From Brevirhabdus sp. (GTDB lineage Bacteria > Pseudomonadota > Alphaproteobacteria > Rhodobacterales > Rhodobacteraceae): 64,000 nt of DNA. The stretch spans positions 310,001-374,000 of the forward strand of contig JAGXFH010000034.1 in the NCBI GenBank assembly GCA_024637315.1, given 5' to 3'. The notes below the pieces were generated by a model. That model saw only the letters and a program-made list of their open reading frames with translations, did not search any database and had not been told where the DNA came from. A program made the translations under genes and the position numbers. This document shows, in pieces, positions 1-64,000 of this stretch. Position 1 is the first letter of the stretch. Each line of letters begins with the position of its first letter.

Positions 1-867
1 TGCCGAGATCATCAGCGACATGACAATCGGGGCACCGCACAAGTGTGTCACGGCTTCGTCGGCAAGAGCGTTCCAGATCGGCTCTGCCCGTACCTGGCGC
101 AGGCAGACATGGGTGCCGATGATGGCGGACATCGTCCAGGGGAAACACCAGCCATTGCAGTGAAACATCGGCAAGGTCCACAGATAGACCGCGTGTTTTT
201 GCATTGAGGTCGTCAGCGCATTGCCCTGCGCAAGCAGGTAAGCCCCTCGGTGGTGTGAGACCACGCCCTTGGGGTCACCAGTCGTGCCGGACGTGTAATT
301 GATCGAGATCGCGTCCCATTCGTCCTCGGGCATCAGCCACGCGAAATCCGGATCACCATCGGACAGAAACGCGTTGTAATCAGCCGCTTCAATAGGGTCT
401 TCCGACCCGGTCCATTCCGGGTCATCATATTGGATCAAAACGGGTTTCACAGAGGCAAGCGCGAGCGCCTCTTTCATCAGTGGAGCGAACTCCCGATCCA
501 CGATCACAATCCTGGAGTTGGCGTGATCGAGTTGAAACGCGATGATTGCCGCGTCCAGACGGGTGTTGATCGAATGCAGGACACCGCCGCACATCGGCAC
601 CCCATAGTGGCATTCCAGCATGGCAGGGGTGTTCGCCAGCAACACTGATACCGTATCACCGCGTCCGATGCCGTTTTGTGCCAGCGCCGAGGCCAGTTGC
701 CGCGACCGCATGTAGAACTCTGAATAGGTTTGCCGCAGCGCCCCGTGAACAATCGCGGTATGGTCGGGAAAGACGCCGGCGGCGCGTTCAAGAAAGGTAA
801 GCGGTGTCAGCGGCTGGTAATTCGCGGGTGTGCGATCAAGCCCGGTGTTGTATGGGTTCGTTTCCAT
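1..867 (-). CDS. AMP-dependent acyl-CoA ligase, DmdB-like (3' end outside window)
   Basis: Partial. The first 289 residues of an ANL-superfamily acyl-CoA synthetase are present; the gene runs off the left edge. The phosphate-binding signature TSGTTGDPKG lies at about residues 192-201, followed by a hydrophobic region with the conserved HCNGW motif. These enzymes activate a carboxylic acid to an acyl-AMP and then to an acyl-CoA thioester in the cytoplasm. The start ATG at 867 sits 5 nt below the stop of the enoyl-CoA hydratase-like gene, so the two are in one operon. Because the upstream operon holds a DmdA-like demethylase, the likely substrate is 3-methylmercaptopropionate (the DmdB reaction). 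That substrate is inferred from context only; a medium-chain fatty acid ligase is the alternative. Confidence 0.85.
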   Translation of the reverse strand, partial: METNPYNTGLDRTPANYQPLTPLTFLERAAGVFPDHTAIVHGALRQTYSEFYMRSRQLASALAQNGIGRGDTVSVLLANTPAMLECHYGVPMCGGVLHSINTRLDAAIIAFQLDHANSRIVIVDREFAPLMKEALALASVKPVLIQYDDPEWTGSEDPIEAADYNAFLSDGDPDFAWLMPEDEWDAISINYTSGTTGDPKGVVSHHRGAYLLAQGNALTTSMQKHAVYLWTLPMFHCNGWCFPWTMSAIIGTHVCLRQVRAEPIWNALADEAVTHLCGAPIVMSLMISA

Positions 868-871
868 CAGA

Positions 872-1672
872 TCAGGCGTCCTGCCACTGCGGGGCACGTT
901 TTTCGATGAAGGCACCGATACCCTCTTCGGCATCCCGTGCGAGCATGTTCTCGACCATCACGCTGGAGGCGAAATCATAGGCCTCGGGCAGGGTCATTTC
1001 CCGCTGCCCATAGAATGCACGTTTCCCGGTGGCGAGGGTCATGGTGGATTTGGACGCGATCTTGCGGGCCATCTCCATCACGGTCTCCTGCAACAGGTCC
1101 GGGGCAACGGCATGGTTGATCAGCGCGATCTCCGCCGCGCGGTTGGCCGATGTCATGTCTCCGGTCAGCAGCATTTCCATCGCGTGTTTGCCGGCCACGT
1201 TGCGCGACAGGGCCACCATCGGGGTCGAGCAGAACAAACCGATATGAACACCCGGTGTACTGAACTTCGCCGTGTTCGCGGCAATCGCCAGATCGCAGCT
1301 GGCCACCAACTGGCAGCCCGCTGCAGTGGCAATTCCGGTGACTTCGGCGATGACCGGCTTCGGGCAATTCACGATTGCCTTCATGACGCCGGAGCACTGC
1401 CCCATGACTTTGGAGAAATAAGCCTTTCCACGGTCGGGACCTGCCCGGCCAGCGGTCATTTCCTTCAAGTCGTGACCCGCGCAAAATGCCGGTCCGTTCG
1501 CCGCCAGAATGATAACCCGCACAGACGCATTGGATCCAGCCTCGGCAAAGGCGGCGCCCAGCTCTGCCAGCATCGCTTCGGACAGCGCGTTGCGCCGACC
1601 GGGATCATTCAGGGTCAGACGCAGGATGCCGTCTCCGTCCAGATCAAACAGAAGAATATGGCTTTTTTGCAA
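872..1672 (-). CDS. enoyl-CoA hydratase/isomerase family protein (ECHDC3-like)
   Basis: 266-residue crotonase-fold protein. The oxyanion-hole region FCAGHDLKEM and the helix carrying HAMEMLLTGD are clear. The second catalytic glutamate of classical hydratases (in AMEM) is present. The first one, normally in a PE-I-x-LG context, is replaced by glycine in STPGVHIGLF, as in the ECHDC3 group, so simple hydratase activity is uncertain. The longest frame would begin at 1747, inside the OsmC-like gene. I prefer the TTG at 1672 because an AAGGA site lies 9 nt upstream and the protein then starts at the usual place. It sits between the OsmC-like gene and the acyl-CoA ligase. A DmdD-like role in methylthioacryloyl-CoA metabolism is possible but unproven. 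Confidence 0.85.
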   Translation of the reverse strand: MQKSHILLFDLDGDGILRLTLNDPGRRNALSEAMLAELGAAFAEAGSNASVRVIILAANGPAFCAGHDLKEMTAGRAGPDRGKAYFSKVMGQCSGVMKAIVNCPKPVIAEVTGIATAAGCQLVASCDLAIAANTAKFSTPGVHIGLFCSTPMVALSRNVAGKHAMEMLLTGDMTSANRAAEIALINHAVAPDLLQETVMEMARKIASKSTMTLATGKRAFYGQREMTLPEAYDFASSVMVENMLARDAEEGIGAFIEKRAPQWQDA

Positions 1673-1695
1673 GAGTTTAGATCCTTCTGCTGCTT

Positions 1696-2145
1696 TTACA
1701 GGACGTTGATTTCCACGCTGTCGGCAAGCGTGTTGGCGATAAAGCAATAACGATGCGCGCGGTGATGCATCTTTTCCAGCTCTGCGGCCTCGATGGCAAA
1801 CCCAGTGTCAAAGCGCACAACCGGACGCAGATCAATACGGGTCACCGACATCTGACCCTTGGAGTTCTTGCCAAGGCGGGCCTCGGCGTAGTCATGGTAG
1901 CTGGCCACCGGCCAACCCGCCTTGGCGCAAAGTGCAAGGAATGTCATCATGTGACAGCTGGACATGGCTGCAGCCAGCGCCTGTTCGGGGTTGGTGTTGG
2001 CCGGATCTCCGCCCCAGTCAGGGGCAGAGTCCACTTCGATTTCGTGGCTGCTGTTGAACTGGACGGTATGCGCGTTCGAATACTTGCCAGTGTGCAGTAC
2101 GGGTTCGGCGCGCTGCCAGTGCAGCTCGATTGCAAGGTCGGACAT
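1696..2145 (-). CDS. OsmC/Ohr family protein
   Basis: 149 residues with the two conserved OsmC cysteines, in AMSSCHMM near residue 65 and in HRYCFIANTL near the C-terminus. Members of this family reduce organic or fatty-acid hydroperoxides through a cysteine pair; this one belongs to the single-domain cytosolic type. The gene lies 29 nt below the DmdA-like gene on the same strand and just above the enoyl-CoA hydratase-like gene, so it is probably cotranscribed. A protective role against reactive sulfur or peroxide by-products is an inference from its position. Confidence 0.85.
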   Translation of the reverse strand: MSDLAIELHWQRAEPVLHTGKYSNAHTVQFNSSHEIEVDSAPDWGGDPANTNPEQALAAAMSSCHMMTFLALCAKAGWPVASYHDYAEARLGKNSKGQMSVTRIDLRPVVRFDTGFAIEAAELEKMHHRAHRYCFIANTLADSVEINVL

Positions 2146-2174
2146 ATGTCTGGTCTCTGTCTTGGCCGGGCCGC

Positions 2175-3335
2175 TCAGGCCGCGGCGATTTTCTTTTGGG
2201 GATCGTAGAACGGGCGCGCCACGATGGTGGCGCTGGACGTTCCGATATCGTTCACAACTCCCGATCTGTTCACAACATCGACCTCTGCACCCAGATTGGC
2301 ATGCTCTACCGTGACCATCGCAAGTGCGATATTCTTTTCAAGACGCGGCGAATAGACGGCAGAGGTGACCTTGCCGATGGTTACGCCGTTCTTCTTGACG
2401 GGCCAGAAAGCGGTGTTCGGACCATTCAGCGGGTCGCCATCGATGATCAGACCGACCTGTTTGCGGCTCACACCAGCCTCTCGAACGCGGCGCAGCGCGG
2501 CCTTGCCGATGAAATCGGCCTCCATGTCGAGATTCACCAGCCGGTCAAGCCCAAGCTCGTAGGGGTTGGTGCTGCTATCCGCATCCGCGTGGTAGGACAG
2601 CATCCCCCCTTCGATACGGCGAATGGTCGACGTGTGGCCGGGCTTCAGGTCAAAGGGCATGCCTGCCGCCATGATCCGTTCCCACAACGCATCACCATGC
2701 GCACTGTCCCGGAGATAGATCTCATAGCCCAGTTCGCTTGACCAGCCGGTGCGCGAAACGATCAGCGGAATGCCGTCAAGGTCGAGTTCGCGCAGCCAGT
2801 AATAGCGCAGGTCCATGATGCTGTCGCCAAACAGCGCCCACATGATCTCGCCCGATTTGGGGCCCTGCAATTGCAGCGGGGACACATCCGGTTCGCCGAT
2901 CGTGACATCGAGTCCGGAATTCAACGCCACGCCCTGCGCCCATAGCAGGATGTCGTTATCCGCCAGTGAAATCCAGAAGTGGTTTTCCGCCAAACGCAGC
3001 AGGATCGGATCATTCAATAGGCCGCCATCGGCATTGGTGATCAGGATATATTTGCACTGTCCGACCGCCATGTTCGACAGGTCGCGCGAGGTCAGCATCT
3101 GGGTGAATTTTGCAGCATCCGGTCCGGTGATCTCGACCTGGCGTTCAACACCCACATCGCACAGGATTGCGTCGTTGACGAGGTTCCAGAAATTCTGTTC
3201 CGGATCACCGAAGTCGCGCGGAATATACATATGATTATAAACCGAAAAGCCCCGTGCGCCCCAGCGAATTGTTGCCTCGAAATAGGGGGATTTCCGGATC
3301 TGTGTCCCGAACCCGAAGTCATCTGCTTGCATCAT
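2175..3335 (-). CDS. dmdA: DMSP demethylase DmdA-like (GcvT-fold, tetrahydrofolate-dependent)
   Basis: 386-residue protein of the glycine-cleavage T-protein fold. Stretches such as SVYNHMYIPR, VERQVEITGPDA, GGLLNDPILLRLAE, SLADNDILLW and EPDVSPLQLQGPKSG match, as I remember it, the pattern of DmdA of marine roseobacters and SAR11. DmdA moves a methyl group from dimethylsulfoniopropionate to tetrahydrofolate, giving methylmercaptopropionate. The ATG has an AAGGGCG site upstream. The gene lies downstream of an Lrp-type regulator on the same strand and upstream of an acyl-CoA ligase and a crotonase, the enzyme types needed for the next steps, which strengthens the call. Other GcvT-fold demethylases (sarcosine- or O-demethylase-like) remain possible, and the protein is about 20 residues longer than typical DmdA. 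Confidence 0.7.
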   Translation of the reverse strand: MMQADDFGFGTQIRKSPYFEATIRWGARGFSVYNHMYIPRDFGDPEQNFWNLVNDAILCDVGVERQVEITGPDAAKFTQMLTSRDLSNMAVGQCKYILITNADGGLLNDPILLRLAENHFWISLADNDILLWAQGVALNSGLDVTIGEPDVSPLQLQGPKSGEIMWALFGDSIMDLRYYWLRELDLDGIPLIVSRTGWSSELGYEIYLRDSAHGDALWERIMAAGMPFDLKPGHTSTIRRIEGGMLSYHADADSSTNPYELGLDRLVNLDMEADFIGKAALRRVREAGVSRKQVGLIIDGDPLNGPNTAFWPVKKNGVTIGKVTSAVYSPRLEKNIALAMVTVEHANLGAEVDVVNRSGVVNDIGTSSATIVARPFYDPQKKIAAA

Positions 3336-3498
3336 GTTTTTTCGCCCTTTCTTGCCAGCGGCTCATCCGGCCACGGATTGTCTGAACCCAGCGATTGTCT
3401 AGTCCTGGATGCATCAAGAAAGCGGACTGAAAAACTTCAGGTGGCAGACTGAACAGACCATTTTTTCGGCGTCTAACGGACTGTTCGGGCGCGACGGG

Positions 3499-3990
3499 TC
3501 ATATACCTCTCTTTGCGGCCAGTTTCGCAAGGTTGGGCTGGCCGGTCTTGACACTCCGGGTTGCGATGTAGGTAAGGTAACGGTCAATCCCCAACTCAGC
3601 GGCCAGGAGCGACTCCATCAAGCTTTGAAACGCGGCCAGGTTGGGGCTGACGGCCTTCATCACATAGTCCATGCCGCCACCTGTGGCGATGCATTCGGTG
3701 ATCTCGTCCTGATTTCTGACAAAAGCCTCGAAGCGATCGAAATTTGACTTGCGGTGATGTGTAAGCGAGATCGTCACGATGACTTGGGTAAAATCACCAA
3801 TTCGATCAAGCGCTATATCCGCGTGATATCCCCGAATGAAGCCCGCCGCCTTGAGCCGGTCCAACCGGGCCCAGCAAGGCGTCGGGGAGATATTGGCAAT
3901 CTCAGCCAACTTCGTCTTGCTCAACTGTCCGTGCTGCTGCACCGCGCTGAGAATACGGATATCCGTCGCATCAAGGCCAACACGTTTCAT
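3499..3990 (-). CDS. Lrp/AsnC family transcriptional regulator
   Basis: 163 residues. An N-terminal winged helix-turn-helix (LDATDIRILSAVQQHG, then LAEIANISPTPCWARLDRL as recognition region) is followed by a RAM/AsnC ligand-binding domain containing VTISLTHH and ATGGGMDYVMKAVS. The frame is open to 4038, but the ATG at 3990 gives the usual N-terminus. It is read in the same direction as the DmdA-like gene, 163 nt upstream of it, and probably controls that operon in response to an amino acid or sulfur compound. The effector cannot be read from the sequence. Confidence 0.9.
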   Translation of the reverse strand: MKRVGLDATDIRILSAVQQHGQLSKTKLAEIANISPTPCWARLDRLKAAGFIRGYHADIALDRIGDFTQVIVTISLTHHRKSNFDRFEAFVRNQDEITECIATGGGMDYVMKAVSPNLAAFQSLMESLLAAELGIDRYLTYIATRSVKTGQPNLAKLAAKRGI

Positions 3991-6340
<2,350 letters not shown>

Positions 6341-6344
<4 letters not shown>

Positions 6345-6634
6345 CCGTTGACCGCGAAAGCAAGACCGAGACGGAAACCATCGCGCGAAAGGCACAGCGG
6401 ATGGAAGAGGCGCGAAAACGCCATCGCGAGAGCGCCTGGTATGGCTTGGGCATGTTCGGGCTGGTGGGCTGGTCCGTCGCGGTGCCGGTCGTTGCGGGTA
6501 TAGCCCTGGGGCTATGGATCGACAGGCGCTGGCCGGGCGAAGTGTCGTGGACACTGACACTGCTGATCGCCGGCGCGATGCTCGGCGCACTCAATGCATG
6601 GTACTGGGTGCAGCGGGAGGGACGCGATGACTGA
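6341..6634 (+). CDS. atpQ: N-ATPase accessory membrane subunit AtpQ
   Basis: 97 residues: a charged N-terminus of about 35 residues, then two membrane helices (WYGLGMFGLVGWSVAVPVVAG and WTLTLLIAGAMLGALNAWYWV) separated by GLWIDRRWPG. This is the AtpI/AtpQ-like layout and the gene lies exactly where atpQ occurs in N-ATPase operons. The role is likely in assembly or ion supply of the Fo ring; that comes from the family and position, not from a catalytic motif. Confidence 0.85.
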
Positions 6635-6664
6635 GCGGGACCGACAGACGAACAGGGGCGCGCG

Positions 6665-6967
6665 ATGAGCGCGACCGCTTTCGTCCTGTTCGCCGGCGCG
6701 CTGGCAGGCGCTGTGATAGGCGGGCTCTATCTCGGCCTGCTCTGGGCAGCCGTGCGGCATCTGCCGCAGAACCGGGGGGGCGTGTTGGTCTTTGTCGGGC
6801 TTGCGCTGGCGCGGATGGTGTTGCTGCTGGGCGCATTGGCAGCGGCAGCCGCGCTGGCGGTGCCGGCGATGGGTCTTGTCGCCGCGCTGGCCGGCTTTGT
6901 CGTCGTGCGGCTCGCCGCGACGCGCCTGCTGGGGCGCGCAACGCAGGGAGATGACGCATGGAAATAA
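6665..6967 (+). CDS. atpR: N-ATPase accessory membrane subunit AtpR
   Basis: 100 residues with three predicted membrane helices and arginines inside or next to them (LARM in helix 2, RLAATR near the end of helix 3). AtpR proteins of N-ATPase operons are small, three-helix and carry such arginines, proposed to interact with the acidic residues of the c ring. The gene starts 30 nt after atpQ and its end overlaps the start of atpB by 10 nt. Confidence 0.85.
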   Translation: MSATAFVLFAGALAGAVIGGLYLGLLWAAVRHLPQNRGGVLVFVGLALARMVLLLGALAAAAALAVPAMGLVAALAGFVVVRLAATRLLGRATQGDDAWK

Positions 6968-7674
6968 GCCCCGACGCATGGGTTCTTTACGAATGGCAAG
7001 GCCTTCGGCTCAACGCCACCATCGTTTTCACCTGGGCGGTGATGGCGTTTCTTGTCCTTGGCTCCTGGGCGATCACGGCACGGCTGAGCGAAGGGGAAAC
7101 CGTTTCCCGCTGGCAGGTGATGCTGGAGGTGATCGTCGCGGCCATCCGTGACCAGATCGCCGAGGTCGGTGCCGACAGCCCCGGCCGCTACCTGCCCTTC
7201 ATCGGCACTCTCTTCCTGTTCATCGCCACGGCGAACGTGCTGGCTGTGGTGCCGGGCTACCAACCGCCCACCGGCTCACTCTCGACCACAGTTGCGCTGG
7301 CAATCTGCGTTCTGGTGGCCGTGCCTCTGTTTTCCATCGGCGAGCGCGGACTGGGCGGCTACCTGCGCACCTATCTGCAGCCAACCCCGCTGATGCTTCC
7401 ATTCAACCTGGTCGCCGAGGCGTCGCGCACCATTGCGCTGGCTGTCCGGCTTTACGGCAACGTGATGAGCGGGACGGTGATCGTCGGCATCCTGATTTCC
7501 GTGGCGCCCTTCTTCTTCCCGGTCGTGATGCAGGTTCTGGGCCTTTTGACCGGGCTGATCCAGGCCTACATCTTCGCCATCCTCGCGATGGTCTATATCG
7601 GGTCGGCCAGCCGGACCCGCCGCAGGACGGGCAATGCAACCGCGTCACAAGACATCACAGAAACAGGAGACTGA
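6958..7674 (+). CDS. atpB: N-ATPase Fo subunit a
   Basis: 238 residues, about five to six membrane helices. The essential arginine facing the c ring is R164 in IALAVRLYGNVMSG, and the last helix contains LIQAYIFAILAMVYI. Subunit a forms the ion half-channels of the Fo motor. The sequence overlaps atpR by 10 nt and is followed by subunit c after 2 nt. The polar C-terminal tail after residue 220 is short and probably cytoplasmic. Confidence 0.94.
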   Translation: MEISPDAWVLYEWQGLRLNATIVFTWAVMAFLVLGSWAITARLSEGETVSRWQVMLEVIVAAIRDQIAEVGADSPGRYLPFIGTLFLFIATANVLAVVPGYQPPTGSLSTTVALAICVLVAVPLFSIGERGLGGYLRTYLQPTPLMLPFNLVAEASRTIALAVRLYGNVMSGTVIVGILISVAPFFFPVVMQVLGLLTGLIQAYIFAILAMVYIGSASRTRRRTGNATASQDITETGD

Positions 7675-7676
7675 CC

Positions 7677-7967
7677 ATGGATGGAGCAACTTGGATTGCC
7701 GTTATCTCGATCTTTACCGCCGGACTGACCATCGCCATCGGCTCGATCGGCCCGGCCCTCGCCGAAGGGCGCGCCGCATCGCAGGCGCTGCAGGCCATCG
7801 CGCAGCAGCCCGATGCCGCAAATACGATCACCCGGACCCTGTTCGTCAGCCTCGCGATGATCGAATCTACAGCGATCTACTGCTTCGTGGTGGCGATGAT
7901 CCTGATCTTCGCCAACCCATTCACCAACCTCGCCGCTGAAACCGCCGCGCAGGCAGCCGGAGGCTGA
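7677..7967 (+). CDS. atpE: N-ATPase Fo subunit c, sodium-type ligands
   Basis: 96 residues, two membrane helices joined by the polar loop AQQPDAAN. The ion site residues line up with those of the Ilyobacter tartaricus sodium ring: E30 in PALAEG (in place of Q32), E63, S64, T65 and Y68 in MIESTAIY (E65, S66, T67, Y70). Two glutamates plus Ser, Thr and Tyr are the hallmark of the N-ATPase c subunit, so sodium translocation is the best prediction. A good AGGAG site precedes the ATG. Confidence 0.95.
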   Translation: MDGATWIAVISIFTAGLTIAIGSIGPALAEGRAASQALQAIAQQPDAANTITRTLFVSLAMIESTAIYCFVVAMILIFANPFTNLAAETAAQAAGG

Positions 7968-7971
7968 TGCC

Positions 7972-8766
7972 ATGCAGATCGACTGGCTGACCGTCGCGGC
8001 CCAGATCGTCAACTTCCTGGTCCTGGTGTGGCTGCTGCAACGGTTTCTCTACCGTCCAATCACCAACGCCATGGCCAGGCGCGAAGTACGGATCGAAAGC
8101 CGACTGGCCGAGGCGAAGGACGCGCGCGCAGAGGTCGAGGCAGAGGCAGAGCGACTGCGCGAGAAACGCGAAGAGACAGAGGCCAGCCGGGAAGAGATGC
8201 TGAGCGAGGCGCGGCAGGAGGCCGCCGACCTGCGCAAGGAATTGGAGGACGATCTTCGCAAGGCGATGGAGGCCCGGCGCAAGACATGGGAGGACCACCT
8301 GGAGGACGAGCGGGACGACTTCGCCGCCAGATTGCGGCAGCGCGCCGGCCATCAGGTAGTCGACATCGTCGGACGGGTGCTGAAGGATTACGCGGGCAGC
8401 GACCTCGCCGGCCAGGTGGCGGGCACCTTCGCGGACCGTCTGGCCGACCTGGACGATGGGGCACGCGACAAGCTGACGACCGCGGCCGAGCGCGCGGATG
8501 GCCCCGTCCGGGTGGAAAGCAGTCTTACGCTCAAGCCCGGTGCGCGCAGCAAGATCACCCGCGCGATCCACGAGTTCATCGCCCCGGATCTCGAGGTCGA
8601 GTATCAGGAAGATGACGACCTGCTGCTCGGGGTCCGGCTGACCATCGGCGAACAGACCGTCGAATGGTCCGCCACGCGGTTCCTGAGCCGTCTGGAAACG
8701 ACGCTCGACGAAGTGATCGAGGGCAGCGGCCGGCACCGCCCCGATCGCGCGGCGTCCTCCGGCTGA
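7972..8766 (+). CDS. atpF: N-ATPase subunit b with delta-like C-terminal extension
   Basis: 264 residues, far longer than a usual b subunit of about 160. A single membrane helix (residues 8-26) is followed by a long charged coiled coil from about 35 to 130. From about residue 180 the protein changes character: KPGARSKITRAIHEFI, then DDDLLLGVRLTIG and a final helix WSATRFLSRLETTL. This strand-helix pattern resembles the C-terminal domain of subunit delta, which has no gene of its own in the operon. The protein probably supplies both the stator stalk and its attachment to F1. Confidence 0.88.
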   Translation: MQIDWLTVAAQIVNFLVLVWLLQRFLYRPITNAMARREVRIESRLAEAKDARAEVEAEAERLREKREETEASREEMLSEARQEAADLRKELEDDLRKAMEARRKTWEDHLEDERDDFAARLRQRAGHQVVDIVGRVLKDYAGSDLAGQVAGTFADRLADLDDGARDKLTTAAERADGPVRVESSLTLKPGARSKITRAIHEFIAPDLEVEYQEDDDLLLGVRLTIGEQTVEWSATRFLSRLETTLDEVIEGSGRHRPDRAASSG

Positions 8767-8778
8767 GGTGCGCGTGTC

Positions 8779-10314
8779 ATGACCTTCGATGATCTGTACG
8801 ACGATCTCTTCGCGCCGCTTGAGGACGCGCTGAAAAGGGTTGGCTCGGTAATGGAGACGGCAGAGATCGCGCGCATCCTGTCTGTGGGCAATGGCGTGGC
8901 CGAGGTCGCGGGCTTTACCGACCTGCACGCGGACGAATTGCTGATCTTCTCGGGCGGCGTGATGGGGATCGCCTCGAACCTCAGCGAGGATCGCGCGGGT
9001 GTCATCGTCCTGGGCGAGACCGAGCGCCTTCGGCCGGGTGATCCGGTGCGCCGCACGGGCCGCGTTGTCGATGTGCCGGTCGGCACAGGTCTGATCGGAC
9101 GGGTGGTGGATGCGCTTGGCCGCCCGCTGGATGGAGGAGATCCCATCGAGGCGGAGGATCTCCTGCCCATAGAGCAGCCCGCGCCGCCGATCATGCACCG
9201 CGCGCCGGTACAAGTGCCGCTGCAAACCGGGATAAAGGCCGTGGATGCCGCCGTTCCCATCGGCCGCGGGCAGCGCGAACTAATCCTTGGCGACCGGCAA
9301 ACCGGAAAGACCGCCATCGCCGTCGATACGATCCTCAACCAGCGGGACAGCGGCGTTCTGTCGATCTACTGCGCCATCGGCCAGCGCGCCTCGGCGGTGG
9401 CGCGGGTGATCCAGAGTCTGCGCGAGGCCGGCGCGTTGGACCGCACCATCGTTGTCGTGGCCAGCGGCGAGGATGCGCCAGGGCTGCAATTCGTCGCCCC
9501 CTACGCCGCAACTTCGATGGCCGAGCACTTCATGGCCGAAGGGCGTGACGTGCTGATCGTCTACGACGACCTGACGCGCCACGCCCGCGCCTACCGCGAA
9601 TTGTCGCTCCTGCTGCGCCGCCCGCCGGGGCGCGAGGCCTATCCCGGCGACATCTTCTACATCCATTCCCGCCTGCTGGAACGCGCGACGCAGCTGCGCG
9701 AAGAACATGGCGGCGGCTCGCTGACCGCGCTGCCGGTGGTCGAGACGCAGGCGCAGAACATATCGGCCTACATTCCCACGAACCTGATCTCGATTACCGA
9801 CGGGCAGATCTATCTCTCGCCCTCGCTGTTCGAGAAGGGGCACCTGCCGGCCATTGACATCGGAACCTCGGTCAGCCGCGTCGGCGGCAAGGTGCAGCTG
9901 CCCGCCTTCCGAGCTGTCGCGGGAAATCTGCGGCTGATGTATGCGCAGTTCGAGGAGTTGGAGACCTTCGCCCGTTTCGGCACACAGCTCGATTCTGAAA
10001 CACGGCGCAAGCTGACCCGAGGACTGCGGGTCCGCGAGGTGCTCAAGCAGCACGAGCATGACCACATTGACGTCCCCGAGCAGATCGCCGCGCTGCTGGC
10101 GGCGACGGAAGGACTATTCGACGAGCTGGAGCCTGACGGTGTGGTCGAAGCCGAACGGACGGTGCGCAAGGCCGTGTGTGCGCAGGTCCCTGATATCTGC
10201 GACCGGATTGCGGCGGGCGAAGAGCTGAACGACGAGGACCGCAAGACGCTGATCGAGGCTATGCGCGGCGCGCTGTCCGACGCGCAAACGGAGGCGGAGA
10301 ATGGACACGCTTGA
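8779..10314 (+). CDS. atpA: N-ATPase F1 subunit alpha
   Basis: 511 residues. Walker A GDRQTGKT at 171-178, then the adenine-nucleotide site stretch [14 protein letters not shown], and [30 protein letters not shown], which holds the alpha signature. This is the regulatory nucleotide-binding subunit of the F1 head. It starts 12 nt after atpF, and its last 14 nt overlap the start of atpG. Confidence 0.95.
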
Positions 10315-11179
10315 AAGCCTCTCCGACGCGCTTGAGACCACGGGCGACATCCAGTCGATCGTGCGCACGATGAAGGCGCTGTCGTCGGTGAGTATCCGGC
10401 AATACGAACACGCTGAATCGGCGATGGCTGATTATGCCCGCACCGTCGAACTGGGTTTGATGGCGGTTTTGCACCAGCGGCGGGCCGCAGGTCTGGCATT
10501 GCCGGGGACCGACAGGGCAAGCGGGCGCGAGGCGTTGATCGTGATCGGCTCGGACCGGGGACTTTGCGGGGGGTACAACGACAAGATCACCCGCTTTGCC
10601 CGATCCCGGATGGACAGCCGACCGATCATGCTGGGCGTCATCGGAGCGCGTGTCGCAGCCCGTCTCGCGGCGGACGGGCGACGTTTGGATGCCGTTCATT
10701 CCCTGCCGGGCTCGGTCGAGGGAGTGACCAGACTGGTTCAGTCCGTGATCGTGGATATCGACCGCTGGACGCGGATCGAAGGGGTCGGGCAGGTCTGGCT
10801 TGTACACAACCGCCGCGAGGGCCGCATCACGGCAAAGCCGCAGTCGCACCGGCTGCTGCCGCTGCCGGACAGCTATCTGCAAAAGCTGTCCGAGGCAGAC
10901 TGGCCGGGGCGGTCCCTGCCGCTCTTGCGAATGGATTCCGGCCGGTTGATGTCCTGGCTCGTGCAGCAGCGACTGTTCGTGGTGATCTATCGCGCCCTGG
11001 CCGAGGCGCTGGCAAGCGAACACGCGTCCCGGCTGGCCGCCATGCAGGCCGCCGAGCGCAACATAGAAGAACGGCGCGACGATCTCCGCCAGCGTTACCG
11101 GCAACGGCGGCAAGAAACGATCACCCGCGAAATGCTGGATGTGGTGTCGGGGTACGAGGCCGTCAGCGGGGCCGACTGA
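10301..11179 (+). CDS. atpG: N-ATPase F1 subunit gamma
   Basis: 292 residues. N-terminal helix [33 protein letters not shown] and C-terminal helix from [21 protein letters not shown] form the rotating coiled coil; [14 protein letters not shown] in the centre is a conserved gamma motif. It is the last gene of the operon. No delta gene follows, in keeping with N-ATPase operons. The C-terminus has more charged residues than the housekeeping form. Confidence 0.92.
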
Positions 11180-11291
11180 CCGGCGCGCGCGCAGCCGCTC
11201 GGTCCTGGCAGCTTGGTCAGTTCCGAAATCACGCGTGATCGCGCCTCGACCCCGGCCTTGGCGGGCCAGGTCGATCCTTCCAGCGCGCTGG

Positions 11292-12303
11292 TCATTGACG
11301 GCTGACGCCAGGTATCGTGGCGGCACGACCGTTGCGCGCATCCGAATTCGCGAGGATTGCGCGAAGGTATGTGGCGTATAGCCGGTCGACGCCGTCACGG
11401 TTCAGGTGATCTGTGTCGAAATAAAGGGCCGGGTCGTCCAGCGCGCCTGCGAGGTCGTGAAAGATCACCCCCCGCGACGCCATCAAGGCGCGCAATTCGG
11501 CCAGAAGGTCTTCGCTTGGCGGCAGAGCCTCGCGAAAATGCGCGGGCAACGGAAGGCGCATCGCGACAACTTCGCTGCCCGCCTCCCGCAACTCGTCGAT
11601 CATGCTGGCGAATGCGTCGATCGCTGGACGCGATTGCGCCATGCCGCTGCCATCGGGATAAAGATACTCTGTGCGGCTTGCCACTGCATGGCGGGAGGGC
11701 CGCGCCGCGCGGTCGAAGGCGGCCGCGCCCTCCCACCCCCCCGGGATCGAAGCGGCGCGGGTTGTTCAATTTGGAAAATAGCGTCAGGTAATCGAGAAGC
11801 GCGCGGGCATCGACACCGTCGCTCACGACCATCGCCGCCATCAGCCGCGCGGTCGAGGGGCGCAGCGGCGTGGTGCGCAGCAGGCCGCGATCCTCCACGC
11901 GGTCCGCGTTCCACGCGCGCGACTGGAAGGTGAAGGGATCAAGGATCCAGAGCACTCGCCGTGGTCGCAGATCCCGCAGGGCCTGCCGCGCAACGAAGCC
12001 GGCATAGACGGGTCCCGCACCGGGCTCGGCCAGCACCAGCATCGTCTCGCCCGTCGCCGCCGCATGGCGCGCGGGCACGTCGCCATAGGCCAGCGGCAAG
12101 GCATGCGAGGCGCCAAGCACGATCCAGTCAACCTCGCTTCCTCGTGCGGCGAGGATCTTCTGGAACGCGCTGTCTGCGCCGCCGCGCCCGACACGGAACT
12201 CCGCAATCGCCGCAAGCGCAGCGTAGAGCGCGAGGAAAAGAGCCAGGAAAAACGCCGCCCCGCGCCATCCTGCGTCCCCCTCGGTTGTTGCATCGGTTGC
12301 CAT
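11292..12303 (-). pseudogene. SGNH/AlgJ-like acyltransferase partner, frameshifted
   Basis: Two frames together make one protein of about 336 residues. The N-terminal part (from ATG 12303) has a membrane helix (AAFFLALFLALYAALAAIA) and the block I motif VLGASHALPLA with the likely nucleophile serine. The C-terminal part, in another frame, ends with YFDTDHLNRDGVDRL, which holds the Asp-His pair of SGNH hydrolases. The break falls at a run of seven C at 11736-11742; six would restore one frame through DPGGWEGAAAF. Such proteins work outside the membrane with MBOAT acyltransferases in polysaccharide O-acetylation, and the MBOAT gene is 9 nt upstream. A sequencing error, a true pseudogene or phase variation are all possible. 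Confidence 0.75.
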
Positions 12304-12312
12304 ACCTGCCCC

Positions 12313-13743
12313 TCAGAACTGCATGTAGACAAAGGCTTCGCCCTGCCAGCGGCCGAGCAGAATCAGCGCAAGGCCGACGGAATACCACCCGGCCCAATGC
12401 AGCGGGCGCGGCGCGGCCATGATGCGGCCCCAAAGCGCAGGGCTTTCCTGCAAGGCCTCGATCAGCATCAGCCCCGCGATCAGCGCGAACAAGACTCCAT
12501 GTTCGGCCGTGAATGGATACTTGCCGACCAACGCGGGCATATCTGGCAGCGCGGCACCTATTCGAAGCAGTATGGTGATCGCGTCCCCGACCTCTCCAGC
12601 CCGGAAAAACACCCAGCTGACCAATACGAGGTGAAAGACCAGCAGACCGGCGAGGATGGCATGGACCCTTCCTTTCCAGGTCCCCTGCCAGTGCCGGTCC
12701 ACTTGCCGTCGCCACGGACGCAGGCCGCGTTCGCCCCAGATATAAAGGCCGTTCAACCCGGCCCAAGCGACGAACCCCCAGCCGAAGCCATAGCCGAGCC
12801 CGGCGTGCCACAGCCCGCTGATCAGGAACACCAGCATCAGTCCGAGATACATGCGCAGTACTGAATCGCTTTCGTTCAGGAACGGGAGATAGACGTAGTC
12901 GCGGAACCATTCCGACAGCGAGATATGCCAGCGCCGCGCCCAGAATTCGCCGATGGAGGTGGCGAAATAGGCGCGGCGGAAGTTCTCGTGCAATTCGATG
13001 CCGAACAGCCGCGAACTGCCGCGTGCGATATCCGTGTAACCCGAGAAGTCGCAATAAATCTGGAAAGCGAAGGCATAGGTTGCCAGCACCAGCTCCATCG
13101 GCACGGCATAGTCGGGCATGGCATATGTCCGGTCCACGAAAGGCGCGAGGTTGTCTGCAACCACCACCTTCTTGACCAATCCCCAGAGGATGAGTTGCCC
13201 CGCCGAGGCAAGCAGGCGCGGATCGAGGCGGGGGGGATTCCCTTGCTGGGCTGAAAACGGTTCGATACGCTCGATCGGCCCGGCGAGTATCTTGGGAAAC
13301 CAGACGAGGAACAGCAGGTCTTGCCCGGCGCTCGCGCGGCTGTCGCGCGGCTGCCGGTAGCGGTCGGCCAGAAGCGCGATGGCCGTGAATGCGTAGAAGG
13401 AAAACCCTGCCGGCGCCTCGACCCCGATCAGTGGCAGGGACGGCAAAGCCCCGGCCACCGGATCATGGTATTTCAATGCATACATCAGCCCCAGGATCGC
13501 AGCCGTCCCGCCCCAGAAGGCCAGATGCCGAAACCCGGCCTCCGGCCGCAGCAGCCAGCGCCCGGCGGTCAGTGCGATCACCGCCACCGCGCCAAGCGCC
13601 AGAAGATTGCTTGCGCCATAGCTTGCGTAGAACAGCAGGCTTGCGGTCAGGATGACCGGCAGCCGCGCGGTGGCAGGCACCAGACGGAACAGGATCGCGA
13701 CAACGGGCAGAAACAGCAGGTAGTCGAGCGAATTGAACAGCAT
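12313..13743 (-). CDS. MBOAT family O-acyltransferase (AlgI-like)
   Basis: 476 residues, about ten to twelve membrane helices. The conserved core includes FPKILAGPIERI, FAFQIYCDFSGYTDIARG, FWARRWHISLSEWFRDYVYLP (His 273) and SGLWHAG (His 313, the expected catalytic histidine). Enzymes of this kind move acetyl groups across the inner membrane for O-acetylation of extracellular polysaccharide or other acceptors. It is followed after 9 nt by the SGNH-type partner and preceded after 16 nt by a CxxCH protein. No polysaccharide synthase is nearby, so the acceptor is unknown. Confidence 0.92.
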   Translation of the reverse strand: MLFNSLDYLLFLPVVAILFRLVPATARLPVILTASLLFYASYGASNLLALGAVAVIALTAGRWLLRPEAGFRHLAFWGGTAAILGLMYALKYHDPVAGALPSLPLIGVEAPAGFSFYAFTAIALLADRYRQPRDSRASAGQDLLFLVWFPKILAGPIERIEPFSAQQGNPPRLDPRLLASAGQLILWGLVKKVVVADNLAPFVDRTYAMPDYAVPMELVLATYAFAFQIYCDFSGYTDIARGSSRLFGIELHENFRRAYFATSIGEFWARRWHISLSEWFRDYVYLPFLNESDSVLRMYLGLMLVFLISGLWHAGLGYGFGWGFVAWAGLNGLYIWGERGLRPWRRQVDRHWQGTWKGRVHAILAGLLVFHLVLVSWVFFRAGEVGDAITILLRIGAALPDMPALVGKYPFTAEHGVLFALIAGLMLIEALQESPALWGRIMAAPRPLHWAGWYSVGLALILLGRWQGEAFVYMQF

Positions 13744-13759
13744 CGCCTGCCCTTTCCTG

Positions 13760-14281
13760 TCAGTAGGAAGCGCCCCCTGCCCTCAGCTCCCGCGGGATCT
13801 GGTCGATCGGGATGCCGGCATTCAGCACCAGATAATCGGCCAACTGGCCGCGCTCGGTCTCGGTCATCTTGATCTCGACATGGCTGGGCGAGTTCAGCGT
13901 GCCGAGCCAGGCCTCGCGGCTGCGGTCCTGCGTCACTGTCACCGTGATGATGTGGCAGGACTGGCAGAGCGCAAGCGCCAGATCGCGGCCGTCGCGGGGC
14001 AGTTCGCCCGCCGGATCGAGCGGGGCATAGCTGGCGAGATACTGCGCCAGCGTCGCGACATCCCACGCATCCAGCCCGGTTTCTGCCAGTTGGGTCTGCC
14101 AGTCCTCAACCGGCGCCTCCTGTGACGCAATGGCTTCTGACAGCGCGACCGGCATATCCCCGGCCCGCAGCCGCTCCAGGATCGTGCGTCCGCCATCGGG
14201 GATGAAATCGAAGAGTTCGTCCTGCGCCAGCGCGAGGCTGCCCAGGATGATGCAAGCGGAAGTCAGGGCAAATCGTCTCAT
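13760..14281 (-). CDS. small exported CxxCH (c-type heme) protein 1
   Basis: 173 residues with a signal peptide (cut after LALAQ). One heme-binding motif, CQSCH, lies near residue 108, and a methionine in HVEIKMTETER about 37 residues later could be the axial ligand. A good AAGGAGAG site precedes the ATG. The protein is clearly paralogous to the product of the next upstream gene: both begin with FDF-[IM]-P-x-GGR-x-IL, and both share the E-I-x-MTE-x-ER motif. Likely a periplasmic monoheme cytochrome c; its electron donor is not evident from sequence, but the E1-like enzyme of the same operon is a candidate. Confidence 0.78.
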   Translation of the reverse strand: MRRFALTSACIILGSLALAQDELFDFIPDGGRTILERLRAGDMPVALSEAIASQEAPVEDWQTQLAETGLDAWDVATLAQYLASYAPLDPAGELPRDGRDLALALCQSCHIITVTVTQDRSREAWLGTLNSPSHVEIKMTETERGQLADYLVLNAGIPIDQIPRELRAGGASY

Positions 14282-14305
14282 CGCATCTCTCTCCTTTTCG
14301 CGTGA

Positions 14306-14854
14306 TCAGAATCGCAGTTCGGGTGGGACATCCTGAATGGCCAGCGGCAGGTTGAGCGCCGAATAGCTGGCGAACGTGTCGCGTTCGATCTCGGTCATCG
14401 ATATCTCCGCGTGAAAGGGTGTCTTGAACGTGCCTTTCCAGCCAATTTCGTCACGGTCATGCGCCAGGTAGCCGGTAAAGAACGAATGACAGAACTGGCA
14501 TTGCTGGATCGCCAGTTCCTTGCCATCGGGCGGCAACAGGCCCGGATCGCCATTTTCGGAAAGCTGCGCAATCACGTCGCCTGAAAGTGGCAGGTTCAAT
14601 GCGGCATAGGCTGCGAAGGTTTCAATCTGCGTGTCGTCCAGATCCGGCGCCAGAGCGCGTGCCCAGTCGGCCCAGCCCACGCGGTCGTCCGCCCGCGCTG
14701 CAGCCTGGCCCAGCTTGCCGGGATCGCCTTCCGCCAGCGTGGCAAGGATATCCCGCCCCCCTGGCGGCATGAAATCAAAGGCATTCCCCTGGGCCAGTGC
14801 CGCCCCAGCCAGCAGTGCGGCGATGCATATCGCGATTCCGCGGCCCTCAACCAT
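14306..14854 (-). CDS. small exported CxxCH (c-type heme) protein 2
   Basis: 182 residues from the ATG at 14854; a frame open to 14896 would add 14 residues ahead of the signal peptide. The leader ends in GAALAQG. The heme motif is CQFCH and the possible Met ligand is in HAEISMTEIER. The N-terminal half (FDFMPPGGRDILATL, later YAALNLPL) and the C-terminal half (YSALNLPLAIQDVPPEL) share a short motif, which hints at an internal repeat. The start overlaps the end of the zinc-finger gene by 8 nt, so translation is probably coupled. Confidence 0.78.
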   Translation of the reverse strand: MVEGRGIAICIAALLAGAALAQGNAFDFMPPGGRDILATLAEGDPGKLGQAAARADDRVGWADWARALAPDLDDTQIETFAAYAALNLPLSGDVIAQLSENGDPGLLPPDGKELAIQQCQFCHSFFTGYLAHDRDEIGWKGTFKTPFHAEISMTEIERDTFASYSALNLPLAIQDVPPELRF

Positions 14855-15149
14855 CTCCGCTCGATCCCGGTTCAGGCAGGCGGAACACCTCGACATTCAT
14901 CTGTCGCGCCGCGCGACCTGCCGGAAAGCCGGTGCCGCGCAGCATGTCCAGACGGATCGCCGTCTCGTCGTCATAGAAGCGTTCGCCGCACCCCCGACAG
15001 ACCAGCGCGGGGATGTCCTCGACCACCACTAGGCGCTCTCCTTCCCAAAAGGCACTCTGGACAAGCATCTCTTCAAGGCCCGCCTTGCGACAGATCTGGC
15101 AGGCCGGTTTGTCCATGGTGTCTTGTACAACGACCTCAGAGGATTGCAC
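14847..15149 (-). CDS. YgiT/MqsA-type zinc finger protein
   Basis: 100 residues with two CxxC pairs, CQIC near residue 17 and CRGC near residue 52, followed by GERFYDDETAIRL. This is the YgiT-type zinc finger found in the N-terminus of MqsA antitoxins, but no HTH domain follows and no MqsR toxin is next to it. The GTG at 15149 has a GGAGG site 6 nt upstream; an ATG at 15116 lacks one. The gene overlaps the E1 beta gene by 14 nt and the second CxxCH gene by 8 nt, so it is an integral member of the operon, perhaps for assembly or metal handling. Confidence 0.8.
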   Translation of the reverse strand: MQSSEVVVQDTMDKPACQICRKAGLEEMLVQSAFWEGERLVVVEDIPALVCRGCGERFYDDETAIRLDMLRGTGFPAGRAARQMNVEVFRLPEPGSSGDG

Positions 15150-16104
15150 GGGCGGCCTCCACTACTTGCTGCGGTCCGGGGCGCATCCACAGGAACATCT
15201 CGGGCGATGCCGGCGGCGGCGCATCGGGAAAGGCCACACGTTTGACCTTGACGCCATCGACATTCTCGACCGCGCGAGCGATGACCTCGGCACCGGGACA
15301 GAGCGTGTAATAGGACTGGTCCACCGTCAGAAGGCGCTTGGTCTTGGCCACCGAATTGACGATGGTCTCGGTATCCATTTCCTTGAGCACACGCAGGTCG
15401 ATCACCTCGACGCTCGCGCCCTCGCCCGCCAGAGTTTCGGCGGCCTCCAGCGCCACAGGCATGCCTGCGCCGGAACTCACGATGGTCAGGTCGCTGCCTT
15501 CGATCCGTACCGCAGCCTTGTCGAGCGGCACTTCATAAGCCTCGTCCGGCACATCTTCGGTCAGGGTCCGCAGGCCGGCCGGATAGAGATAGACCACCGG
15601 ATCCGGCGAGCGGATCGCCGCATGCATCAGTCCCTTTGCATCGTAAGGCGTCGACGGGATCACCGTGCGGACGCCGGGAATGTGCATGTAGTAACTGTCC
15701 TCCTCGTAGCAGGAATGCTGACCGCCGAAGCCCGGCGTCTGGCCGGTCATCTCGATGATCCAAACGACAGGCATCGACGCCTTGCCGCCGGTCATGCTGC
15801 GCAGTTTGCCGGCGACGTTCTGGATCACCTCGAACGGCATGCAGGCGCCCTGATAGGGAATGTAGGTCGCCGATTTCGACCCGGCGAGCCCCGCGCCCAG
15901 CACCGCCGAGGCCATCCAGTTCTCGTCGATGCCGGTATTGACCACGCGCTTGCGGCCGAACTCGGTTTCCAGGTTGATGACCGGCCTGCCGGGATTCGAA
16001 GCGACCGGCGGGGTCAATTCGAAGATCCAGGTCATTGCCGGGTCTTCTTGCATTTCGTGCTGTACGGCCTCCAGCACCGAATACATCCAGCTTTTCATTG
16101 CCAT
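15136..16104 (-). CDS. TPP-dependent 2-oxoacid dehydrogenase E1 beta-like subunit
   Basis: 322 residues with the transketolase pyrimidine-binding domain and C-terminal transketolase domain of E1 beta proteins. The glutamate that activates TPP is E61 in TGIDENWMASAVLGAGLAG; GFGGQHSCYEED and PGVRTVIPSTPYDAKGL are also conserved. It has no export signal of its own. The alpha chain gene lies 30 nt upstream. A second in-frame ATG at 16098 has better spacing to its AAGGA site. No E2 or E3 component is encoded beside it, so it is unlikely to be part of an ordinary pyruvate dehydrogenase complex. Confidence 0.88.
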   Translation of the reverse strand: MAMKSWMYSVLEAVQHEMQEDPAMTWIFELTPPVASNPGRPVINLETEFGRKRVVNTGIDENWMASAVLGAGLAGSKSATYIPYQGACMPFEVIQNVAGKLRSMTGGKASMPVVWIIEMTGQTPGFGGQHSCYEEDSYYMHIPGVRTVIPSTPYDAKGLMHAAIRSPDPVVYLYPAGLRTLTEDVPDEAYEVPLDKAAVRIEGSDLTIVSSGAGMPVALEAAETLAGEGASVEVIDLRVLKEMDTETIVNSVAKTKRLLTVDQSYYTLCPGAEVIARAVENVDGVKVKRVAFPDAPPPASPEMFLWMRPGPQQVVEAARAIL

Positions 16105-16134
16105 CTGTCTGTCCTTTCGATCATGTGGGCTGCG

Positions 16135-17346
16135 TCAGCCGAATTGGCGCGCGGGTACGGTACCTTCAGCGAAGACGTGGCGCAGTCCGTCCTCGGGCGT
16201 GCAGAGCGGTTGCGAGAGCGCCCATTCGAAAGCGGCCTCGATCTCGGCCTTCACTTCGTCCTCGATCTCGGCGGCGCGGGCGGCGTCCATGACGCCCCAG
16301 TCCGCCAGGATCCTGCGGGAGATGTCCACCGGGTCGCGCTGCATCCATGCGCGCAATTCCTTCTCGGGGCGGAAATGCGTGATCGCCAGGGGATCGTAGC
16401 CGAACGCGCCAAGCTCTCCGACCTTGGCGCCGGGTGCGCCCCAATGGTTGTAGTAGCGATAGGTCTTGGCCTCGATGAAGGTGGGCCCATTACCCGCGCG
16501 GGCGCGATCCACTGCCCGTTTCGCAGCGTTGTAAACCTGAACCACGTCCTGTCCGTCCACAGTTTCGGCCGTGATGCCATAGGCCGCTGCCGCCGAGGCG
16601 ATATCCTCATGCGGACACGACAGCGAGTAATGTGCATATTGATGGTAGAGGTTGTTCTCGCAGACATAGATCAGCGGCAGGTCCAGCAACTTGGCGTTGT
16701 TCAGCGTCGAATGGAAATGCGGCGCGGCATAGTTGCCGTCGCCAGCGAAGACAACCGCCACCTGATCCGATCCGCGGGCACGGAAGGCGAAGGCCGAGCC
16801 GGAGGCGATCACTGGTGCGGGGCCGATCATGCCGTCTGCGCCAATAAAGCCGACATCGGGGTCGGAGATATGCATCTCTGCCCCATAGCCGCCATTCATG
16901 CCGGTGGCCCGAAAGTCCATCTCGGCCACCATCTTGGGGATGTCCACGCCCTTGGCGATGGCATGGCCCGACGGCCGGTGCGAGGAATAGACGAGGTCGA
17001 GCTGTTCGCGCGGACCAGAGTTCCGCAGGGCCGCGCAAACTCCGGTCGCGACTGCCTCCTGGCCTGCGTAGAAGTGGTTGTAGCCACGATAATCGGGGTT
17101 CGACAACATCTCGTCGGCCTGCCGCCGCTCGTGCCAGCGGATCTGCAGGATCGTGCGATACATGCCGATCAGGCTGTCATCGTCCAGATCGGCCGCAGCG
17201 AAGGGCACATCGGTAAATGCCGCGGCACTGCGCCCGACGGATATGGCAGCGCCCGAAGCGGCGGCGAGCATCAAGAAGCCCCGCCGCGCAGGCGACACCG
17301 GGGTGTCTTCGGTTTCCCACTGCGGGATCGTCCTGTCATGTTCCAT
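16135..17346 (-). CDS. TPP-dependent E1 alpha-like subunit with Tat-like leader
   Basis: 403 residues. The TPP motif runs from GDG at 202-204 to NN at 231-232, and the H-rich stretch SSHRPSGHAIAKG and the FYAGQEAVATGV motif are those of E1 alpha. Unusually, residues 20-44 read as a twin-arginine leader: ARRGFLML, a moderately hydrophobic stretch, then GRSAAAF. The ATG at 17346 has an excellent GGGAGGAA site, so the leader is part of the translated protein. If exported, the folded alpha-beta enzyme could leave through Tat with beta as passenger, and the CxxCH proteins of the operon could take its electrons. The substrate is unknown; pyruvate or another 2-oxoacid is likely. Confidence 0.88.
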   Translation of the reverse strand: MEHDRTIPQWETEDTPVSPARRGFLMLAAASGAAISVGRSAAAFTDVPFAAADLDDDSLIGMYRTILQIRWHERRQADEMLSNPDYRGYNHFYAGQEAVATGVCAALRNSGPREQLDLVYSSHRPSGHAIAKGVDIPKMVAEMDFRATGMNGGYGAEMHISDPDVGFIGADGMIGPAPVIASGSAFAFRARGSDQVAVVFAGDGNYAAPHFHSTLNNAKLLDLPLIYVCENNLYHQYAHYSLSCPHEDIASAAAAYGITAETVDGQDVVQVYNAAKRAVDRARAGNGPTFIEAKTYRYYNHWGAPGAKVGELGAFGYDPLAITHFRPEKELRAWMQRDPVDISRRILADWGVMDAARAAEIEDEVKAEIEAAFEWALSQPLCTPEDGLRHVFAEGTVPARQFG

Positions 17347-17497
17347 GAAATTCCTCCCAGTCTGACGCATGTCCGCGCTGTCCTCCGCCTGGCACCGCAG
17401 GCTCGACACATCAAAGTCTAGGGCAGGAGTCGCCGCCCTTCATTGACGGCGCGCAATCAGGCGATGCGAAGAGGCGCCAGGTCCAGCGGCCCTGGCA

Positions 17498-18196
17498 TCA
17501 AGCCGCAAGCCGCGCCATCCGCGCGAGCCGCTTTGGATCGGCGATCCGATAGCGCGCGCGCTGCAGCGGCTGGACTTCGCCGCGCGCGGCGAGCCAGGTC
17601 ATCGTCCGGCTGACCGTCTCGACCGTGGTGTCCGCCAGATCCGCCCAGTCGCTCCGGGGCAGGCAGATTTCGACGATCACGCTGCCATCCGGCTGGTCTT
17701 CGCTCAGCATGATCTGCGTTGATCGGACAATGAAATCGACAACCCGCTCGCGGCTGGTCAACTGGCCCCGACGCCAGATCAACTCCTGCGCACGCGAAAG
17801 CTGCTCGGTGATGTTGCGAACGATCTCGTGCCGCATCACGGGATCGGCTCGCATGCCCCGCTCGAATTCGGCGGCGTCGACCTGACACAGGTGCACTGGG
17901 GTGATGCTCTCTGCCATGTGGTCAAGCGGTCGTTCCAGCATGCCGCCGATCAGGTCACCCGATTGGGCAAGACCCAAACCGATCCGCCGACCTTCGTCAT
18001 TGAAGCGAACCAGCCGCATATATCCCTTGCGCAGCACGCCAACAGCTTGCGGGGGGTCGCCTTGGTGATAGACGGTGGCTCCACCCGGCAAGCGGCGATA
18101 CCGCAGGCGTGACCGGGTGCCAAGGCGGCAGCGGTGGCCTTGCCAAAGCGGGCACTCGACGCATTGCGGGTCCATAAAGGGGATCGTGTTGGCCAT
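17498..18196 (-). CDS. Crp/Fnr family regulator, FnrL-like with cysteine cluster
   Basis: 232 residues. N-terminal cysteines C12, C15 and C23 form CX2CX7C and a fourth, C104, lies in HLCQVD; this spacing is that of FnrL-type oxygen sensors that hold a 4Fe-4S cluster. A cyclic-nucleotide-binding fold is followed by a winged helix with TTVETVSRTMTWL, whose E-x-x-S-R contacts fit the TTGAT half-site. I prefer the ATG at 18196 to a TTG at 18208. It lies just upstream of the E1/CxxCH cluster on the same strand and may control it. Confidence 0.88.
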   Translation of the reverse strand: MANTIPFMDPQCVECPLWQGHRCRLGTRSRLRYRRLPGGATVYHQGDPPQAVGVLRKGYMRLVRFNDEGRRIGLGLAQSGDLIGGMLERPLDHMAESITPVHLCQVDAAEFERGMRADPVMRHEIVRNITEQLSRAQELIWRRGQLTSRERVVDFIVRSTQIMLSEDQPDGSVIVEICLPRSDWADLADTTVETVSRTMTWLAARGEVQPLQRARYRIADPKRLARMARLAA

Positions 18197-18229
18197 CCTG
18201 TTTCCCAACAGTGCGGAACATGCAAAGGC

Positions 18230-18658
18230 TCAGATACCGGCAATCCTGCCGTGGATGAGCGCGCGCAGTTCTGTTTCACCAAGTCCCGTCAAATCGCATG
18301 CCACCATCAGAAAAACCGAGGCATGCAGGGCCGCCGGCATCTCCGGGACAAGAACGCGGAGCAGTCGTTCGGGCGCCCATAGTGCCAGCCGCACGAAATC
18401 CCCGGCCAGCCGGTGCGCGTTCAGAAACGTCGCGAGTTCGCGTGCGAACTGTCCCCGATCGGCGTTGATCGCCGCGACTTCGGTTTCCGCCGTGACATCT
18501 GCCTGATCCCGGCAGAGGCAGGCCAGCAGCCTCGCAGAACCCGCCCGGTACACCAGTTCGGTAGGCGGGCAAGCCGGATCGAGGGGCTGTTCGAGGCCCC
18601 GCAAGATCCGGGCGCGCGCCTGATTTGCCACAAGCGACCATGTCGGAAGCTTTTGCAT
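18230..18658 (-). CDS. host attachment family protein
   Basis: 142 residues. The N-terminal WSLVANQARARIL stretch and the C-terminal MVACDLTGLGETELRALI fit the Host_attach family (named for an Agrobacterium protein; related to archaeal-type release-factor folds). The frame is open far upstream, but the ATG at 18656-18658 has a strong AAGGAGCGGAG site. Biochemical function in bacteria is not established. An FNR box lies in the divergent region between it and the regulator at 18869. Confidence 0.82.
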   Translation of the reverse strand: MQKLPTWSLVANQARARILRGLEQPLDPACPPTELVYRAGSARLLACLCRDQADVTAETEVAAINADRGQFARELATFLNAHRLAGDFVRLALWAPERLLRVLVPEMPAALHASVFLMVACDLTGLGETELRALIHGRIAGI

Positions 18659-18728
18659 CGCACTCCGCTCCTTTGCTGGACCGCAAGGCACCTGACTGCA
18701 AGAAAAGACCAATCGTGTCGCCGCGTCA

Positions 18729-18742
18729 TTGATGATCGTCAA
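18729..18742. promoter_or_regulatory. FNR/FixK box
   Basis: TTGATGATCGTCAA matches TTGATNNNNATCAA with one change in the right half-site. It lies in the divergent region, 71 nt upstream of the host-attachment start and 127 nt upstream of the second Crp/Fnr gene, so it can serve either. Confidence 0.65.
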
Positions 18743-18868
18743 TCGGTCGCCGACAACTGCCCTGTGGGACGACTGGCGCCCGTCCTGATGAAAGCCCGGA
18801 TAGGCCTTGTCCGATGTCGATACCGTGCTAGGCTTTGCCCTGCCATGATGCGGGGGGCGGCGAGCGGA

Positions 18869-19663
18869 ATGGACAAGAGCTTGGATGACCGCGTCGGCGG
18901 TGACAGGAAGGTCACGTGCTTCGGACGGTCGGAATCGCTGCCCTTCCAGACGCTCTCTCCCGAATTGCTTGTCGCGCTCGGAGCCATCGGCCGTCCAAAG
19001 ACATTGGCCTGCGACGAGGTACTCGTAGCCGCGGGCGAGCAGCCCGGCATTGTGGGATTCGTCATGGACGGCGTGCTGCGGATGGAAAAGACGCTTATCG
19101 ACGGGCAGCGGCAGATCGTCGGCCTTCTGGTTGCGGGCGACATGTTCGGTCGGGTCTTCGATGGTGCCTTCCCCTTTTCGGTAGAGGCTGCGACAGAATG
19201 CGAAATCTGCAGTTTTCCCAAGACCCGGTTCGAAACCCTGCTGGAAGGCTCGCCCGAACTGGAGCGTGTCTTGCTTCTTAACCAGCTCAACGAGCTGGAC
19301 AGCGCGCGCGAATGGCTCGGGCTGCTTGCCAATCATCGCACCATCGACAAGGTGGCGGGCTTTCTGGTCTTCCTGCATCGCCGTTGGGCGCATCTGGCAG
19401 AAACACGCAAGCAACCCGAGCTTGGCACACTGATCGACCTGCCGATCAGCCGTCTTGATATGGCCGAAGCCCTCGGAACCCGGACCGAGGGGATCAGCCG
19501 CGCGTTTCATGCCCTGCAGGATCGGAAGCTCATCACGATCGTGACGCCCTACCGGTTCGTGATCCATGATTTCGACGAACTCGAACGCATGTCCGGGCTG
19601 AGCGAGAGCGAGAGCGAAATCGACGCCCGCGCGGCCATGCGGGCGGCCCATACGTTGCGCTGA
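18869..19663 (+). CDS. Crp/Fnr family regulator, FixK-like
   Basis: 264 residues. A cyclic-nucleotide-binding fold (PGIVGFVMDGVLRMEKTL, GLLVAGDMFGRVF) is followed by a long dimer helix and a winged helix with LDMAEALGTRTEGISRAFHAL. The E-x-x-S-R recognition residues are kept, so it should bind FNR/FixK-type boxes. It lacks the N-terminal cysteine cluster of the neighbouring FnrL-like protein. The ATG at 18869 is chosen over one at 18848 for spacing to a GGCGAG site; the choice is not certain. Confidence 0.85.
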   Translation: MDKSLDDRVGGDRKVTCFGRSESLPFQTLSPELLVALGAIGRPKTLACDEVLVAAGEQPGIVGFVMDGVLRMEKTLIDGQRQIVGLLVAGDMFGRVFDGAFPFSVEAATECEICSFPKTRFETLLEGSPELERVLLLNQLNELDSAREWLGLLANHRTIDKVAGFLVFLHRRWAHLAETRKQPELGTLIDLPISRLDMAEALGTRTEGISRAFHALQDRKLITIVTPYRFVIHDFDELERMSGLSESESEIDARAAMRAAHTLR

Positions 19664-20038
19664 CCCGCAGAGTTGACGACCTCGTGCAGTTGATCGGGCT
19701 TGGCGGCACAACGCAGTGCACGGTGTCCAAGCCTCGCGAGGAATGGACCGCGCCCGAAAGCGATCCACGGGATCGTGCTGTCCTGTTCGAACGACTTGAC
19801 GATTGACAGGTCCAGCACCGCCGCATGAGGGTGGAAACCTTCGGCCAGATCGACCCGCTTCCGGGCATCACGACACAGGCCGCCAGGCCCATGACCTCGA
19901 CTGAGCATCCCTTGAATTCACACCAGATCGAAAGACGCTACCTTTGGCATCTGCCCCCACCAGGAAGTCTGTCAGTCAGCGGGTTGCCTGTCTGGTGTCT
20001 GTCATCAAGTCGGGTCGTCCCGTCCCGGAATACTTGCT
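19664..20038. other. intergenic region, no gene recognised
   Basis: About 375 nt between the FixK-like gene and the converging Hen1-type gene. A minus-strand frame (start 19908) covers much of it but runs into the regulator and has no recognisable domain; it may be coincidental or a decayed gene. Confidence 0.5.
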
Positions 20039-20662
20039 TCATGCCGCATGCATGCGCGGGTCTGCTCCGGTTCTTTCGAATACAGCCATCTGGCTGGCGC
20101 CGCCAAGCTCTGGATGATTGCCAGCGATGTCGTGGAACCGGGCGACATATCCGGTGGAGTCCGCCACGCGCTCACACCAGAGGCGAAATCTGGCCCGGTC
20201 CCATTCGAACCGATGATCGGGGTGGCGCATCCGATGCGGCGGAACGCCGAGCAGCCGATTGAACTCGGCGTTCGGCGTCGTGATCACGACCGTCCGCGGG
20301 CGCATCACCCGAAACAAGGCGCGCTCCAGTTTCGACAGCCGGTCAGGGTCGATATGCTCGATCGTCTCGATGAGGATGGCGCAATCGAACCCGGTCAGAT
20401 CCGGTGCGGGGTCGGTCATCGAGGCTTCGCGCAGGTCGATGCGCGGCACTTGCGTATCGCACGCCGCCAGCCTCGCGTGCAGAAGGGCGAGCGACGCGCG
20501 GCAGATATCCACCCCGACGAGTTCCTTGAAACGGGGATCTGCCGCCAGCCGGACAAACAGATCGCCGTCGCCACAGCCCAGATCAAGCACACGGGCGGCA
20601 CCGCTCTTGCGTACCATATCATGCACGGCCTTCAGCCGCTCTTCGTGATGCCAGCTGGTCAT
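20039..20662 (-). CDS. Hen1-type RNA 3'-terminal ribose 2'-O-methyltransferase domain protein
   Basis: 207 residues. SAM-binding motif LDLGCGDGDL near 26-35, then the Hen1 metal site: E99, E102 and H103 in ETIEH and H150 in RHPDHRFEW. TTPNAEFNRLL and the F-x-LW after it are also typical and match human HENMT1 closely by eye. Hen1 enzymes methylate the 2'-OH at RNA 3' ends. Bacterial Hen1 usually has a large N-terminal domain and a Pnkp partner for RNA repair; both are absent here. The start overlaps the preceding methyltransferase gene by 4 nt. Confidence 0.82.
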   Translation of the reverse strand: MTSWHHEERLKAVHDMVRKSGAARVLDLGCGDGDLFVRLAADPRFKELVGVDICRASLALLHARLAACDTQVPRIDLREASMTDPAPDLTGFDCAILIETIEHIDPDRLSKLERALFRVMRPRTVVITTPNAEFNRLLGVPPHRMRHPDHRFEWDRARFRLWCERVADSTGYVARFHDIAGNHPELGGASQMAVFERTGADPRMHAA

Positions 20663-21354
20663 GCGCGGGGCTCGGAATTTGGGCTCTGCAACAGCACGAC
20701 GTCTTTCACGGGCACTTCGCAGACCCAGCCCCAGACGGCCGCCAGACAGCGGAACGTCTCGGCACGGTAAAACACCACATGCGTCGGGTCCTTGCGGTAG
20801 TGCCAGTCCGCAAAGCGGGCGTCTTCGGTTTGAAAGCAGGTCATGATCGCCAGCCAGCCGCCGGGTCGGACCAATCGGCGCAGGCGGTCGAATTCCTGCG
20901 CGGGGCGGTGGAAATGCTCGGCAACTTCCGTGCAGGTGACGAAATCATAGGTGCCGCTCAACGGCGCCGAATCCGGCGCGAAGAATGGATCATAAAGCGC
21001 CACGTCATGCCCCGCCTCGCGCAGCATCGCCGCCAGTGCCGGACCGGGCCCGCAGCCATAGTCGAGCCCGCGAGAGGCGGGCGAAAGCCGCGCCATCAGC
21101 GGACATGCGAGCTTTGATAGGAAATGGCGATACCCTGGGTCATCAGGACCGTTCTCATGGTTGAGATAGTGCGCCTGTTCCTCATCATGGGTGGGGTGCT
21201 GCGCCGGATCGAGGAAGCGCGCCTGACAGGCCGGGCAGCGAAAGTATTCGCGCCCTGCGATCGACAGGAAATGGTGGGACGCTGCGGCGCAGACCGGGCA
21301 GGCATGGGCGCGTACATCAGCGACCGACGAGACGTCCGGCTGTGCGGAAATCAT
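20659..21354 (-). CDS. class I SAM methyltransferase with N-terminal zinc ribbon
   Basis: 231 residues. Two CxxC pairs, CPVC and CPAC (residues about 19-44), make a zinc ribbon; the methyltransferase core follows with LDYGCGPGPALAAML, and TEVAEHFHRP and RPGGWLAIMT downstream. This layout resembles small-molecule or sugar methyltransferases with a zinc ribbon, but the substrate is not readable. It overlaps both neighbours by 4 nt (ATGA), so three genes form a coupled operon with the Hen1-type gene. Confidence 0.85.
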   Translation of the reverse strand: MISAQPDVSSVADVRAHACPVCAAASHHFLSIAGREYFRCPACQARFLDPAQHPTHDEEQAHYLNHENGPDDPGYRHFLSKLACPLMARLSPASRGLDYGCGPGPALAAMLREAGHDVALYDPFFAPDSAPLSGTYDFVTCTEVAEHFHRPAQEFDRLRRLVRPGGWLAIMTCFQTEDARFADWHYRKDPTHVVFYRAETFRCLAAVWGWVCEVPVKDVVLLQSPNSEPRA

Positions 21355-21710
21355 TCGACCTCGGCCCGCGCAAGATCGACCATCTGGGTGAAGGGCCGGC
21401 CTGCAAGCCGGGTGTCAAGGATCACAGGCTCGGCCCAGGTCTCCGGATACGCATCGCCCCGCCGGTCCGGAAAGGAGAAGCTGTCGTTGCGGTCGTTGAG
21501 AATGTGGTCGGGCGCATCACCGTTGCAGGCACCTACGCCCCGCCCTCCGATGGCCATGTCGAAATCGGCGAAAAGGCCAGTCATCAGACGATCCTGACCG
21601 AGCAAGATCTCGTATGCGTCCACGCCAAACGGCAGATCGGTGCGGCGACGCTGGCCGAGCGCACCGATCGGCGACGGGCAGCAGCCGAAGCTATTAAACA
21701 AATGGCCCAT
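21351..21710 (-). CDS. hypothetical protein, first gene of the methyltransferase operon
   Basis: 119 residues, no family recognised. Its stop overlaps the start of the zinc-ribbon methyltransferase (ATGA), the same coupling seen at the next junction, which is the main argument that it is real. The start is uncertain: no strong ribosome binding site precedes the ATG at 21710, and an internal ATG before TGLFADFDMAIGG is also possible. Sequences such as NDRNDSFSFPDRRGDAYPETW look protein-like. It could be a radical change of a known fold or a truncated gene. Confidence 0.5.
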   Translation of the reverse strand: MGHLFNSFGCCPSPIGALGQRRRTDLPFGVDAYEILLGQDRLMTGLFADFDMAIGGRGVGACNGDAPDHILNDRNDSFSFPDRRGDAYPETWAEPVILDTRLAGRPFTQMVDLARAEVE

Positions 21711-22126
21711 GTCATTAACCGTCCGCGACTGGCACGATTGCCCTAATGCGGCATTTCAAGAATGGCCGCTTATCGAGCAAATCGCATCGAGACTCAATGC
21801 TCTGCGCACCTGCCTGCTCGAAGCCGCTGCGGGCATGTCCTGCCAAGTCCCCTTCACTCGCCGGTTTCGGGTCGCCGAGGACCAGACGGGTCGTGGCCCT
21901 TCACGCGGTTGATAACGGCGGTCTTTTCGGCAACCGAATCGCGTGTCCGGTTGCGGGTGTGGCCAGGGCCGCACTGCCGGGCTTCAGCAAGTGATCCTGG
22001 CTGGAGTTTCCCGGATCGCGGCGCACATATCGCGACACACCGACACAAGCAGCCGCAGCACCTTTCATCCGGCGCATAATGGCATTACCTGTGCAGGTGA
22101 TCAAAGGGCCCGTACCCGAGGACGCC
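21711..22126. other. intergenic region, no gene recognised
   Basis: About 415 nt between divergent operons. Short frames on both strands show no motif. It should contain the promoters of the methyltransferase operon and of the ABC exporter operon; no regulator site was recognised. Confidence 0.5.
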
Positions 22127-23356
22127 ATGACCGAACCGCAGAACACTGACCTTCCGCTTGAAGTGGTTGATCGCGAGCCTGCATCTGCAATCGAGAAACG
22201 TCGGTGGTTTCGGTTTCGCGCACGCTACCTGCTGATCCTTCTTCTGCCGCTCTTCCTGTTCAGTGGCGGTGTGATCGGGATGTATTTCCAGCCCCCCGCC
22301 CTGCAAAAGTTCTATGCGCTCACCGGGCTGCAACCCGGTGGCGGATCGGAAACCCCCATTGCCCTGCCCCCCGAGATCGACTTGCCGCCGGATATGATGG
22401 AAACCATGCAGGTCAGTGATGTCGTGGGGCTGGCGCGCCTCATGCCGCGCGGCGATGTGTCGATCGTCGCCCCGCCCTATGGAGCAGGCGATGCACGGAT
22501 CGCCGAGATCCTGGTCGCAACCGGCGATCGTGTGGCCAAGGGGACCATCGTGGCGCGGCTGGACAATCAGAGCCAGCTGGAAAGCGCGGTGCGATTGGCA
22601 GAGGCCAATGTCGCTGTTCGGCAGGCGGCGCTGATGCAGACGCGGGCGGGGGTGCAGAATTCCCTGGATGAGGCGCGGGCAGCCCTCGAGCAGGCGCAGA
22701 CCGCTGCAACCGAGGCCGCGGCGGAACACGCCCGGGCGCTGGAACTCCATCAGCGTGGAGTGACAACCAAGACGGCGCTGGATGCCATTGCCGCCGCTGA
22801 TCGGCAAGCCGCGCTCGCCGTGGACAAGGCGCAGGCGACACTGGCGCGCTTTACCGCCGAAGTCGTTGACATGCAGCCTGATGTGATTGTCGCCGCTCGA
22901 AACCTTGACGCGGCGAAAGCCGATCTTGACCGCGCCCGGCTTGACCTGAGCCGCGCCGCCGTTCGCGCCCCGATCACCGGTGTGGTGCTGGACATCCACG
23001 CCCGTGCCGGCGAACGCCCGCCCGCCATCGGCATCATGGAGATGGGCGATACCGATCAGATGATGGCCGAGGTCGAGGTCTATCAGGATCGGATCGTCGC
23101 GGTTCGTGTGGACCAACCGGTTGAACTGGTGGCCGGCGCCATCGGTCAGACCCTGCACGGCCGTGTTCAGTCGATCGGCCTGACCGTGGGCAGGCAAGGA
23201 CTGATATCGGATGACACCGCCGCAAATACCGACGCGCGGGTGATCACGGTGATGGTCGGTCTGGACGCCGCATCATCGGCTATCGCTTCGCGATTTACCA
23301 ACCTTGAAGTCATTGCGCGTATCGACACGCGGGCACCGGCGCGGGCACCGCAATGA
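22127..23356 (+). CDS. HlyD/DevB-family membrane fusion protein of ABC exporter
   Basis: 409 residues from the ATG at 22127 (GAGG site); the frame is open from 22079. One membrane helix near the N-terminus (YLLILLLPLFLFSGGVIGMYF) anchors a periplasmic adaptor: lipoyl-like half IAEILVATGDRVAKGTIVARLD, a long coiled coil, and the second lipoyl half LSRAAVRAPITGVVLDIHARAGE. It links an inner-membrane ABC exporter to an outer-membrane channel. The next two genes supply the permease and ATPase, giving a DevBCA-like set. No TolC-like gene is in the window. Confidence 0.9.
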   Translation: MTEPQNTDLPLEVVDREPASAIEKRRWFRFRARYLLILLLPLFLFSGGVIGMYFQPPALQKFYALTGLQPGGGSETPIALPPEIDLPPDMMETMQVSDVVGLARLMPRGDVSIVAPPYGAGDARIAEILVATGDRVAKGTIVARLDNQSQLESAVRLAEANVAVRQAALMQTRAGVQNSLDEARAALEQAQTAATEAAAEHARALELHQRGVTTKTALDAIAAADRQAALAVDKAQATLARFTAEVVDMQPDVIVAARNLDAAKADLDRARLDLSRAAVRAPITGVVLDIHARAGERPPAIGIMEMGDTDQMMAEVEVYQDRIVAVRVDQPVELVAGAIGQTLHGRVQSIGLTVGRQGLISDDTAANTDARVITVMVGLDAASSAIASRFTNLEVIARIDTRAPARAPQ

Positions 23357-24525
23357 GCGGGCTGCTGCAATGGCTGTTCGGGCGACTGCCGATCGGCTGG
23401 CTGCAGCTGACCCACAGCCGCCCCCGCTTTGCCGCTGCCCTGGCAGGCGTGGCGTTTGCCAATGTGCTGGTCTTTGTCCAGATCGGCATCATGAATTCGA
23501 TGGCCACGGCGACTTTGAAACCTTACGGCTTCTTTCAGTCCGACATCATGATTTCGGCCTCGGACGCCAATTCCTTGTCCGAAGGTGGCAATGTCGCGCG
23601 GCAATGGCTGTTCCAGGCGCTGGCCGACCCGGAGGTGATCAGCGGCACCGGTTTGTTCATCGCAACCGTCAACTGGGCGCGTGCGCCCAGCAGCCTGGCG
23701 CTGACCACCTATGGCATCGACCCAACCCTGCGACAGTTTCTGTCGCCTGAACTGGCGCGTAAAAGCGCGTCACTGCAATTGCCGAACTCGGGTATTCTTG
23801 ACATGTTCTCCCGCGGCTTGCCGCGCGACGAAGCCGCGGCGATCCGACCGCAGACTCCGACCTCGTTCGAAGCCGCAGGAACCACGCTGACACTGTATGA
23901 CACGTTTCAGGGCGGCGGCGGATTTGGCGTCGACGGGTATCTGTTGGTCTCGGACCAGACCTTCCTGACGCTTTTTCCCAAGCGCAGTTCGGCGGCTCCC
24001 AACCACATTATACTTCAGGTCGCACGCGGTGCCGACGCTGATGCGGTAGCGGCCCGACTGAGGGAGGCGATCACCGACAAGAGCTTGCGCATCCGCAGCT
24101 TCGCGCAGGCCGCTGCAGAGGATCAGAGCTATCAGCAGACCCAGCGCCCCACCGGGATCATCTTTGGTTTTGGCGTGATCATCGGTCTTCTGGTGGGGGT
24201 TGTGATCGTCTATCAGGTTCTGTCCACCGATGTGGCCGATCACCTGAGCGAATACGCCACGTTCAAGGCCATGGGTTATCCCCAGAGCTTCTTTCTTGGC
24301 ATCGTGCTTGAAGAGGCGCTGATCCTTGCCGTTCTGGGCTTTGTTCCCGGCTTTCTTGTCGCCAGCGGACTGCTGGTCGGCATGAAGGCCGCGACCGGTC
24401 TGCCCCTGGCGATGACGGCGGGCATGGCCGTGATCGTGTTCATCGGGACTCTGGTCGCCTGTTCGGTATCGGGTGCAATCGCAACGCGGCGTCTGGCACT
24501 GGCAGATCCCGCCGACCTTTTCTGA
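23353..24525 (+). CDS. DevC-like ABC exporter permease
   Basis: 390 residues. One membrane helix near the start (RFAAALAGVAFANVLVFVQIG), a large periplasmic domain, then three helices in the last 120 residues: the FtsX/MacB topology seen in DevC. The cytoplasmic loop EYATFKAMGYPQSFFLGIVLEEA contains the ATPase-contact motif. The start overlaps the adaptor stop by 4 nt. Together with the neighbours it should export a lipid, glycolipid or peptide; the substrate cannot be told. Confidence 0.9.
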   Translation: MSGLLQWLFGRLPIGWLQLTHSRPRFAAALAGVAFANVLVFVQIGIMNSMATATLKPYGFFQSDIMISASDANSLSEGGNVARQWLFQALADPEVISGTGLFIATVNWARAPSSLALTTYGIDPTLRQFLSPELARKSASLQLPNSGILDMFSRGLPRDEAAAIRPQTPTSFEAAGTTLTLYDTFQGGGGFGVDGYLLVSDQTFLTLFPKRSSAAPNHIILQVARGADADAVAARLREAITDKSLRIRSFAQAAAEDQSYQQTQRPTGIIFGFGVIIGLLVGVVIVYQVLSTDVADHLSEYATFKAMGYPQSFFLGIVLEEALILAVLGFVPGFLVASGLLVGMKAATGLPLAMTAGMAVIVFIGTLVACSVSGAIATRRLALADPADLF

Positions 24526-24534
24526 GGGCCGCCG

Positions 24535-25236
24535 ATGTCAGAGGATACCCCGATTGCTGTGACCGGACTGAACCATTGGTTCGGCACCGGTGAAGCGCGC
24601 AAACAGGCGATCTTCGATGTGAACCTACAGGTGAAACGCGGCAGCCTGACCACACTGATGGGCCCGTCAGGGTCGGGCAAGACCACGCTGCTGACGCTTA
24701 TGGGATGCCTGCGCGATGTGCAGGACGGCTCGGTCATCCTCTTGGGCCATGAATTGAACGGCGCGGACCGCACTCTGAACGAGGCGCTGCGGCGCAGACT
24801 GGGCTTCATCTTTCAGGCCCATAACCTGCATGACAGCCTTACGGCATTGCAGAACGTGCTGATGGGTCTGCAGGTCCACGGCCCGACCGACCGGCAGGCA
24901 CAATACGGTGCCGCCCGCCACGCCTTGTCGCTTGTCGGGCTGGCGGACCGGATGGACTACCTGCCCGCAAACTTGTCGGGCGGCCAGAAGCAACGAGTCG
25001 CAGTGGCGCGCGCGCTTGTCGGAAACCCCGACGTGGTCCTTGCGGACGAGCCGACGGCAGCGCTGGACCGCGAAAGCGGCATGGGGGTGGTCAGGATGCT
25101 CAAGAAACTGGGCGCGGCGCGCGGCACGACCACGGTAATGGTGACGCATGACAACCGGATTCTCGAACTGGCCGACCGGATCGTGACACTTGAGGACGGT
25201 CGGATCGTCCGCGACCACGCGCAGCCCCCCGACTGA
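24535..25236 (+). CDS. DevA-like ABC exporter ATP-binding protein
   Basis: 233 residues. Walker A GPSGSGKTTL, Q-loop in FQAHNL, signature LSGGQKQRVAVARAL, Walker B VVLADEPTAALD and switch histidine in VTHDNRI are all intact. It belongs to the MacB/LolD-like group of ATPases and powers the permease encoded 9 nt upstream. Confidence 0.93.
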   Translation: MSEDTPIAVTGLNHWFGTGEARKQAIFDVNLQVKRGSLTTLMGPSGSGKTTLLTLMGCLRDVQDGSVILLGHELNGADRTLNEALRRRLGFIFQAHNLHDSLTALQNVLMGLQVHGPTDRQAQYGAARHALSLVGLADRMDYLPANLSGGQKQRVAVARALVGNPDVVLADEPTAALDRESGMGVVRMLKKLGAARGTTTVMVTHDNRILELADRIVTLEDGRIVRDHAQPPD

Positions 25237-25398
25237 CGGGCCACGCGGGCAGTCACTGCAATTGCCACGCCGCCTCACCGCACCCAATGCGTATCTGCCG
25301 TCTGCCGACAGACCTCTGGGGCTGTCGTTCACTGAGCGTATGCCGCCGCCTCTCCACTTCCAAACCTGTTTTCCGGATGTCATATCCGGTGACGGCTA

Positions 25399-28300
25399 TC
25401 AGGTCTTCAACAACCGGTAGATTGCCGGGATCACCAGAACCGTCAGCGCTGTCGACGACAGCAACCCGAACAGAAGCGAGATCGCGAGTCCCTGGAAGAT
25501 CGGGTCGGCCAGGATCACCGCGGCGCCGATCATCGCCGCGATCGCGGTCAGCAGGATCGGCTTGAATCGGGTCGCGCCGGCCTCGATCAGGATCTCGACG
25601 GTGACGTGTTGGTCCGGATCGGCATGGCGGATGAAATCGACCAGCAGGATCGAGTTTCGCACGATGATGCCGGCAAGCGCGATAAAGCCGATCATCGAGG
25701 TGGCCGAGAACGGCGCACCGAACAGCCAATGCCCTCCCACGATGCCAAGGAAGGTCAGCGGCACCGGCGTCAGGATCACCAGCGGCAGCCGGAAAGAGCC
25801 GAACTGCGCCACCACGAGGATATAGATACCCAGAAGCGCCACTGCAAAAGCTGCGCCCATGTCGCGGAACGTCACCCAGGTAACTTCCCACTCGCCGTCC
25901 CAGAGCAGTACGGGCTCGGCCACGCTCTCGGGCTGGCCGTTCAGCCGGATAACGGGTTTGAGACCTTCTGGCCAATCCATCAGGTCAAGCCGGTCGGCGA
26001 CAGCCAGCATGCCGTAGAGCGGCGCCTCGAATTCGCCCGCAAGCTCGCCGGTGACCATCACGGCGTTGTACCCGTTATGGCGGAAGATCGGGTAGGAGGC
26101 CCGCTCCTCCTCGATGGCGATCACGTCGCCAAGCTCCACCACGCCGCGACCTCCCGGCAGCGCATTCGCCGGCACCGGCGTCGAGAGGGCGGTTTCGTCC
26201 ATCACCCGGTCGCCCCGCGCCCGCGCCATGACGATCGCGATCGGGCGGCGGCCCTCGCCACGATGAGAGTAGCCCACCGTGGTCGCGGTGTTCAGCAGCC
26301 GAAGCGTTTCGAGCGCGTCGCGCTCCTGCACCTGGAGGAAATCCAGATCGCTTGGCTTCAGCGCAGCCCGCAGCCGGCGCGGCCTTTCGCCGAAACTGTC
26401 ATCGACATCGACAATGTAGGGCACGTCGTCGAAAGCCGCGCGAACCTTGCGCGCGACCTCGCGGCGGGTTTCGGCGTCGGGCCCGTAGATCTCGGCCAGC
26501 AGGGTCGAGATCACCGGCGGTCCCGGCGGCGGCTCCACCACTTTCAGCACGGTGCCGTCGGGGCTGTCGATACCGCGCAGCTTCTCCCGCAGTTCAAGGG
26601 CGATCTCGTGGCTGGTCCGTTCTCTATGGGTCTTGGCCTCCAGATTGACCTGCACCTCGCCCTGCTCGGGCATCTGGCGAAGGTAATAATGGCGCACCAG
26701 CCCATTGAAATTGAATGGCGCGGCCGTGCCGGCATGGGTCTGGGCCGATACGACATCTGGCAACGTAAGCGCGGCGCGCGCGGCGCGTTGCACGACCGTA
26801 TCCGTCGCCTCGACCGAGGCCCCTTCGGGCAGGTCGACCATGATCGACAGCTCGGACTTGTTGTCGAAGGGCAGCAGCTTCACCGTCACATCGCGGGTGT
26901 AGAGCGCGCCAAGCGAGCCGAACGACAGCACCGCCACAATCAGAAGGAAGAGCAGGCTGCGCCCCTTGCTTTTCAGAAGCGGTCTGGCGATTGAGGCATA
27001 GAAACGACCGAGCCGACCGCCGGGAAAGCTGCCCTCGGGGTGATGCGCGGCATGGGCCGGACCCGCGATCCTCAGCATCAGCCAGGGCGTGACCATCACC
27101 GCTACGAAAAAGGAAAAGATCATCGCCGCGGACGCGTTGGCCGGGATCGGACTCATATAGGGGCCCATCAGCCCCGACACGAAAAGCATCGGCAGCAGCG
27201 CCACGACCACCGTAAGCGTTGCCACGATGGTCGGGTTGCCGACCTCGGCCACGGCGGCAATCGCGGCGCCCAACGGGCTGCGGCCCTCGCGCTTGCCGGC
27301 CCAGTGGCGTGCGATGTTCTCGATCACGACGATGGCGTCATCGACCAGGATCCCGATGGAAAAGATCAGCGCGAAAAGCGAAACCCGGTTCAGTGTGTAA
27401 CCCATGATCCAGGCTGCGAAGAGGGTCAGCAGGATGGTGACCGGAATGACGATGGCGACCACCATCGCCTCGCGCCAGCCGATGGCGATCAGTACAAGCC
27501 CGACGATCGAGACCGTCGCGAGACCGAGGTGGAACAGCAACTCGTTGGCCTTCTCGTTGGCGGTCTCGCCATAGTCGCGGGTGACTTCGATAGCCACGCT
27601 ATCGGGGATAAGCTCGCCTTCCATCTCGTGGACCCGGTGAAGGATCTTCTCGGCAACAGTCACGGCGTTGGCACCGGCCCGCTTGGCAAGCGCGAGGGTC
27701 ACCGCCGGACGCCGCGCAATCCCGCCGTCCTCGACCCGGACCAGGGTGGCGACGTGGTGTTCATCGATGTCGGTGACGAAGGCGACATCGGCCACGTCGC
27801 GCAGATATACGGTGCGCCCGTCGCGCGTGGTCAATTCCAGGTTGCCGATCTGCTCCGGCGTGGACAGGGTCTTGCCGATCACCAGCCCGATCTGGTCTCG
27901 ACCGTCGCGCAGGTCGCCGGCCGGCGCTGCGCTGTTGGCTCCCTGCACCTTGGCCGCAAGCTGCTGCAGCGTCACACCGTAGAGCGCAAGCCGCTGCGGG
28001 TCCGGGGCGACGCGCAGAACCTCGTCGGTTGCCCCGACAAGATATGTCAGCCCGACATCCTCGATCTTGGCCAGTTCCACCTCTACCTCGCGGGCGATGC
28101 GGGTAAGATCGGCGGCCGTGATCGTGTCCTGCCCGTCTATCGGCGCGAAGGTCAGCGAGACGATCGCCACATCGTTGATCCCGCGGCCCACGACCAGCGG
28201 TTCGGGAATACCCACCGGAATCCGATCCAGGTTGGCGAGGATCTTGTCGCGCACACGCAAGATCGCCGTATCCGAGGACAGGCCCACCTCGAAGCGCGCG

Positions 28301-28617
28301 GTGACCATTACCTGGTCGTCGCGGGTGTCCGAATAGACATGCTCGACCTGGTCGATGCCCTTCACGATGGACTCGAGCGGTTCGGTCACCAGCTTGACCG
28401 CGTCCTCGGCCCGCAGACCGTCGGCGCGGACATGAATGTCCACCAGCGGCACGGATATCTGCGGCTCCTCCTCGCGCGGAAGGCTGACCAGCGCGATCAT
28501 CCCCACCGCCAGCGCGGCCAGCAGCAGAAGTGGCGTCAGCGGCGAAACGATGAACACACGGGTCAGATGCCCTGCAATGCCTAACGGGCCGCCCGGTTCC
28601 TGCTCGTGCTCACTCAT
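25399..28617 (-). CDS. RND efflux transporter, inner-membrane pump
   Basis: 1072 residues with the AcrB-type layout: an N-terminal helix, two large periplasmic loops and two groups of helices. The stretch SIGILVDDAIVVIENIARHW in helix 4 holds the proton-relay aspartates. It exchanges protons for export of hydrophobic compounds or metals. The heavy-metal (CusA) methionine pattern is not obvious, so a hydrophobic-compound efflux role is more likely. The start overlaps the adaptor gene by 8 nt. Confidence 0.93.
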   Translation of the reverse strand: MSEHEQEPGGPLGIAGHLTRVFIVSPLTPLLLLAALAVGMIALVSLPREEEPQISVPLVDIHVRADGLRAEDAVKLVTEPLESIVKGIDQVEHVYSDTRDDQVMVTARFEVGLSSDTAILRVRDKILANLDRIPVGIPEPLVVGRGINDVAIVSLTFAPIDGQDTITAADLTRIAREVEVELAKIEDVGLTYLVGATDEVLRVAPDPQRLALYGVTLQQLAAKVQGANSAAPAGDLRDGRDQIGLVIGKTLSTPEQIGNLELTTRDGRTVYLRDVADVAFVTDIDEHHVATLVRVEDGGIARRPAVTLALAKRAGANAVTVAEKILHRVHEMEGELIPDSVAIEVTRDYGETANEKANELLFHLGLATVSIVGLVLIAIGWREAMVVAIVIPVTILLTLFAAWIMGYTLNRVSLFALIFSIGILVDDAIVVIENIARHWAGKREGRSPLGAAIAAVAEVGNPTIVATLTVVVALLPMLFVSGLMGPYMSPIPANASAAMIFSFFVAVMVTPWLMLRIAGPAHAAHHPEGSFPGGRLGRFYASIARPLLKSKGRSLLFLLIVAVLSFGSLGALYTRDVTVKLLPFDNKSELSIMVDLPEGASVEATDTVVQRAARAALTLPDVVSAQTHAGTAAPFNFNGLVRHYYLRQMPEQGEVQVNLEAKTHRERTSHEIALELREKLRGIDSPDGTVLKVVEPPPGPPVISTLLAEIYGPDAETRREVARKVRAAFDDVPYIVDVDDSFGERPRRLRAALKPSDLDFLQVQERDALETLRLLNTATTVGYSHRGEGRRPIAIVMARARGDRVMDETALSTPVPANALPGGRGVVELGDVIAIEEERASYPIFRHNGYNAVMVTGELAGEFEAPLYGMLAVADRLDLMDWPEGLKPVIRLNGQPESVAEPVLLWDGEWEVTWVTFRDMGAAFAVALLGIYILVVAQFGSFRLPLVILTPVPLTFLGIVGGHWLFGAPFSATSMIGFIALAGIIVRNSILLVDFIRHADPDQHVTVEILIEAGATRFKPILLTAIAAMIGAAVILADPIFQGLAISLLFGLLSSTALTVLVIPAIYRLLKT

Positions 28618-29596
28618 CGCCGATCACAACCCGATCGCCGCTGGAAAGGCCGGTCAGGATCTCGCGCCAGACCGCACCGTCCCGCGTGATCGGGCCCCCA
28701 GGTACCACCGCCCGTCGCAGCGGTTCGCCCGACCCCGTCTCGACCGTGACGAAATCGAGCCCGCCCCGCCTGCCAAGCGCGGTCTCGGGGACGAGTATCG
28801 CCAGACGGCTGGCCACCGGCAGGCGCACCGGCACACGGCGGCCGATGAACTGGCCGTCCAGGCCCTCAACCTCGACATCCGCCTCTACCCGGCCGCCTTC
28901 GATCTGCGGATAGAGTTTCACAAGCCGCCCGGTGCGGGTCTCGCCGTCGGCGCCGGCGGCGATCTCGATCGGATCGCCCTCGGTCAGGCTGCCAGCGTGG
29001 CGCTCGGGCACAGCCAGACGAAGGAACACACCACCACCGGCGACGACGGCGACGGTCTCTCCGGGGGTGATGACCGACCCGCGAGAGACCGGCACAGAGA
29101 TCACGACCCCGTCATCAGGCGACAGTACCGCACCCTCGGCCACTTGCTGTTCGACCACCAGCCGCTCTGACTCCAGGCTTTGCATCTCGCCCTCGACAAC
29201 GTCGACGTCGGTGCGCAACTGGTCCAGCCGCTGGTTGGCGATGACGCCACGTTCCAGAAGCGTTTCGCCGCGCTGGAGCTCAGAGCGTGCGGTTGCCAGG
29301 CGTGCGTTCAACGAGGCAAGCCGGGCGTCGATCGAATCGAGCTGGAAGGCGAGCTTGTCATCTTCGACAACCGCGATGCGCGCACCGGCTGACACGCTGT
29401 CGCCCTCGCTCACTTCGAGCGAAATCACGGTTCCGCCGATCCGGGCCCGCGCGGGCACCCGATCACGGGTCTCGACCCGACCATAAACGGCCTTCCATTC
29501 GACAATTTCCTGCAGCGAAACGACCAAGGTCTCGCCCTGCACGGCCTGACCCGACGCGGCCACCAGTCCTGCGGCCAGCAGCATCCAGACTCGCAT
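28610..29596 (-). CDS. RND efflux periplasmic adaptor subunit
   Basis: 328 residues from the ATG at 29596, which has a GGGAG site; a frame open to 29752 is too long. A signal peptide (MLLAAGLVAASGQAVQGE) is followed by the lipoyl half IGGTVISLEVSEGDSVSAGARIAVVED, a coiled-coil hairpin, and the second half VLSPDDGVVISVPVSRGSVI with a beta-barrel domain. It connects the RND pump to an outer-membrane channel. It is the first gene of the operon and lies below an FNR-like box. Confidence 0.9.
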   Translation of the reverse strand: MRVWMLLAAGLVAASGQAVQGETLVVSLQEIVEWKAVYGRVETRDRVPARARIGGTVISLEVSEGDSVSAGARIAVVEDDKLAFQLDSIDARLASLNARLATARSELQRGETLLERGVIANQRLDQLRTDVDVVEGEMQSLESERLVVEQQVAEGAVLSPDDGVVISVPVSRGSVITPGETVAVVAGGGVFLRLAVPERHAGSLTEGDPIEIAAGADGETRTGRLVKLYPQIEGGRVEADVEVEGLDGQFIGRRVPVRLPVASRLAILVPETALGRRGGLDFVTVETGSGEPLRRAVVPGGPITRDGAVWREILTGLSSGDRVVIGDE

Positions 29597-29931
29597 GTTC
29601 TTCTCCCAAGTCAAAAGCACGCTTCTTGGAGCGCCGTCCCAGTCATAAAGACCGAATGGAAAATCAGGTCGTTGATCGAGGTCAAGAAAAATCCTGTCTC
29701 TTCGTGTCGGCAAACAATTCCGCGAACCGGAAATCGATTTGCCTGGCCGCAAATTTATGTCCTCCCCGCAGCGATCGCGAGGCGGAAACTGGCAGCGTCC
29801 GCGGGTCCAGATGACGACGACCGGGACGACCGCGCGTCATGCCTATGGCAAGGTCCATCGGCAGCACCTGGATCAGCTGATGGCAAACCTGTCCGAGGTT
29901 ATCGCCGCTGCCATGCCGCTGGTCGCTGTGG
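29597..29931. other. intergenic region with FNR box, no gene recognised
   Basis: About 335 nt upstream of the RND operon and downstream of the converging-side hydroxylase gene. A plus-strand frame ending at 29942 has no family match. The FNR-like site at 29672-29685 is the only recognisable signal. Confidence 0.5.
29672..29685. promoter_or_regulatory. FNR/FixK box upstream of RND efflux operon
   Basis: TTGATCGAGGTCAA matches TTGATNNNNATCAA with one change, at the same position as the site at 18729-18742. It lies 76 nt upstream of the adaptor start, a normal distance for an activating FNR-type site. Confidence 0.6.
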
Positions 29932-30783
29932 TCACTTGCTGACTTTCGTTGTGAGTCGCGGGTCCAGCGCGCCGCCGGATGCAGGGCCGCGCACCGGCTG
30001 GACCAGCATCCGGTCAAGCCAGAGATCGCGGCGTGTGCGGAATTGCTCGATCCCGATCTCCATGCCCGTGTGCCCCTTGGCGGGCTGGGCGATGTAGGTG
30101 CCCAAAAGCCGATCCCACCAGGGCAGATTGAAGCCGTAGTTCGAGTTGGTCTCGCGCGGATCGACGGAATGGTGGACGCGGTGCATATCGGGCGTCACCA
30201 CGAACAAGCGCAGGACCCTGTCCACCGGGCGTGGCAGTTCGATGTTTGCGTGGTTGAAAAGTGCTGTTGCGTTCAGCAGCACCTCGAACAGCAGCACCGC
30301 GACGGCGGGCGGCCCGAGGGCGGCGACCGCCGCCAGCTTGATCCCCATCGAGATCAGGATCTCGACGGGATGAAAGCGCAGGCCGGTCGTCGCGTCGAAG
30401 TCGAGATCGGCATGATGCATCCGGTGCAGCCGCCAGAGCCCCGGCACCGCGTGAAACATGACGTGTTGCAGGTATATCGCAAGGTCCAGCAGCAGCATCG
30501 AGACGATGACTGCAACCCAAACGGGCGCGTCGATATTGTTGAAAAGGCCCCAGCCCCGATCTTCGGCCAGCACGGCCAGCCCGACCGCGAGGATCGGAAA
30601 CGACAGCCGCAGTATCACGGTGTCAAGCACGACTAGTCCAAGATTGTTCGTCCAGCGGATCACTCGCGGAATCTCGCGCCGGCGGCGCGGCGCGGCGACC
30701 TCCCACAGCGCCATCGCCGCCAGTACGCCCAGAAAGGCGGCAAGGCGGATCGTCGGTTCTGCTGCGAGGATCATCTCGGACAT
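29932..30783 (-). CDS. sterol desaturase / fatty acid hydroxylase superfamily protein
   Basis: 283 residues with four or more membrane helices and the histidine boxes of the di-iron superfamily: HVMFH, HRMHH and HRVHH, plus single histidines in HADLDFDATTGLRFHPVE. Such enzymes hydroxylate or desaturate lipids in the membrane. It is divergent from the ArsR-rhodanese regulator with a palindromic operator between, so the regulator probably controls it. This gene next to sulfide-responsive regulators suggests a link to membrane protection under sulfur stress, which is inference. Confidence 0.9.
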   Translation of the reverse strand: MSEMILAAEPTIRLAAFLGVLAAMALWEVAAPRRRREIPRVIRWTNNLGLVVLDTVILRLSFPILAVGLAVLAEDRGWGLFNNIDAPVWVAVIVSMLLLDLAIYLQHVMFHAVPGLWRLHRMHHADLDFDATTGLRFHPVEILISMGIKLAAVAALGPPAVAVLLFEVLLNATALFNHANIELPRPVDRVLRLFVVTPDMHRVHHSVDPRETNSNYGFNLPWWDRLLGTYIAQPAKGHTGMEIGIEQFRTRRDLWLDRMLVQPVRGPASGGALDPRLTTKVSK

Positions 30784-30826
30784 GGGCTGCGACTTCTAGG
30801 TTGCGGAAAGCAGTTGTTTCACTATT

Positions 30827-30846
30827 ATTCAAGTAACCACTTGAAT
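30827..30846. promoter_or_regulatory. perfect palindrome, likely ArsR-family operator
   Basis: ATTCAAGTAACCACTTGAAT: eight-base arms around a 4-base centre, 24 nt upstream of the regulator start and 44 nt upstream of the hydroxylase start. ArsR-family repressors bind such ATTCAA-type inverted repeats. Confidence 0.75.
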
Positions 30847-30869
30847 GATATATCGTGCGGAGGCACCCG

Positions 30870-31535
30870 GTGTCAACCAGTCCCAAGACCGCCCTTTTGG
30901 AGGAATACGCGCTCGTAGCTCGTGCGCTGTCCGCCCCGGCGCGCCTGATGCTCCTCGAGCAACTGGCGCAAGGCGAGCGCGGCGTAGAGGCATTGGCCGA
31001 GAAAACCGGCCTGACCATCGCCAACTGTTCGCAGCACTTGCAGCAGCTGCGCCGCGCGGCCCTTGTCACCAGCCGTCGCGACGGCAAGGCGGTGATCTAC
31101 CGGCTGACCGACGCCAAGACGCTCTCGCTTATGGACCTCTTGCGCATGGTCGCCGAGCGCAACCTAGTGCAAGTCGAGCGCATCCTGCGCGGGTTGTCGG
31201 GAGACGAAGACGCCCCCGAACCTGTCCGCCGGCAGGATCTGGCCGCGCGGCTTGCCGAGGGATCGGTCACCGTGCTCGATGTCCGGCCAGCAGACGAATT
31301 CGCCGCCGGGCACATTCCGGGCGCTCTGAACGCGACACTGGCAGAACTCGACCGGATCGTTGCCGTGCTCGACCCCGATGCCGAGATCGTTGCCTATTGC
31401 CGGGGCCCCTACTGCATCTACGCCTATCAGGCGGTCGCCGCCCTGCGCGGACATGGCTTCAATGCCCGGCGCCTCGAGGGAGGATTGCCGGAATGGCGCG
31501 AGGACGGGCGAGAGGTGCAAACGATCACGGGCTGA
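30870..31535 (+). CDS. ArsR-family regulator fused to rhodanese domain
   Basis: 221 residues. An ArsR-type winged helix (residues about 8-85: LSAPARLMLLEQL, TIANCSQHLQQLRRAALV) is joined to a rhodanese domain with the active-site loop CRGPYCIYA near residue 180 and the LDVRPADEFAAGHIPGALNA entry motif. The GTG at 30870 is chosen because GGAGG lies 7 nt upstream. The cysteine in the recognition helix and the rhodanese cysteine suggest sensing of sulfane sulfur or persulfide. The palindrome at 30827 is its probable operator and it may repress both its own gene and the divergent hydroxylase gene. Confidence 0.88.
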   Translation: MSTSPKTALLEEYALVARALSAPARLMLLEQLAQGERGVEALAEKTGLTIANCSQHLQQLRRAALVTSRRDGKAVIYRLTDAKTLSLMDLLRMVAERNLVQVERILRGLSGDEDAPEPVRRQDLAARLAEGSVTVLDVRPADEFAAGHIPGALNATLAELDRIVAVLDPDAEIVAYCRGPYCIYAYQAVAALRGHGFNARRLEGGLPEWREDGREVQTITG

Positions 31536-31567
31536 ACGCCACTGTTGCCGGACAACCGCCTGTGCGC

Positions 31568-32851
31568 TCAGCTGTCCGCGTCGCGTTCCCGCTCCGACGC
31601 CGTGGCCTGACGGCCGCCAGAACCGGCGGCGGACCTGATATCAGCCAGATCGGATGGCGGCAGCGACGCGGCCTCGGCCCGTCCCAGCGCAGCACGCGCC
31701 ATATCTTTGCAGGGCTGCTCGAGAATCTCAGGTGCGACCTGGGACAGCGATGCCAGCGCCTTCTGCAATCGGACCTGAACCTCTACCAGCGACACTCCGT
31801 CCCGAGCGATGGGCCGGAACGCATCCTCGATCGCGTCCCGCACCGCGATGGCCGGCACGAAAACGCCTTCGAACCGAACCTCGGCATCCCTGGCCTCGCG
31901 CCATTGCGAGAGGATCCGGACATGCCGCCCCAGGATGTCGATGGCTGTGCCGGGATCGTTCACCGCCGGCGAAAGCGCCCGCGAGGCGATTTCCGACAAC
32001 ACGATCAGACCAAAGCGCGGATCCTCATCGAAAGTGCGCCGTTTGCCGATCGTGAAGGCGCGGCGCATCGCCTGCACCTGTTTTTCCGTGGCCTTGGTGG
32101 TCTCGACAGAGAGTAGCGGCTCGCCGAGCGCGACAAACTTGCCGGGCAATCGGCGCACGAAGAGGCGAACGTCCAACTCTTCGGCGCAGTCCTGCAGCGC
32201 AGGCATGTCGATATGCTGTATGTAGCCGGTCTTCGTCGACGCAACGTCAACTAAGTCGTGAGGCAAAGCACCGATCAGCGGCTGCCCGCCGAGCCAGGGG
32301 TTTTCCAGACGCTTGCGCAGCGCGTCCGACGACGCCCGCTCCACCCGGTCAAGCGTGTCGCCCATCCGCCCGAAATCCATCAAATGGCCAATCCAGCGGA
32401 TCAGCGCCACCACGACCAACCCGATCACGACGATCGTGAAGAGGAACACGACCACTTTGCCAGAGTCGTCGTAGAACCTGCCATTGAGAGCGATCAATCC
32501 GACGAGGCCGAACAGGAATGCGCCAAGGAAGGTGGCCAAAACGTTCTGCGTCGTCCGATCTTGCTGCAAAAGGGCCACGGCTCGGGGCGTACCTGTCGTG
32601 GCAGCACCGGCGAAGGCGGCGACGGCGATGGACAATGAAAAGATCGTCACCGCCAGCATCGACGAGGTCAGGATCCTGAGAAGCTCCGAGACAGCCTCGG
32701 ATCCGGTCCGCAGCGCGATGTTGTCGGGCAGGTATGGCGATACGACCCGGGCAAGGACGGCGGCAATGATCGCGAGAATCGCAAAGCCGATGACGCGCAG
32801 CCAGACTTTCTCCAGAAGCTCCTGAAAATACCATGCGTATCTGGAAATCAT
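31568..32851 (-). CDS. DUF2254 family membrane protein
   Basis: 427 residues with four membrane helices in the first 160 residues, then a soluble domain containing GYIQHIDMPALQDCAEELDVRL and SRALSPAVNDPGTAIDILGR, both hallmarks of DUF2254. The function of the family is unknown. It is transcribed towards the regulator gene and follows the disulfide reductase gene after 36 nt on the same strand. Confidence 0.88.
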   Translation of the reverse strand: MISRYAWYFQELLEKVWLRVIGFAILAIIAAVLARVVSPYLPDNIALRTGSEAVSELLRILTSSMLAVTIFSLSIAVAAFAGAATTGTPRAVALLQQDRTTQNVLATFLGAFLFGLVGLIALNGRFYDDSGKVVVFLFTIVVIGLVVVALIRWIGHLMDFGRMGDTLDRVERASSDALRKRLENPWLGGQPLIGALPHDLVDVASTKTGYIQHIDMPALQDCAEELDVRLFVRRLPGKFVALGEPLLSVETTKATEKQVQAMRRAFTIGKRRTFDEDPRFGLIVLSEIASRALSPAVNDPGTAIDILGRHVRILSQWREARDAEVRFEGVFVPAIAVRDAIEDAFRPIARDGVSLVEVQVRLQKALASLSQVAPEILEQPCKDMARAALGRAEAASLPPSDLADIRSAAGSGGRQATASERERDADS

Positions 32852-32887
32852 GCTTTCGTTGTCCCCGACGTCCGGTCGTTTCGCCGC

Positions 32888-34300
32888 TTAGTCCAGCGCA
32901 TCATGCCCGATCTTTTCGCAGTCTGAAAGATCAGAGCCGCCGGTGCCGGCAACTGCCTTTGAAAGATCGCGCAGGGCGTTGCGCAGACCTTCTTCCAGCA
33001 CCGGATGATAGAACGGCATGGCCAGCATGTCGGCGACCGTCATCTTTTGCTCTACCGCGAGGGCCAGCAGATGTGCCAGATGCTCGGCCGCGGGCAGGCA
33101 CATCTCGGCGCCCAGAACTCGTCCGGTTTCGGGGTCGGCATGGATGCGCAGCAGTCCGGCGGCGGTTTGCGCCATGCGGGCACGCGTCTGTTTCGAGAAA
33201 TCCGCGCTGCCCGAGGCGATCTTGCCATCGCGCAACTCTGACAGCGGCGGTCCCACCCGCGCCACCTGCGGCGAGGAAAACACGATCGACAGCGGCGTGC
33301 GCCGGCAAAGCCCGTCACCTTCGGCATCCGGTGCGGCCATGCGGCCCGCGATATGTCCTTCGTCGGCGGCCTCATGCATGAGCGGACGATAACCGTTGGC
33401 GTCGCCGGCAAGAAACACCGGCAGATCGGCGATGCGAAGGGACGCCGGATCGACCTCGGGCAGCCCATCCTCGTCGAGCGGCACATCAAGCGTGTCCAGT
33501 CCCAGATCGTCGATATTGGGCCGCCGCCCGATCGCGGCCAGTACCGCGTCGGCGATGAAACTGCCGCCTGCGCCGGTCACCCGGATCGCATCGCCCGCCG
33601 CTTCGAGTTCAGCGGCCGCGCCCATATAAAGCGCGACCTCGGCCTCGAGAAGTGGTCGGAACGCGGCCAGCACCTTGGCGTCGTCGATGCCCGCAAGCGC
33701 CTCGATCGCGTCGAAACCAGCCACCTCCAGCCCCAGCCGGGCCAGTGCCTGGGCGATCTCGACACCGATCGCTCCCATGCCGATCACCGCGATGCGGCGC
33801 GGCAGGTCCTTCTGTTCGAACACGCTGTCCGTGGTCAGGATCCGGTCGCCGAAATCGCGCCAGGGTTCTGGCACAACCGGACTGCTGCCGGGCGCGAGGA
33901 GGATGGCGCGCGCCTCGATCTCGTTATCGTTCACCTGCAGCCGTCCGGGCCCCAGCAGCCGGGCGCGGCCCGAAATGGCGCGCTTGCCCAGCTTGCCCGG
34001 CACCGCCTCCGGCCCCTCGACGAAACCGTCGCGCATCTTGCGCACCCGTGCGAGAACTGCCGGAATGTCGGCGCGCAAGCCGTCTGCGCCACGTATACCG
34101 AATGCGTCGAAACTGCCGCGCCGGTGAAATGCGTTGACAGCCTCGATCAGCGCCTTGGAAGGCATGCAGCCCACCGCGGCACAGGTCGTGCCCCAGTGCC
34201 CGGCATTGACCAGCAGGAAATCGTCGGTATAGCGGCGCACCTCACGCAATGCCGAAAGACCGGCGGTGCCCGCGCCGACAATGACGGTGTCGACCTTCAT
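32888..34300 (-). CDS. FAD-dependent pyridine nucleotide-disulfide oxidoreductase (Lpd-like)
   Basis: 470 residues. FAD-binding VIVGAGTAGLSA, redox pair C40 and C45 in GTTCAAVGCMPSK, NAD(P)-binding GMGAIGVEIA, and the C-terminal interface motif FYHPVLEEGL with its His-Glu pair. This is a dihydrolipoyl dehydrogenase / MerA-type enzyme. It has no E2 partner, so a role in redox balance is more likely than in a dehydrogenase complex. The stop of the cupin gene is 3 nt upstream. Confidence 0.9.
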   Translation of the reverse strand: MKVDTVIVGAGTAGLSALREVRRYTDDFLLVNAGHWGTTCAAVGCMPSKALIEAVNAFHRRGSFDAFGIRGADGLRADIPAVLARVRKMRDGFVEGPEAVPGKLGKRAISGRARLLGPGRLQVNDNEIEARAILLAPGSSPVVPEPWRDFGDRILTTDSVFEQKDLPRRIAVIGMGAIGVEIAQALARLGLEVAGFDAIEALAGIDDAKVLAAFRPLLEAEVALYMGAAAELEAAGDAIRVTGAGGSFIADAVLAAIGRRPNIDDLGLDTLDVPLDEDGLPEVDPASLRIADLPVFLAGDANGYRPLMHEAADEGHIAGRMAAPDAEGDGLCRRTPLSIVFSSPQVARVGPPLSELRDGKIASGSADFSKQTRARMAQTAAGLLRIHADPETGRVLGAEMCLPAAEHLAHLLALAVEQKMTVADMLAMPFYHPVLEEGLRNALRDLSKAVAGTGGSDLSDCEKIGHDALD

Positions 34301-34303
34301 GGC

Positions 34304-34681
34304 TTACTCGTCCGCTTCCGCCTCGTCCTTGGTGGCGTGTTCGGTGCCGGGCGCATGCTCGGGCGGGCTGTAGGTTGTGAAGAGCTTCAGCATCCCCGAC
34401 CCGGTGTTGCGAAAGTTGTGAAATGTGCCCGAGGGCACGATGCTGACATCACCATCGCCGATGTCGCTTTCGACCTCGCCGATCCTTGCCACGCCCTTGC
34501 CTGCGACGAAATATAGCAGCTGGTCATGACCCTCGTGTACCTCGCCGCCGATCTCGCCGCCCTCGGGGATCGCCATCAACACCAACTGAGTTTTGTCGCC
34601 GGTCCACAGGACCTTGCGGAACTCGTCGTTCTTGCGGGCAAGATCGACAACAGGCAATGAAAGTTTCTTGGTTTCCGACAT
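34304..34681 (-). CDS. cupin domain protein
   Basis: 125 residues with a single cupin barrel: GGEVHEGHDQLLYFVAGKGVARIG holds the first metal-binding motif and VPSGTFHNFRNTG the second histidine. An AAGGAG site precedes the ATG. The protein probably binds a metal; substrate unknown. It is the first gene of an operon with the disulfide reductase and perhaps DUF2254. Confidence 0.88.
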   Translation of the reverse strand: MSETKKLSLPVVDLARKNDEFRKVLWTGDKTQLVLMAIPEGGEIGGEVHEGHDQLLYFVAGKGVARIGEVESDIGDGDVSIVPSGTFHNFRNTGSGMLKLFTTYSPPEHAPGTEHATKDEAEADE

Positions 34682-34808
34682 GCTTTGAACTCCTTGTTCA
34701 TGCGATTTGCGGTCTCATTCAGAGTTTCGCATGCTTTCCAACTTGCGAACAATCGAATATGTTCCGAGATGTATCAACCTCAAGCTTCATCCTCGAAGGG
34801 AAAAACCG

Positions 34809-35096
34809 ATGTCCGATAAGGAATTGTATATCGAAAAGGCCAAGGCGAAGATCGACCAGTGGAACGCCGAGATCGACAAGATGAAGGCGAAGGTCGACGA
34901 GGCCGAAGCCGACTCGAAGATCAAGTACCAGAAGCAGTTGGACGAACTTCGCGAACAGCGTGACGAAGCCGAGGCCAAGATCAAAGAGGCCGCTGAGTCT
35001 GGCGATGTTGCCTGGGCCGATATGAAGGCTGGTTTCGACAATGCGTGGGACAACATCTCGAGCGCTTTCGAAAAGGCCATGTCGCGATTCAAGTAG
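34809..35096 (+). CDS. sll1863-like coiled-coil stress protein, cytoplasmic
   Basis: 95 residues, almost entirely helical with heptads from about residue 5 to 65 (KAKAKIDQWNAEIDKMKAKV) and the C-terminal motif AWADMKAGFDNAWDNI. This motif and length match the sll1863 family of stress-response proteins, as I recall it. An AAGGG site precedes the ATG; a frame open from 34707 is too long. The next gene encodes an exported protein with the same C-terminal motif. Confidence 0.78.
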   Translation: MSDKELYIEKAKAKIDQWNAEIDKMKAKVDEAEADSKIKYQKQLDELREQRDEAEAKIKEAAESGDVAWADMKAGFDNAWDNISSAFEKAMSRFK

Positions 35097-35109
35097 GGAA
35101 ACGCCATCG

Positions 35110-35571
35110 ATGAACATTCTCGGAGTCTTTCGGGGGGTCGTGGCTGCGGCGGCAATTGCGGTTGTCGCCGTTCCTGCGCTCGCGCAGGACAACGCCGGGC
35201 TGACCACGACCGATGATGTGCGTTCCGAAATCTCGCAAGCAATGGACGCCATCGCCAACTACACCGAGCAGGAACGCGACGAGGCACTGACCAAGGCGCG
35301 AGAGGCGATGATCCGCCTCGACGCCGAGATCGAGCGCCGCGAGCAGGCGCTGCGTGACAACTGGGCGGAAATGTCCGACGCGGCGCGCAATACCGCTCGC
35401 GCCCGTTTGCAGGATCTGCGCACGGCGCGCAACACTCTGGGGGAGCGACTTGGCGCGCTTGATGCGGGGGCCGGCAGCGCCTGGGAAGAGCTGAAGTCCG
35501 GTTTCTCTGAGGCTTGGATGGCCTTCTCGGACGCGTGGAATGCCGCGGACGAAGAGGCACCGGCCAACTGA
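35110..35571 (+). CDS. exported coiled-coil protein related to the preceding gene
   Basis: 153 residues with a signal peptide (AIAVVAVPALAQD) and a helical body rich in Ala, Glu and Arg. The end, AWEELKSGFSEAWMAF, repeats the motif AWADMKAGFDNAW of the preceding cytoplasmic protein. The pair therefore looks like one ancestral protein kept on both sides of the inner membrane. It starts 13 nt after the preceding stop. Function unknown, presumably envelope stress. Confidence 0.78.
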   Translation: MNILGVFRGVVAAAAIAVVAVPALAQDNAGLTTTDDVRSEISQAMDAIANYTEQERDEALTKAREAMIRLDAEIERREQALRDNWAEMSDAARNTARARLQDLRTARNTLGERLGALDAGAGSAWEELKSGFSEAWMAFSDAWNAADEEAPAN

Positions 35572-35652
35572 AGGGCCTGGCGGTTGCCCGCGAAATTCCA
35601 CAGGCAACCGCTGCACCTCCCGACACCCTATTTCTTTTCAGAGGAGCGTTTC

Positions 35653-35814
35653 ATGGAGACATTCGTCTGGGCCGCCGCTGCGGCGGCGCTTTTCACAGCG
35701 ATCATGACCCGCGCCGGCGCGCTGCCCGCCGATTTCGTAAAGAGCCTCGGCCAACGCACGATCGGTCGGTCAACCGTCGTCGTTTGCAGGCTGATGCTGC
35801 CCCTTTCCCACTGA
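35653..35814 (+). CDS. possible small membrane protein
   Basis: 53 residues: METFVWAAAAAALFTAIM forms one hydrophobic helix, the rest is polar. An AGAGGAG site lies upstream of the ATG, which supports translation. No family recognised; it could also be the remains of a longer gene. Confidence 0.4.
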   Translation: METFVWAAAAAALFTAIMTRAGALPADFVKSLGQRTIGRSTVVVCRLMLPLSH

Positions 35815-35837
35815 GAAACCGAATTCAGGAGAACACC

Positions 35838-36707
35838 ATGTCCCCTATCATCCGCGCATTTTTCGACAGACCGACGGGCAGCCTGCAATATGTCTTTCAT
35901 TGTCCGACCACCCGAAAGGCCGCGATCGTCGATCCGGTCTGGAATTTTCACCCCCAGGCTGGCGCAGTCACAACCGAAAGCGCCGACGAAATCCTGGATT
36001 ATGTCCGGTCCGAAAAGCTGACGGTGGTCTGGGTGCTCGATACCCATCCCCACGCCGACCACTTCACCGCCGCCCGCTATCTGTCCGACAAGCTTGGCGC
36101 ACCCGCCGCGATCGGCGAAAAGGTTACCGGGGTCCAGAAGCTCTGGAAGGACCTTTATCACCTTGGCGACGAAATGCCGACCGATGGATCGCAGTGGGAT
36201 CGGCTGTTTGCCGAGGGCGACGAGTTCATGGTCGGCGAGATCCCGGTGCGCGTGATGTTCTCGCCGGGTCACACGATGGCCTCGATCACTTATGTCGCCG
36301 GTGACGCGGCCTTTGTTCACGACACGCTGATGATGCCCGAAAGTGGCACCAGCCGGGCCGATTTTCCGGGCGGCAGCGCAGAGGATCTGTGGAATTCGAT
36401 CCGCGCGATCCTCGATCTGCCCGGTCCGACCCGGCTTTACATCGGCCACGATTACCCGGCCAAGGGAACCGCTCCGGACTACATGGCGACGGTTGCCGAG
36501 AATCGGCTGCGCAACCGGCATGTGAAGGACGGCATCGGCAAGGCCGAGTTCATCGCCACGCGGACCGCCCGCGATGCGACCCTGACCTTGCCCGACCGGA
36601 TGCTGGCCGCGCTTCAGGTCAATATCCGCGGCGGTCGCCTGCCTGCGGCCGAGGCCGACGGGCACAGCTATCTGAAGATCCCCGTCGGCAAGCTGGATCC
36701 GCTATGA
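35838..36707 (+). CDS. MBL-fold hydrolase, persulfide dioxygenase-like
   Basis: 289 residues with the metallo-beta-lactamase motif DTHPHADHF, the later histidine in SPGHTMASITYV, the aspartate in FVHDTL and the C-terminal GHDYP. The stretch TSRADFPGGSAEDLWNS is like the ETHE1/Blh persulfide dioxygenases, which oxidise glutathione persulfide to sulfite with one iron. The ATG has an AGGAGA site. It overlaps the MFS gene by 4 nt. A nearby ArsR-rhodanese regulator fits a role in sulfide or persulfide detoxification. Confidence 0.82.
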   Translation: MSPIIRAFFDRPTGSLQYVFHCPTTRKAAIVDPVWNFHPQAGAVTTESADEILDYVRSEKLTVVWVLDTHPHADHFTAARYLSDKLGAPAAIGEKVTGVQKLWKDLYHLGDEMPTDGSQWDRLFAEGDEFMVGEIPVRVMFSPGHTMASITYVAGDAAFVHDTLMMPESGTSRADFPGGSAEDLWNSIRAILDLPGPTRLYIGHDYPAKGTAPDYMATVAENRLRNRHVKDGIGKAEFIATRTARDATLTLPDRMLAALQVNIRGGRLPAAEADGHSYLKIPVGKLDPL

Positions 36708-37981
36708 ACCGACCGATCAAAGGCGCCTTCGCCTGGATCACCGGCACCGACACCGACAAGGTACGCGCCGGCGAGGCCCTCAATGGCGTGATCCACGTCG
36801 CGTCGCTTGCCTTGACCAAGACGGCAGACGCCCTGATCGACCCCAAGCTGGTGCTGTCCTGGCTGTTGACCGCGCTCGGGGCGCCGGGCGCGATGATCGG
36901 GGCGCTGGTGCCTGTGCGCGAGGCCGGCGCGTTGCTGCCGCAGCTTGCGCTGGCCCGATGGGTCGAAGCCAGTCCGCAGCGCAAGCGGTTCTGGGCGGCG
37001 GGCAGCGCGGTGCAGGGCCTTGCGGCGATAGGCATCGCCGCTGCTGCGGCGCTGCTGGAGGGCGCGCTTGCGGGCGGGGTGATCGTGGCCTGCCTCGCGG
37101 TGCTGGCCGTGGCGCGCTCGGCCTCGTCTGTCAGCTACAAGGACGCGCTGGCGCGGACCATAACCAAGCGCCGGCGCGGCGCGATCACCGGACTTGCGGC
37201 ATCGGTCGCCTCGGTCTCGGTCTTCGGCGTCGGCCTTCTGATGGCGGCTGGGCTGTTCGAGGTGGCCGTCATCCCACTGGCCGCGATCATCGCGATCGCC
37301 GGTGCGGCCTTCCTGATCGCTTCGGCTGTCTTCATGACCCTGCGCGAACCCGAGAACGGCGCGGATACCAGGGACGACGATGGTACGCTTGCCGCGCTGA
37401 TCGACCCGATCCTGACCGATGAGCAACTGCGGCTGTTCGTGCTGTCGCGCGCCGCGCTGGCGGTTACCGCGCTCGCGCCTCCCTTCATCGTCATGCTCTC
37501 GGCGGCGTCTGGGCGTACGGCGCTTGACCAACTCGGACCGCTGGTGATGTCGTCCACCGCGGCCTCGGTGCTGGCCTCCTATGTCTGGGGGCGGCTTTCG
37601 GACCATTCCAGCCGGCAAACCCTGATGGCGGCGGGGGCGCTTGGCGGGCTGGTCTTCGCCATTGTCGGCATTATCGGCTTGAGATTTGGCGGTCTGGGCG
37701 GCGCGCTTGGGGCGGCGGCGGCGATCTTCGCCGCGCAGATCGCCTATGAGGGTGTGCGCGCGGGCCGCAAGCTGCACCTGACCGACATGGCCGAGGATTC
37801 GTTCCGTGCCCGATACACCGCCTTGTCCAATACGCTGATCGGCCTTGCGCTGCTTGCGGGGGGCCTCTTCGGGCTGATGGCCGACCGGTTCGGTCCATCA
37901 TCGGTGCTGCTGGCCTTCGCGGTCATCGCGGGTCTTGGTGCGCTGTTGGCACGCGGTCTGAACGAGGTACAGCAGGACTGA
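36704..37981 (+). CDS. MFS transporter
   Basis: 425 residues, about ten to twelve membrane helices, with a central charged loop near residue 220 (REPENGADTRDDD). Motif RLSDHSSRQTLM after helix 7 is the MFS A-like motif. It is translationally coupled to the persulfide dioxygenase-like gene (ATGA overlap), so export or import of a sulfur compound such as sulfite is a reasonable guess. Substrate not determined. Confidence 0.82.
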   Translation: MNRPIKGAFAWITGTDTDKVRAGEALNGVIHVASLALTKTADALIDPKLVLSWLLTALGAPGAMIGALVPVREAGALLPQLALARWVEASPQRKRFWAAGSAVQGLAAIGIAAAAALLEGALAGGVIVACLAVLAVARSASSVSYKDALARTITKRRRGAITGLAASVASVSVFGVGLLMAAGLFEVAVIPLAAIIAIAGAAFLIASAVFMTLREPENGADTRDDDGTLAALIDPILTDEQLRLFVLSRAALAVTALAPPFIVMLSAASGRTALDQLGPLVMSSTAASVLASYVWGRLSDHSSRQTLMAAGALGGLVFAIVGIIGLRFGGLGGALGAAAAIFAAQIAYEGVRAGRKLHLTDMAEDSFRARYTALSNTLIGLALLAGGLFGLMADRFGPSSVLLAFAVIAGLGALLARGLNEVQQD

Positions 37982-38001
37982 CCGGTGGCCGACCGCGTCG
38001 G

Positions 38002-38823
38002 TCAGATTTCCTCGCGCACCTGTGCATAGACCAGAGCCGCGAAGATGCCGGTGCCGCCCAGCACGTTGCCTGCCAGGGCGGGCAGGATGCCGCCAAACAC
38101 CGCCGCAACGGGCCCAAGTTCGCCGCGCGCGACGAGGATGAACAATTCGGTCGACCCCGCCACCACATGCGACATGCCGCCGACGCCGATCACATAGGTC
38201 ACGATCACGATCATCAGCACCTCGCCCGCACCGTCCATCCGCGGCAGGATCCAGACCAGCGCGGCGATAAGAAAACCGGCCGGAATACCCCAGGCGAAAT
38301 GCTCGAACGCCGTCGCTGCTGCATAATGGCGCGACACGGCGAGGACGCCCTCGAACCGCGCCTCGGGCAGGATATTGACATAGACCAGAACCAGCGCGGC
38401 AGCGGCGCAGCCCACCAGGTTGGCGGTAAACACGATGCCCCAAAGCCGCGCGGTCTGCAGCAACTTCGCCCGGCTCCCATCAAGAAAAAGCGGCAGGATC
38501 GGGGTGATCGTGTTTTCCGTGAACAGCTGCATCCGCCCGAGGATCACGATCAGGAAACCCACCGTGTAACCGAGGTTCGAGACACCCGCAGCCCAGTCGG
38601 CATCGGGAAGGATCGACGTGAGGATCCCCTTGCCCAACACCGAGGTGCTGATTGCCAATCCCGCTGCGACGCCGGACCACCAGAGTGAGCTGAACGGCCG
38701 GGACAGCTCGTTTTCTCCATCCCGGCGAATGGCCTCGAAATGGACCGAGGCGGGGGGCTTTTCAAACTCGTCCGCCTGCTCTTCTTCGTCGCGATCGAGC
38801 TTGGCTTTTTTCGACATGGCCAT
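38002..38823 (-). CDS. formate/nitrite transporter (FNT) family protein
   Basis: 273 residues: a charged N-terminus of about 45 residues, then six membrane helices typical of FNT channels (SSLWWSGVAAGLAIS, QLFTENTITPILPL, GIVFTANLVGCAAAAL, SHVVAGSTELF). The motif NLVG and the related NVLGG near the end are FNT half-repeats. It may carry formate, nitrite or hydrosulfide. It converges with the MFS gene. The internal ATG at 38817 is an alternative start given the GGAGG site. Confidence 0.88.
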   Translation of the reverse strand: MAMSKKAKLDRDEEEQADEFEKPPASVHFEAIRRDGENELSRPFSSLWWSGVAAGLAISTSVLGKGILTSILPDADWAAGVSNLGYTVGFLIVILGRMQLFTENTITPILPLFLDGSRAKLLQTARLWGIVFTANLVGCAAAALVLVYVNILPEARFEGVLAVSRHYAAATAFEHFAWGIPAGFLIAALVWILPRMDGAGEVLMIVIVTYVIGVGGMSHVVAGSTELFILVARGELGPVAAVFGGILPALAGNVLGGTGIFAALVYAQVREEI

Positions 38824-38925
38824 TAACCCTCCAAGCCCCCGCGATCAGATACGTCAGGGGGTGTTTGTTTTTGTCCGATGACAAATCGCGCGGGCATCGA
38901 ACCCTTGCAGAGCGCCTGCTTGCGT

Positions 38926-39699
38926 TCAGTCGCTTCCTTGTGTCTCGATCTTCAGCGGTTCGCCGCAATGCTTGCAATGAATCGCGTCGGGGTCGTGCCG
39001 GTTCAATCCGCATTCGGGGCATTTATACTTGATCTTGGACGGTTGGAAGATGGCGCGCGCCAATTGCACGAACAGCGCCACGCCCACCACCATGATGAAG
39101 ACCGCCAGCAGCTTGCCCCCCGGCGTCGTCATCGTGATGTCGCCGAAGCCGGTGGTGGTCAGCGTCGCCACCGTGAAGTAAAGCGCATCGATATACCCCT
39201 CGACACCGTCCTGTTCGTCGAAGGCGAGGACGAAGACCAAAGAGGTCGTGACGAAGATGAACACCAACAGGTTCACCGCGGCGAGGATGGCATCCTCGTG
39301 CCGGCGGAAGAACAAACTCTCTCGCCTGAGATCATGCAGCAGGTGATAGGATCGGATCAGCCGCAACCCCCGGAGAACCCGAAGAACGCCAAGGCTTTCG
39401 GTGAAAAGCGGCGCCAGAATAAGTGAGGCGACGACGATCAGGTCTGCCAACACGTAGATCCGGGTCAGTTCTCGACGGCGGTTCTCGCAAATCCAAAGCC
39501 GTGCTGCGAAATCCAGCAGGATCATCACGCCCAAAATGATGTTCAGCGCCGTGGTGAATGGCGTCGGGGACAAGGCGGCTGTCGCGATGAAATAGATGAT
39601 ACTCAGGGCATCGAAGACGATCAGCGCGTAGCGGAACCGCCGCGCGCGCTGATTTTGCCCGGTGTAAAGCAGCCGGATGTTTCGGTGTAGTTCCTTCAT
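38926..39699 (-). CDS. voltage-gated-type ion channel with C-terminal zinc ribbon
   Basis: 257 residues. Six helices with an S4-like segment (RVLRGLRLIRSYHLL) and pore loop TLTTTGFGDI, then a C-terminal zinc ribbon with CPECG and CKHCGE about 15 residues apart. The selectivity filter TTGFGD points to potassium. The frame is open to 39792, but ATG 39699 gives the usual N-terminus. Confidence 0.9.
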   Translation of the reverse strand: MKELHRNIRLLYTGQNQRARRFRYALIVFDALSIIYFIATAALSPTPFTTALNIILGVMILLDFAARLWICENRRRELTRIYVLADLIVVASLILAPLFTESLGVLRVLRGLRLIRSYHLLHDLRRESLFFRRHEDAILAAVNLLVFIFVTTSLVFVLAFDEQDGVEGYIDALYFTVATLTTTGFGDITMTTPGGKLLAVFIMVVGVALFVQLARAIFQPSKIKYKCPECGLNRHDPDAIHCKHCGEPLKIETQGSD

Positions 39700-39841
39700 C
39701 ACGAGACGATAATGCAAAAACGACGGACAAGGCAGACACAAATTGTCGGTGAAAGGCGCAGGCGGGCAGGACGCGTGCGGCCGCCATCGCACGGATAGGC
39801 AACGTAGTCGGGGCGGCGCGGGGCCGCCCCGACCGGGTGTA

Positions 39842-41509
39842 TCAACGCGGTTCGCTCATCAGGCCGCGCACGATGGCGTAGCAGGCCCCGAGCAACACGA
39901 TGGTGAACGGCAGGCCAGTGGACACGGCCATGGCCTGCAGCGCGGCCAACCCGCCGCCAAGCAGCAGCGCGATTGCGACGAGGCCCTCGAAGCTGGCCCA
40001 GAACACCCGCTGGGGTGTCGGTGCGTTCACTTTGCCGCCCGCCGCGATCGTGTCGATCACAAGGCTGCCAGAGTCCGACGAGGTGACGAAGAACACCACC
40101 ACCAGTACGATACCGACCAACGAGGTCAGGCCGGTCAGCGGTAGTTGCGTCAGCATCTCGAACATCTTGAGTTCCAGCGCAGCATCCTGAACCCCGGTGA
40201 AGCCGTCATTGACCACCTGGCCGATGGCGGTGCCGCCCAGTGCGGTCATCCACAATACCGAAAGGATGGTGGGAACGATCAGAACCGCAATCAGGAATTC
40301 GCGCACCGTGCGGCCGCGGCTGACACGGGCGATGAACATGCCGACGAACGGTGACCAGCTGATCCACCAGGCCCAGTAGAAGGCGGTCCAGCCCGAGGCA
40401 AAGTTGGCGTCTTCGCGCCCAAAGGGCATCGACAGGGCCGGCAGATATTCACCGTAGGCCAGGAGGTTCGAGAAGAAGCCCTTGGCGATTTCCATCGTCG
40501 GGCCGAATGCGACCACGAAGACCAGCAGGATCGCTGCCAGCGCCATGTTGATTTCGGACAGACGCTTGACCCCGGCATCAAGGCCCGCCACCACCGAGAC
40601 GAGCGCGATGATGGTGATCACGATGATCAGGGTGATCAAGGCGGTGTTGGATGTCGGGAGGCCGAAGAGAAAGTTCAGGCCGGCTGCGGATTGCTGCGCA
40701 CCGATGCCCAACGAGGTAGCCAATCCGAAGATCGTCGAGAAGATCGCGAGAATATCGATCACGTTGCCCGGCCAACCCCAGACGCGCTCTCCGAAAATCG
40801 GATAGAAGCACGACCGAAGCGTCAGCGGCAGACCCTTGTTGTAGGAAAACAGCGCCAGCGCCAGCGCCACGACAGCATAGATCGCCCAGGGGTGCAGACC
40901 CCAGTGGAAGATCGTCGCCGCCATGCCAAGACGCATCGACTCGGCCACGTCACCCTCGGCGCCGCCAAGCGGTGCCCAGTCGGTCCGGACGCCGTCCTCG
41001 CCGACCGATATTCCGCCCATCGACGTGCCGAAATGGCTCATCGGCTCTGATACACCGTAGAACATGAGTCCGATGCCCATGCCTGCGGCGAAGAGCATCG
41101 AGAACCAGCCGATATAGCTGTAGGATGGTGCCGCGTCAGGGCCGCCAAGGCGCACCTTGCCAAGCGGCGAAACGATCAGGAACAGGCAAAGAAGCACGAA
41201 GATGTTGCCGGACAGCAGGAAGAACCAGTCGAGGTTGCCGGTCAGCCAGTCGCGAAGCGCCAAGAACATCGGCTCGAGCGCGGACTGATAGGCCATCGTG
41301 AGGAACGTGAAGGCGACGATCCCCAGCGCCGACACGGTGAACACGACCTGGTGGATGTCGAATTCCAGCTTCCACGAGCTTGCGACGTTGTCCTGACCGA
41401 TTTCGTATTCGGTCTCGATGATCTGGGTATCGCCCTCGGGTTCGGGGATGGGCTCGACTTCCGTCTGGTCCTCCAGCTCGGAGTCGGGATTGTTGTTATC
41501 CTGGTTCAT
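39842..41509 (-). CDS. BCCT family betaine/choline/DMSP-type transporter
   Basis: 555 residues, twelve helices, with the signature GMGIGLMFYGVSEPMSHF and the tryptophan-rich helix FYWAWWISWSPFVGMFIARVSRGR. An acidic N-terminus of about 60 residues precedes the first helix. BCCT carriers import glycine betaine, choline, carnitine or DMSP with sodium or protons. The ATG at 41509 has a GGAG site. In a DMSP-degrading strain DMSP uptake is plausible; the substrate cannot be read from the sequence. Confidence 0.93.
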   Translation of the reverse strand: MNQDNNNPDSELEDQTEVEPIPEPEGDTQIIETEYEIGQDNVASSWKLEFDIHQVVFTVSALGIVAFTFLTMAYQSALEPMFLALRDWLTGNLDWFFLLSGNIFVLLCLFLIVSPLGKVRLGGPDAAPSYSYIGWFSMLFAAGMGIGLMFYGVSEPMSHFGTSMGGISVGEDGVRTDWAPLGGAEGDVAESMRLGMAATIFHWGLHPWAIYAVVALALALFSYNKGLPLTLRSCFYPIFGERVWGWPGNVIDILAIFSTIFGLATSLGIGAQQSAAGLNFLFGLPTSNTALITLIIVITIIALVSVVAGLDAGVKRLSEINMALAAILLVFVVAFGPTMEIAKGFFSNLLAYGEYLPALSMPFGREDANFASGWTAFYWAWWISWSPFVGMFIARVSRGRTVREFLIAVLIVPTILSVLWMTALGGTAIGQVVNDGFTGVQDAALELKMFEMLTQLPLTGLTSLVGIVLVVVFFVTSSDSGSLVIDTIAAGGKVNAPTPQRVFWASFEGLVAIALLLGGGLAALQAMAVSTGLPFTIVLLGACYAIVRGLMSEPR

Positions 41510-41534
41510 AATTTTCTCCGGGTTAATGACTGAT

Positions 41535-41951
41535 TCAGCGCACGACGAAGACAGAGACATCCGCGTGCGATGCCATCTTGCCGCCATGAGAAGGCCAGAC
41601 CGCGTTCAGCACATTGGGAACATGTGACGCCATCACGACAAGGTCGGCGCCGATTTCCTCGATCGCATCATGCAAGATGCCGTCGATCTGGACGGCAGGG
41701 TCATGCGCGACATAGCTTTTCGAGGCGACGCCTCCGGACAACCCTTCGCCCTGGCTCTGCGCGAAGGCCGCCAGTTTCTTGTCGAACTCCGCCGGAGTGT
41801 GCGCGGCGCCTCCGGGCAGTTCCGAGGTGACGGCGACGAACGTAAGCTTTGCACCGAACTGGGTTGCCAGGGACTTCGCCGTTTCGATCGCTTTTCCAAG
41901 TCGGTCTGCATGTTCCAGATCGACCGGGACCATGATGTGCGAATAGGTCAT
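41535..41951 (-). CDS. universal stress protein UspA family
   Basis: 138 residues. Rossmann-like USP fold: SHIMVPVDLEHADRLGKAIETA at the start and LVVMASHVPNVLNAVW, SHADVSVFVVR at the end; the glycine-rich ATP motif is partly degenerate (SHGGKMASH). The ATG at 41951 lies below an AAGGA site. It precedes the BCCT gene by 25 nt on the same strand, as in osmolyte transporters such as TeaABC/TeaD, so it may regulate that carrier. Confidence 0.9.
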   Translation of the reverse strand: MTYSHIMVPVDLEHADRLGKAIETAKSLATQFGAKLTFVAVTSELPGGAAHTPAEFDKKLAAFAQSQGEGLSGGVASKSYVAHDPAVQIDGILHDAIEEIGADLVVMASHVPNVLNAVWPSHGGKMASHADVSVFVVR

Positions 41952-42608
41952 CCGGGTATCCTTTTTCAATGGTATCTCAATCTATTGAACAAAGGGTCTT
42001 AGACTTTGATACGGTCAATTGCTACCCGACCGCCGAAAAAGTTTGGGGGCACCGCCCAGGCAAACCTCGTTTTGCATTCCCCCTTTCAAGCCGCAATCCG
42101 GATGCGGATCGGGCCGGACCGCGAAACGGCCACGCAGCCGCTCCAGGGGCCCCGAATGCAGACAGCGCGGGTCGCCATGGCCGTTGATAAAAAGGGCAAT
42201 GGCGGCGTCAGTCTGCCTGGCTGTCTGCCGGGTTCCGTGCCAGATCAGCTCTGCCTTTATTGTTCCGCAGGACGTCCGGTCCGACCAGTGTTTCGGTCCG
42301 ATTTTTGCTGGGGATGCGCACCGGAAAGCAGACCGGAACCGGCAACGACAGACCGCGCCGTATCCAGCCTCAAGCGTCATCGCTACGCGCTCACCAGCCC
42401 ACTGACGGGGCGGCAGGCGGCATTCGATTCGGGTATAGGTTTCGAAGCTTTCGCTTTCGATCAATGGCGCAGGGGCGCAAAGCGCATATGAGGCTCGGAC
42501 GGCAATCCTTGGCGGGCCGGAAACCCCGTCCCTGCCCCTGCCCCTACCCCGGCGAGGCACGCAACAATTCGGCATCCCTGGCCTTCAACGCCGCTGGTTT
42601 CGGCAGTG
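41952..42608. other. long intergenic region, no gene recognised
   Basis: About 655 nt. Frames on both strands have biased, shadow-like composition and no ribosome binding site. It includes a short run of CCCCTG-like hexamers at about 42530-42550. An FNR-like sequence near 42006 has a 3-base spacer and was not accepted. Confidence 0.5.
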
Positions 42609-43649
42609 CTAGCGCCCGTAGAGCTGCCGCGCTTCGGCATGGCTCAGAAGCCGGCGCTGCCGTTCGTCCCATAGCTGCAGCTTGACGCAAGCGAAGCTTT
42701 CCATCACGCTCAGCCGCTGCGCCTCTGCCAGTGCCGGATGGTCGTGTAGCACCTCGGTCAGCCGATAGAACGGGATCCGCGCGTAAAGGTGGTGCACGTG
42801 GTGGACCCCGATATTGCCGGTCAGCCAGCGCAGCACACCCGGCAGCACGTAATGCGAACTGCCATGCAGCGCCGCATCATGAAGTTGCCAGTCGGTAGCG
42901 TGGTCCCACTGGGTCTCCTCGAATTGGTGCTGCACATAGAACAGCCAGACACCGACCGAGGCGGCGACCATGCTGGTCGGCAGAAACACCAGCAGGAACG
43001 GCATCAATCCGCCAAACCAGATGATCAGCGCCAGCGCCAGCCCGATCGCGGCATTGGTGCCCATCGCGCTGACCCAGTATTTCGCACCCGCTCGCATCAA
43101 CCCGATCGGCAGCCGGTTCTGCAACATGAACAGATAGGCCGGTCCCAGCCCGAACAACACCAGCGGATGCCGGTAGAGCCTGTATACCAGCCGACCCCAA
43201 GGCGACAGTTCCCGGTATTCCTCGACCGTCAGCGTATGCACGTCGCCCATGCCGCGTTTGTCGAGATTGCCCGATGCCGAGTGGTGGATCGAGTGCGTCC
43301 GCTTCCAGACATCGTAAGGCGTCAGGGTCAGAACCCCCAGCGCTCGGCCAATCCAGTCCCCGACATGACGATTGTTGAAAAAGGCACTGTGACCGCAATC
43401 ATGCTGGATGATGAAAAGCCGCAGCAGAAAGCCGCCGTTGACAACCGCGATCACCGCGGCCAGCCAGTAACTGATCGACAGCGCCAGCCAAGCCGCCACC
43501 CAAAGCGCCAGAAACGCCGCCATGGTGACACCCAATTCAAAAGTGCTTCGCAGTTGGTTGGGGCTGCGATAACGCGCCAGGATGTTGACCCAGTCCCGCG
43601 CATCGCCGGTTACAGACGCCGATGCCTGCCGCCCAGAAGTATCGTCCAT
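42609..43649 (-). CDS. membrane fatty acid desaturase
   Basis: 346 residues with four to six membrane helices and the three histidine boxes: HDCGH, HSIHH and HHVHH, which bind two irons. It introduces a double bond into acyl chains of membrane lipids, using electrons from a ferredoxin- or cytochrome-type donor. It is a single gene with no close partner. Confidence 0.93.
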   Translation of the reverse strand: MDDTSGRQASASVTGDARDWVNILARYRSPNQLRSTFELGVTMAAFLALWVAAWLALSISYWLAAVIAVVNGGFLLRLFIIQHDCGHSAFFNNRHVGDWIGRALGVLTLTPYDVWKRTHSIHHSASGNLDKRGMGDVHTLTVEEYRELSPWGRLVYRLYRHPLVLFGLGPAYLFMLQNRLPIGLMRAGAKYWVSAMGTNAAIGLALALIIWFGGLMPFLLVFLPTSMVAASVGVWLFYVQHQFEETQWDHATDWQLHDAALHGSSHYVLPGVLRWLTGNIGVHHVHHLYARIPFYRLTEVLHDHPALAEAQRLSVMESFACVKLQLWDERQRRLLSHAEARQLYGR

Positions 43650-43766
43650 TACCCGCCTGTCGGTTTCTTGTTGTTGACCCTGTTCCTACAGCATCCATGA
43701 AACCACACAAGGCTTAACACTTCATGATGTTGCGTCAAATCAGCCACCTGCCTGCCTGCGAAACGC

Positions 43767-43790
43767 AAAAGGGCCGCCCCAAAGCGGCCC
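43767..43790 (-). terminator. rho-independent terminator of tig
   Basis: On the minus strand GGGCCGC-TTTGGG-GCGGCCC is followed by TTTT. It lies 26 nt below the tig stop. Confidence 0.85.
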
Positions 43791-43815
43791 CCTGTGCTGT
43801 GACGAAACCAAGGCA

Positions 43816-45147
43816 TTATTCGTCCTCTAGCGCCTCGATGGCCTTTTGCAGCGCTTCCTTCGTGACGGTCTTTTCATTCACCTCGGCCTGCTCGAAAACA
43901 TAGTCGACGACCTTGTCCTCGAAAATCGGCGCCTGGATCTGCTGGCGCATCTGCGGATTCTTCTGCACGAATTCGAAGAACTGCCGCTCCTGACCGGGAT
44001 ATTGCCGGGCCTGGGTCATCACCGCCTGGGTCATCTCGGCGTCAGAGACCTCGACCTTCTGCGCGCGCCCCAGTTCGGCCAGCAACAGGCCCAGCCGCAC
44101 CCGGCGCTCGGCCAGCTTAACATGCTCTTCGCTCGGGGTGATCTCGGGGTGATCATGTCCCTTGTGATCCGGGTTTTCCTCGTGCCACAGCTGATGCGCG
44201 ATCTGGCCCGCCTCGGCATCGACCAGCGTCTTGGGCAGATCGAACGATACCAGCTTGTCCAGCGCATCAAGCAATCCGCGCTTCATGACCTGACGCGAAG
44301 CACCCTGATATTCGGCCTCCAGCCGCTCGGCGATCTGCGCCTTCAGCGCAGCCAGATCCTCGGCGCCGAACTGCTTGGCCAGGTCGTCGTTGATCTCGGC
44401 GGGCTTCGGTTCCTTGACCGCTTTTACCGTGCAGGCAAAGACCGCGTCCTTGCCGGCCAGATTGGCGGCGCCGTATTCCTTCGGGAAGGCGACCTTGACC
44501 TCGACCTCGTCACCGGCCTTGACACCTATCAGCTGCTCTTCAAATCCGGGGATGAAGGAATTGGAGCCCAGCACCAGCGGATAATCTTCGGCCGCCCCGC
44601 CTTCAAAGGCTTCGCCGTCGACCTTGCCGACGAAATCGATCACCACCTGATCGCCGTCCTTCGACTTGGCGCCCTTCTTGCGGTCCTCGAAATTCTGCGC
44701 GTTCTTGGCGAGGTTTTCCAGCGCCTCGTCGATATCCTTGTCTTCGGCCTTCACCACAAGCTTTTCCAGCTTGACCTTCGACAGATCGACCTCGGGGATC
44801 TCGGGCAGCGCCTCATAGCTCATCTCGACCTGAACGTCGTCGCCTTCCTTCCAGTCATCGTTGGTCATCTTGACCTCGGGCTGCATCGCAGGGCGGTCGC
44901 CGGTATCCTCGAAATGCTTCGACATCGCACCGTCGATGCTTTCCTGCATCGCGTCGCCCAGAACCCGCGGGCCGAACTGCTTCTTGAGAAGCGCCATCGG
45001 CACCTTTCCCTTGCGAAAGCCCTTCATTTCCACGTCAGGCTGCGCCTCGACCAGCTTTTCGTTGACCTTTGCATCCAACTCGGCCGCCGTCACGGTGATC
45101 TGGTAGCCGCGCTTCAATCCGTCCTTCTGGGTCTCGGTGACCTGCAT
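43816..45147 (-). CDS. tig: trigger factor (ribosome-associated chaperone and prolyl isomerase)
   Basis: 443 residues. The ribosome-binding signature is [19 protein letters not shown] near residue 40; a FKBP-type isomerase domain follows ([21 protein letters not shown]) and a long helical C-terminal arm. It binds nascent chains at the ribosome exit tunnel. An AAAGGACGAG site precedes the ATG and a terminator follows. The gene stands alone. Confidence 0.97.
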
Positions 45148-45262
45148 GTCTCGTCCTTTTCAACGTCAACAGGGCCGCTGGCGCAGCCCCTCAAGAATTC
45201 AGCCGCCCTTCTAGGGGCGAGAGGGCTTGGGCGCAAGGCGAAAAGGGGCGGTTCAGCGGTGC

Positions 45263-45715
45263 CTAGCGCAGCCGGAACCGGGTTCGCAGACCGAGGCCGA
45301 GGAAGAACAGCAGCAGGACGCCGAAGACCGATTGAAATCCCGCCGCACGCTTGATCGGCCAGTCCAGTGCGGCAAGAAACCCCCGGTCGCTACAGGTTCT
45401 TCCGAACGCAAAGCCCGACATTGTGCTGGAGATGCTTAGACCTGCCGCCGCTACCCAGCGATTCTCAACGCTTTGTCCGGTCTCGGCGAAATCGGACGAC
45501 CCGAAATAACCTGCGTAAAGTATCGTTCCCGCAATCAGGTCCGGTGGAAGAAACGTCGGCACTGGTTCAGGGTACCTACCGTCAAGGGACCTGTCGCACT
45601 CCGCACACAGCACGAAGGTCCGGTTGCAGCGGCTAGCCCCAACTTTGCAAAAGCCCCTTCCTGCGTTTGGCCCGAGAGCAACAGTCTGCCCACCACAGCA
45701 CAAGTAGGGGATCAT
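45263..45715 (-). CDS. hypothetical protein with C-terminal membrane helix
   Basis: 150 residues, family not recognised. The C-terminus (LDWPIKRAAGFQSVFGVLLLFFLGLGLRTRFRLR region) carries one membrane helix and a basic tail. The N-terminal half has many cysteines (LCCGG, GFC, VLCAEC) and lower GC. It may be a real small membrane protein, or an old C-terminus joined to unrelated sequence. Confidence 0.45.
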   Translation of the reverse strand: MIPYLCCGGQTVALGPNAGRGFCKVGASRCNRTFVLCAECDRSLDGRYPEPVPTFLPPDLIAGTILYAGYFGSSDFAETGQSVENRWVAAAGLSISSTMSGFAFGRTCSDRGFLAALDWPIKRAAGFQSVFGVLLLFFLGLGLRTRFRLR

Positions 45716-45780
45716 CTGGAGGATAACAAACCAACTAAGGTCGTTAAGTATTTATTTTATATAGATTTTGGAAACTTCAT

Positions 45781-45865
45781 TGGTGCGGGTGGAGGGACTT
45801 GAACCCCCACGCCTTGCGGCGCCAGAACCTAAATCTGGTGCGTCTACCAATTTCGCCACACCCGC
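45781..45865 (-). tRNA. tRNA-Leu (anticodon UAG)
   Basis: Acceptor stem GCGGGTG pairs with CACCCGC, the anticodon arm is CCAGA-TTTAGGT-TCTGG with UAG, and the long variable arm GCGCCGCAAGGCGT is typical of a type II leucine tRNA. The T arm holds GGTTCAAGTCC. The CCA end is encoded. Confidence 0.95.
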
Positions 45866-45998
45866 ATGTACGGTCGCCTTCTAGCAAAGCCGCCACAGGG
45901 ATGCGAGTGGAAATCACGGCCGCCAAAAAACGCTATGCGCAAGGGAATTTTTACCCTAACCTGACAAAAAAAGACGAGGCAGAACAAGGGGCAGCCCA

Positions 45999-46508
45999 AT
46001 GTCAGTGATGACTGCAGGGCGGAACACGGGGGCAATGCCCGTGCGCCGCCGATTTCCATCAAGTGGCGGACTTTGCGAAGGCACGCATGTGAGAACGCTG
46101 GAAGGCGATCTTCCGGTCGAGTATCTTTGCGAAGGTGACATGATCGTGACCCGTGTGGGCGCACGCGCTTTGCGGCGCATCACCACCAGGCCATTGCAAG
46201 ACAAGCATATTCTGGTGTTGCGCTCGGCGATCGGCCGCGGTCGCCCGGCGCGAGATCTCTACCTTGCGCCCGGACAGGCGGTACATCTGGCCGACTGGCG
46301 CGGCAGTCGGATCTTCGGTTCTGACCAGCGCTCGATCGCGTTGGCGCAACTGGTCGATCATGACTTCATCCAGTGGTCCGAGCACCCCGAGGACCTGCTG
46401 GTCTACGAGCTGGAATTCCTTACCCAGCAGGTGTTCTACGCCGAAGGTCTGGAAGTGATGAGCGCCGACCAGCCATTCCGCGTCATCGAGGGCATGGCCG
46501 CCGCCTAG
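45999..46508 (+). CDS. Hint domain protein
   Basis: 169 residues. GLCEGTHVRTLEGDLPVEYLCEGDMIVT is the start of a Hedgehog/intein-type domain, and APGQAVHLADWR is its second motif. Proteins of this short type are frequent in roseobacters and are usually annotated as Hint-domain proteins of unknown role. No self-splicing asparagine is seen at the C-terminus. It converges with nnrD. Confidence 0.85.
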   Translation: MSVMTAGRNTGAMPVRRRFPSSGGLCEGTHVRTLEGDLPVEYLCEGDMIVTRVGARALRRITTRPLQDKHILVLRSAIGRGRPARDLYLAPGQAVHLADWRGSRIFGSDQRSIALAQLVDHDFIQWSEHPEDLLVYELEFLTQQVFYAEGLEVMSADQPFRVIEGMAAA

Positions 46509-46518
46509 AGGGCGTTGC

Positions 46519-46535
46519 GCTGAACTGCGTTCAGC
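46519..46535. terminator. possible stem-loop between Hint gene and nnrD
   Basis: GCTGAAC-TGC-GTTCAGC is a perfect seven-base stem between two convergent stops. No U-run follows on either strand, so a terminator role is weakly supported. Confidence 0.3.
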
Positions 46536-46608
46536 TCTCCCGTTCTATCCGTTCGTCTTGTCGCATGTTTTGCGTGAAAGACTGGTCCGCACTATTTCGC
46601 GACATGCT

Positions 46609-48360
46609 TCAAAGCCCCAGATCCCTGAAAACCAGCGGCAGCTGCTCGGGCAGATCCTCGGCGATCAGGCCGGGGCCAAATTTCATCGCGCATTCGACAT
46701 GCAGCCAAGCCGCCGCTTCGACGAAGGGATGAGGTGATCCCCATGCATGGCGCGAAGCAAGCAGACCCGCGATCATTCCGGCCAATACGTCGCCCGCTCC
46801 TGCCGTTCCCAGCCATCCCGCCTCACGGTCATACAGGGCGGCGTGAATAGAAGCCGCGCCGCCGGGGCTGCAGATCACTGTCGAAGACCCTTTGAGCAAA
46901 ACCGTGCAGCCCGCCCGATCTGCTGCGATCCGCACGGCATCAACCTTGGACATACTGGATTTGTCCCCGAAAGCTGAACGGTTCGTTTGCCCAAGATCCG
47001 GAAACAGCCGCGCGAACTCGCCTTCATGGGGCGTGAGAACGCAGTTCCGGTGAAGAACAGAAAACAGAGCGTCCGGATCATCCTGAAAGCTTGTGAGCGC
47101 GTCGGCATCGAGGATCACCCGCCGGCGAAAGTCATCGCCCTCGGACTCTGGGTGGGATTGGCGCTCTTGATCTTCGGGCAACGCGGTCGCAACCGCGACA
47201 AGGGCGCGGGTTTCGCCACCAACGCCAAGTCCGGGGCCGAGACAAACGGATGTCAGCCGCTCGTCTTTCAGCATCTCTGCCAGAGCGTCCGCACCGGACA
47301 AGGGTCGGAGCATGACTGCCGTCAGTTGCGCAGCGTTCTCGGGGATCGCGGCAGGCGGACAAGCGACCGTCACCAGCCCTGCCCCGACCCGCAATGCCCC
47401 GCGTGCGGCAAGACGCGCAGCACCCCCATGCCCTGATCCACCGCACAGGATCAGCGCGTGACCCCGGTCGTATTTGTGTCGGGCCGGACCTCGTGCGTTC
47501 AAAAGCTGACCTGGCCACATCCGGCCAGGCATCTCGTGTCCATGCTGCCAGCGATCGACAATTCGAATTCGATCAGGATCCGGGGCGCAAAGCATGATCG
47601 TCTCCGGCTTGTCCCATTTGCCGATACCGATATCCACGATGGACAGCTTTCCGGAGGGCATTGGAGACGTTCCGAGATAATGGCCTACCTTCGCAGAGTG
47701 AAACATGACCGTGAGATCGGAAAGGTTGATCCACATCTGAGCACGCCGCCACCACTCGGAATGCGCGTTAAGCGCCGCATCCTCATCGTCGAGCACCTCC
47801 GGGCGCGGGGGAAGAATGAATTCGCCGGTGTCGCAGTCCAACCCCGAGGGGCAATCGACCGCCACACGCCGACAGCGAGAGCGGCGCGAATTCTCGGCCT
47901 TGCGCTGCCTGACGGCAATCAGACCCAAGGCGGCCTCTTGCGGAATTGCCCGCGTCAGGCCGGTCCCGAAAAGCGCATCCACAAGCAGATCGGGGCGATG
48001 GCCGGCTTCCAGTTCGCCGATCGTCAGGGCGCGAACCTCTGCCATATCGGACCAGATTTGATGATTGCGTTTGGCATCGGGTGGCAGCTTCTCGGGATCG
48101 CCAAGCAAAAAAACCTCCACCTCCCACCCCTTGTCCCGAAGCCGTCGCGCAACCACGAACCCGTCGCCGCCATTGTTGCCCGGTCCACACAGGACCACCG
48201 CGCGGTGCGAGGTCGCGCGCAGCTCCGGCCACTCCTCGAAAACCGCCTCGACCACGCCGCGTCCGGCGCGTTCCATCAACTCCAGCCCGGTAACCTCTCC
48301 GCTGTCTATCGCGGCCTTCTCGATGGCACGCATCTGCGCGGCAGTCAGCAACTCGGTCAT
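46609..48360 (-). CDS. nnrD: bifunctional NAD(P)H-hydrate repair enzyme
   Basis: 583 residues. The N-terminal YjeF_N epimerase domain has CGPGNNGGDGFVVARRL, the C-terminal dehydratase domain has HALILCGGSGHGGAARLAARGAL, PHEGEFARLFP and AGAGDVLAGMIAGLLA. The enzyme repairs hydrated NAD(P)H. The ATG at 48360 has a GAGGG site; a frame open to 48444 is too long. It is divergent from glnB. Confidence 0.94.
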   Translation of the reverse strand: MTELLTAAQMRAIEKAAIDSGEVTGLELMERAGRGVVEAVFEEWPELRATSHRAVVLCGPGNNGGDGFVVARRLRDKGWEVEVFLLGDPEKLPPDAKRNHQIWSDMAEVRALTIGELEAGHRPDLLVDALFGTGLTRAIPQEAALGLIAVRQRKAENSRRSRCRRVAVDCPSGLDCDTGEFILPPRPEVLDDEDAALNAHSEWWRRAQMWINLSDLTVMFHSAKVGHYLGTSPMPSGKLSIVDIGIGKWDKPETIMLCAPDPDRIRIVDRWQHGHEMPGRMWPGQLLNARGPARHKYDRGHALILCGGSGHGGAARLAARGALRVGAGLVTVACPPAAIPENAAQLTAVMLRPLSGADALAEMLKDERLTSVCLGPGLGVGGETRALVAVATALPEDQERQSHPESEGDDFRRRVILDADALTSFQDDPDALFSVLHRNCVLTPHEGEFARLFPDLGQTNRSAFGDKSSMSKVDAVRIAADRAGCTVLLKGSSTVICSPGGAASIHAALYDREAGWLGTAGAGDVLAGMIAGLLASRHAWGSPHPFVEAAAWLHVECAMKFGPGLIAEDLPEQLPLVFRDLGL

Positions 48361-48419
48361 CGCAAAACCCTCATCGTTCGCAAACCGCCCTGCACACGGG
48401 CTGTTCGCACAAAAATTAG

Positions 48420-48869
<450 letters not shown>

Positions 48870-48934
48870 CAACCGGCGCGGGGTCCAGGACCTCGTCGCC
48901 AGCCCAAATCTCAAGCAAAGGGGGCAGGCCCACC

Positions 48935-50341
48935 ATGAAGAACTCTGACATTTTGAAGAAGATCAAAGACGATGAAGTCGAATACGTCGATATTCGGTTC
49001 ACCGACCCGCGCGGCAAGTTGCAACACGTCACCGTGGTCGCGGATCTGGTGGACGAGGATTTCCTTGAAGAAGGATTCATGTTCGACGGCTCCTCGATCG
49101 CCGGCTGGAAGTCGATCGACCAGTCCGACATGAAGCTGCTGCCGGATGCCAAGAGCGCCTACATGGACCCGTTCTATGCCGAAAAGACATTGTGCATCCA
49201 TTGCACCGTGGTCGAGCCGGATACCGGCGAAAGCTATGATCGAGATCCGCGCGGCACCGCCGAACGTGCCGAGGCCTACCTGAAATCAACAGGTATCGGC
49301 GACACGTCCTATTTCGGACCCGAAGCCGAGTTCTTCCTGTTCGATGACGTGCGCTTTTCGGTGGCGATGAACAAGGTTTCGTTCCAGGTCGACGCGCTGG
49401 ATGCGGCATGGAACACCGATACCGAATACGAGATGGGCAATACCGGCCACCGGCCCGGCGTCAAGGGCGGCTATTTCCCGGTCAACCCGATCGACGATGC
49501 CCAGGACATCCGGGGCGAGATGCTCTCGACCATGAAGCGGATGGGCATGAAAGTGGACAAGCACCACCATGAGGTGGCGTCCTGCCAGCACGAGCTGGGA
49601 TTGATCTTCGGCACCCTGACGCATCAGGCCGACGAGATCCAGAAGTACAAGTACGTTATTCATAACGTCGCGCAAGCCTATGGAAAGTCGGCGACTTTTA
49701 TGCCCAAGCCGATTTCCGGCGACAACGGGACGGGAATGCATGTGAACATGTCGATCTTCAAGGACGGCAAGCCGCTGTTCTCGGGCGACAAGTATGCCGA
49801 TCTCAGCCAGGAGGCGCTCTGGTTCATCGGCGGCATCCTCAAGCACGCCAAGGCCCTGAACGCGATCACCAACCCGACCACCAACAGCTACAAGCGCCTG
49901 ATCCCCGGCTTTGAAGCGCCGGTGCTGCGCGCCTATTCCGCCCGCAACCGGTCGGGCTGCGTCCGGATCCCGTGGGCCGAAAGCCCGAAGGCCAAGCGCG
50001 TCGAGGCCCGCTTCCCCGACCCGGCGGCGAACCCCTACCTGGCATTTTCGGCGCTGTTGATGGCCGGCCTTGACGGCATCAAGAACAAGATCGACCCCGG
50101 CCCGTCTTCCGACAAGGACCTTTACGATCTGCCGCCGGAAGAGCTGGCCTCGATCCCGACTGTTTGCGGCAGCCTGCGCGAGGCGCTGGAGGAGCTGGAG
50201 AAAGACCACGACTTCCTGCTGCATGGTGACGTCTTCTCGAAGGGTCAGCTGGAAGGCTACATGGCGCTGAAATGGGAAGAGGTTTACGCCTACGAACACA
50301 CGCCGCACCCTATCGAATACAAGATGTATTACAGCTGCTGA
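48935..50341 (+). CDS. glnA: glutamine synthetase type I
   Basis: 468 residues. [18 protein letters not shown] near the start, [38 protein letters not shown] (metal and ATP site) and the adenylylation tyrosine Y397 in DLYDLPPEE are all present. It makes glutamine from glutamate, ammonia and ATP. Cotranscription with glnB is likely, and a terminator follows. Confidence 0.98.
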
Positions 50342-50367
50342 TCCAGCCTGGGGATCTGCAAGGGAAA

Positions 50368-50390
50368 GGGCGCCTTCGGGCGCCCTTTTT
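50368..50390 (+). terminator. rho-independent terminator of glnA
   Basis: GGGCGCC-TTCG-GGCGCCC followed by five T, 26 nt below the glnA stop. Confidence 0.9.
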
Positions 50391-50543
50391 GCCGATGCGG
50401 CAACAATGAACGACTCTACTAATGATTGTTGTGAAAGTAATCACTGATGACACCATGTTGACCCGCTTATTTGCGTCTTTTCGACCCAAAAACGCCTGAA
50501 TCCGATCCAAAGCTGAGTCGTCGACTCGAGAGGATCCCCGCAA

Positions 50544-51653
50544 ATGCCGACGATCAGGACTACACTGCTATACACTGGCCGCGCCCTGCCCGATCTCGAC
50601 GCGATCTCGACCGCGCTGAATGCCCGCGTGCACCGCCTTGGCGTGCGGCTGCAAGACGACGGCAATCCAGATCCGCATCACGCAATCTTTTGCAGCCCTG
50701 ATTGGCAGATCTCTGTCACTGCGGCCGCGGCGCCGCTTCCCGCCGAAACCTTCCACGGCGCGATGGATTCGATCCTGTCGCAGACCGTCATCGGCGGTCT
50801 CGGTCCGATCCTTCTGGACCATCGCGCGCATGTGCAGATCGACGTCGTATCGGTGCGGCAGGCCGCAACCCCGGCCACTTGGCTGGATGCACAGCGCCTG
50901 GCCCACGCCGCAGCAACTGTCGTGGCCGAGGCGGAGGGCCCCGCCGCGATACACTGGGAACCATCGCACCAATTGCTCACCGGCCAGCAATATGCCCAGA
51001 TGGCATCCGAACAGACACCTTGGCCATTGTTTGCCAATACCACCATTGCGCGATCCGCGGACGCCACGAAAACCAGCCTGCGGATCGACAATGCCGCCGA
51101 TTTCATCGGCCGCCCGATCCTGTTTCCCGATACCGACCTGTCGCTGGATCTGGCTTATGCGGCGGCACTCTCGTTCCTGCGCCACGCGGTTGAAACCGGT
51201 GCCCCGATCCCCGATGGTCACAGCTTCGGGCCAGAGGACGGCTATGTTGTTCAGGTCACCCATGCCACCGCAACGGCGGCCCTGCCGCAAGGCAGCTTCG
51301 TACTGCGCACCGTCAGTTCGCCCCGCAAGCACACAGGCAGCCGCGCCGGCGCGATGCCGCTGCCGACCGCTGTCGGACTAGGCCGTGAGGTGGTGCTGGA
51401 CCAGACCCGTGAACGCACACGCAGTCTTGCGATCAGTTTCATGATGCTGGTGCTGCTGCCGCCGGTCGGTCTTGTGCTGCTGTTCTCGAACGGCCTTCTT
51501 CGCCCGAGTTCCGGTCGCACCGGGTTCGTCGCGATGACGGCTCTGGCGATCGTCATGGTGATCGGGGGCTACACTTTTCTGAACGTCGTCGCCGAGGATA
51601 CCGCCACGCTGAACCGTACTGCCGCCATCGAGGTGCAGTCGCTGGCCGACTAG
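50544..51653 (+). CDS. hypothetical protein with two C-terminal membrane helices
   Basis: 369 residues, no family recognised with certainty. A soluble N-terminal domain of about 270 residues ends in two helices (SFMMLVLLPPVGLVLLFSNGL and FVAMTALAIVMVIGGYTFLNVV). A tail of about 20 residues follows. The stop overlaps the stop of the DUF3445 gene on the other strand (CTAG at 51650-51653). It is unlinked to glnA by the terminator. Confidence 0.75.
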   Translation: MPTIRTTLLYTGRALPDLDAISTALNARVHRLGVRLQDDGNPDPHHAIFCSPDWQISVTAAAAPLPAETFHGAMDSILSQTVIGGLGPILLDHRAHVQIDVVSVRQAATPATWLDAQRLAHAAATVVAEAEGPAAIHWEPSHQLLTGQQYAQMASEQTPWPLFANTTIARSADATKTSLRIDNAADFIGRPILFPDTDLSLDLAYAAALSFLRHAVETGAPIPDGHSFGPEDGYVVQVTHATATAALPQGSFVLRTVSSPRKHTGSRAGAMPLPTAVGLGREVVLDQTRERTRSLAISFMMLVLLPPVGLVLLFSNGLLRPSSGRTGFVAMTALAIVMVIGGYTFLNVVAEDTATLNRTAAIEVQSLAD

Positions 51654-52435
51654 GCGGGTTGCCGATCCATCAGGCTTTGCACCTGCGCGGGCGTCAGATC
51701 CTGCCACCGCACCATGAAGGTATGGATCGAGAATACCACGGCGCCGCTTTGCGGCAATCGCAGCAGGCATTGCCGCTCGGAGCGCAGGAACCGGGCCGGC
51801 GGTGCAACAGGTTCGCGCGGATCGGCCTCGGTGCGCGGGGCAAAAAGGGTGGCAGCGTTCCAGCAATGCGCATTCGCCCGCCAGAGAGGCCGCTCTGGCC
51901 GGATCGCGTCGAACAGCCGCTGCACCCGCCGCGCGACATCCCCGTCATAAGACCGGATCGGCGCGTGAATACGGATCAATGGTCGCATGAACTTCTCGGC
52001 CAGCATCCAGCTTGCCGGAAAACACAATACCGCGCCGGTCAGCAGATGCTCGTCATGGCCTTGTTGCAGCAGGCACAGATCCTCCTGTACCAGCCGCCCT
52101 GCGACAGCCAGCGGATCGCCCTGATCCAGCCTCACAACCACACCATCAGGCCTGCGCACGGCATCGCGGCCAACCTCGAACCCCGACAGCGCCGAAACCG
52201 TCTTCAGGACCACGGCCAGCAACTCGCGCGCCGCCGGCATGGCACGCTCGTCGATCCGCAACACCTCGTCGCGCCGCTCGGCGATCAGCACGTCACGCAG
52301 GGCCATCTGGCCGGCATAGGCGTCATCGACCAGAATCCACTCTGCCGGATCGAGCGGCAGAATGCCCGGCAGCCGCGACAGTCGCGGATCGGACCAGAGT
52401 GTGATCGGCAGCGAGGATTGCACAACATCCGTCAT
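51650..52435 (-). CDS. DUF3445 / heme-dependent oxidative N-demethylase-like protein
   Basis: 261 residues matching DUF3445 in its arrangement: LVQEDLCLLQQ, AVLCFPASWMLAEKFMRPLIRIHAPI, then a conserved FLRSERQCLLRLPQSGAVVFSIHTFMV. A characterised member of this family removes a methyl group from dimethylamine using heme. It diverges from dddP with 121 nt between starts, so both may respond to methylated osmolytes. The exact substrate is unknown. Confidence 0.78.
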   Translation of the reverse strand: MTDVVQSSLPITLWSDPRLSRLPGILPLDPAEWILVDDAYAGQMALRDVLIAERRDEVLRIDERAMPAARELLAVVLKTVSALSGFEVGRDAVRRPDGVVVRLDQGDPLAVAGRLVQEDLCLLQQGHDEHLLTGAVLCFPASWMLAEKFMRPLIRIHAPIRSYDGDVARRVQRLFDAIRPERPLWRANAHCWNAATLFAPRTEADPREPVAPPARFLRSERQCLLRLPQSGAVVFSIHTFMVRWQDLTPAQVQSLMDRQPA

Positions 52436-52556
52436 CCCCGGACCCTATCCCGCCACTACCGACAATCGAAGTCGAAAATGACCACTTTCGCTGTCGGAAA
52501 CAGGCACGACTCCGGGTTCCCCGCCCGCGATGCTGTGACAACAGCGAGGCCCAGCC

Positions 52557-53885
52557 ATGGACACCCACTACAGCACGACCCGCAAGATCGACCCGACTCG
52601 CGGCACCACTTTGGGCGACGGCACCCCGAACGACGCAGACCGGATCGAGATCGGTCCGACCCAACTGGCGTTCCGCGAATGGGAGGCTGCCGGCCTGACC
52701 CTGCCCAATCTCGAAAAGATGCGCGAGTTTCGCTGGCAGCGACTGACCCAGTCGGTGGTCGCCCGCGATTATGGCGGCGTGCTGATGTTCGACCCGCTCA
52801 ATATCCGCTATGCCACCGACAGCACCAACATGCAGCTCTGGAATGCGCATAACCCGTTCCGTGCGGTTCTGGTCTGCGCCGATGGCTACATGGTGATCTG
52901 GGACTACAAGAACTCGCCGTTCCTCTCGACCTTCAACCCTCTGGTGCGTGAACAGCGCTCCGGGGCGTCGATGTATTACTTCGGTACCGGCGATCGCGGG
53001 GCCGATGCCGCCGTGGAATTCGTGGCCGAAGTCAAGGATTTGATCCAGAACCACGGTGGCGGCAACATGCGGCTGGGCGTCGACAAGATCCAGATCCACG
53101 GCTTCCGCGCGCTGCAGGATGCTGGCTTCGATGTCAGGGACGGCGAGGAACTGACCGAGCATACCCGCGCGGTCAAGGGTCCAGACGAGATTCACGCCAT
53201 GCGCTGCGCCAGTCATGCCTGCGAAGTCGCGGTGGCCGAAATGGAAGTCACCTGCCTGCCGGGCAGGTCCGAGGATGACATCTGGGCGGTGCTGCATGCC
53301 GAAAACATCAAGCGTGGGGGCGAATGGATCGAAACCCGGCTGCTGGCTTCTGGTCCGCGCACCAATCCGTGGTTTCAGGAATGCGGGCCGCGGATCGTTC
53401 AGAACAACGAGATCGTTGCCTTCGACACCGACCTGATCGGCAGCTACGGCATCTGCGTCGATATCAGTCGCACTTGGTGGGTGGGCGACCAGAAACCCCG
53501 CCCCGACATGATCGAGGCGATGCAGATCGCGCATGAGCACATCACGACCAACATGCAGATGCTCAAACCCGGTATGGCGATCAGGGATCTGACCTTCAAC
53601 ACTCACGTGCTGCCCGACAAGTACCAAAAGCAGAAATACAGCTGCCTGATGCATGGCGTCGGGCTTTGTGACGAATGGCCTCATGTCAGCTACCCCGACC
53701 AATACAACCCCGGCGCCTTCGACTACCACCTGCAGGCCGGCATGGTTCTATGCGTCGAGGCGCTGGTCAGCCCGGAAGGCGGCGATTTCTCGATCAAGTT
53801 GGAAGATCAGGTTCTGATCACAGAAACGGGCCATGAGAACCTGACGAAATACCCGTTCGATGCGCGGTTGATGGGGTTGGCCTAA
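52557..53885 (+). CDS. dddP: DMSP lyase DddP (M24 family)
   Basis: 442 residues of the M24 (pita-bread) fold. The iron ligands of DddP are all present: D290, D292, D302, H366, E401 and E416, each offset by 5 from the numbering I recall for Ruegeria DddP. The active-site Y361 and D372 also match. It cleaves DMSP to dimethyl sulfide and acrylate. A GAGG site precedes the ATG. The close match throughout (e.g. RIEIGPTQLAFREW, PLNIRYATDSTNMQLWN) makes an ordinary aminopeptidase unlikely. Confidence 0.95.
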   Translation: MDTHYSTTRKIDPTRGTTLGDGTPNDADRIEIGPTQLAFREWEAAGLTLPNLEKMREFRWQRLTQSVVARDYGGVLMFDPLNIRYATDSTNMQLWNAHNPFRAVLVCADGYMVIWDYKNSPFLSTFNPLVREQRSGASMYYFGTGDRGADAAVEFVAEVKDLIQNHGGGNMRLGVDKIQIHGFRALQDAGFDVRDGEELTEHTRAVKGPDEIHAMRCASHACEVAVAEMEVTCLPGRSEDDIWAVLHAENIKRGGEWIETRLLASGPRTNPWFQECGPRIVQNNEIVAFDTDLIGSYGICVDISRTWWVGDQKPRPDMIEAMQIAHEHITTNMQMLKPGMAIRDLTFNTHVLPDKYQKQKYSCLMHGVGLCDEWPHVSYPDQYNPGAFDYHLQAGMVLCVEALVSPEGGDFSIKLEDQVLITETGHENLTKYPFDARLMGLA

Positions 53886-54769
53886 AGGCTGAACCGCGCC
53901 AGAATGCCCAGGTGATCGGACCCTGCCGCCGGTCGCGCCTCGGCGCGGCCAGTGCTGCCTTCGGGCAGAAACACTCCATCGATCGGCAGCGGCAGCCAAG
54001 GCTGGGACGGCACGAAGGTTCCGAAATATGGGCCGACGCGCTTGGCCCCCGCCACACCGGCTATCGTGCGGACGCTGCTGGACCATGGCACTATATTGAA
54101 GTCACCGCCGATCAGCACCGGACCCGCGAACCCGCGGATGACATTGGCCATGATCACGGCTTGGGCGGCTTGGTCGGCTGGATACGGCCAGCCAAGATGG
54201 ATCGAGACCAGCCAAGGCTCGCTTCCGTCCGGCAGGCGCAGCCGCGCTGCGGCAAGACGCTGCTTGTCCAGACAGAACCCGGTTCCCTCGACCAGCGGAA
54301 ACCGGCTGAGGATACCGACCGTCGACTCCGACTTGGCGTCACATATCAGCTTGTGCTCGTAGGCATCGAAAAGCTTGCCCAGCCATCTGCGGTCGTGCGA
54401 CGTGATCTCTTGCAGCGTGACGAAATCCGGATCCTGCGACAGGATCTCGTCCATCACTTCCATCCGCGACAACTGCTTTCTGTACAGGTTCTTCTGGTAG
54501 AGCGTATAGGGCCCTGGCTGTCCCGCCGAGAGTCCTGCAAAGCCGGCCGCGATCGGCGCAACAGACCATAGTCCAAAGACGATGCTCGCCAGTGCAAACC
54601 ATCGGTAACCGCCCAAAACCCCATAAATGGCCGCCGCCGCAAACACTGCCGCGCCGATCTGCAATCGGAACACCGCAACGGAATCGCCGATCGGGTGGAT
54701 CGGCCCCAGATAGCTGACCCCGAGCAGCACCGCCGCCTGCACCGTCAGCGTCGCCAGAACGACGCGCAT
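53882..54769 (-). CDS. endonuclease/exonuclease/phosphatase family membrane protein
   Basis: 295 residues from ATG 54769 (GAGGG site); GTG 54811 would add 14. Three membrane helices near the N-terminus are followed by an EEP domain with TLYQKNLYRKQ, TLQEITSHDRR (catalytic Glu), VSIHLGWPYP, IGGDFNIVPWSSS and GSDHLGILARF. Members hydrolyse phosphodiesters of nucleic acids or lipids; this one acts at the membrane, with the active site likely periplasmic. It overlaps the stop of dddP by 4 nt, on the opposite strand. Confidence 0.88.
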   Translation of the reverse strand: MRVVLATLTVQAAVLLGVSYLGPIHPIGDSVAVFRLQIGAAVFAAAAIYGVLGGYRWFALASIVFGLWSVAPIAAGFAGLSAGQPGPYTLYQKNLYRKQLSRMEVMDEILSQDPDFVTLQEITSHDRRWLGKLFDAYEHKLICDAKSESTVGILSRFPLVEGTGFCLDKQRLAAARLRLPDGSEPWLVSIHLGWPYPADQAAQAVIMANVIRGFAGPVLIGGDFNIVPWSSSVRTIAGVAGAKRVGPYFGTFVPSQPWLPLPIDGVFLPEGSTGRAEARPAAGSDHLGILARFSL

Positions 54770-55003
54770 CGCTGCCCTCACTGCGCCACCCCGCCGACCG
54801 TCTGGGGGCACCTTTCCGCATCGCTCATCCTGTCGTATCCCTCGCTACCTTGCCGTTCCGCCTAGCACGCCGGCAAAGCCACGTCCAAGGCCGTTCGCAT
54901 CCGCCTTGGATCCCCTTCACCAAGGCGTGACGCAGCACCGCAATGGGTTGCACGGCCCTGCCCTGCCCGCCACTCTGACCGGACGCACAGACAGGAGCAT
55001 TCC

Positions 55004-56224
55004 ATGCCAACCGAACGCATCACATTCGCCGGCCATGACGGCAGCGAGCTTGCCGCCCGGCTCGACCTGCCCGATGGCCCGCAACTGGGTACGGCTCTGT
55101 TCGCGCATTGCTTTACCTGCTCCAAGGATATCCCCGCTGCGCGCCGCATCGCCTCTCGGCTTGCCGCGATGGGCATTGCGGTGCTGCGCTTCGATTTTAC
55201 CGGCCTTGGCCATTCCGGCGGAGAGTTCGAGAACACATCGTTCACCACCAATGTCGATGATCTTGTCGCCGCCTGCGATTATCTGGCGTCACGCGACATG
55301 CCGCCCGGCCTTCTGATCGGCCACTCGCTGGGAGGGGCGGCGGTGCTGAAAGCGGCGGGGCGGCTGAAATCGGTAAAGGCGGTCGCCACTATCGGAGCGC
55401 CCTTCGATCCGGGCCATGTCGCCCAGAATTTCGCCGACGCTTTGCCAATGATCAAGGAACAGGGTGCCGCAGAGGTCGAACTGGCCGGCCGAACGATCCG
55501 CATCGGCCAGAAGTTCATCGAGGATATCTCGCAGGAAAGCCTGAAACCAGCCATTGCCGGCTTGCGCCGCGCTTTGCTGGTGCTTCATGCTCCGCGCGAC
55601 GAAATCGTCGGGGTCGAAAATGCCAGCGAGATCTTCCACGCGGCGAAGCACCCGAAAAGTTTCGTCACCCTCGATCGGGCCGACCACCTGATCACAAGAC
55701 CCGAAGACGCGGAATATGCTGCCGAGGTGATTGCCGCCTGGTCCGGTCGTTATCTTCCGCTGCGGCCTCCTGCGCCGCCCAAGGGCGCACCGGAGGGCGT
55801 CGTGCGGGTGTCAGAGGTCGATCCCGACGGCTTCCTGCAGGATATCAATGCCGGCCCCCGCCACCATGTCCTGGCGGACGAGCCAGAGGCCTATGGCGGC
55901 ACCAATCGCGGCATGACCCCTTACGGATTTCTCGCCGCAGGTTTGGGCGCCTGCACCTCGATGACGATCCGGATGTATGCGCGCCGCAAGAAATGGCCGC
56001 TGACCCATGTCAGCGTCGATGTGACCCATGACAAGGTCCACGCCCAGGATGCCGAACGGGGCGACGCCAAGGCCGACCACTTCTTCCGCAAGATCCGGTT
56101 GGAGGGTGATCTGGACCAGGAACAGCGCACGAAGCTTATGGAAATCGCCAAGAAATGCCCTGTCCACAGGACACTGCAACAGAGCGCAGTCGTGAAGACA
56201 GACCTGGTGGAACCGTCCGCTTGA
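55004..56224 (+). CDS. alpha/beta hydrolase fused to OsmC domain
   Basis: 406 residues. Residues 1-255 are an alpha/beta hydrolase with nucleophile S108 in GHSLGGAAV and a later histidine in DRADHLITRPEDA. Residues about 270-406 form an OsmC domain with cysteines in LGACTSMTIRM and KCPVHRTLQQ. Such bifunctional proteins are common in proteobacteria and link ester hydrolysis with peroxide reduction. The ATG has an AGGAG site. It stands alone. Confidence 0.92.
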   Translation: MPTERITFAGHDGSELAARLDLPDGPQLGTALFAHCFTCSKDIPAARRIASRLAAMGIAVLRFDFTGLGHSGGEFENTSFTTNVDDLVAACDYLASRDMPPGLLIGHSLGGAAVLKAAGRLKSVKAVATIGAPFDPGHVAQNFADALPMIKEQGAAEVELAGRTIRIGQKFIEDISQESLKPAIAGLRRALLVLHAPRDEIVGVENASEIFHAAKHPKSFVTLDRADHLITRPEDAEYAAEVIAAWSGRYLPLRPPAPPKGAPEGVVRVSEVDPDGFLQDINAGPRHHVLADEPEAYGGTNRGMTPYGFLAAGLGACTSMTIRMYARRKKWPLTHVSVDVTHDKVHAQDAERGDAKADHFFRKIRLEGDLDQEQRTKLMEIAKKCPVHRTLQQSAVVKTDLVEPSA

Positions 56225-56498
56225 CGCCGTTGCGGACCAATTGAATGAAGCCTCGGGATCATGTTCGTGGTCGCCAAGGGACGGAATTCCGGTCCTTCGG
56301 CAAGATACTGAAACGCGAGATGTGGCGGGTTGCGGGATGGATGACTCAGCCGGGGAGAGGCGACCAAAGTTGATCGATTTTCGGCGCCGGCACGCCCGGC
56401 AGCGGCCCCACAAACCGCTATCGCGGCCCGTCGTTCCATCGCCAGCCTAATGACGGTCGCCTTCGGCGCAGAGGCTTGGGGGAATCAAGGATGGCAGG

Positions 56499-56760
56499 AT
56501 GGCCTTGGATGAGATCATTGCCCGTCTGCGCCTTGTGCCGGATCCCGAGGGCGGCTGGTTTCGCCAGACATGGGTCGCCGATGGGCTAGGGGGGCCCTGC
56601 TGCGGTACCTGCATCTGCTTCCTGCTGAAGGCAGGAGAGCGCAGCCGGTGGCACCGGGCCGATGCCACCGGGATCTGGCAGTACTAGGGCGAGGCGCCTT
56701 TTTGCGCTGGTCGGCTGCTCGGTATCGCCGGGCTTTAGGTTCGAGGGATTATGCGAGTAG
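56499..56760 (+). pseudogene. decayed cupin_5 (DUF985) gene with internal deletion
   Basis: The first 62 codons read EIIARLRLVPDPEGGWFRQTW and GERSRWHRADATGIWQY, the N-terminus of a cupin_5 protein, then hit TAG. About 30 nt later another frame (ALVGCSVSPGFRFEGL) gives the family's C-terminal end, stopping at 56758-56760. The middle of the domain, some 50-60 residues, is missing, so the gene is not functional. Confidence 0.75.
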
Positions 56761-56861
56761 CCTGATCTTGCGGTCGGCCTTGAACGTGCAGGCAATGTTC
56801 GCGCGTCGTCTTCGACGGCAAAGTCCACCTTGGTCAGACGGTGGCGCGACGCACTTTGACC

Positions 56862-57551
56862 TCATGCAACCTGTTTGTTCTCTTTCGCGAACGGACTGAG
56901 ACCCAGCCATTGCTGCATTTTCGCGGCGATGGCGCGGTCGCCGGTCAGCGTCAGGTCACCCCGGTCAAGCGCCGCGGCGATGCGGTCGAGTCCCAGCCAA
57001 ACCGCTGTCATCACGCGCAAGGCGCATTCGGCATACAGATCGACCTCGAAGCCGGGATCGACATAGCAGGCTTCGGCGCCGGTTTCGGGGTCGACGATCA
57101 GCCAGTTGTTGCGTTTCTCCGGTGCAAGATCCTGAAAGACGAACTGGATGCAGATGCGCTGCGCCGGCAGCGGCGTGGGATCGAGGCTGCGGTGCATGTC
57201 CCACATCAGGAGCTCGGGGTCGAGATTGTCGAGCGTCGGCCCGGTTTCGACCCAGCGCTGCCCCCAGACCCCCAGGCCGGTGACGATCGGGCGCAACTCT
57301 TCGCCAGCCTCGGTCAGGCGGTATTCCTTGGCGCCCTTGGCATCCTGCCTTGCACTGATAATACCGGCCGCTTCCAGTTCGCCCAGCCGCTTCGACAGAA
57401 GCGTCGGAGACATCCGCGGCACGCCACGGCGAAGGTCGTTGAACCGCGTGCTGCCGCACATGAGTTCCCGGATCACAAGCGGCGTCCAGCGCGCGCACAT
57501 CACTTCGGATGCCATCGCGACCGGGCAGAATTGTCCGTAACTTCCGCGCAT
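56862..57551 (-). CDS. HxlR family transcriptional regulator with C-terminal domain
   Basis: 229 residues. The HxlR winged helix holds CPVAMASEVMCARWTPLVIRELM and MSPTLLSKRLGELEAAGI; a C-terminal domain of about 110 residues (SCP2-like) follows. ATG 57551 has a GAGGTGG site and is preferred over 57569. It is divergent from the acyl-CoA dehydrogenase-like gene and probably controls it with the nitrilase gene. Confidence 0.88.
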   Translation of the reverse strand: MRGSYGQFCPVAMASEVMCARWTPLVIRELMCGSTRFNDLRRGVPRMSPTLLSKRLGELEAAGIISARQDAKGAKEYRLTEAGEELRPIVTGLGVWGQRWVETGPTLDNLDPELLMWDMHRSLDPTPLPAQRICIQFVFQDLAPEKRNNWLIVDPETGAEACYVDPGFEVDLYAECALRVMTAVWLGLDRIAAALDRGDLTLTGDRAIAAKMQQWLGLSPFAKENKQVA

Positions 57552-57692
57552 ACGATCCACCTCTTGCATCCGTTGAATTGCTTGTCCTTCAGCCTAGCGG
57601 CAACTGCACCGGGCATCCAGTACAGTTTGTGGACTGGATGGATAATCTGCCGTCTGCGATCGTCATGACAGATTGAACAGGAGGGTAGACCA

Positions 57693-58850
57693 ATGGACGA
57701 TGTGGCAGCAAGAACAAGACCGGCAGCGCCGACAACGCTTCTGGAGACCGCGCGGCGGCTTGCCGGCGAAATTTCCGGCCGTGCCGCGGAGCATGATGAA
57801 ACCGACGGATTCATCGCGGAAAACTACAAGGCGCTGAAGGCTGCCGGGCTGGTCGCGGCGGGCGTACCGGCCGAGCTTGGCGGCGGCGGCGCTTCCTTGC
57901 GCGATCTGTGCGAGGTGCTGCGGATCATCGCCGGGGCTTGCGGCTCGACCGGGCTGGCGCTGTCGATGCACACCCATCAGGTGGCTATTCCGGCATGGCG
58001 CTGGCGCCACCAAGAGGCCGCCCGGCCGCTGGTCGAGCCGCTTCTGCGCCGCGTTGCCGCTGAAAACATCGTTCTGCTGAGTTCCGGCGGGTCGGACTGG
58101 ATCGGCGGGTCCGGCAAGGCGGAAAAGGTCGACGGCGGCTACCGGATCACTGCCCGCAAGGTGTTCTCTTCAGGCGCCCCAATGGGGGACATCCTGATGA
58201 CCAGCGCAATCTGCGAAGAAGGCGACGAACGCACGGTCCTGCATTTTGGCGCCCCGATGGCAGCAGAGGAAATCACCGTTCTGGATACCTGGCAGACGCT
58301 TGGGATGCGCGGCACCGGATCGCACGATATCATGATCGAAGGGCTTTTCGTCGCCGACGACAAGATACCGCTCAGACGCAAGGCGGGCGAATGGCACCCT
58401 GGATTCCAGCTTATCGCCACCATCGCCTTCCCGCTGATCTACTCAACGTATCTGGGCGTGGCCGAAAGCGCGCGCGACATCGCCATCGGCATTGCCGGGA
58501 TGAAGCCGGTCTCGCACCGGTTGCAATCGCTGGCCGGGCGGATGGATACGGCGCTGGCGGCCGCGCGAATGGCGCGCGAGCACATGATCGCGGCGGCAGA
58601 GCGCAATGCCCCCTCGGCAGAAAGCGTCAACGACGTCATGATCGGTCGCAGGCTGGTCGAGGAAAACGCCATTCACACGGTCGAACTGGCGATGGAACTG
58701 GCCGGCGGCGCGGGCTTTTACCGCAAGGTCGGGCTGGAGCGGCGGTTCCGTGACATCCAGGCGGCACGATATCACCCGCTGCAAAAAGAGGCGCAGTCCG
58801 AATATGCCGGCGCCATGGCGCTAGACCAGCCGACGTCGACAATCTTCTGA
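57693..58850 (+). CDS. acyl-CoA dehydrogenase family flavoprotein
   Basis: 385 residues with the acyl-CoA dehydrogenase fold: GVPAELGGGGASLRDLCEVL, TWQTLGMRGTGSHDIMIEGLFV and a C-terminal helical part ending RRFRDIQAARYHPLQKEAQ. The usual catalytic glutamate context is not obvious, so it may be a flavin monooxygenase of the DszC/SfnB type rather than a dehydrogenase. A GGAGG site precedes the ATG. The nitrilase gene follows after 76 nt. Confidence 0.85.
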   Translation: MDDVAARTRPAAPTTLLETARRLAGEISGRAAEHDETDGFIAENYKALKAAGLVAAGVPAELGGGGASLRDLCEVLRIIAGACGSTGLALSMHTHQVAIPAWRWRHQEAARPLVEPLLRRVAAENIVLLSSGGSDWIGGSGKAEKVDGGYRITARKVFSSGAPMGDILMTSAICEEGDERTVLHFGAPMAAEEITVLDTWQTLGMRGTGSHDIMIEGLFVADDKIPLRRKAGEWHPGFQLIATIAFPLIYSTYLGVAESARDIAIGIAGMKPVSHRLQSLAGRMDTALAAARMAREHMIAAAERNAPSAESVNDVMIGRRLVEENAIHTVELAMELAGGAGFYRKVGLERRFRDIQAARYHPLQKEAQSEYAGAMALDQPTSTIF

Positions 58851-58926
58851 TCCTGAAAGAGCCAGAAGGCGGTACATCGGGGCTTGCGCTGAATCACCAT
58901 CGCCAACAACTGTTCGGGAATATCTC

Positions 58927-59862
58927 ATGACCAAGATTGCCATCATCCAACACCCGCCCGTCTATCTGGATCTTCCAAAGACCATGGCGCGCGCGGTCCA
59001 ACTGATCGAAGAGGCCGCGCGTGACGGCGCCGCGATGGTGGTCTTCCCCGAGGCTTGGTTTCCCGGATATCCCACCTTCGTCTGGCGCCTGCCGCCCGGC
59101 GCGGGGATGGGCAAGACCGACGCCTTGTTCGCGCGGCTGCAAGCCAATGCGATCGACCTCAGCCGGGGCGGCATGGCGCCCCTGCAGGAAGCGGCGAAGG
59201 ATAACGGTGTGGTCATCGTGGCCGGATATCAGGAGCTTGACGGTGCGGTCAGCGGCAGCACGCTTTACAACAGCTGCATCATCATCGACGCAGACGGAAC
59301 CATCGCGAACAACCACCGCAAGCTGATGCCGACCAACCCCGAGCGCATGGTCTGGGGGTTTGGCGACGGCTCTGGCCTCAATGTGGTGGACACCGCGGTC
59401 GGGCGCGTCGGCGCCCTGCTGTGCTGGGAAAACTACATGCCGCTGGCGCGTTATGCCCTCTATGCACAGAATATCGATATCTACGTGGCGCCCACATGGG
59501 ACAGTGGCGACACCTGGCTGGCGACGATGCAGCATATCGCCCGCGAAGGCGGCTGCTGGGTGATCGGCTGCGCAACCGCGCTTGAAGCTTCGGACATTCC
59601 GACCGACATCCCCTATTTTGACGAGTTGTTTCCGAACAGGGACGAATGGGTCAATCCCGGCGACGCGGTGATCTACAAGCCCTTTGGCGGCATTCACGCG
59701 GGACCAATGCATCAGGAAAAGGGACTGCTCTTGTCCGAGATCGACGTCGGGGCCGCCCGGTCCTCGCGCCGCAAATTCGACGCCAGCGGTCACTATGCGC
59801 GCCCGGATGTCTTTGCCTTGAGCGTCAATCGCATGAGGCAGGCGCCTGTGACATTCGATTGA
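58927..59862 (+). CDS. nitrilase family carbon-nitrogen hydrolase
   Basis: 311 residues. Catalytic triad E42 (FPEAWFPGYP), K132 (HRKLMPTNPER) and C166 (LLCWENYMPL) is complete; the CWE context is that of true nitrilases. It should hydrolyse an organic nitrile to acid and ammonia. The clustering with a flavoprotein and an HxlR regulator suggests catabolism of a nitrogen compound. Confidence 0.92.
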   Translation: MTKIAIIQHPPVYLDLPKTMARAVQLIEEAARDGAAMVVFPEAWFPGYPTFVWRLPPGAGMGKTDALFARLQANAIDLSRGGMAPLQEAAKDNGVVIVAGYQELDGAVSGSTLYNSCIIIDADGTIANNHRKLMPTNPERMVWGFGDGSGLNVVDTAVGRVGALLCWENYMPLARYALYAQNIDIYVAPTWDSGDTWLATMQHIAREGGCWVIGCATALEASDIPTDIPYFDELFPNRDEWVNPGDAVIYKPFGGIHAGPMHQEKGLLLSEIDVGAARSSRRKFDASGHYARPDVFALSVNRMRQAPVTFD

Positions 59863-59980
59863 TCGGCTCTGCGACGCCAACGGCAGGACCTCCGTGAACC
59901 CAAGGGTCAGCATCCACGTTTCCGGCCCCCCGCCCACAGCCCCCATAGGCGGCCTGAACGTCGCGCCGCATGCCGGAACT

Positions 59981-60010
59981 AAAAAAGGCGGTGCCTCTTG
60001 CACCGCCTTT
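59981..60010. terminator. bidirectional terminator between nitrilase and bioY
   Basis: GGCGGTGC-CTCTT-GCACCGCC with AAAAAA on the left and TTT on the right. The six-T tract on the minus strand makes it strongest for bioY. Confidence 0.85.
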
Positions 60011-60033
60011 CCCGTTTGATTGCGGGCAGTGGA

Positions 60034-60675
60034 TCAGGCGCGGGCCTTGCCGACCAGCTTCCAGACCGCCGGCAGCAGCAGCGCCGCCAGCGCCAGCTTC
60101 ATCGCGTCGCCGATCAGGTAGGGGGTAACCCCCCAGGCCATCGTCTGATTCCAGAGCGAGCCGTAGGTCGCCGCGTCCAGCTTTGCGCCTGCGGTGATCC
60201 AGTAGGAAAGCCAGGCCAGCCCCGGCACATAAAGAATGATATTGCCGATCAGCATCGCTGCCGCCATCAGCAAAACCGAACGGTCCCAGCCGCGCCGCGC
60301 CAGAAGTCCCAGAGCCAGGGTCGCCAGCACGTAGCCGAAAAGGTAGCCGCCAGTCGATCCCATCATGTAGCTGACGCCGTTCAGTTCTGCGGTCGAGCCG
60401 ACGAAAACATCAAAGCCCAGAGCGCCGATCAGCATGTAGCCGAGGATCGTCGTCAGCCCCAGCCGAGGGCCATAGGCCGCGGCGATGGTCAAGACAGCGA
60501 AGGTGCCCAGATTCACCGGCACCGGCGACGGCGGAACCATGATCCTGATTTTAGCCGCGACCGTCAAAAGCAGGATCCCCGCCACGACCAGAACCGCCTG
60601 CTTGATCCGCAGCGCGGTGGCCTCGCGGGGGCCAAAGGCCTCGGCCAGAACGCGATCCGTCATAGAAACACTCAT
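60034..60675 (-). CDS. bioY: BioY family biotin transporter
   Basis: 213 residues, six membrane helices, with IMVPPSPVPVNLGTFAVLTIAAAYGPRLG region and the stretch GSTGGYLFGYVLATLALG that mark the substrate-binding subunit BioY. It imports biotin, alone or with an ECF module; no EcfA or EcfT gene is beside it. A good terminator follows. Confidence 0.92.
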   Translation of the reverse strand: MSVSMTDRVLAEAFGPREATALRIKQAVLVVAGILLLTVAAKIRIMVPPSPVPVNLGTFAVLTIAAAYGPRLGLTTILGYMLIGALGFDVFVGSTAELNGVSYMMGSTGGYLFGYVLATLALGLLARRGWDRSVLLMAAAMLIGNIILYVPGLAWLSYWITAGAKLDAATYGSLWNQTMAWGVTPYLIGDAMKLALAALLLPAVWKLVGKARA

Positions 60676-60751
60676 GTCCCGTCTCTCCTGTCCAGGTATT
60701 GTTGCCCGCTTTTCTGCACCAGCGGCAGCCCCCGCGCAAGGCCCGTCGATG

Positions 60752-61180
60752 TTAGCGCAGATAGCAAGAGCGCATCACGTAGTCCTTGCGCGGCCCGGTC
60801 ACATGCCATTCTGAAGACCATTCCGGCCAGCGTGAAAAGTCGTAGCGCACATGATAGCGGTCGGGTTCGCAAAGATGCGTCGCCTCGGCCTGCGCCGCGC
60901 GCAATGGAAAACCGTGAAACGGCCGGCCGTCGGAAAACCGGATCGCCACCCATCCCGCGCGTTCCTGCCAGACATAGCGCTGCGTCGCGGTCAGCGGCGC
61001 CTGGCCGGGGATCAGCAGCGTGCCGGTCTCGGTATAGACCAGCCGCAGGCCGGATCGCGCCAGCATCGCCTCGCCCGTCAGGTGCATCGCGCCGCGTGCG
61101 GCGTCCTCGATCTGTCGGTCAAGCCGCCAATGCCCCTCGAACTGGGCCAGCGAACGTGGCCGCTCTACCGGGGTATTCAC
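60752..61180 (-). CDS. DUF6314 family protein
   Basis: 142 residues, small beta-rich protein. FEGHWRLDRQIEDA at the start and CEPDRYHVRYDFSRWPEWSSEWHVTGPRKDY at the end fit DUF6314, a family of unknown function. Start is GTG. It lies above bioY on the same strand, 76 nt away. Confidence 0.75.
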   Translation of the reverse strand: MNTPVERPRSLAQFEGHWRLDRQIEDAARGAMHLTGEAMLARSGLRLVYTETGTLLIPGQAPLTATQRYVWQERAGWVAIRFSDGRPFHGFPLRAAQAEATHLCEPDRYHVRYDFSRWPEWSSEWHVTGPRKDYVMRSCYLR

Positions 61181-61309
61181 GCGAACCCCCGCACCGAACG
61201 ACTTCGCAAGGATCCCGCGCTGTCGCGCATGCGACCACCCTTCTCTTGTGACCTGCCGCCCGCCAGTCTATGACCGCGCCGAACCGCTTGCAAACACGAA
61301 GGCGCCCCG

Positions 61310-62617
61310 ATGATCCCTCGCTATTCCCGCCCCGAAATGGTGGCCATCTGGTCGCCCGAGACCAAATTCCGCATCTGGTACGAGATCGAGGCGCATGCCT
61401 GCGATGCGATGGCCGAACTCGGCGTGATCCCGCGGGAAAATGCCGAGGCGCTGTGGAAGGCGAAGGATGCGGAATTCGACGTCGCCCGGATCGACGAGAT
61501 CGAGGCGGTGACCAGGCATGACGTGATCGCCTTCCTGACCCATCTGTCCGAGATCGTCGGGGCCGATGCGGCCCGCTTCGTACACCAGGGCATGACCTCT
61601 TCGGATGTGCTCGACACAACGCTCAACGTCCAGTTGACCCGCGCCGCCGATATCCTTTTGGTCGACATGGACAGGCTTCTGGCAGCGCTGAAGCGCCGCG
61701 CGCTGGAGCACAAGGACACCGTGCGGATCGGCCGCAGCCACGGCATCCATGCCGAACCAACGACGTTCGGCCTGACCCTTGCGCGGTTCTATGCCGAGAT
61801 GAACCGCAACAAGCGCCGCCTGGAAAACGCGCGCACCGAGATCGCCACAGGCGCAATCTCTGGTGCGGTCGGCAGCTTCGCCAACATCGATCCGGCGGTC
61901 GAGGCGCATGTCTGCGAAAAACTCGGCCTGACCCCCGAACCGATCAGCACCCAGGTCATCCCCCGCGACCGCCATGCGATGTTCTTCGCCACGCTCGGCG
62001 TCATCGCCAGTTCGATCGAGAACATCGCCACCGAGATCCGCCACATGCAGCGCACCGAGGTGCTGGAGGCCGAGGAGTTCTTCTCTCCCGGCCAGAAGGG
62101 ATCAAGCGCCATGCCGCACAAGCGAAACCCGGTGCTGACCGAGAACCTGACCGGCCTCGCCCGCCTTGTCCGCATGGCAGTGATCCCGGCGATGGAAAAC
62201 GTGGCGCTCTGGCATGAACGCGATATCAGCCATTCCAGCGTCGAGCGCAGCATCGCGCCGGATGCCACCATCACCCTCGACTTTGCCCTGAACCGGCTGG
62301 CGGGCGTGATCGACAAGCTCGTCGTCTACCCCGAATCGATGCTGGCCAACATGAACAAGTTCCGGGGCCTGGTAATGAGCCAGCGGGTGCTGCTGGCGTT
62401 GACCCAGGCCGGCGTCAGCCGCGAGGACGCCTATCGTCTGGTGCAACGGAACGCGATGAAGGTCTGGGAACAGGGCAAGGACTTCAAGACCGAGCTTCTG
62501 GCCGATCCAGACGTCACCGCCGCCCTCACCGCCGCCGAAATCGAAGAGAAATTCGATCTCGGCTATCACACCAAACATGTCGACACGATCTTCGCCCGGG
62601 TCTTTGGCGAGACCTGA
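61310..62617 (+). CDS. purB: adenylosuccinate lyase
   Basis: 435 residues. HQGMTSSDVLDT, RSHGIHAEPTTFG and the fumarase-superfamily signature GSSAMPHKRNPVLTENL are complete. It cleaves adenylosuccinate and SAICAR in purine synthesis. The lid histidine and serine are kept. It stands alone; a small exported protein follows. Confidence 0.97.
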   Translation: MIPRYSRPEMVAIWSPETKFRIWYEIEAHACDAMAELGVIPRENAEALWKAKDAEFDVARIDEIEAVTRHDVIAFLTHLSEIVGADAARFVHQGMTSSDVLDTTLNVQLTRAADILLVDMDRLLAALKRRALEHKDTVRIGRSHGIHAEPTTFGLTLARFYAEMNRNKRRLENARTEIATGAISGAVGSFANIDPAVEAHVCEKLGLTPEPISTQVIPRDRHAMFFATLGVIASSIENIATEIRHMQRTEVLEAEEFFSPGQKGSSAMPHKRNPVLTENLTGLARLVRMAVIPAMENVALWHERDISHSSVERSIAPDATITLDFALNRLAGVIDKLVVYPESMLANMNKFRGLVMSQRVLLALTQAGVSREDAYRLVQRNAMKVWEQGKDFKTELLADPDVTAALTAAEIEEKFDLGYHTKHVDTIFARVFGET

Positions 62618-62674
62618 CGCTAGGGAATCGCCGGAAATCGTGTTAGTATCGCCCATCCTTGAACGGAGGTGCCC

Positions 62675-62836
62675 ATGAAGACCCTCGCGATTCTGACAGT
62701 TCTGGTGCTGGCTGCAACGCCGACGCTGGCGCGTGGAATGTGCGGCGATCACGCCGAACAAACCACCAGTTCCTGTACCGGAGGCTATGTCTGGGATACG
62801 ACCGCCCAGACCTGCGTGGAAAAAGCCACCAGTTAG
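62675..62836 (+). CDS. small exported cysteine-containing protein
   Basis: 53 residues: signal peptide MKTLAILTVLVLAATPTLA, then a short mature peptide with three cysteines (GMCGDH, SSCTGGYVWDTTAQTCVEK). The last part resembles a chitin-binding-type (CBM14) module fragment. An excellent ACGGAGGTG site precedes the ATG. It follows purB after 57 nt. Function unknown. Confidence 0.75.
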   Translation: MKTLAILTVLVLAATPTLARGMCGDHAEQTTSSCTGGYVWDTTAQTCVEKATS

Positions 62837-62919
62837 TCAGCGAGTCCGCCGACAGGTCACGGCCTGTTAACCGCTGCTGTGGCATCACCCCTCCAGACGA
62901 CTTCAGAATGGAGGGTTCG

Positions 62920-63981
62920 GTGAGTTCGGCGCTGCCCACACAGATCAACCGCTCCGGCGGCGCGGCGTCGGCTGCGCCCGGTCCGATACGCAAACTCAGC
63001 AAACGGCAAAAAGCAGCCATCGTCGTGCGCCTGCTGATGGCCGAAGGTGCGGACCTGTCGCTTGCCGGCATGTCCGAGGCGACGCTGGCCGAACTCACCC
63101 GCCAGATGACGACGTTGCGCTATATCGACCGACCGACGCTGCAGCAGGTGATCGAAGAGTTTCTGGCAGAGATTGACGGGATCGGCCTGTCGTTCCCCGG
63201 CGGTGTAGACGAGGCGCTGTCGATCCTCGAAAGCACGATGAGTTCCGAAATGGCCACCCGGCTGCGCAAGCAGGCCGGGGTGTCGGCGCAGGGCGATCCC
63301 TGGGACCGGATCGGCGCGCTCGGCCTCGAAACGCTTCAGCCGGTCCTGGAAGAGGAAAGCGTCGAGGTCTGCGCGGTTCTCTTGTCGAAACTGAAGGTGT
63401 CGAAAGCCGCGGAACTTCTGGGCGCGCTGCCCGGCGCCCGTGCCCGTCGCATTGCCTATGCGATTTCTCTGACCGGCAATATCGCGCCGGACGTGGTACG
63501 CCGGATCGGCCTGTCGCTGGCCAGTCAGCTTGACGCGCAACCGATGAAGGCCTTCGCCGAGGGCCCTGTCGAACGGGTCGGCGCGATCCTCAACTTCTCG
63601 CCCGCCGCGACGCGCGAAGATGTGCTGGAAGGACTGCACCAGCAAGATGAAGGCTTTGCTACCGAAGTGCGACGCGCGATTTTCACCTTCGCCAATATCC
63701 CATCCCGGATCGACCCGCGCGACATCCCGAAGATCACCCGCGATGTCGACCCGGCCAAGCTCATCACCGCCCTCGCCTCGGCCAGCGGCGCGGCGGCGAA
63801 GGCAACCGAGTTCATCTTGGCGAACATGTCGCAGCGCATGGCCGGTTCGATGCGCGAAGAGATGGAGGCGCTCGGCAAGGTCAGGGATCGCGACGGCGAA
63901 GAGGCTCAGAACGCCGTCGTCGCGGTGATCCGCGACCTCGAAGAGGCCGGAGAGATCTTCCTGGTCGCCGAAGAAGACTAG
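62920..63981 (+). CDS. fliG: flagellar motor switch protein FliG-like
   Basis: 353 residues. KLSKRQKAAIVVRLLMAEG is the FliG N-terminus; the middle domain has LSKLKVSKAAELLGALP and the C-terminal domain has RAIFTFANI. It forms the rotor ring that meets the stator. GTG 62920 with GGAGGG upstream is chosen; ATG 62908 is an alternative. The rest of the flagellar genes must lie beyond the window. Confidence 0.9.
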   Translation: MSSALPTQINRSGGAASAAPGPIRKLSKRQKAAIVVRLLMAEGADLSLAGMSEATLAELTRQMTTLRYIDRPTLQQVIEEFLAEIDGIGLSFPGGVDEALSILESTMSSEMATRLRKQAGVSAQGDPWDRIGALGLETLQPVLEEESVEVCAVLLSKLKVSKAAELLGALPGARARRIAYAISLTGNIAPDVVRRIGLSLASQLDAQPMKAFAEGPVERVGAILNFSPAATREDVLEGLHQQDEGFATEVRRAIFTFANIPSRIDPRDIPKITRDVDPAKLITALASASGAAAKATEFILANMSQRMAGSMREEMEALGKVRDRDGEEAQNAVVAVIRDLEEAGEIFLVAEED

Positions 63982-64000
63982 CCGGGCGCCGCGCCCACCT

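Follow-up and report, generated by a model that had tools for sequence, protein, structure and literature searches.

A compact cluster of seven genes lies on the minus strand at positions 11292-17346 of the window (the whole 64,000 nt stretch of Brevirhabdus sp. DNA that was analyzed). Intergenic gaps are 30 nt or less, and the tight one-strand packing described in the original prediction is borne out, as are its two overlaps (beta with the zinc protein, and the zinc protein with cytochrome 1), both of which hinge on the start codons picked. The genes and associated features are:

16135..17346, minus strand: alpha chain of a predicted Tat-exported thiamine diphosphate (ThDP) enzyme, 403 aa (E1_dh PF00676, Pfam, 172 bits)
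17217..17346, minus strand: putative Tat signal peptide region of alpha (...SPARRGFLMLAAASGAAISVGRSAAA), from sequence; R21, R22 and F24 conserved
15136..16104, minus strand: beta chain, Transket_pyr plus Transketolase_C (Pfam; PDB alignment)
14847..15149 (alternative start 15116), minus strand: YgiT-type zinc-finger protein (TIGR03831, 45.1 bits)
14306..14896 (alternative start 14854), minus strand: predicted c-type cytochrome 1, CQFCH (sequence, alignments)
13760..14281, minus strand: predicted c-type cytochrome 2, CQSCH (sequence, alignments)
12313..13743, minus strand: MBOAT O-acyltransferase (PF03062, 89 bits)
11292..12303, minus strand: SGNH/DltD-like membrane-anchored acyltransferase, frameshifted (intact relatives; structure model of a relative)
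11736..11742, minus strand: G7 homopolymer, break point of the SGNH reading frame (relatives have no G run here)
17443..17456, minus strand: FNR/CRP-family-like box TTGCGCGCCGTCAA, 110 bp before the alpha start
17498..18208, minus strand: CRP/FNR-family regulator, the neighbor directly upstream of alpha and its possible regulator (PF00027 plus PF13545)

No E2, lipoyl-domain or E3 gene was found among the seven with Pfam and curated-family profiles, in agreement with the earlier reading that neither E2 nor E3 follows; an E3-like gene, for a flavoprotein (32888-34300), is 15 kb from the operon. The lack of E2 and E3 in the operon is consistent with an electron acceptor other than lipoamide.

Distribution of the gene set

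A single scan of a genome collection with alpha as the query yielded 54 loci, from alpha- and betaproteobacteria. In 43 of these the contig extends far enough to judge, and every one of the 43 has all seven genes in an identical order. Roseovarius marisflavi, Rhodosalinus halophilus and Ramlibacter lithotrophicus are among the cultured carriers. Failure of the genes to co-occur in other genomes had been named beforehand as grounds for abandoning the original prediction; what the scan found instead supports treating them as a conserved functional unit, not a chance arrangement. A second, strongly diverged seven-gene set is present in G784/L113, in the same order and with a Tat leader on its alpha, which is 41% identical to that of the first version. 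It adjoins genes for a 2-hydroxyacid dehydrogenase, an aminotransferase and a TRAP transporter, a catabolic-looking neighborhood, and has no FNR-type box upstream. Distances between proteins of the set correlate best within the MBOAT-SGNH (0.88) and alpha-beta (0.84) pairs, and among 298 genomes sampled across the family, the MBOAT subfamily (E ≤ 1e-60) is found only in those with either version of the operon.

An FNR-type box, TTG-N8-CAA, is found 50-140 bp upstream of alpha in 32 of 52 loci, with 1.2 expected. Genes flanking the operon at the various loci encode, among others, CRP/FNR regulators, universal stress proteins, Hsp20 and N-ATPase. Given putative switching by a CRP/FNR-family regulator, low oxygen is probably the condition under which the module is used. 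NosZ is commoner in the operon genomes than in the family (16 of 34 vs. 72 of 298, phylogeny not controlled). Nitrous oxide reductase was nevertheless rejected as an obligate partner because so many operon genomes lack it, and for the same reason no single nitrogen-oxide acceptor appears to be required.

The encoded proteins

Alpha carries a GDG...ENN ThDP motif, His91 and His301, and in a PDB alignment Glu61 and His130 of beta correspond to Glu59beta and His128beta of Geobacillus E1p. The equivalents of Glu59beta, His128beta and His271alpha, all with roles in pyruvate E1p catalysis (PMC2663715), are conserved. In a tree, the alphas form a clade of their own with a long stem and 100/100 support; they are 31-39% identical to ordinary E1 alphas (tblastn) and remote from all solved E1s (best match 104 bits). 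Both chains fall below curated cut-offs (alpha, PDH E1 TIGR03182, 223 bits vs. 394; beta, PRK09212, 183 bits vs. 321). The active-site loop is replaced: some 14 extra residues (GAPGAKVGELGAFG) follow the active-site histidine, His301. There are also clade-specific residues around His235-Gln236 and Asn300-His301-Trp302. Matches to alpha at 40-44% in six other genomes turned out to be ordinary E1s with neither leader nor insertion, and a plasmid collection scanned with alpha gave only ordinary E1s below 60% identity.

Alpha had been credited with a Tat-like leader and beta with none, and this holds. The alpha leader contains SPARRGFLMLAAASGAAISVGRSAAA, and its RR motif, hydrophobic stretch and alanine-rich end are kept in all 52 relatives with the N-terminus covered, as well as in the second version; beta begins MAxKSW or similar among relatives, with no leader. 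The RR motif, together with a TatC encoded in this genome, supports the prediction that alpha is Tat-exported.

The zinc protein (CxxC-x30-CxxC, about 90-100 aa, no leader) scores 45.1 bits against TIGR03831, where the cut-off is 20.2, and its four cysteines are invariant in 27 aligned sequences. It shares the YgiT-type zinc domain with the MqsA and YgiT antitoxins, but these also have a helix-turn-helix (HTH) domain, and the operon protein is below the cut-off of the HTH antitoxin model (TIGR03830, 18.6 vs. 61.8). In every complete locus its neighbors are beta and a cytochrome, and no toxin partner gene was seen. An MqsA-type identity was rejected on these grounds: zinc domain alone, no HTH match above the cut-off, no toxin gene seen.

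Cytochrome 1 has one CxxCH (CQFCH), a Sec-type signal, a conserved second histidine (His162) and the C-terminus -RF; cytochrome 2 has one CxxCH (CQSCH), a conserved second histidine (His134) and the C-terminus -[S/T]Y. In the second version the C-termini are -AF and -SY. The two proteins are homologous to each other, and CxxCH plus the second histidine is found in 50 of the 52 alignment rows for each, although cytochrome 1 looks frameshifted at locus L080. Judged by sequence, both have what a monoheme c-type cytochrome should have (signal peptide, CxxCH, candidate second axial ligand), and the CxxCH motifs plus signal peptides support the earlier assignment of both as c-type heme proteins. Their domains are nearest, if distantly, to SorB, the cytochrome of Tat-exported sulfite dehydrogenase. 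Both are below every curated family cut-off (SorB NF052246, 11.9 and 13.3 bits vs. 93), and no PDB entry matched a model of cytochrome 2 significantly in a fold search. The plasmid collection, scanned with cytochrome 1, gave no match; a distant cytochrome match in genome G128 was put down to chance, since its surroundings hold biosynthetic genes but none for a cytochrome.

The MBOAT protein has a WH313 catalytic motif, found in 47 of 47 full-length relatives, and an FVYMQF acyl-shuttle tail (Tyr473); FxYxxF is the C-terminal end of 45 of the 47. In 25 aligned relatives its SGNH partner has a conserved Ser plus Asp-x-x-His triad and an N-terminal membrane anchor. It matches the Pfam SGNH, DltD and AlgX models weakly, and a structure model of one relative (L033) is closest to DltD (E 2.3e-6). 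In the relatives the gene is a single uninterrupted frame of about 320 aa. Here it is split: frame 12303-11395 lacks the catalytic Asp-His, the remainder lies in frame 11684-11292, and the shift occurs at the G7 run (11742-11736). The acyltransferase pair first reported is present, but this break had been overlooked; it implies either a sequencing error or that the acyl half is dispensable in this genome. The further suggestion that the enzyme's product feeds O-acylation is not supported. The studied FxYxxF-type MBOAT, PatA, uses acetyl-CoA of the cytoplasm as its acetyl donor (PMC12148441), so the acyl group here need not derive from the E1. An AMP-ligase with an acyl carrier was considered as a fixed DltA/DltC-like supply and rejected, since only some 9 of the 54 loci have such a ligase close to the operon.

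A possible envelope module and its alternatives

The system is most likely a periplasmic ThDP 2-oxoacid oxidoreductase with its own c-type cytochromes, low-oxygen induction and a dedicated membrane acyltransferase. Alpha and beta would fold in the cytoplasm, with thiamine diphosphate bound, before leaving together via Tat on alpha's leader, after which the periplasmic enzyme would decarboxylate a substrate, presumably a 2-oxoacid. Because no lipoyl protein would be available there, the enamine would be oxidized by both dedicated cytochromes, probably through bis-His hemes, and the cytochrome c pool of the periplasm would relay the electrons to oxygen or nitrogen oxides. MBOAT and the anchored SGNH protein would form a standard acyl-tyrosine/acyl-serine relay across the membrane, in which the acyl group most likely leaves acyl-CoA and travels outward to a periplasmic acceptor of the same pathway, and a CRP/FNR-family regulator would switch expression.

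That the operon is one such envelope module (exported ThDP enzyme, cytochrome electron acceptors, acyl relay, CRP/FNR control) we regard as an evenly balanced proposition. The gene order, constant in 43 of 43 loci from two classes and repeated in the diverged second version, speaks for it. So do the restriction of the MBOAT subfamily to operon genomes, the kept alpha leader, the conserved E1 residues, the SorB-like cytochrome domains with their extra histidine, the FxYxxF tail and the FNR-type box. Leader-less beta could travel with Tat-exported alpha by analogy with PaoABC, whose leader-less partners can accompany a Tat subunit (PMC4273604), and E1 alone turns over with DCPIP (PMC2663715). 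Against it, there is no evident reason to couple an oxidase with an acyltransferase, the cytochromes are below curated cut-offs with no confident PDB match, and this genome has a disrupted SGNH frame. We also know of no ThDP E1 reported to reduce heme directly. A bolder version, in which c-type hemes oxidize the thiamine intermediates of a lipoate-free extracytoplasmic 2-oxoacid oxidation and the MBOAT/SGNH relay moves the acyl product across the membrane, as a transmembrane counterpart of the PDH complex, is improbable.

The operon might instead be held together by shared regulation only, with oxidase and cytochromes on one side and an envelope O-acyltransferase on the other serving separate low-oxygen functions needed simultaneously. 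The FNR-type box, the regulator and stress-protein neighbors with N-ATPase, and distance correlations that peak inside the two pairs would all suit this, but exceptionless conservation of seven genes over two classes exceeds what co-regulation usually preserves, and the second version keeps the set in a catabolic-looking neighborhood without the box; we consider it unlikely, though to be taken seriously. Somewhat less likely is coupled capture, in which acyl that the periplasmic enzyme forms through oxidative decarboxylation would be passed to the SGNH serine via a small carrier or a cytochrome tail and then either inward through MBOAT to CoA or by SGNH onto an envelope polymer, the pair replacing E2. 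Strict co-occurrence of both operon halves, the lack of E2, and the invariant, flexible cytochrome C-termini of both versions, which could dock or accept acyl, are consistent with it. However, it is normally a swinging lipoyl arm that reaches into the deep active site of an E1, PatA draws on the cytoplasm, and we know of no reverse MBOAT relay. This scheme is a strong form of the idea first put forward for the locus.

It is doubtful, too, that the exported enzyme carries out non-oxidative ThDP chemistry, splitting or joining carbon bonds in an acyloin or sugar-type substrate while the cytochromes oxidize another compound of the pathway. The remoteness of alpha from solved E1s, its score far under the PDH equivalog cut-off, the replaced loop and the clade-specific residues leave room for this, but every residue named for pyruvate E1p catalysis is present, and the second version has 2-hydroxyacid dehydrogenase, aminotransferase and TRAP-transporter genes as neighbors. 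A cytoplasmic alpha-beta enzyme with an unused leader, leaving the cytochromes and acyltransferase alone to act in the envelope, is very improbable given a leader so completely kept in both versions.

Comparison with known systems

A literature search, with few subscription papers within reach, found no description of such a system, which would combine an exported E1-like enzyme with two heme proteins and an acyl-transfer machine; the original prediction had likewise known of none. ThDP 2-oxoacid chemistry is taught as belonging to the cytoplasm or mitochondrial matrix, with electrons going to lipoamide, flavin or ferredoxin. If the envelope module is real, proteobacteria of marine, saline and groundwater settings would also run this chemistry in the periplasm, where it would feed straight into the cytochrome c branch of respiration. 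The unbroken MBOAT/SGNH link raises the question of what is acylated, and why the pair accompanies a periplasmic thiamine enzyme.

The E1 components of pyruvate and branched-chain 2-oxoacid dehydrogenases (alpha2beta2) share the two-chain ThDP fold and the conserved catalytic equivalents, but the operon alpha differs in its Tat leader, the extra ~14 residues after the active-site His and its separate clade, and none of the 43 complete loci has an E2 or E3 gene in the operon. PoxB and pyruvate:ferredoxin oxidoreductase are ThDP enzymes that pass enamine electrons to a redox carrier without lipoamide; they belong to other ThDP subfamilies, are cytoplasmic, and use FAD or iron-sulfur clusters, parts that the operon does not have. 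SorAB sulfite:cytochrome c oxidoreductase combines, as is predicted for the operon, a Tat-exported catalytic chain with a dedicated small c-type cytochrome; the operon has a ThDP enzyme in place of a molybdenum enzyme, two cytochromes, and the second His after a conserved Trp. PatAB and DltB-DltX-DltD (PMC12148441) have the same MBOAT catalytic His, FxYxxF shuttle and anchored SGNH protein with Ser and Asp-x-x-His, and the SGNH fold modeled for the operon family is nearest DltD, whereas the pair here sits with a predicted exported ThDP enzyme and cytochromes.

Conservation and gene content of the operon

The operon is transcribed in the order alpha, beta, a small YgiT-type zinc protein, two CxxCH proteins (cytochromes 1 and 2), MBOAT and an SGNH protein. 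Alpha and beta are the chains of an E1-type thiamine-diphosphate (ThDP) enzyme, and the CxxCH proteins have one CxxCH motif and a Sec-type signal apiece. Alpha, beta, the zinc protein and MBOAT have clear family scores; those of the remaining genes are weak.

11292-17346, minus strand: seven-gene operon, closely packed
11742-11736, minus strand: G7 run, breaking the SGNH reading frame in the window's genome

The gene set and packing given in the original prediction hold, except that the SGNH frame is interrupted by the G7 run. In relatives SGNH is a single open frame of ~320 codons with no G run at that site; the break may reflect erroneous sequencing, a mutation of recent origin or slippage at the run.

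With alpha as query, 84,980 species genomes were scanned and 54 loci matched, all in alpha- and betaproteobacteria. Order and strand of the seven genes are identical in all 43 loci with enough contig (one, L080, has an apparent frameshift in cytochrome 1), so the co-occurrence in other genomes on which the original prediction depended is borne out. Within a 298-genome sample of the family Rhodobacteraceae, cytochrome pairs were found in eight genomes, and the MBOAT subfamily (E<=1e-60) in the same eight plus genome G784 and nowhere else. The seven-gene set is a real unit. No description of it was found in open-access literature or family databases, and as far as these reach it is new, although a paper may have been overlooked. 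The most plausible interpretation is a ThDP-dependent 2-oxoacid oxidoreductase of the periplasm, equipped with c-type cytochromes of its own and accompanied by a dedicated acyl relay.

The probably exported enzyme and the operon's cytochromes

Beta Glu61 and His130 and alpha His301 align with Glu59beta, His128beta and His271alpha of Geobacillus E1p, whose catalytic roles are described (PMC2663715), and each is conserved in at least 95% of the operon's E1 family. E1 has been assayed with DCPIP, an artificial acceptor of electrons (PMC2663715), so enamine oxidation by E1 without lipoamide has an in vitro precedent. In a tree with 20 ordinary E1s, the operon alphas form a separate clade (100/100) on a long stem. 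They have a ~14-residue insertion immediately C-terminal to the active-site His, and clade-specific residues cluster near this site and C-terminal to the ENN motif. Ordinary E1s have a loop near the active-site entrance at this position, from which we reasonably infer that the operon E1 has changed partner.

An RR motif and hydrophobic stretch are present in 52/52 alphas with an available N-terminus, beta is without a leader in all relatives, and TatC is encoded in the window's genome. Because ThDP is synthesized in the cytoplasm and Tat moves folded proteins, Tat would be a fitting route. PaoABC is an established case of leader-less partners exported along with a Tat subunit (PMC4273604). By these sequence features, export of alpha-beta is probable.

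The two cytochromes are homologous to each other. For each, 50 of 52 rows have CxxCH and a second His C-terminal to a conserved Trp, and bis-His heme ligation is likely. The nearest known domains, SorB and the quinohemoprotein amine dehydrogenase alpha subunit, are both far below cut-off; outside operons the family sample gave a single weak match, to a SorB-like cytochrome whose gene lies downstream of one resembling SorA. Coupling of the ThDP enzyme to the cytochromes is probable.

14306-14314, minus strand: C-terminus of cytochrome 1, -RF, almost invariant in relatives
13760-13768, minus strand: C-terminus of cytochrome 2, -[S/T]Y, almost invariant in relatives

These termini may be docking tails. 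Such fixed ends look unusual for periplasmic cytochromes. A model of cytochrome 2 is helical throughout with a low-confidence tail, and a fold search with it gave no significant match.

Second version, regulation and neighbourhood

L113:9084-14936: strongly diverged second seven-gene version (genome G784), same gene order
17498-18208 and 18845-19663: two divergent CRP/FNR-family regulators beside the window's operon
4559-11179, plus strand: second F-type ATP synthase, N-ATPase kind, complete-looking, convergent with the operon

The second version's alpha has a Tat leader of its own, SRRSFLQIAAGATGAA, and shares 41% identity with the window's alpha; the insertion after the active-site His recurs in it in GAKPG-x2-GAFG-like form. 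Identity is 40% over 62 aa for the zinc protein and 44% for MBOAT, and SGNH is also included. The cytochromes, with one heme each and ending in -AF (first) and -SY (second), are far shorter and barely recognisable (27% over 56 aa). With gene order kept and cytochrome likeness almost gone, the arrangement has outlived this divergence. Neighbouring TRAP transporters, an FMN 2-hydroxyacid dehydrogenase (LldD-like), a FAD-linked oxidase-like gene and aminotransferases suggest that the substrates are 2-oxo or 2-hydroxy acids. An ammonia-lyase-like enzyme also adjoins.

A TTG-N8-CAA box lies 50-140 bp upstream of alpha in 32/52 loci, versus 1.2 expected from random segments of these loci. The stricter pattern TTGAY-N4-RTCAA, at most 250 bp upstream, occurs in 23/51 versus 1.4 expected. 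The window's box, TTGCGCGCCGTCAA, is at -110 of alpha and adjoins a CRP/FNR-family gene; roughly twelve loci have comparable regulators close to the operon. No FNR-type box was found upstream of the second version. Recurrent neighbours are CRP/FNR regulators, universal stress proteins, Hsp20 and N-ATPase, the last also adjoining in L037, L043, L049 and L062. Nitrous oxide reductase is encoded in 16/34 operon genomes versus 72/298 family genomes, a suggestive but not decisive excess in counts that ignore phylogeny. A dihydrolipoamide-dehydrogenase-like flavoprotein (by N-terminal sequence) at 32888-34300, 15 kb away, is apparently unrelated to the operon.

The acyltransferase pair

The window's MBOAT ends in FVYMQF, and 45 of 47 full-length relatives have an FxYxxF end. 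In PatA the Tyr of FxYxxF is acetylated from acetyl-CoA and the group is then handed to an SGNH partner (PMC12148441). SGNH relatives have a membrane anchor, the Ser and Asp-x-x-His, and the model of one best matches DltD (E 2.3e-6). Given this tail, anchor, catalytic residues and fold, the pair is by anatomy a standard acyl relay; a supply of its acyl group by the ThDP enzyme, as the original prediction has it, would be conjectural.

An AMP-ligase lies near the operon in ~9 loci, several also with an acyl carrier protein.

L036:5811-7835; also L062, L034, L050, L059: AMP-ligase and stand-alone acyl carrier protein near the operon (minority of loci)

This combination is reminiscent of DltA/DltC.
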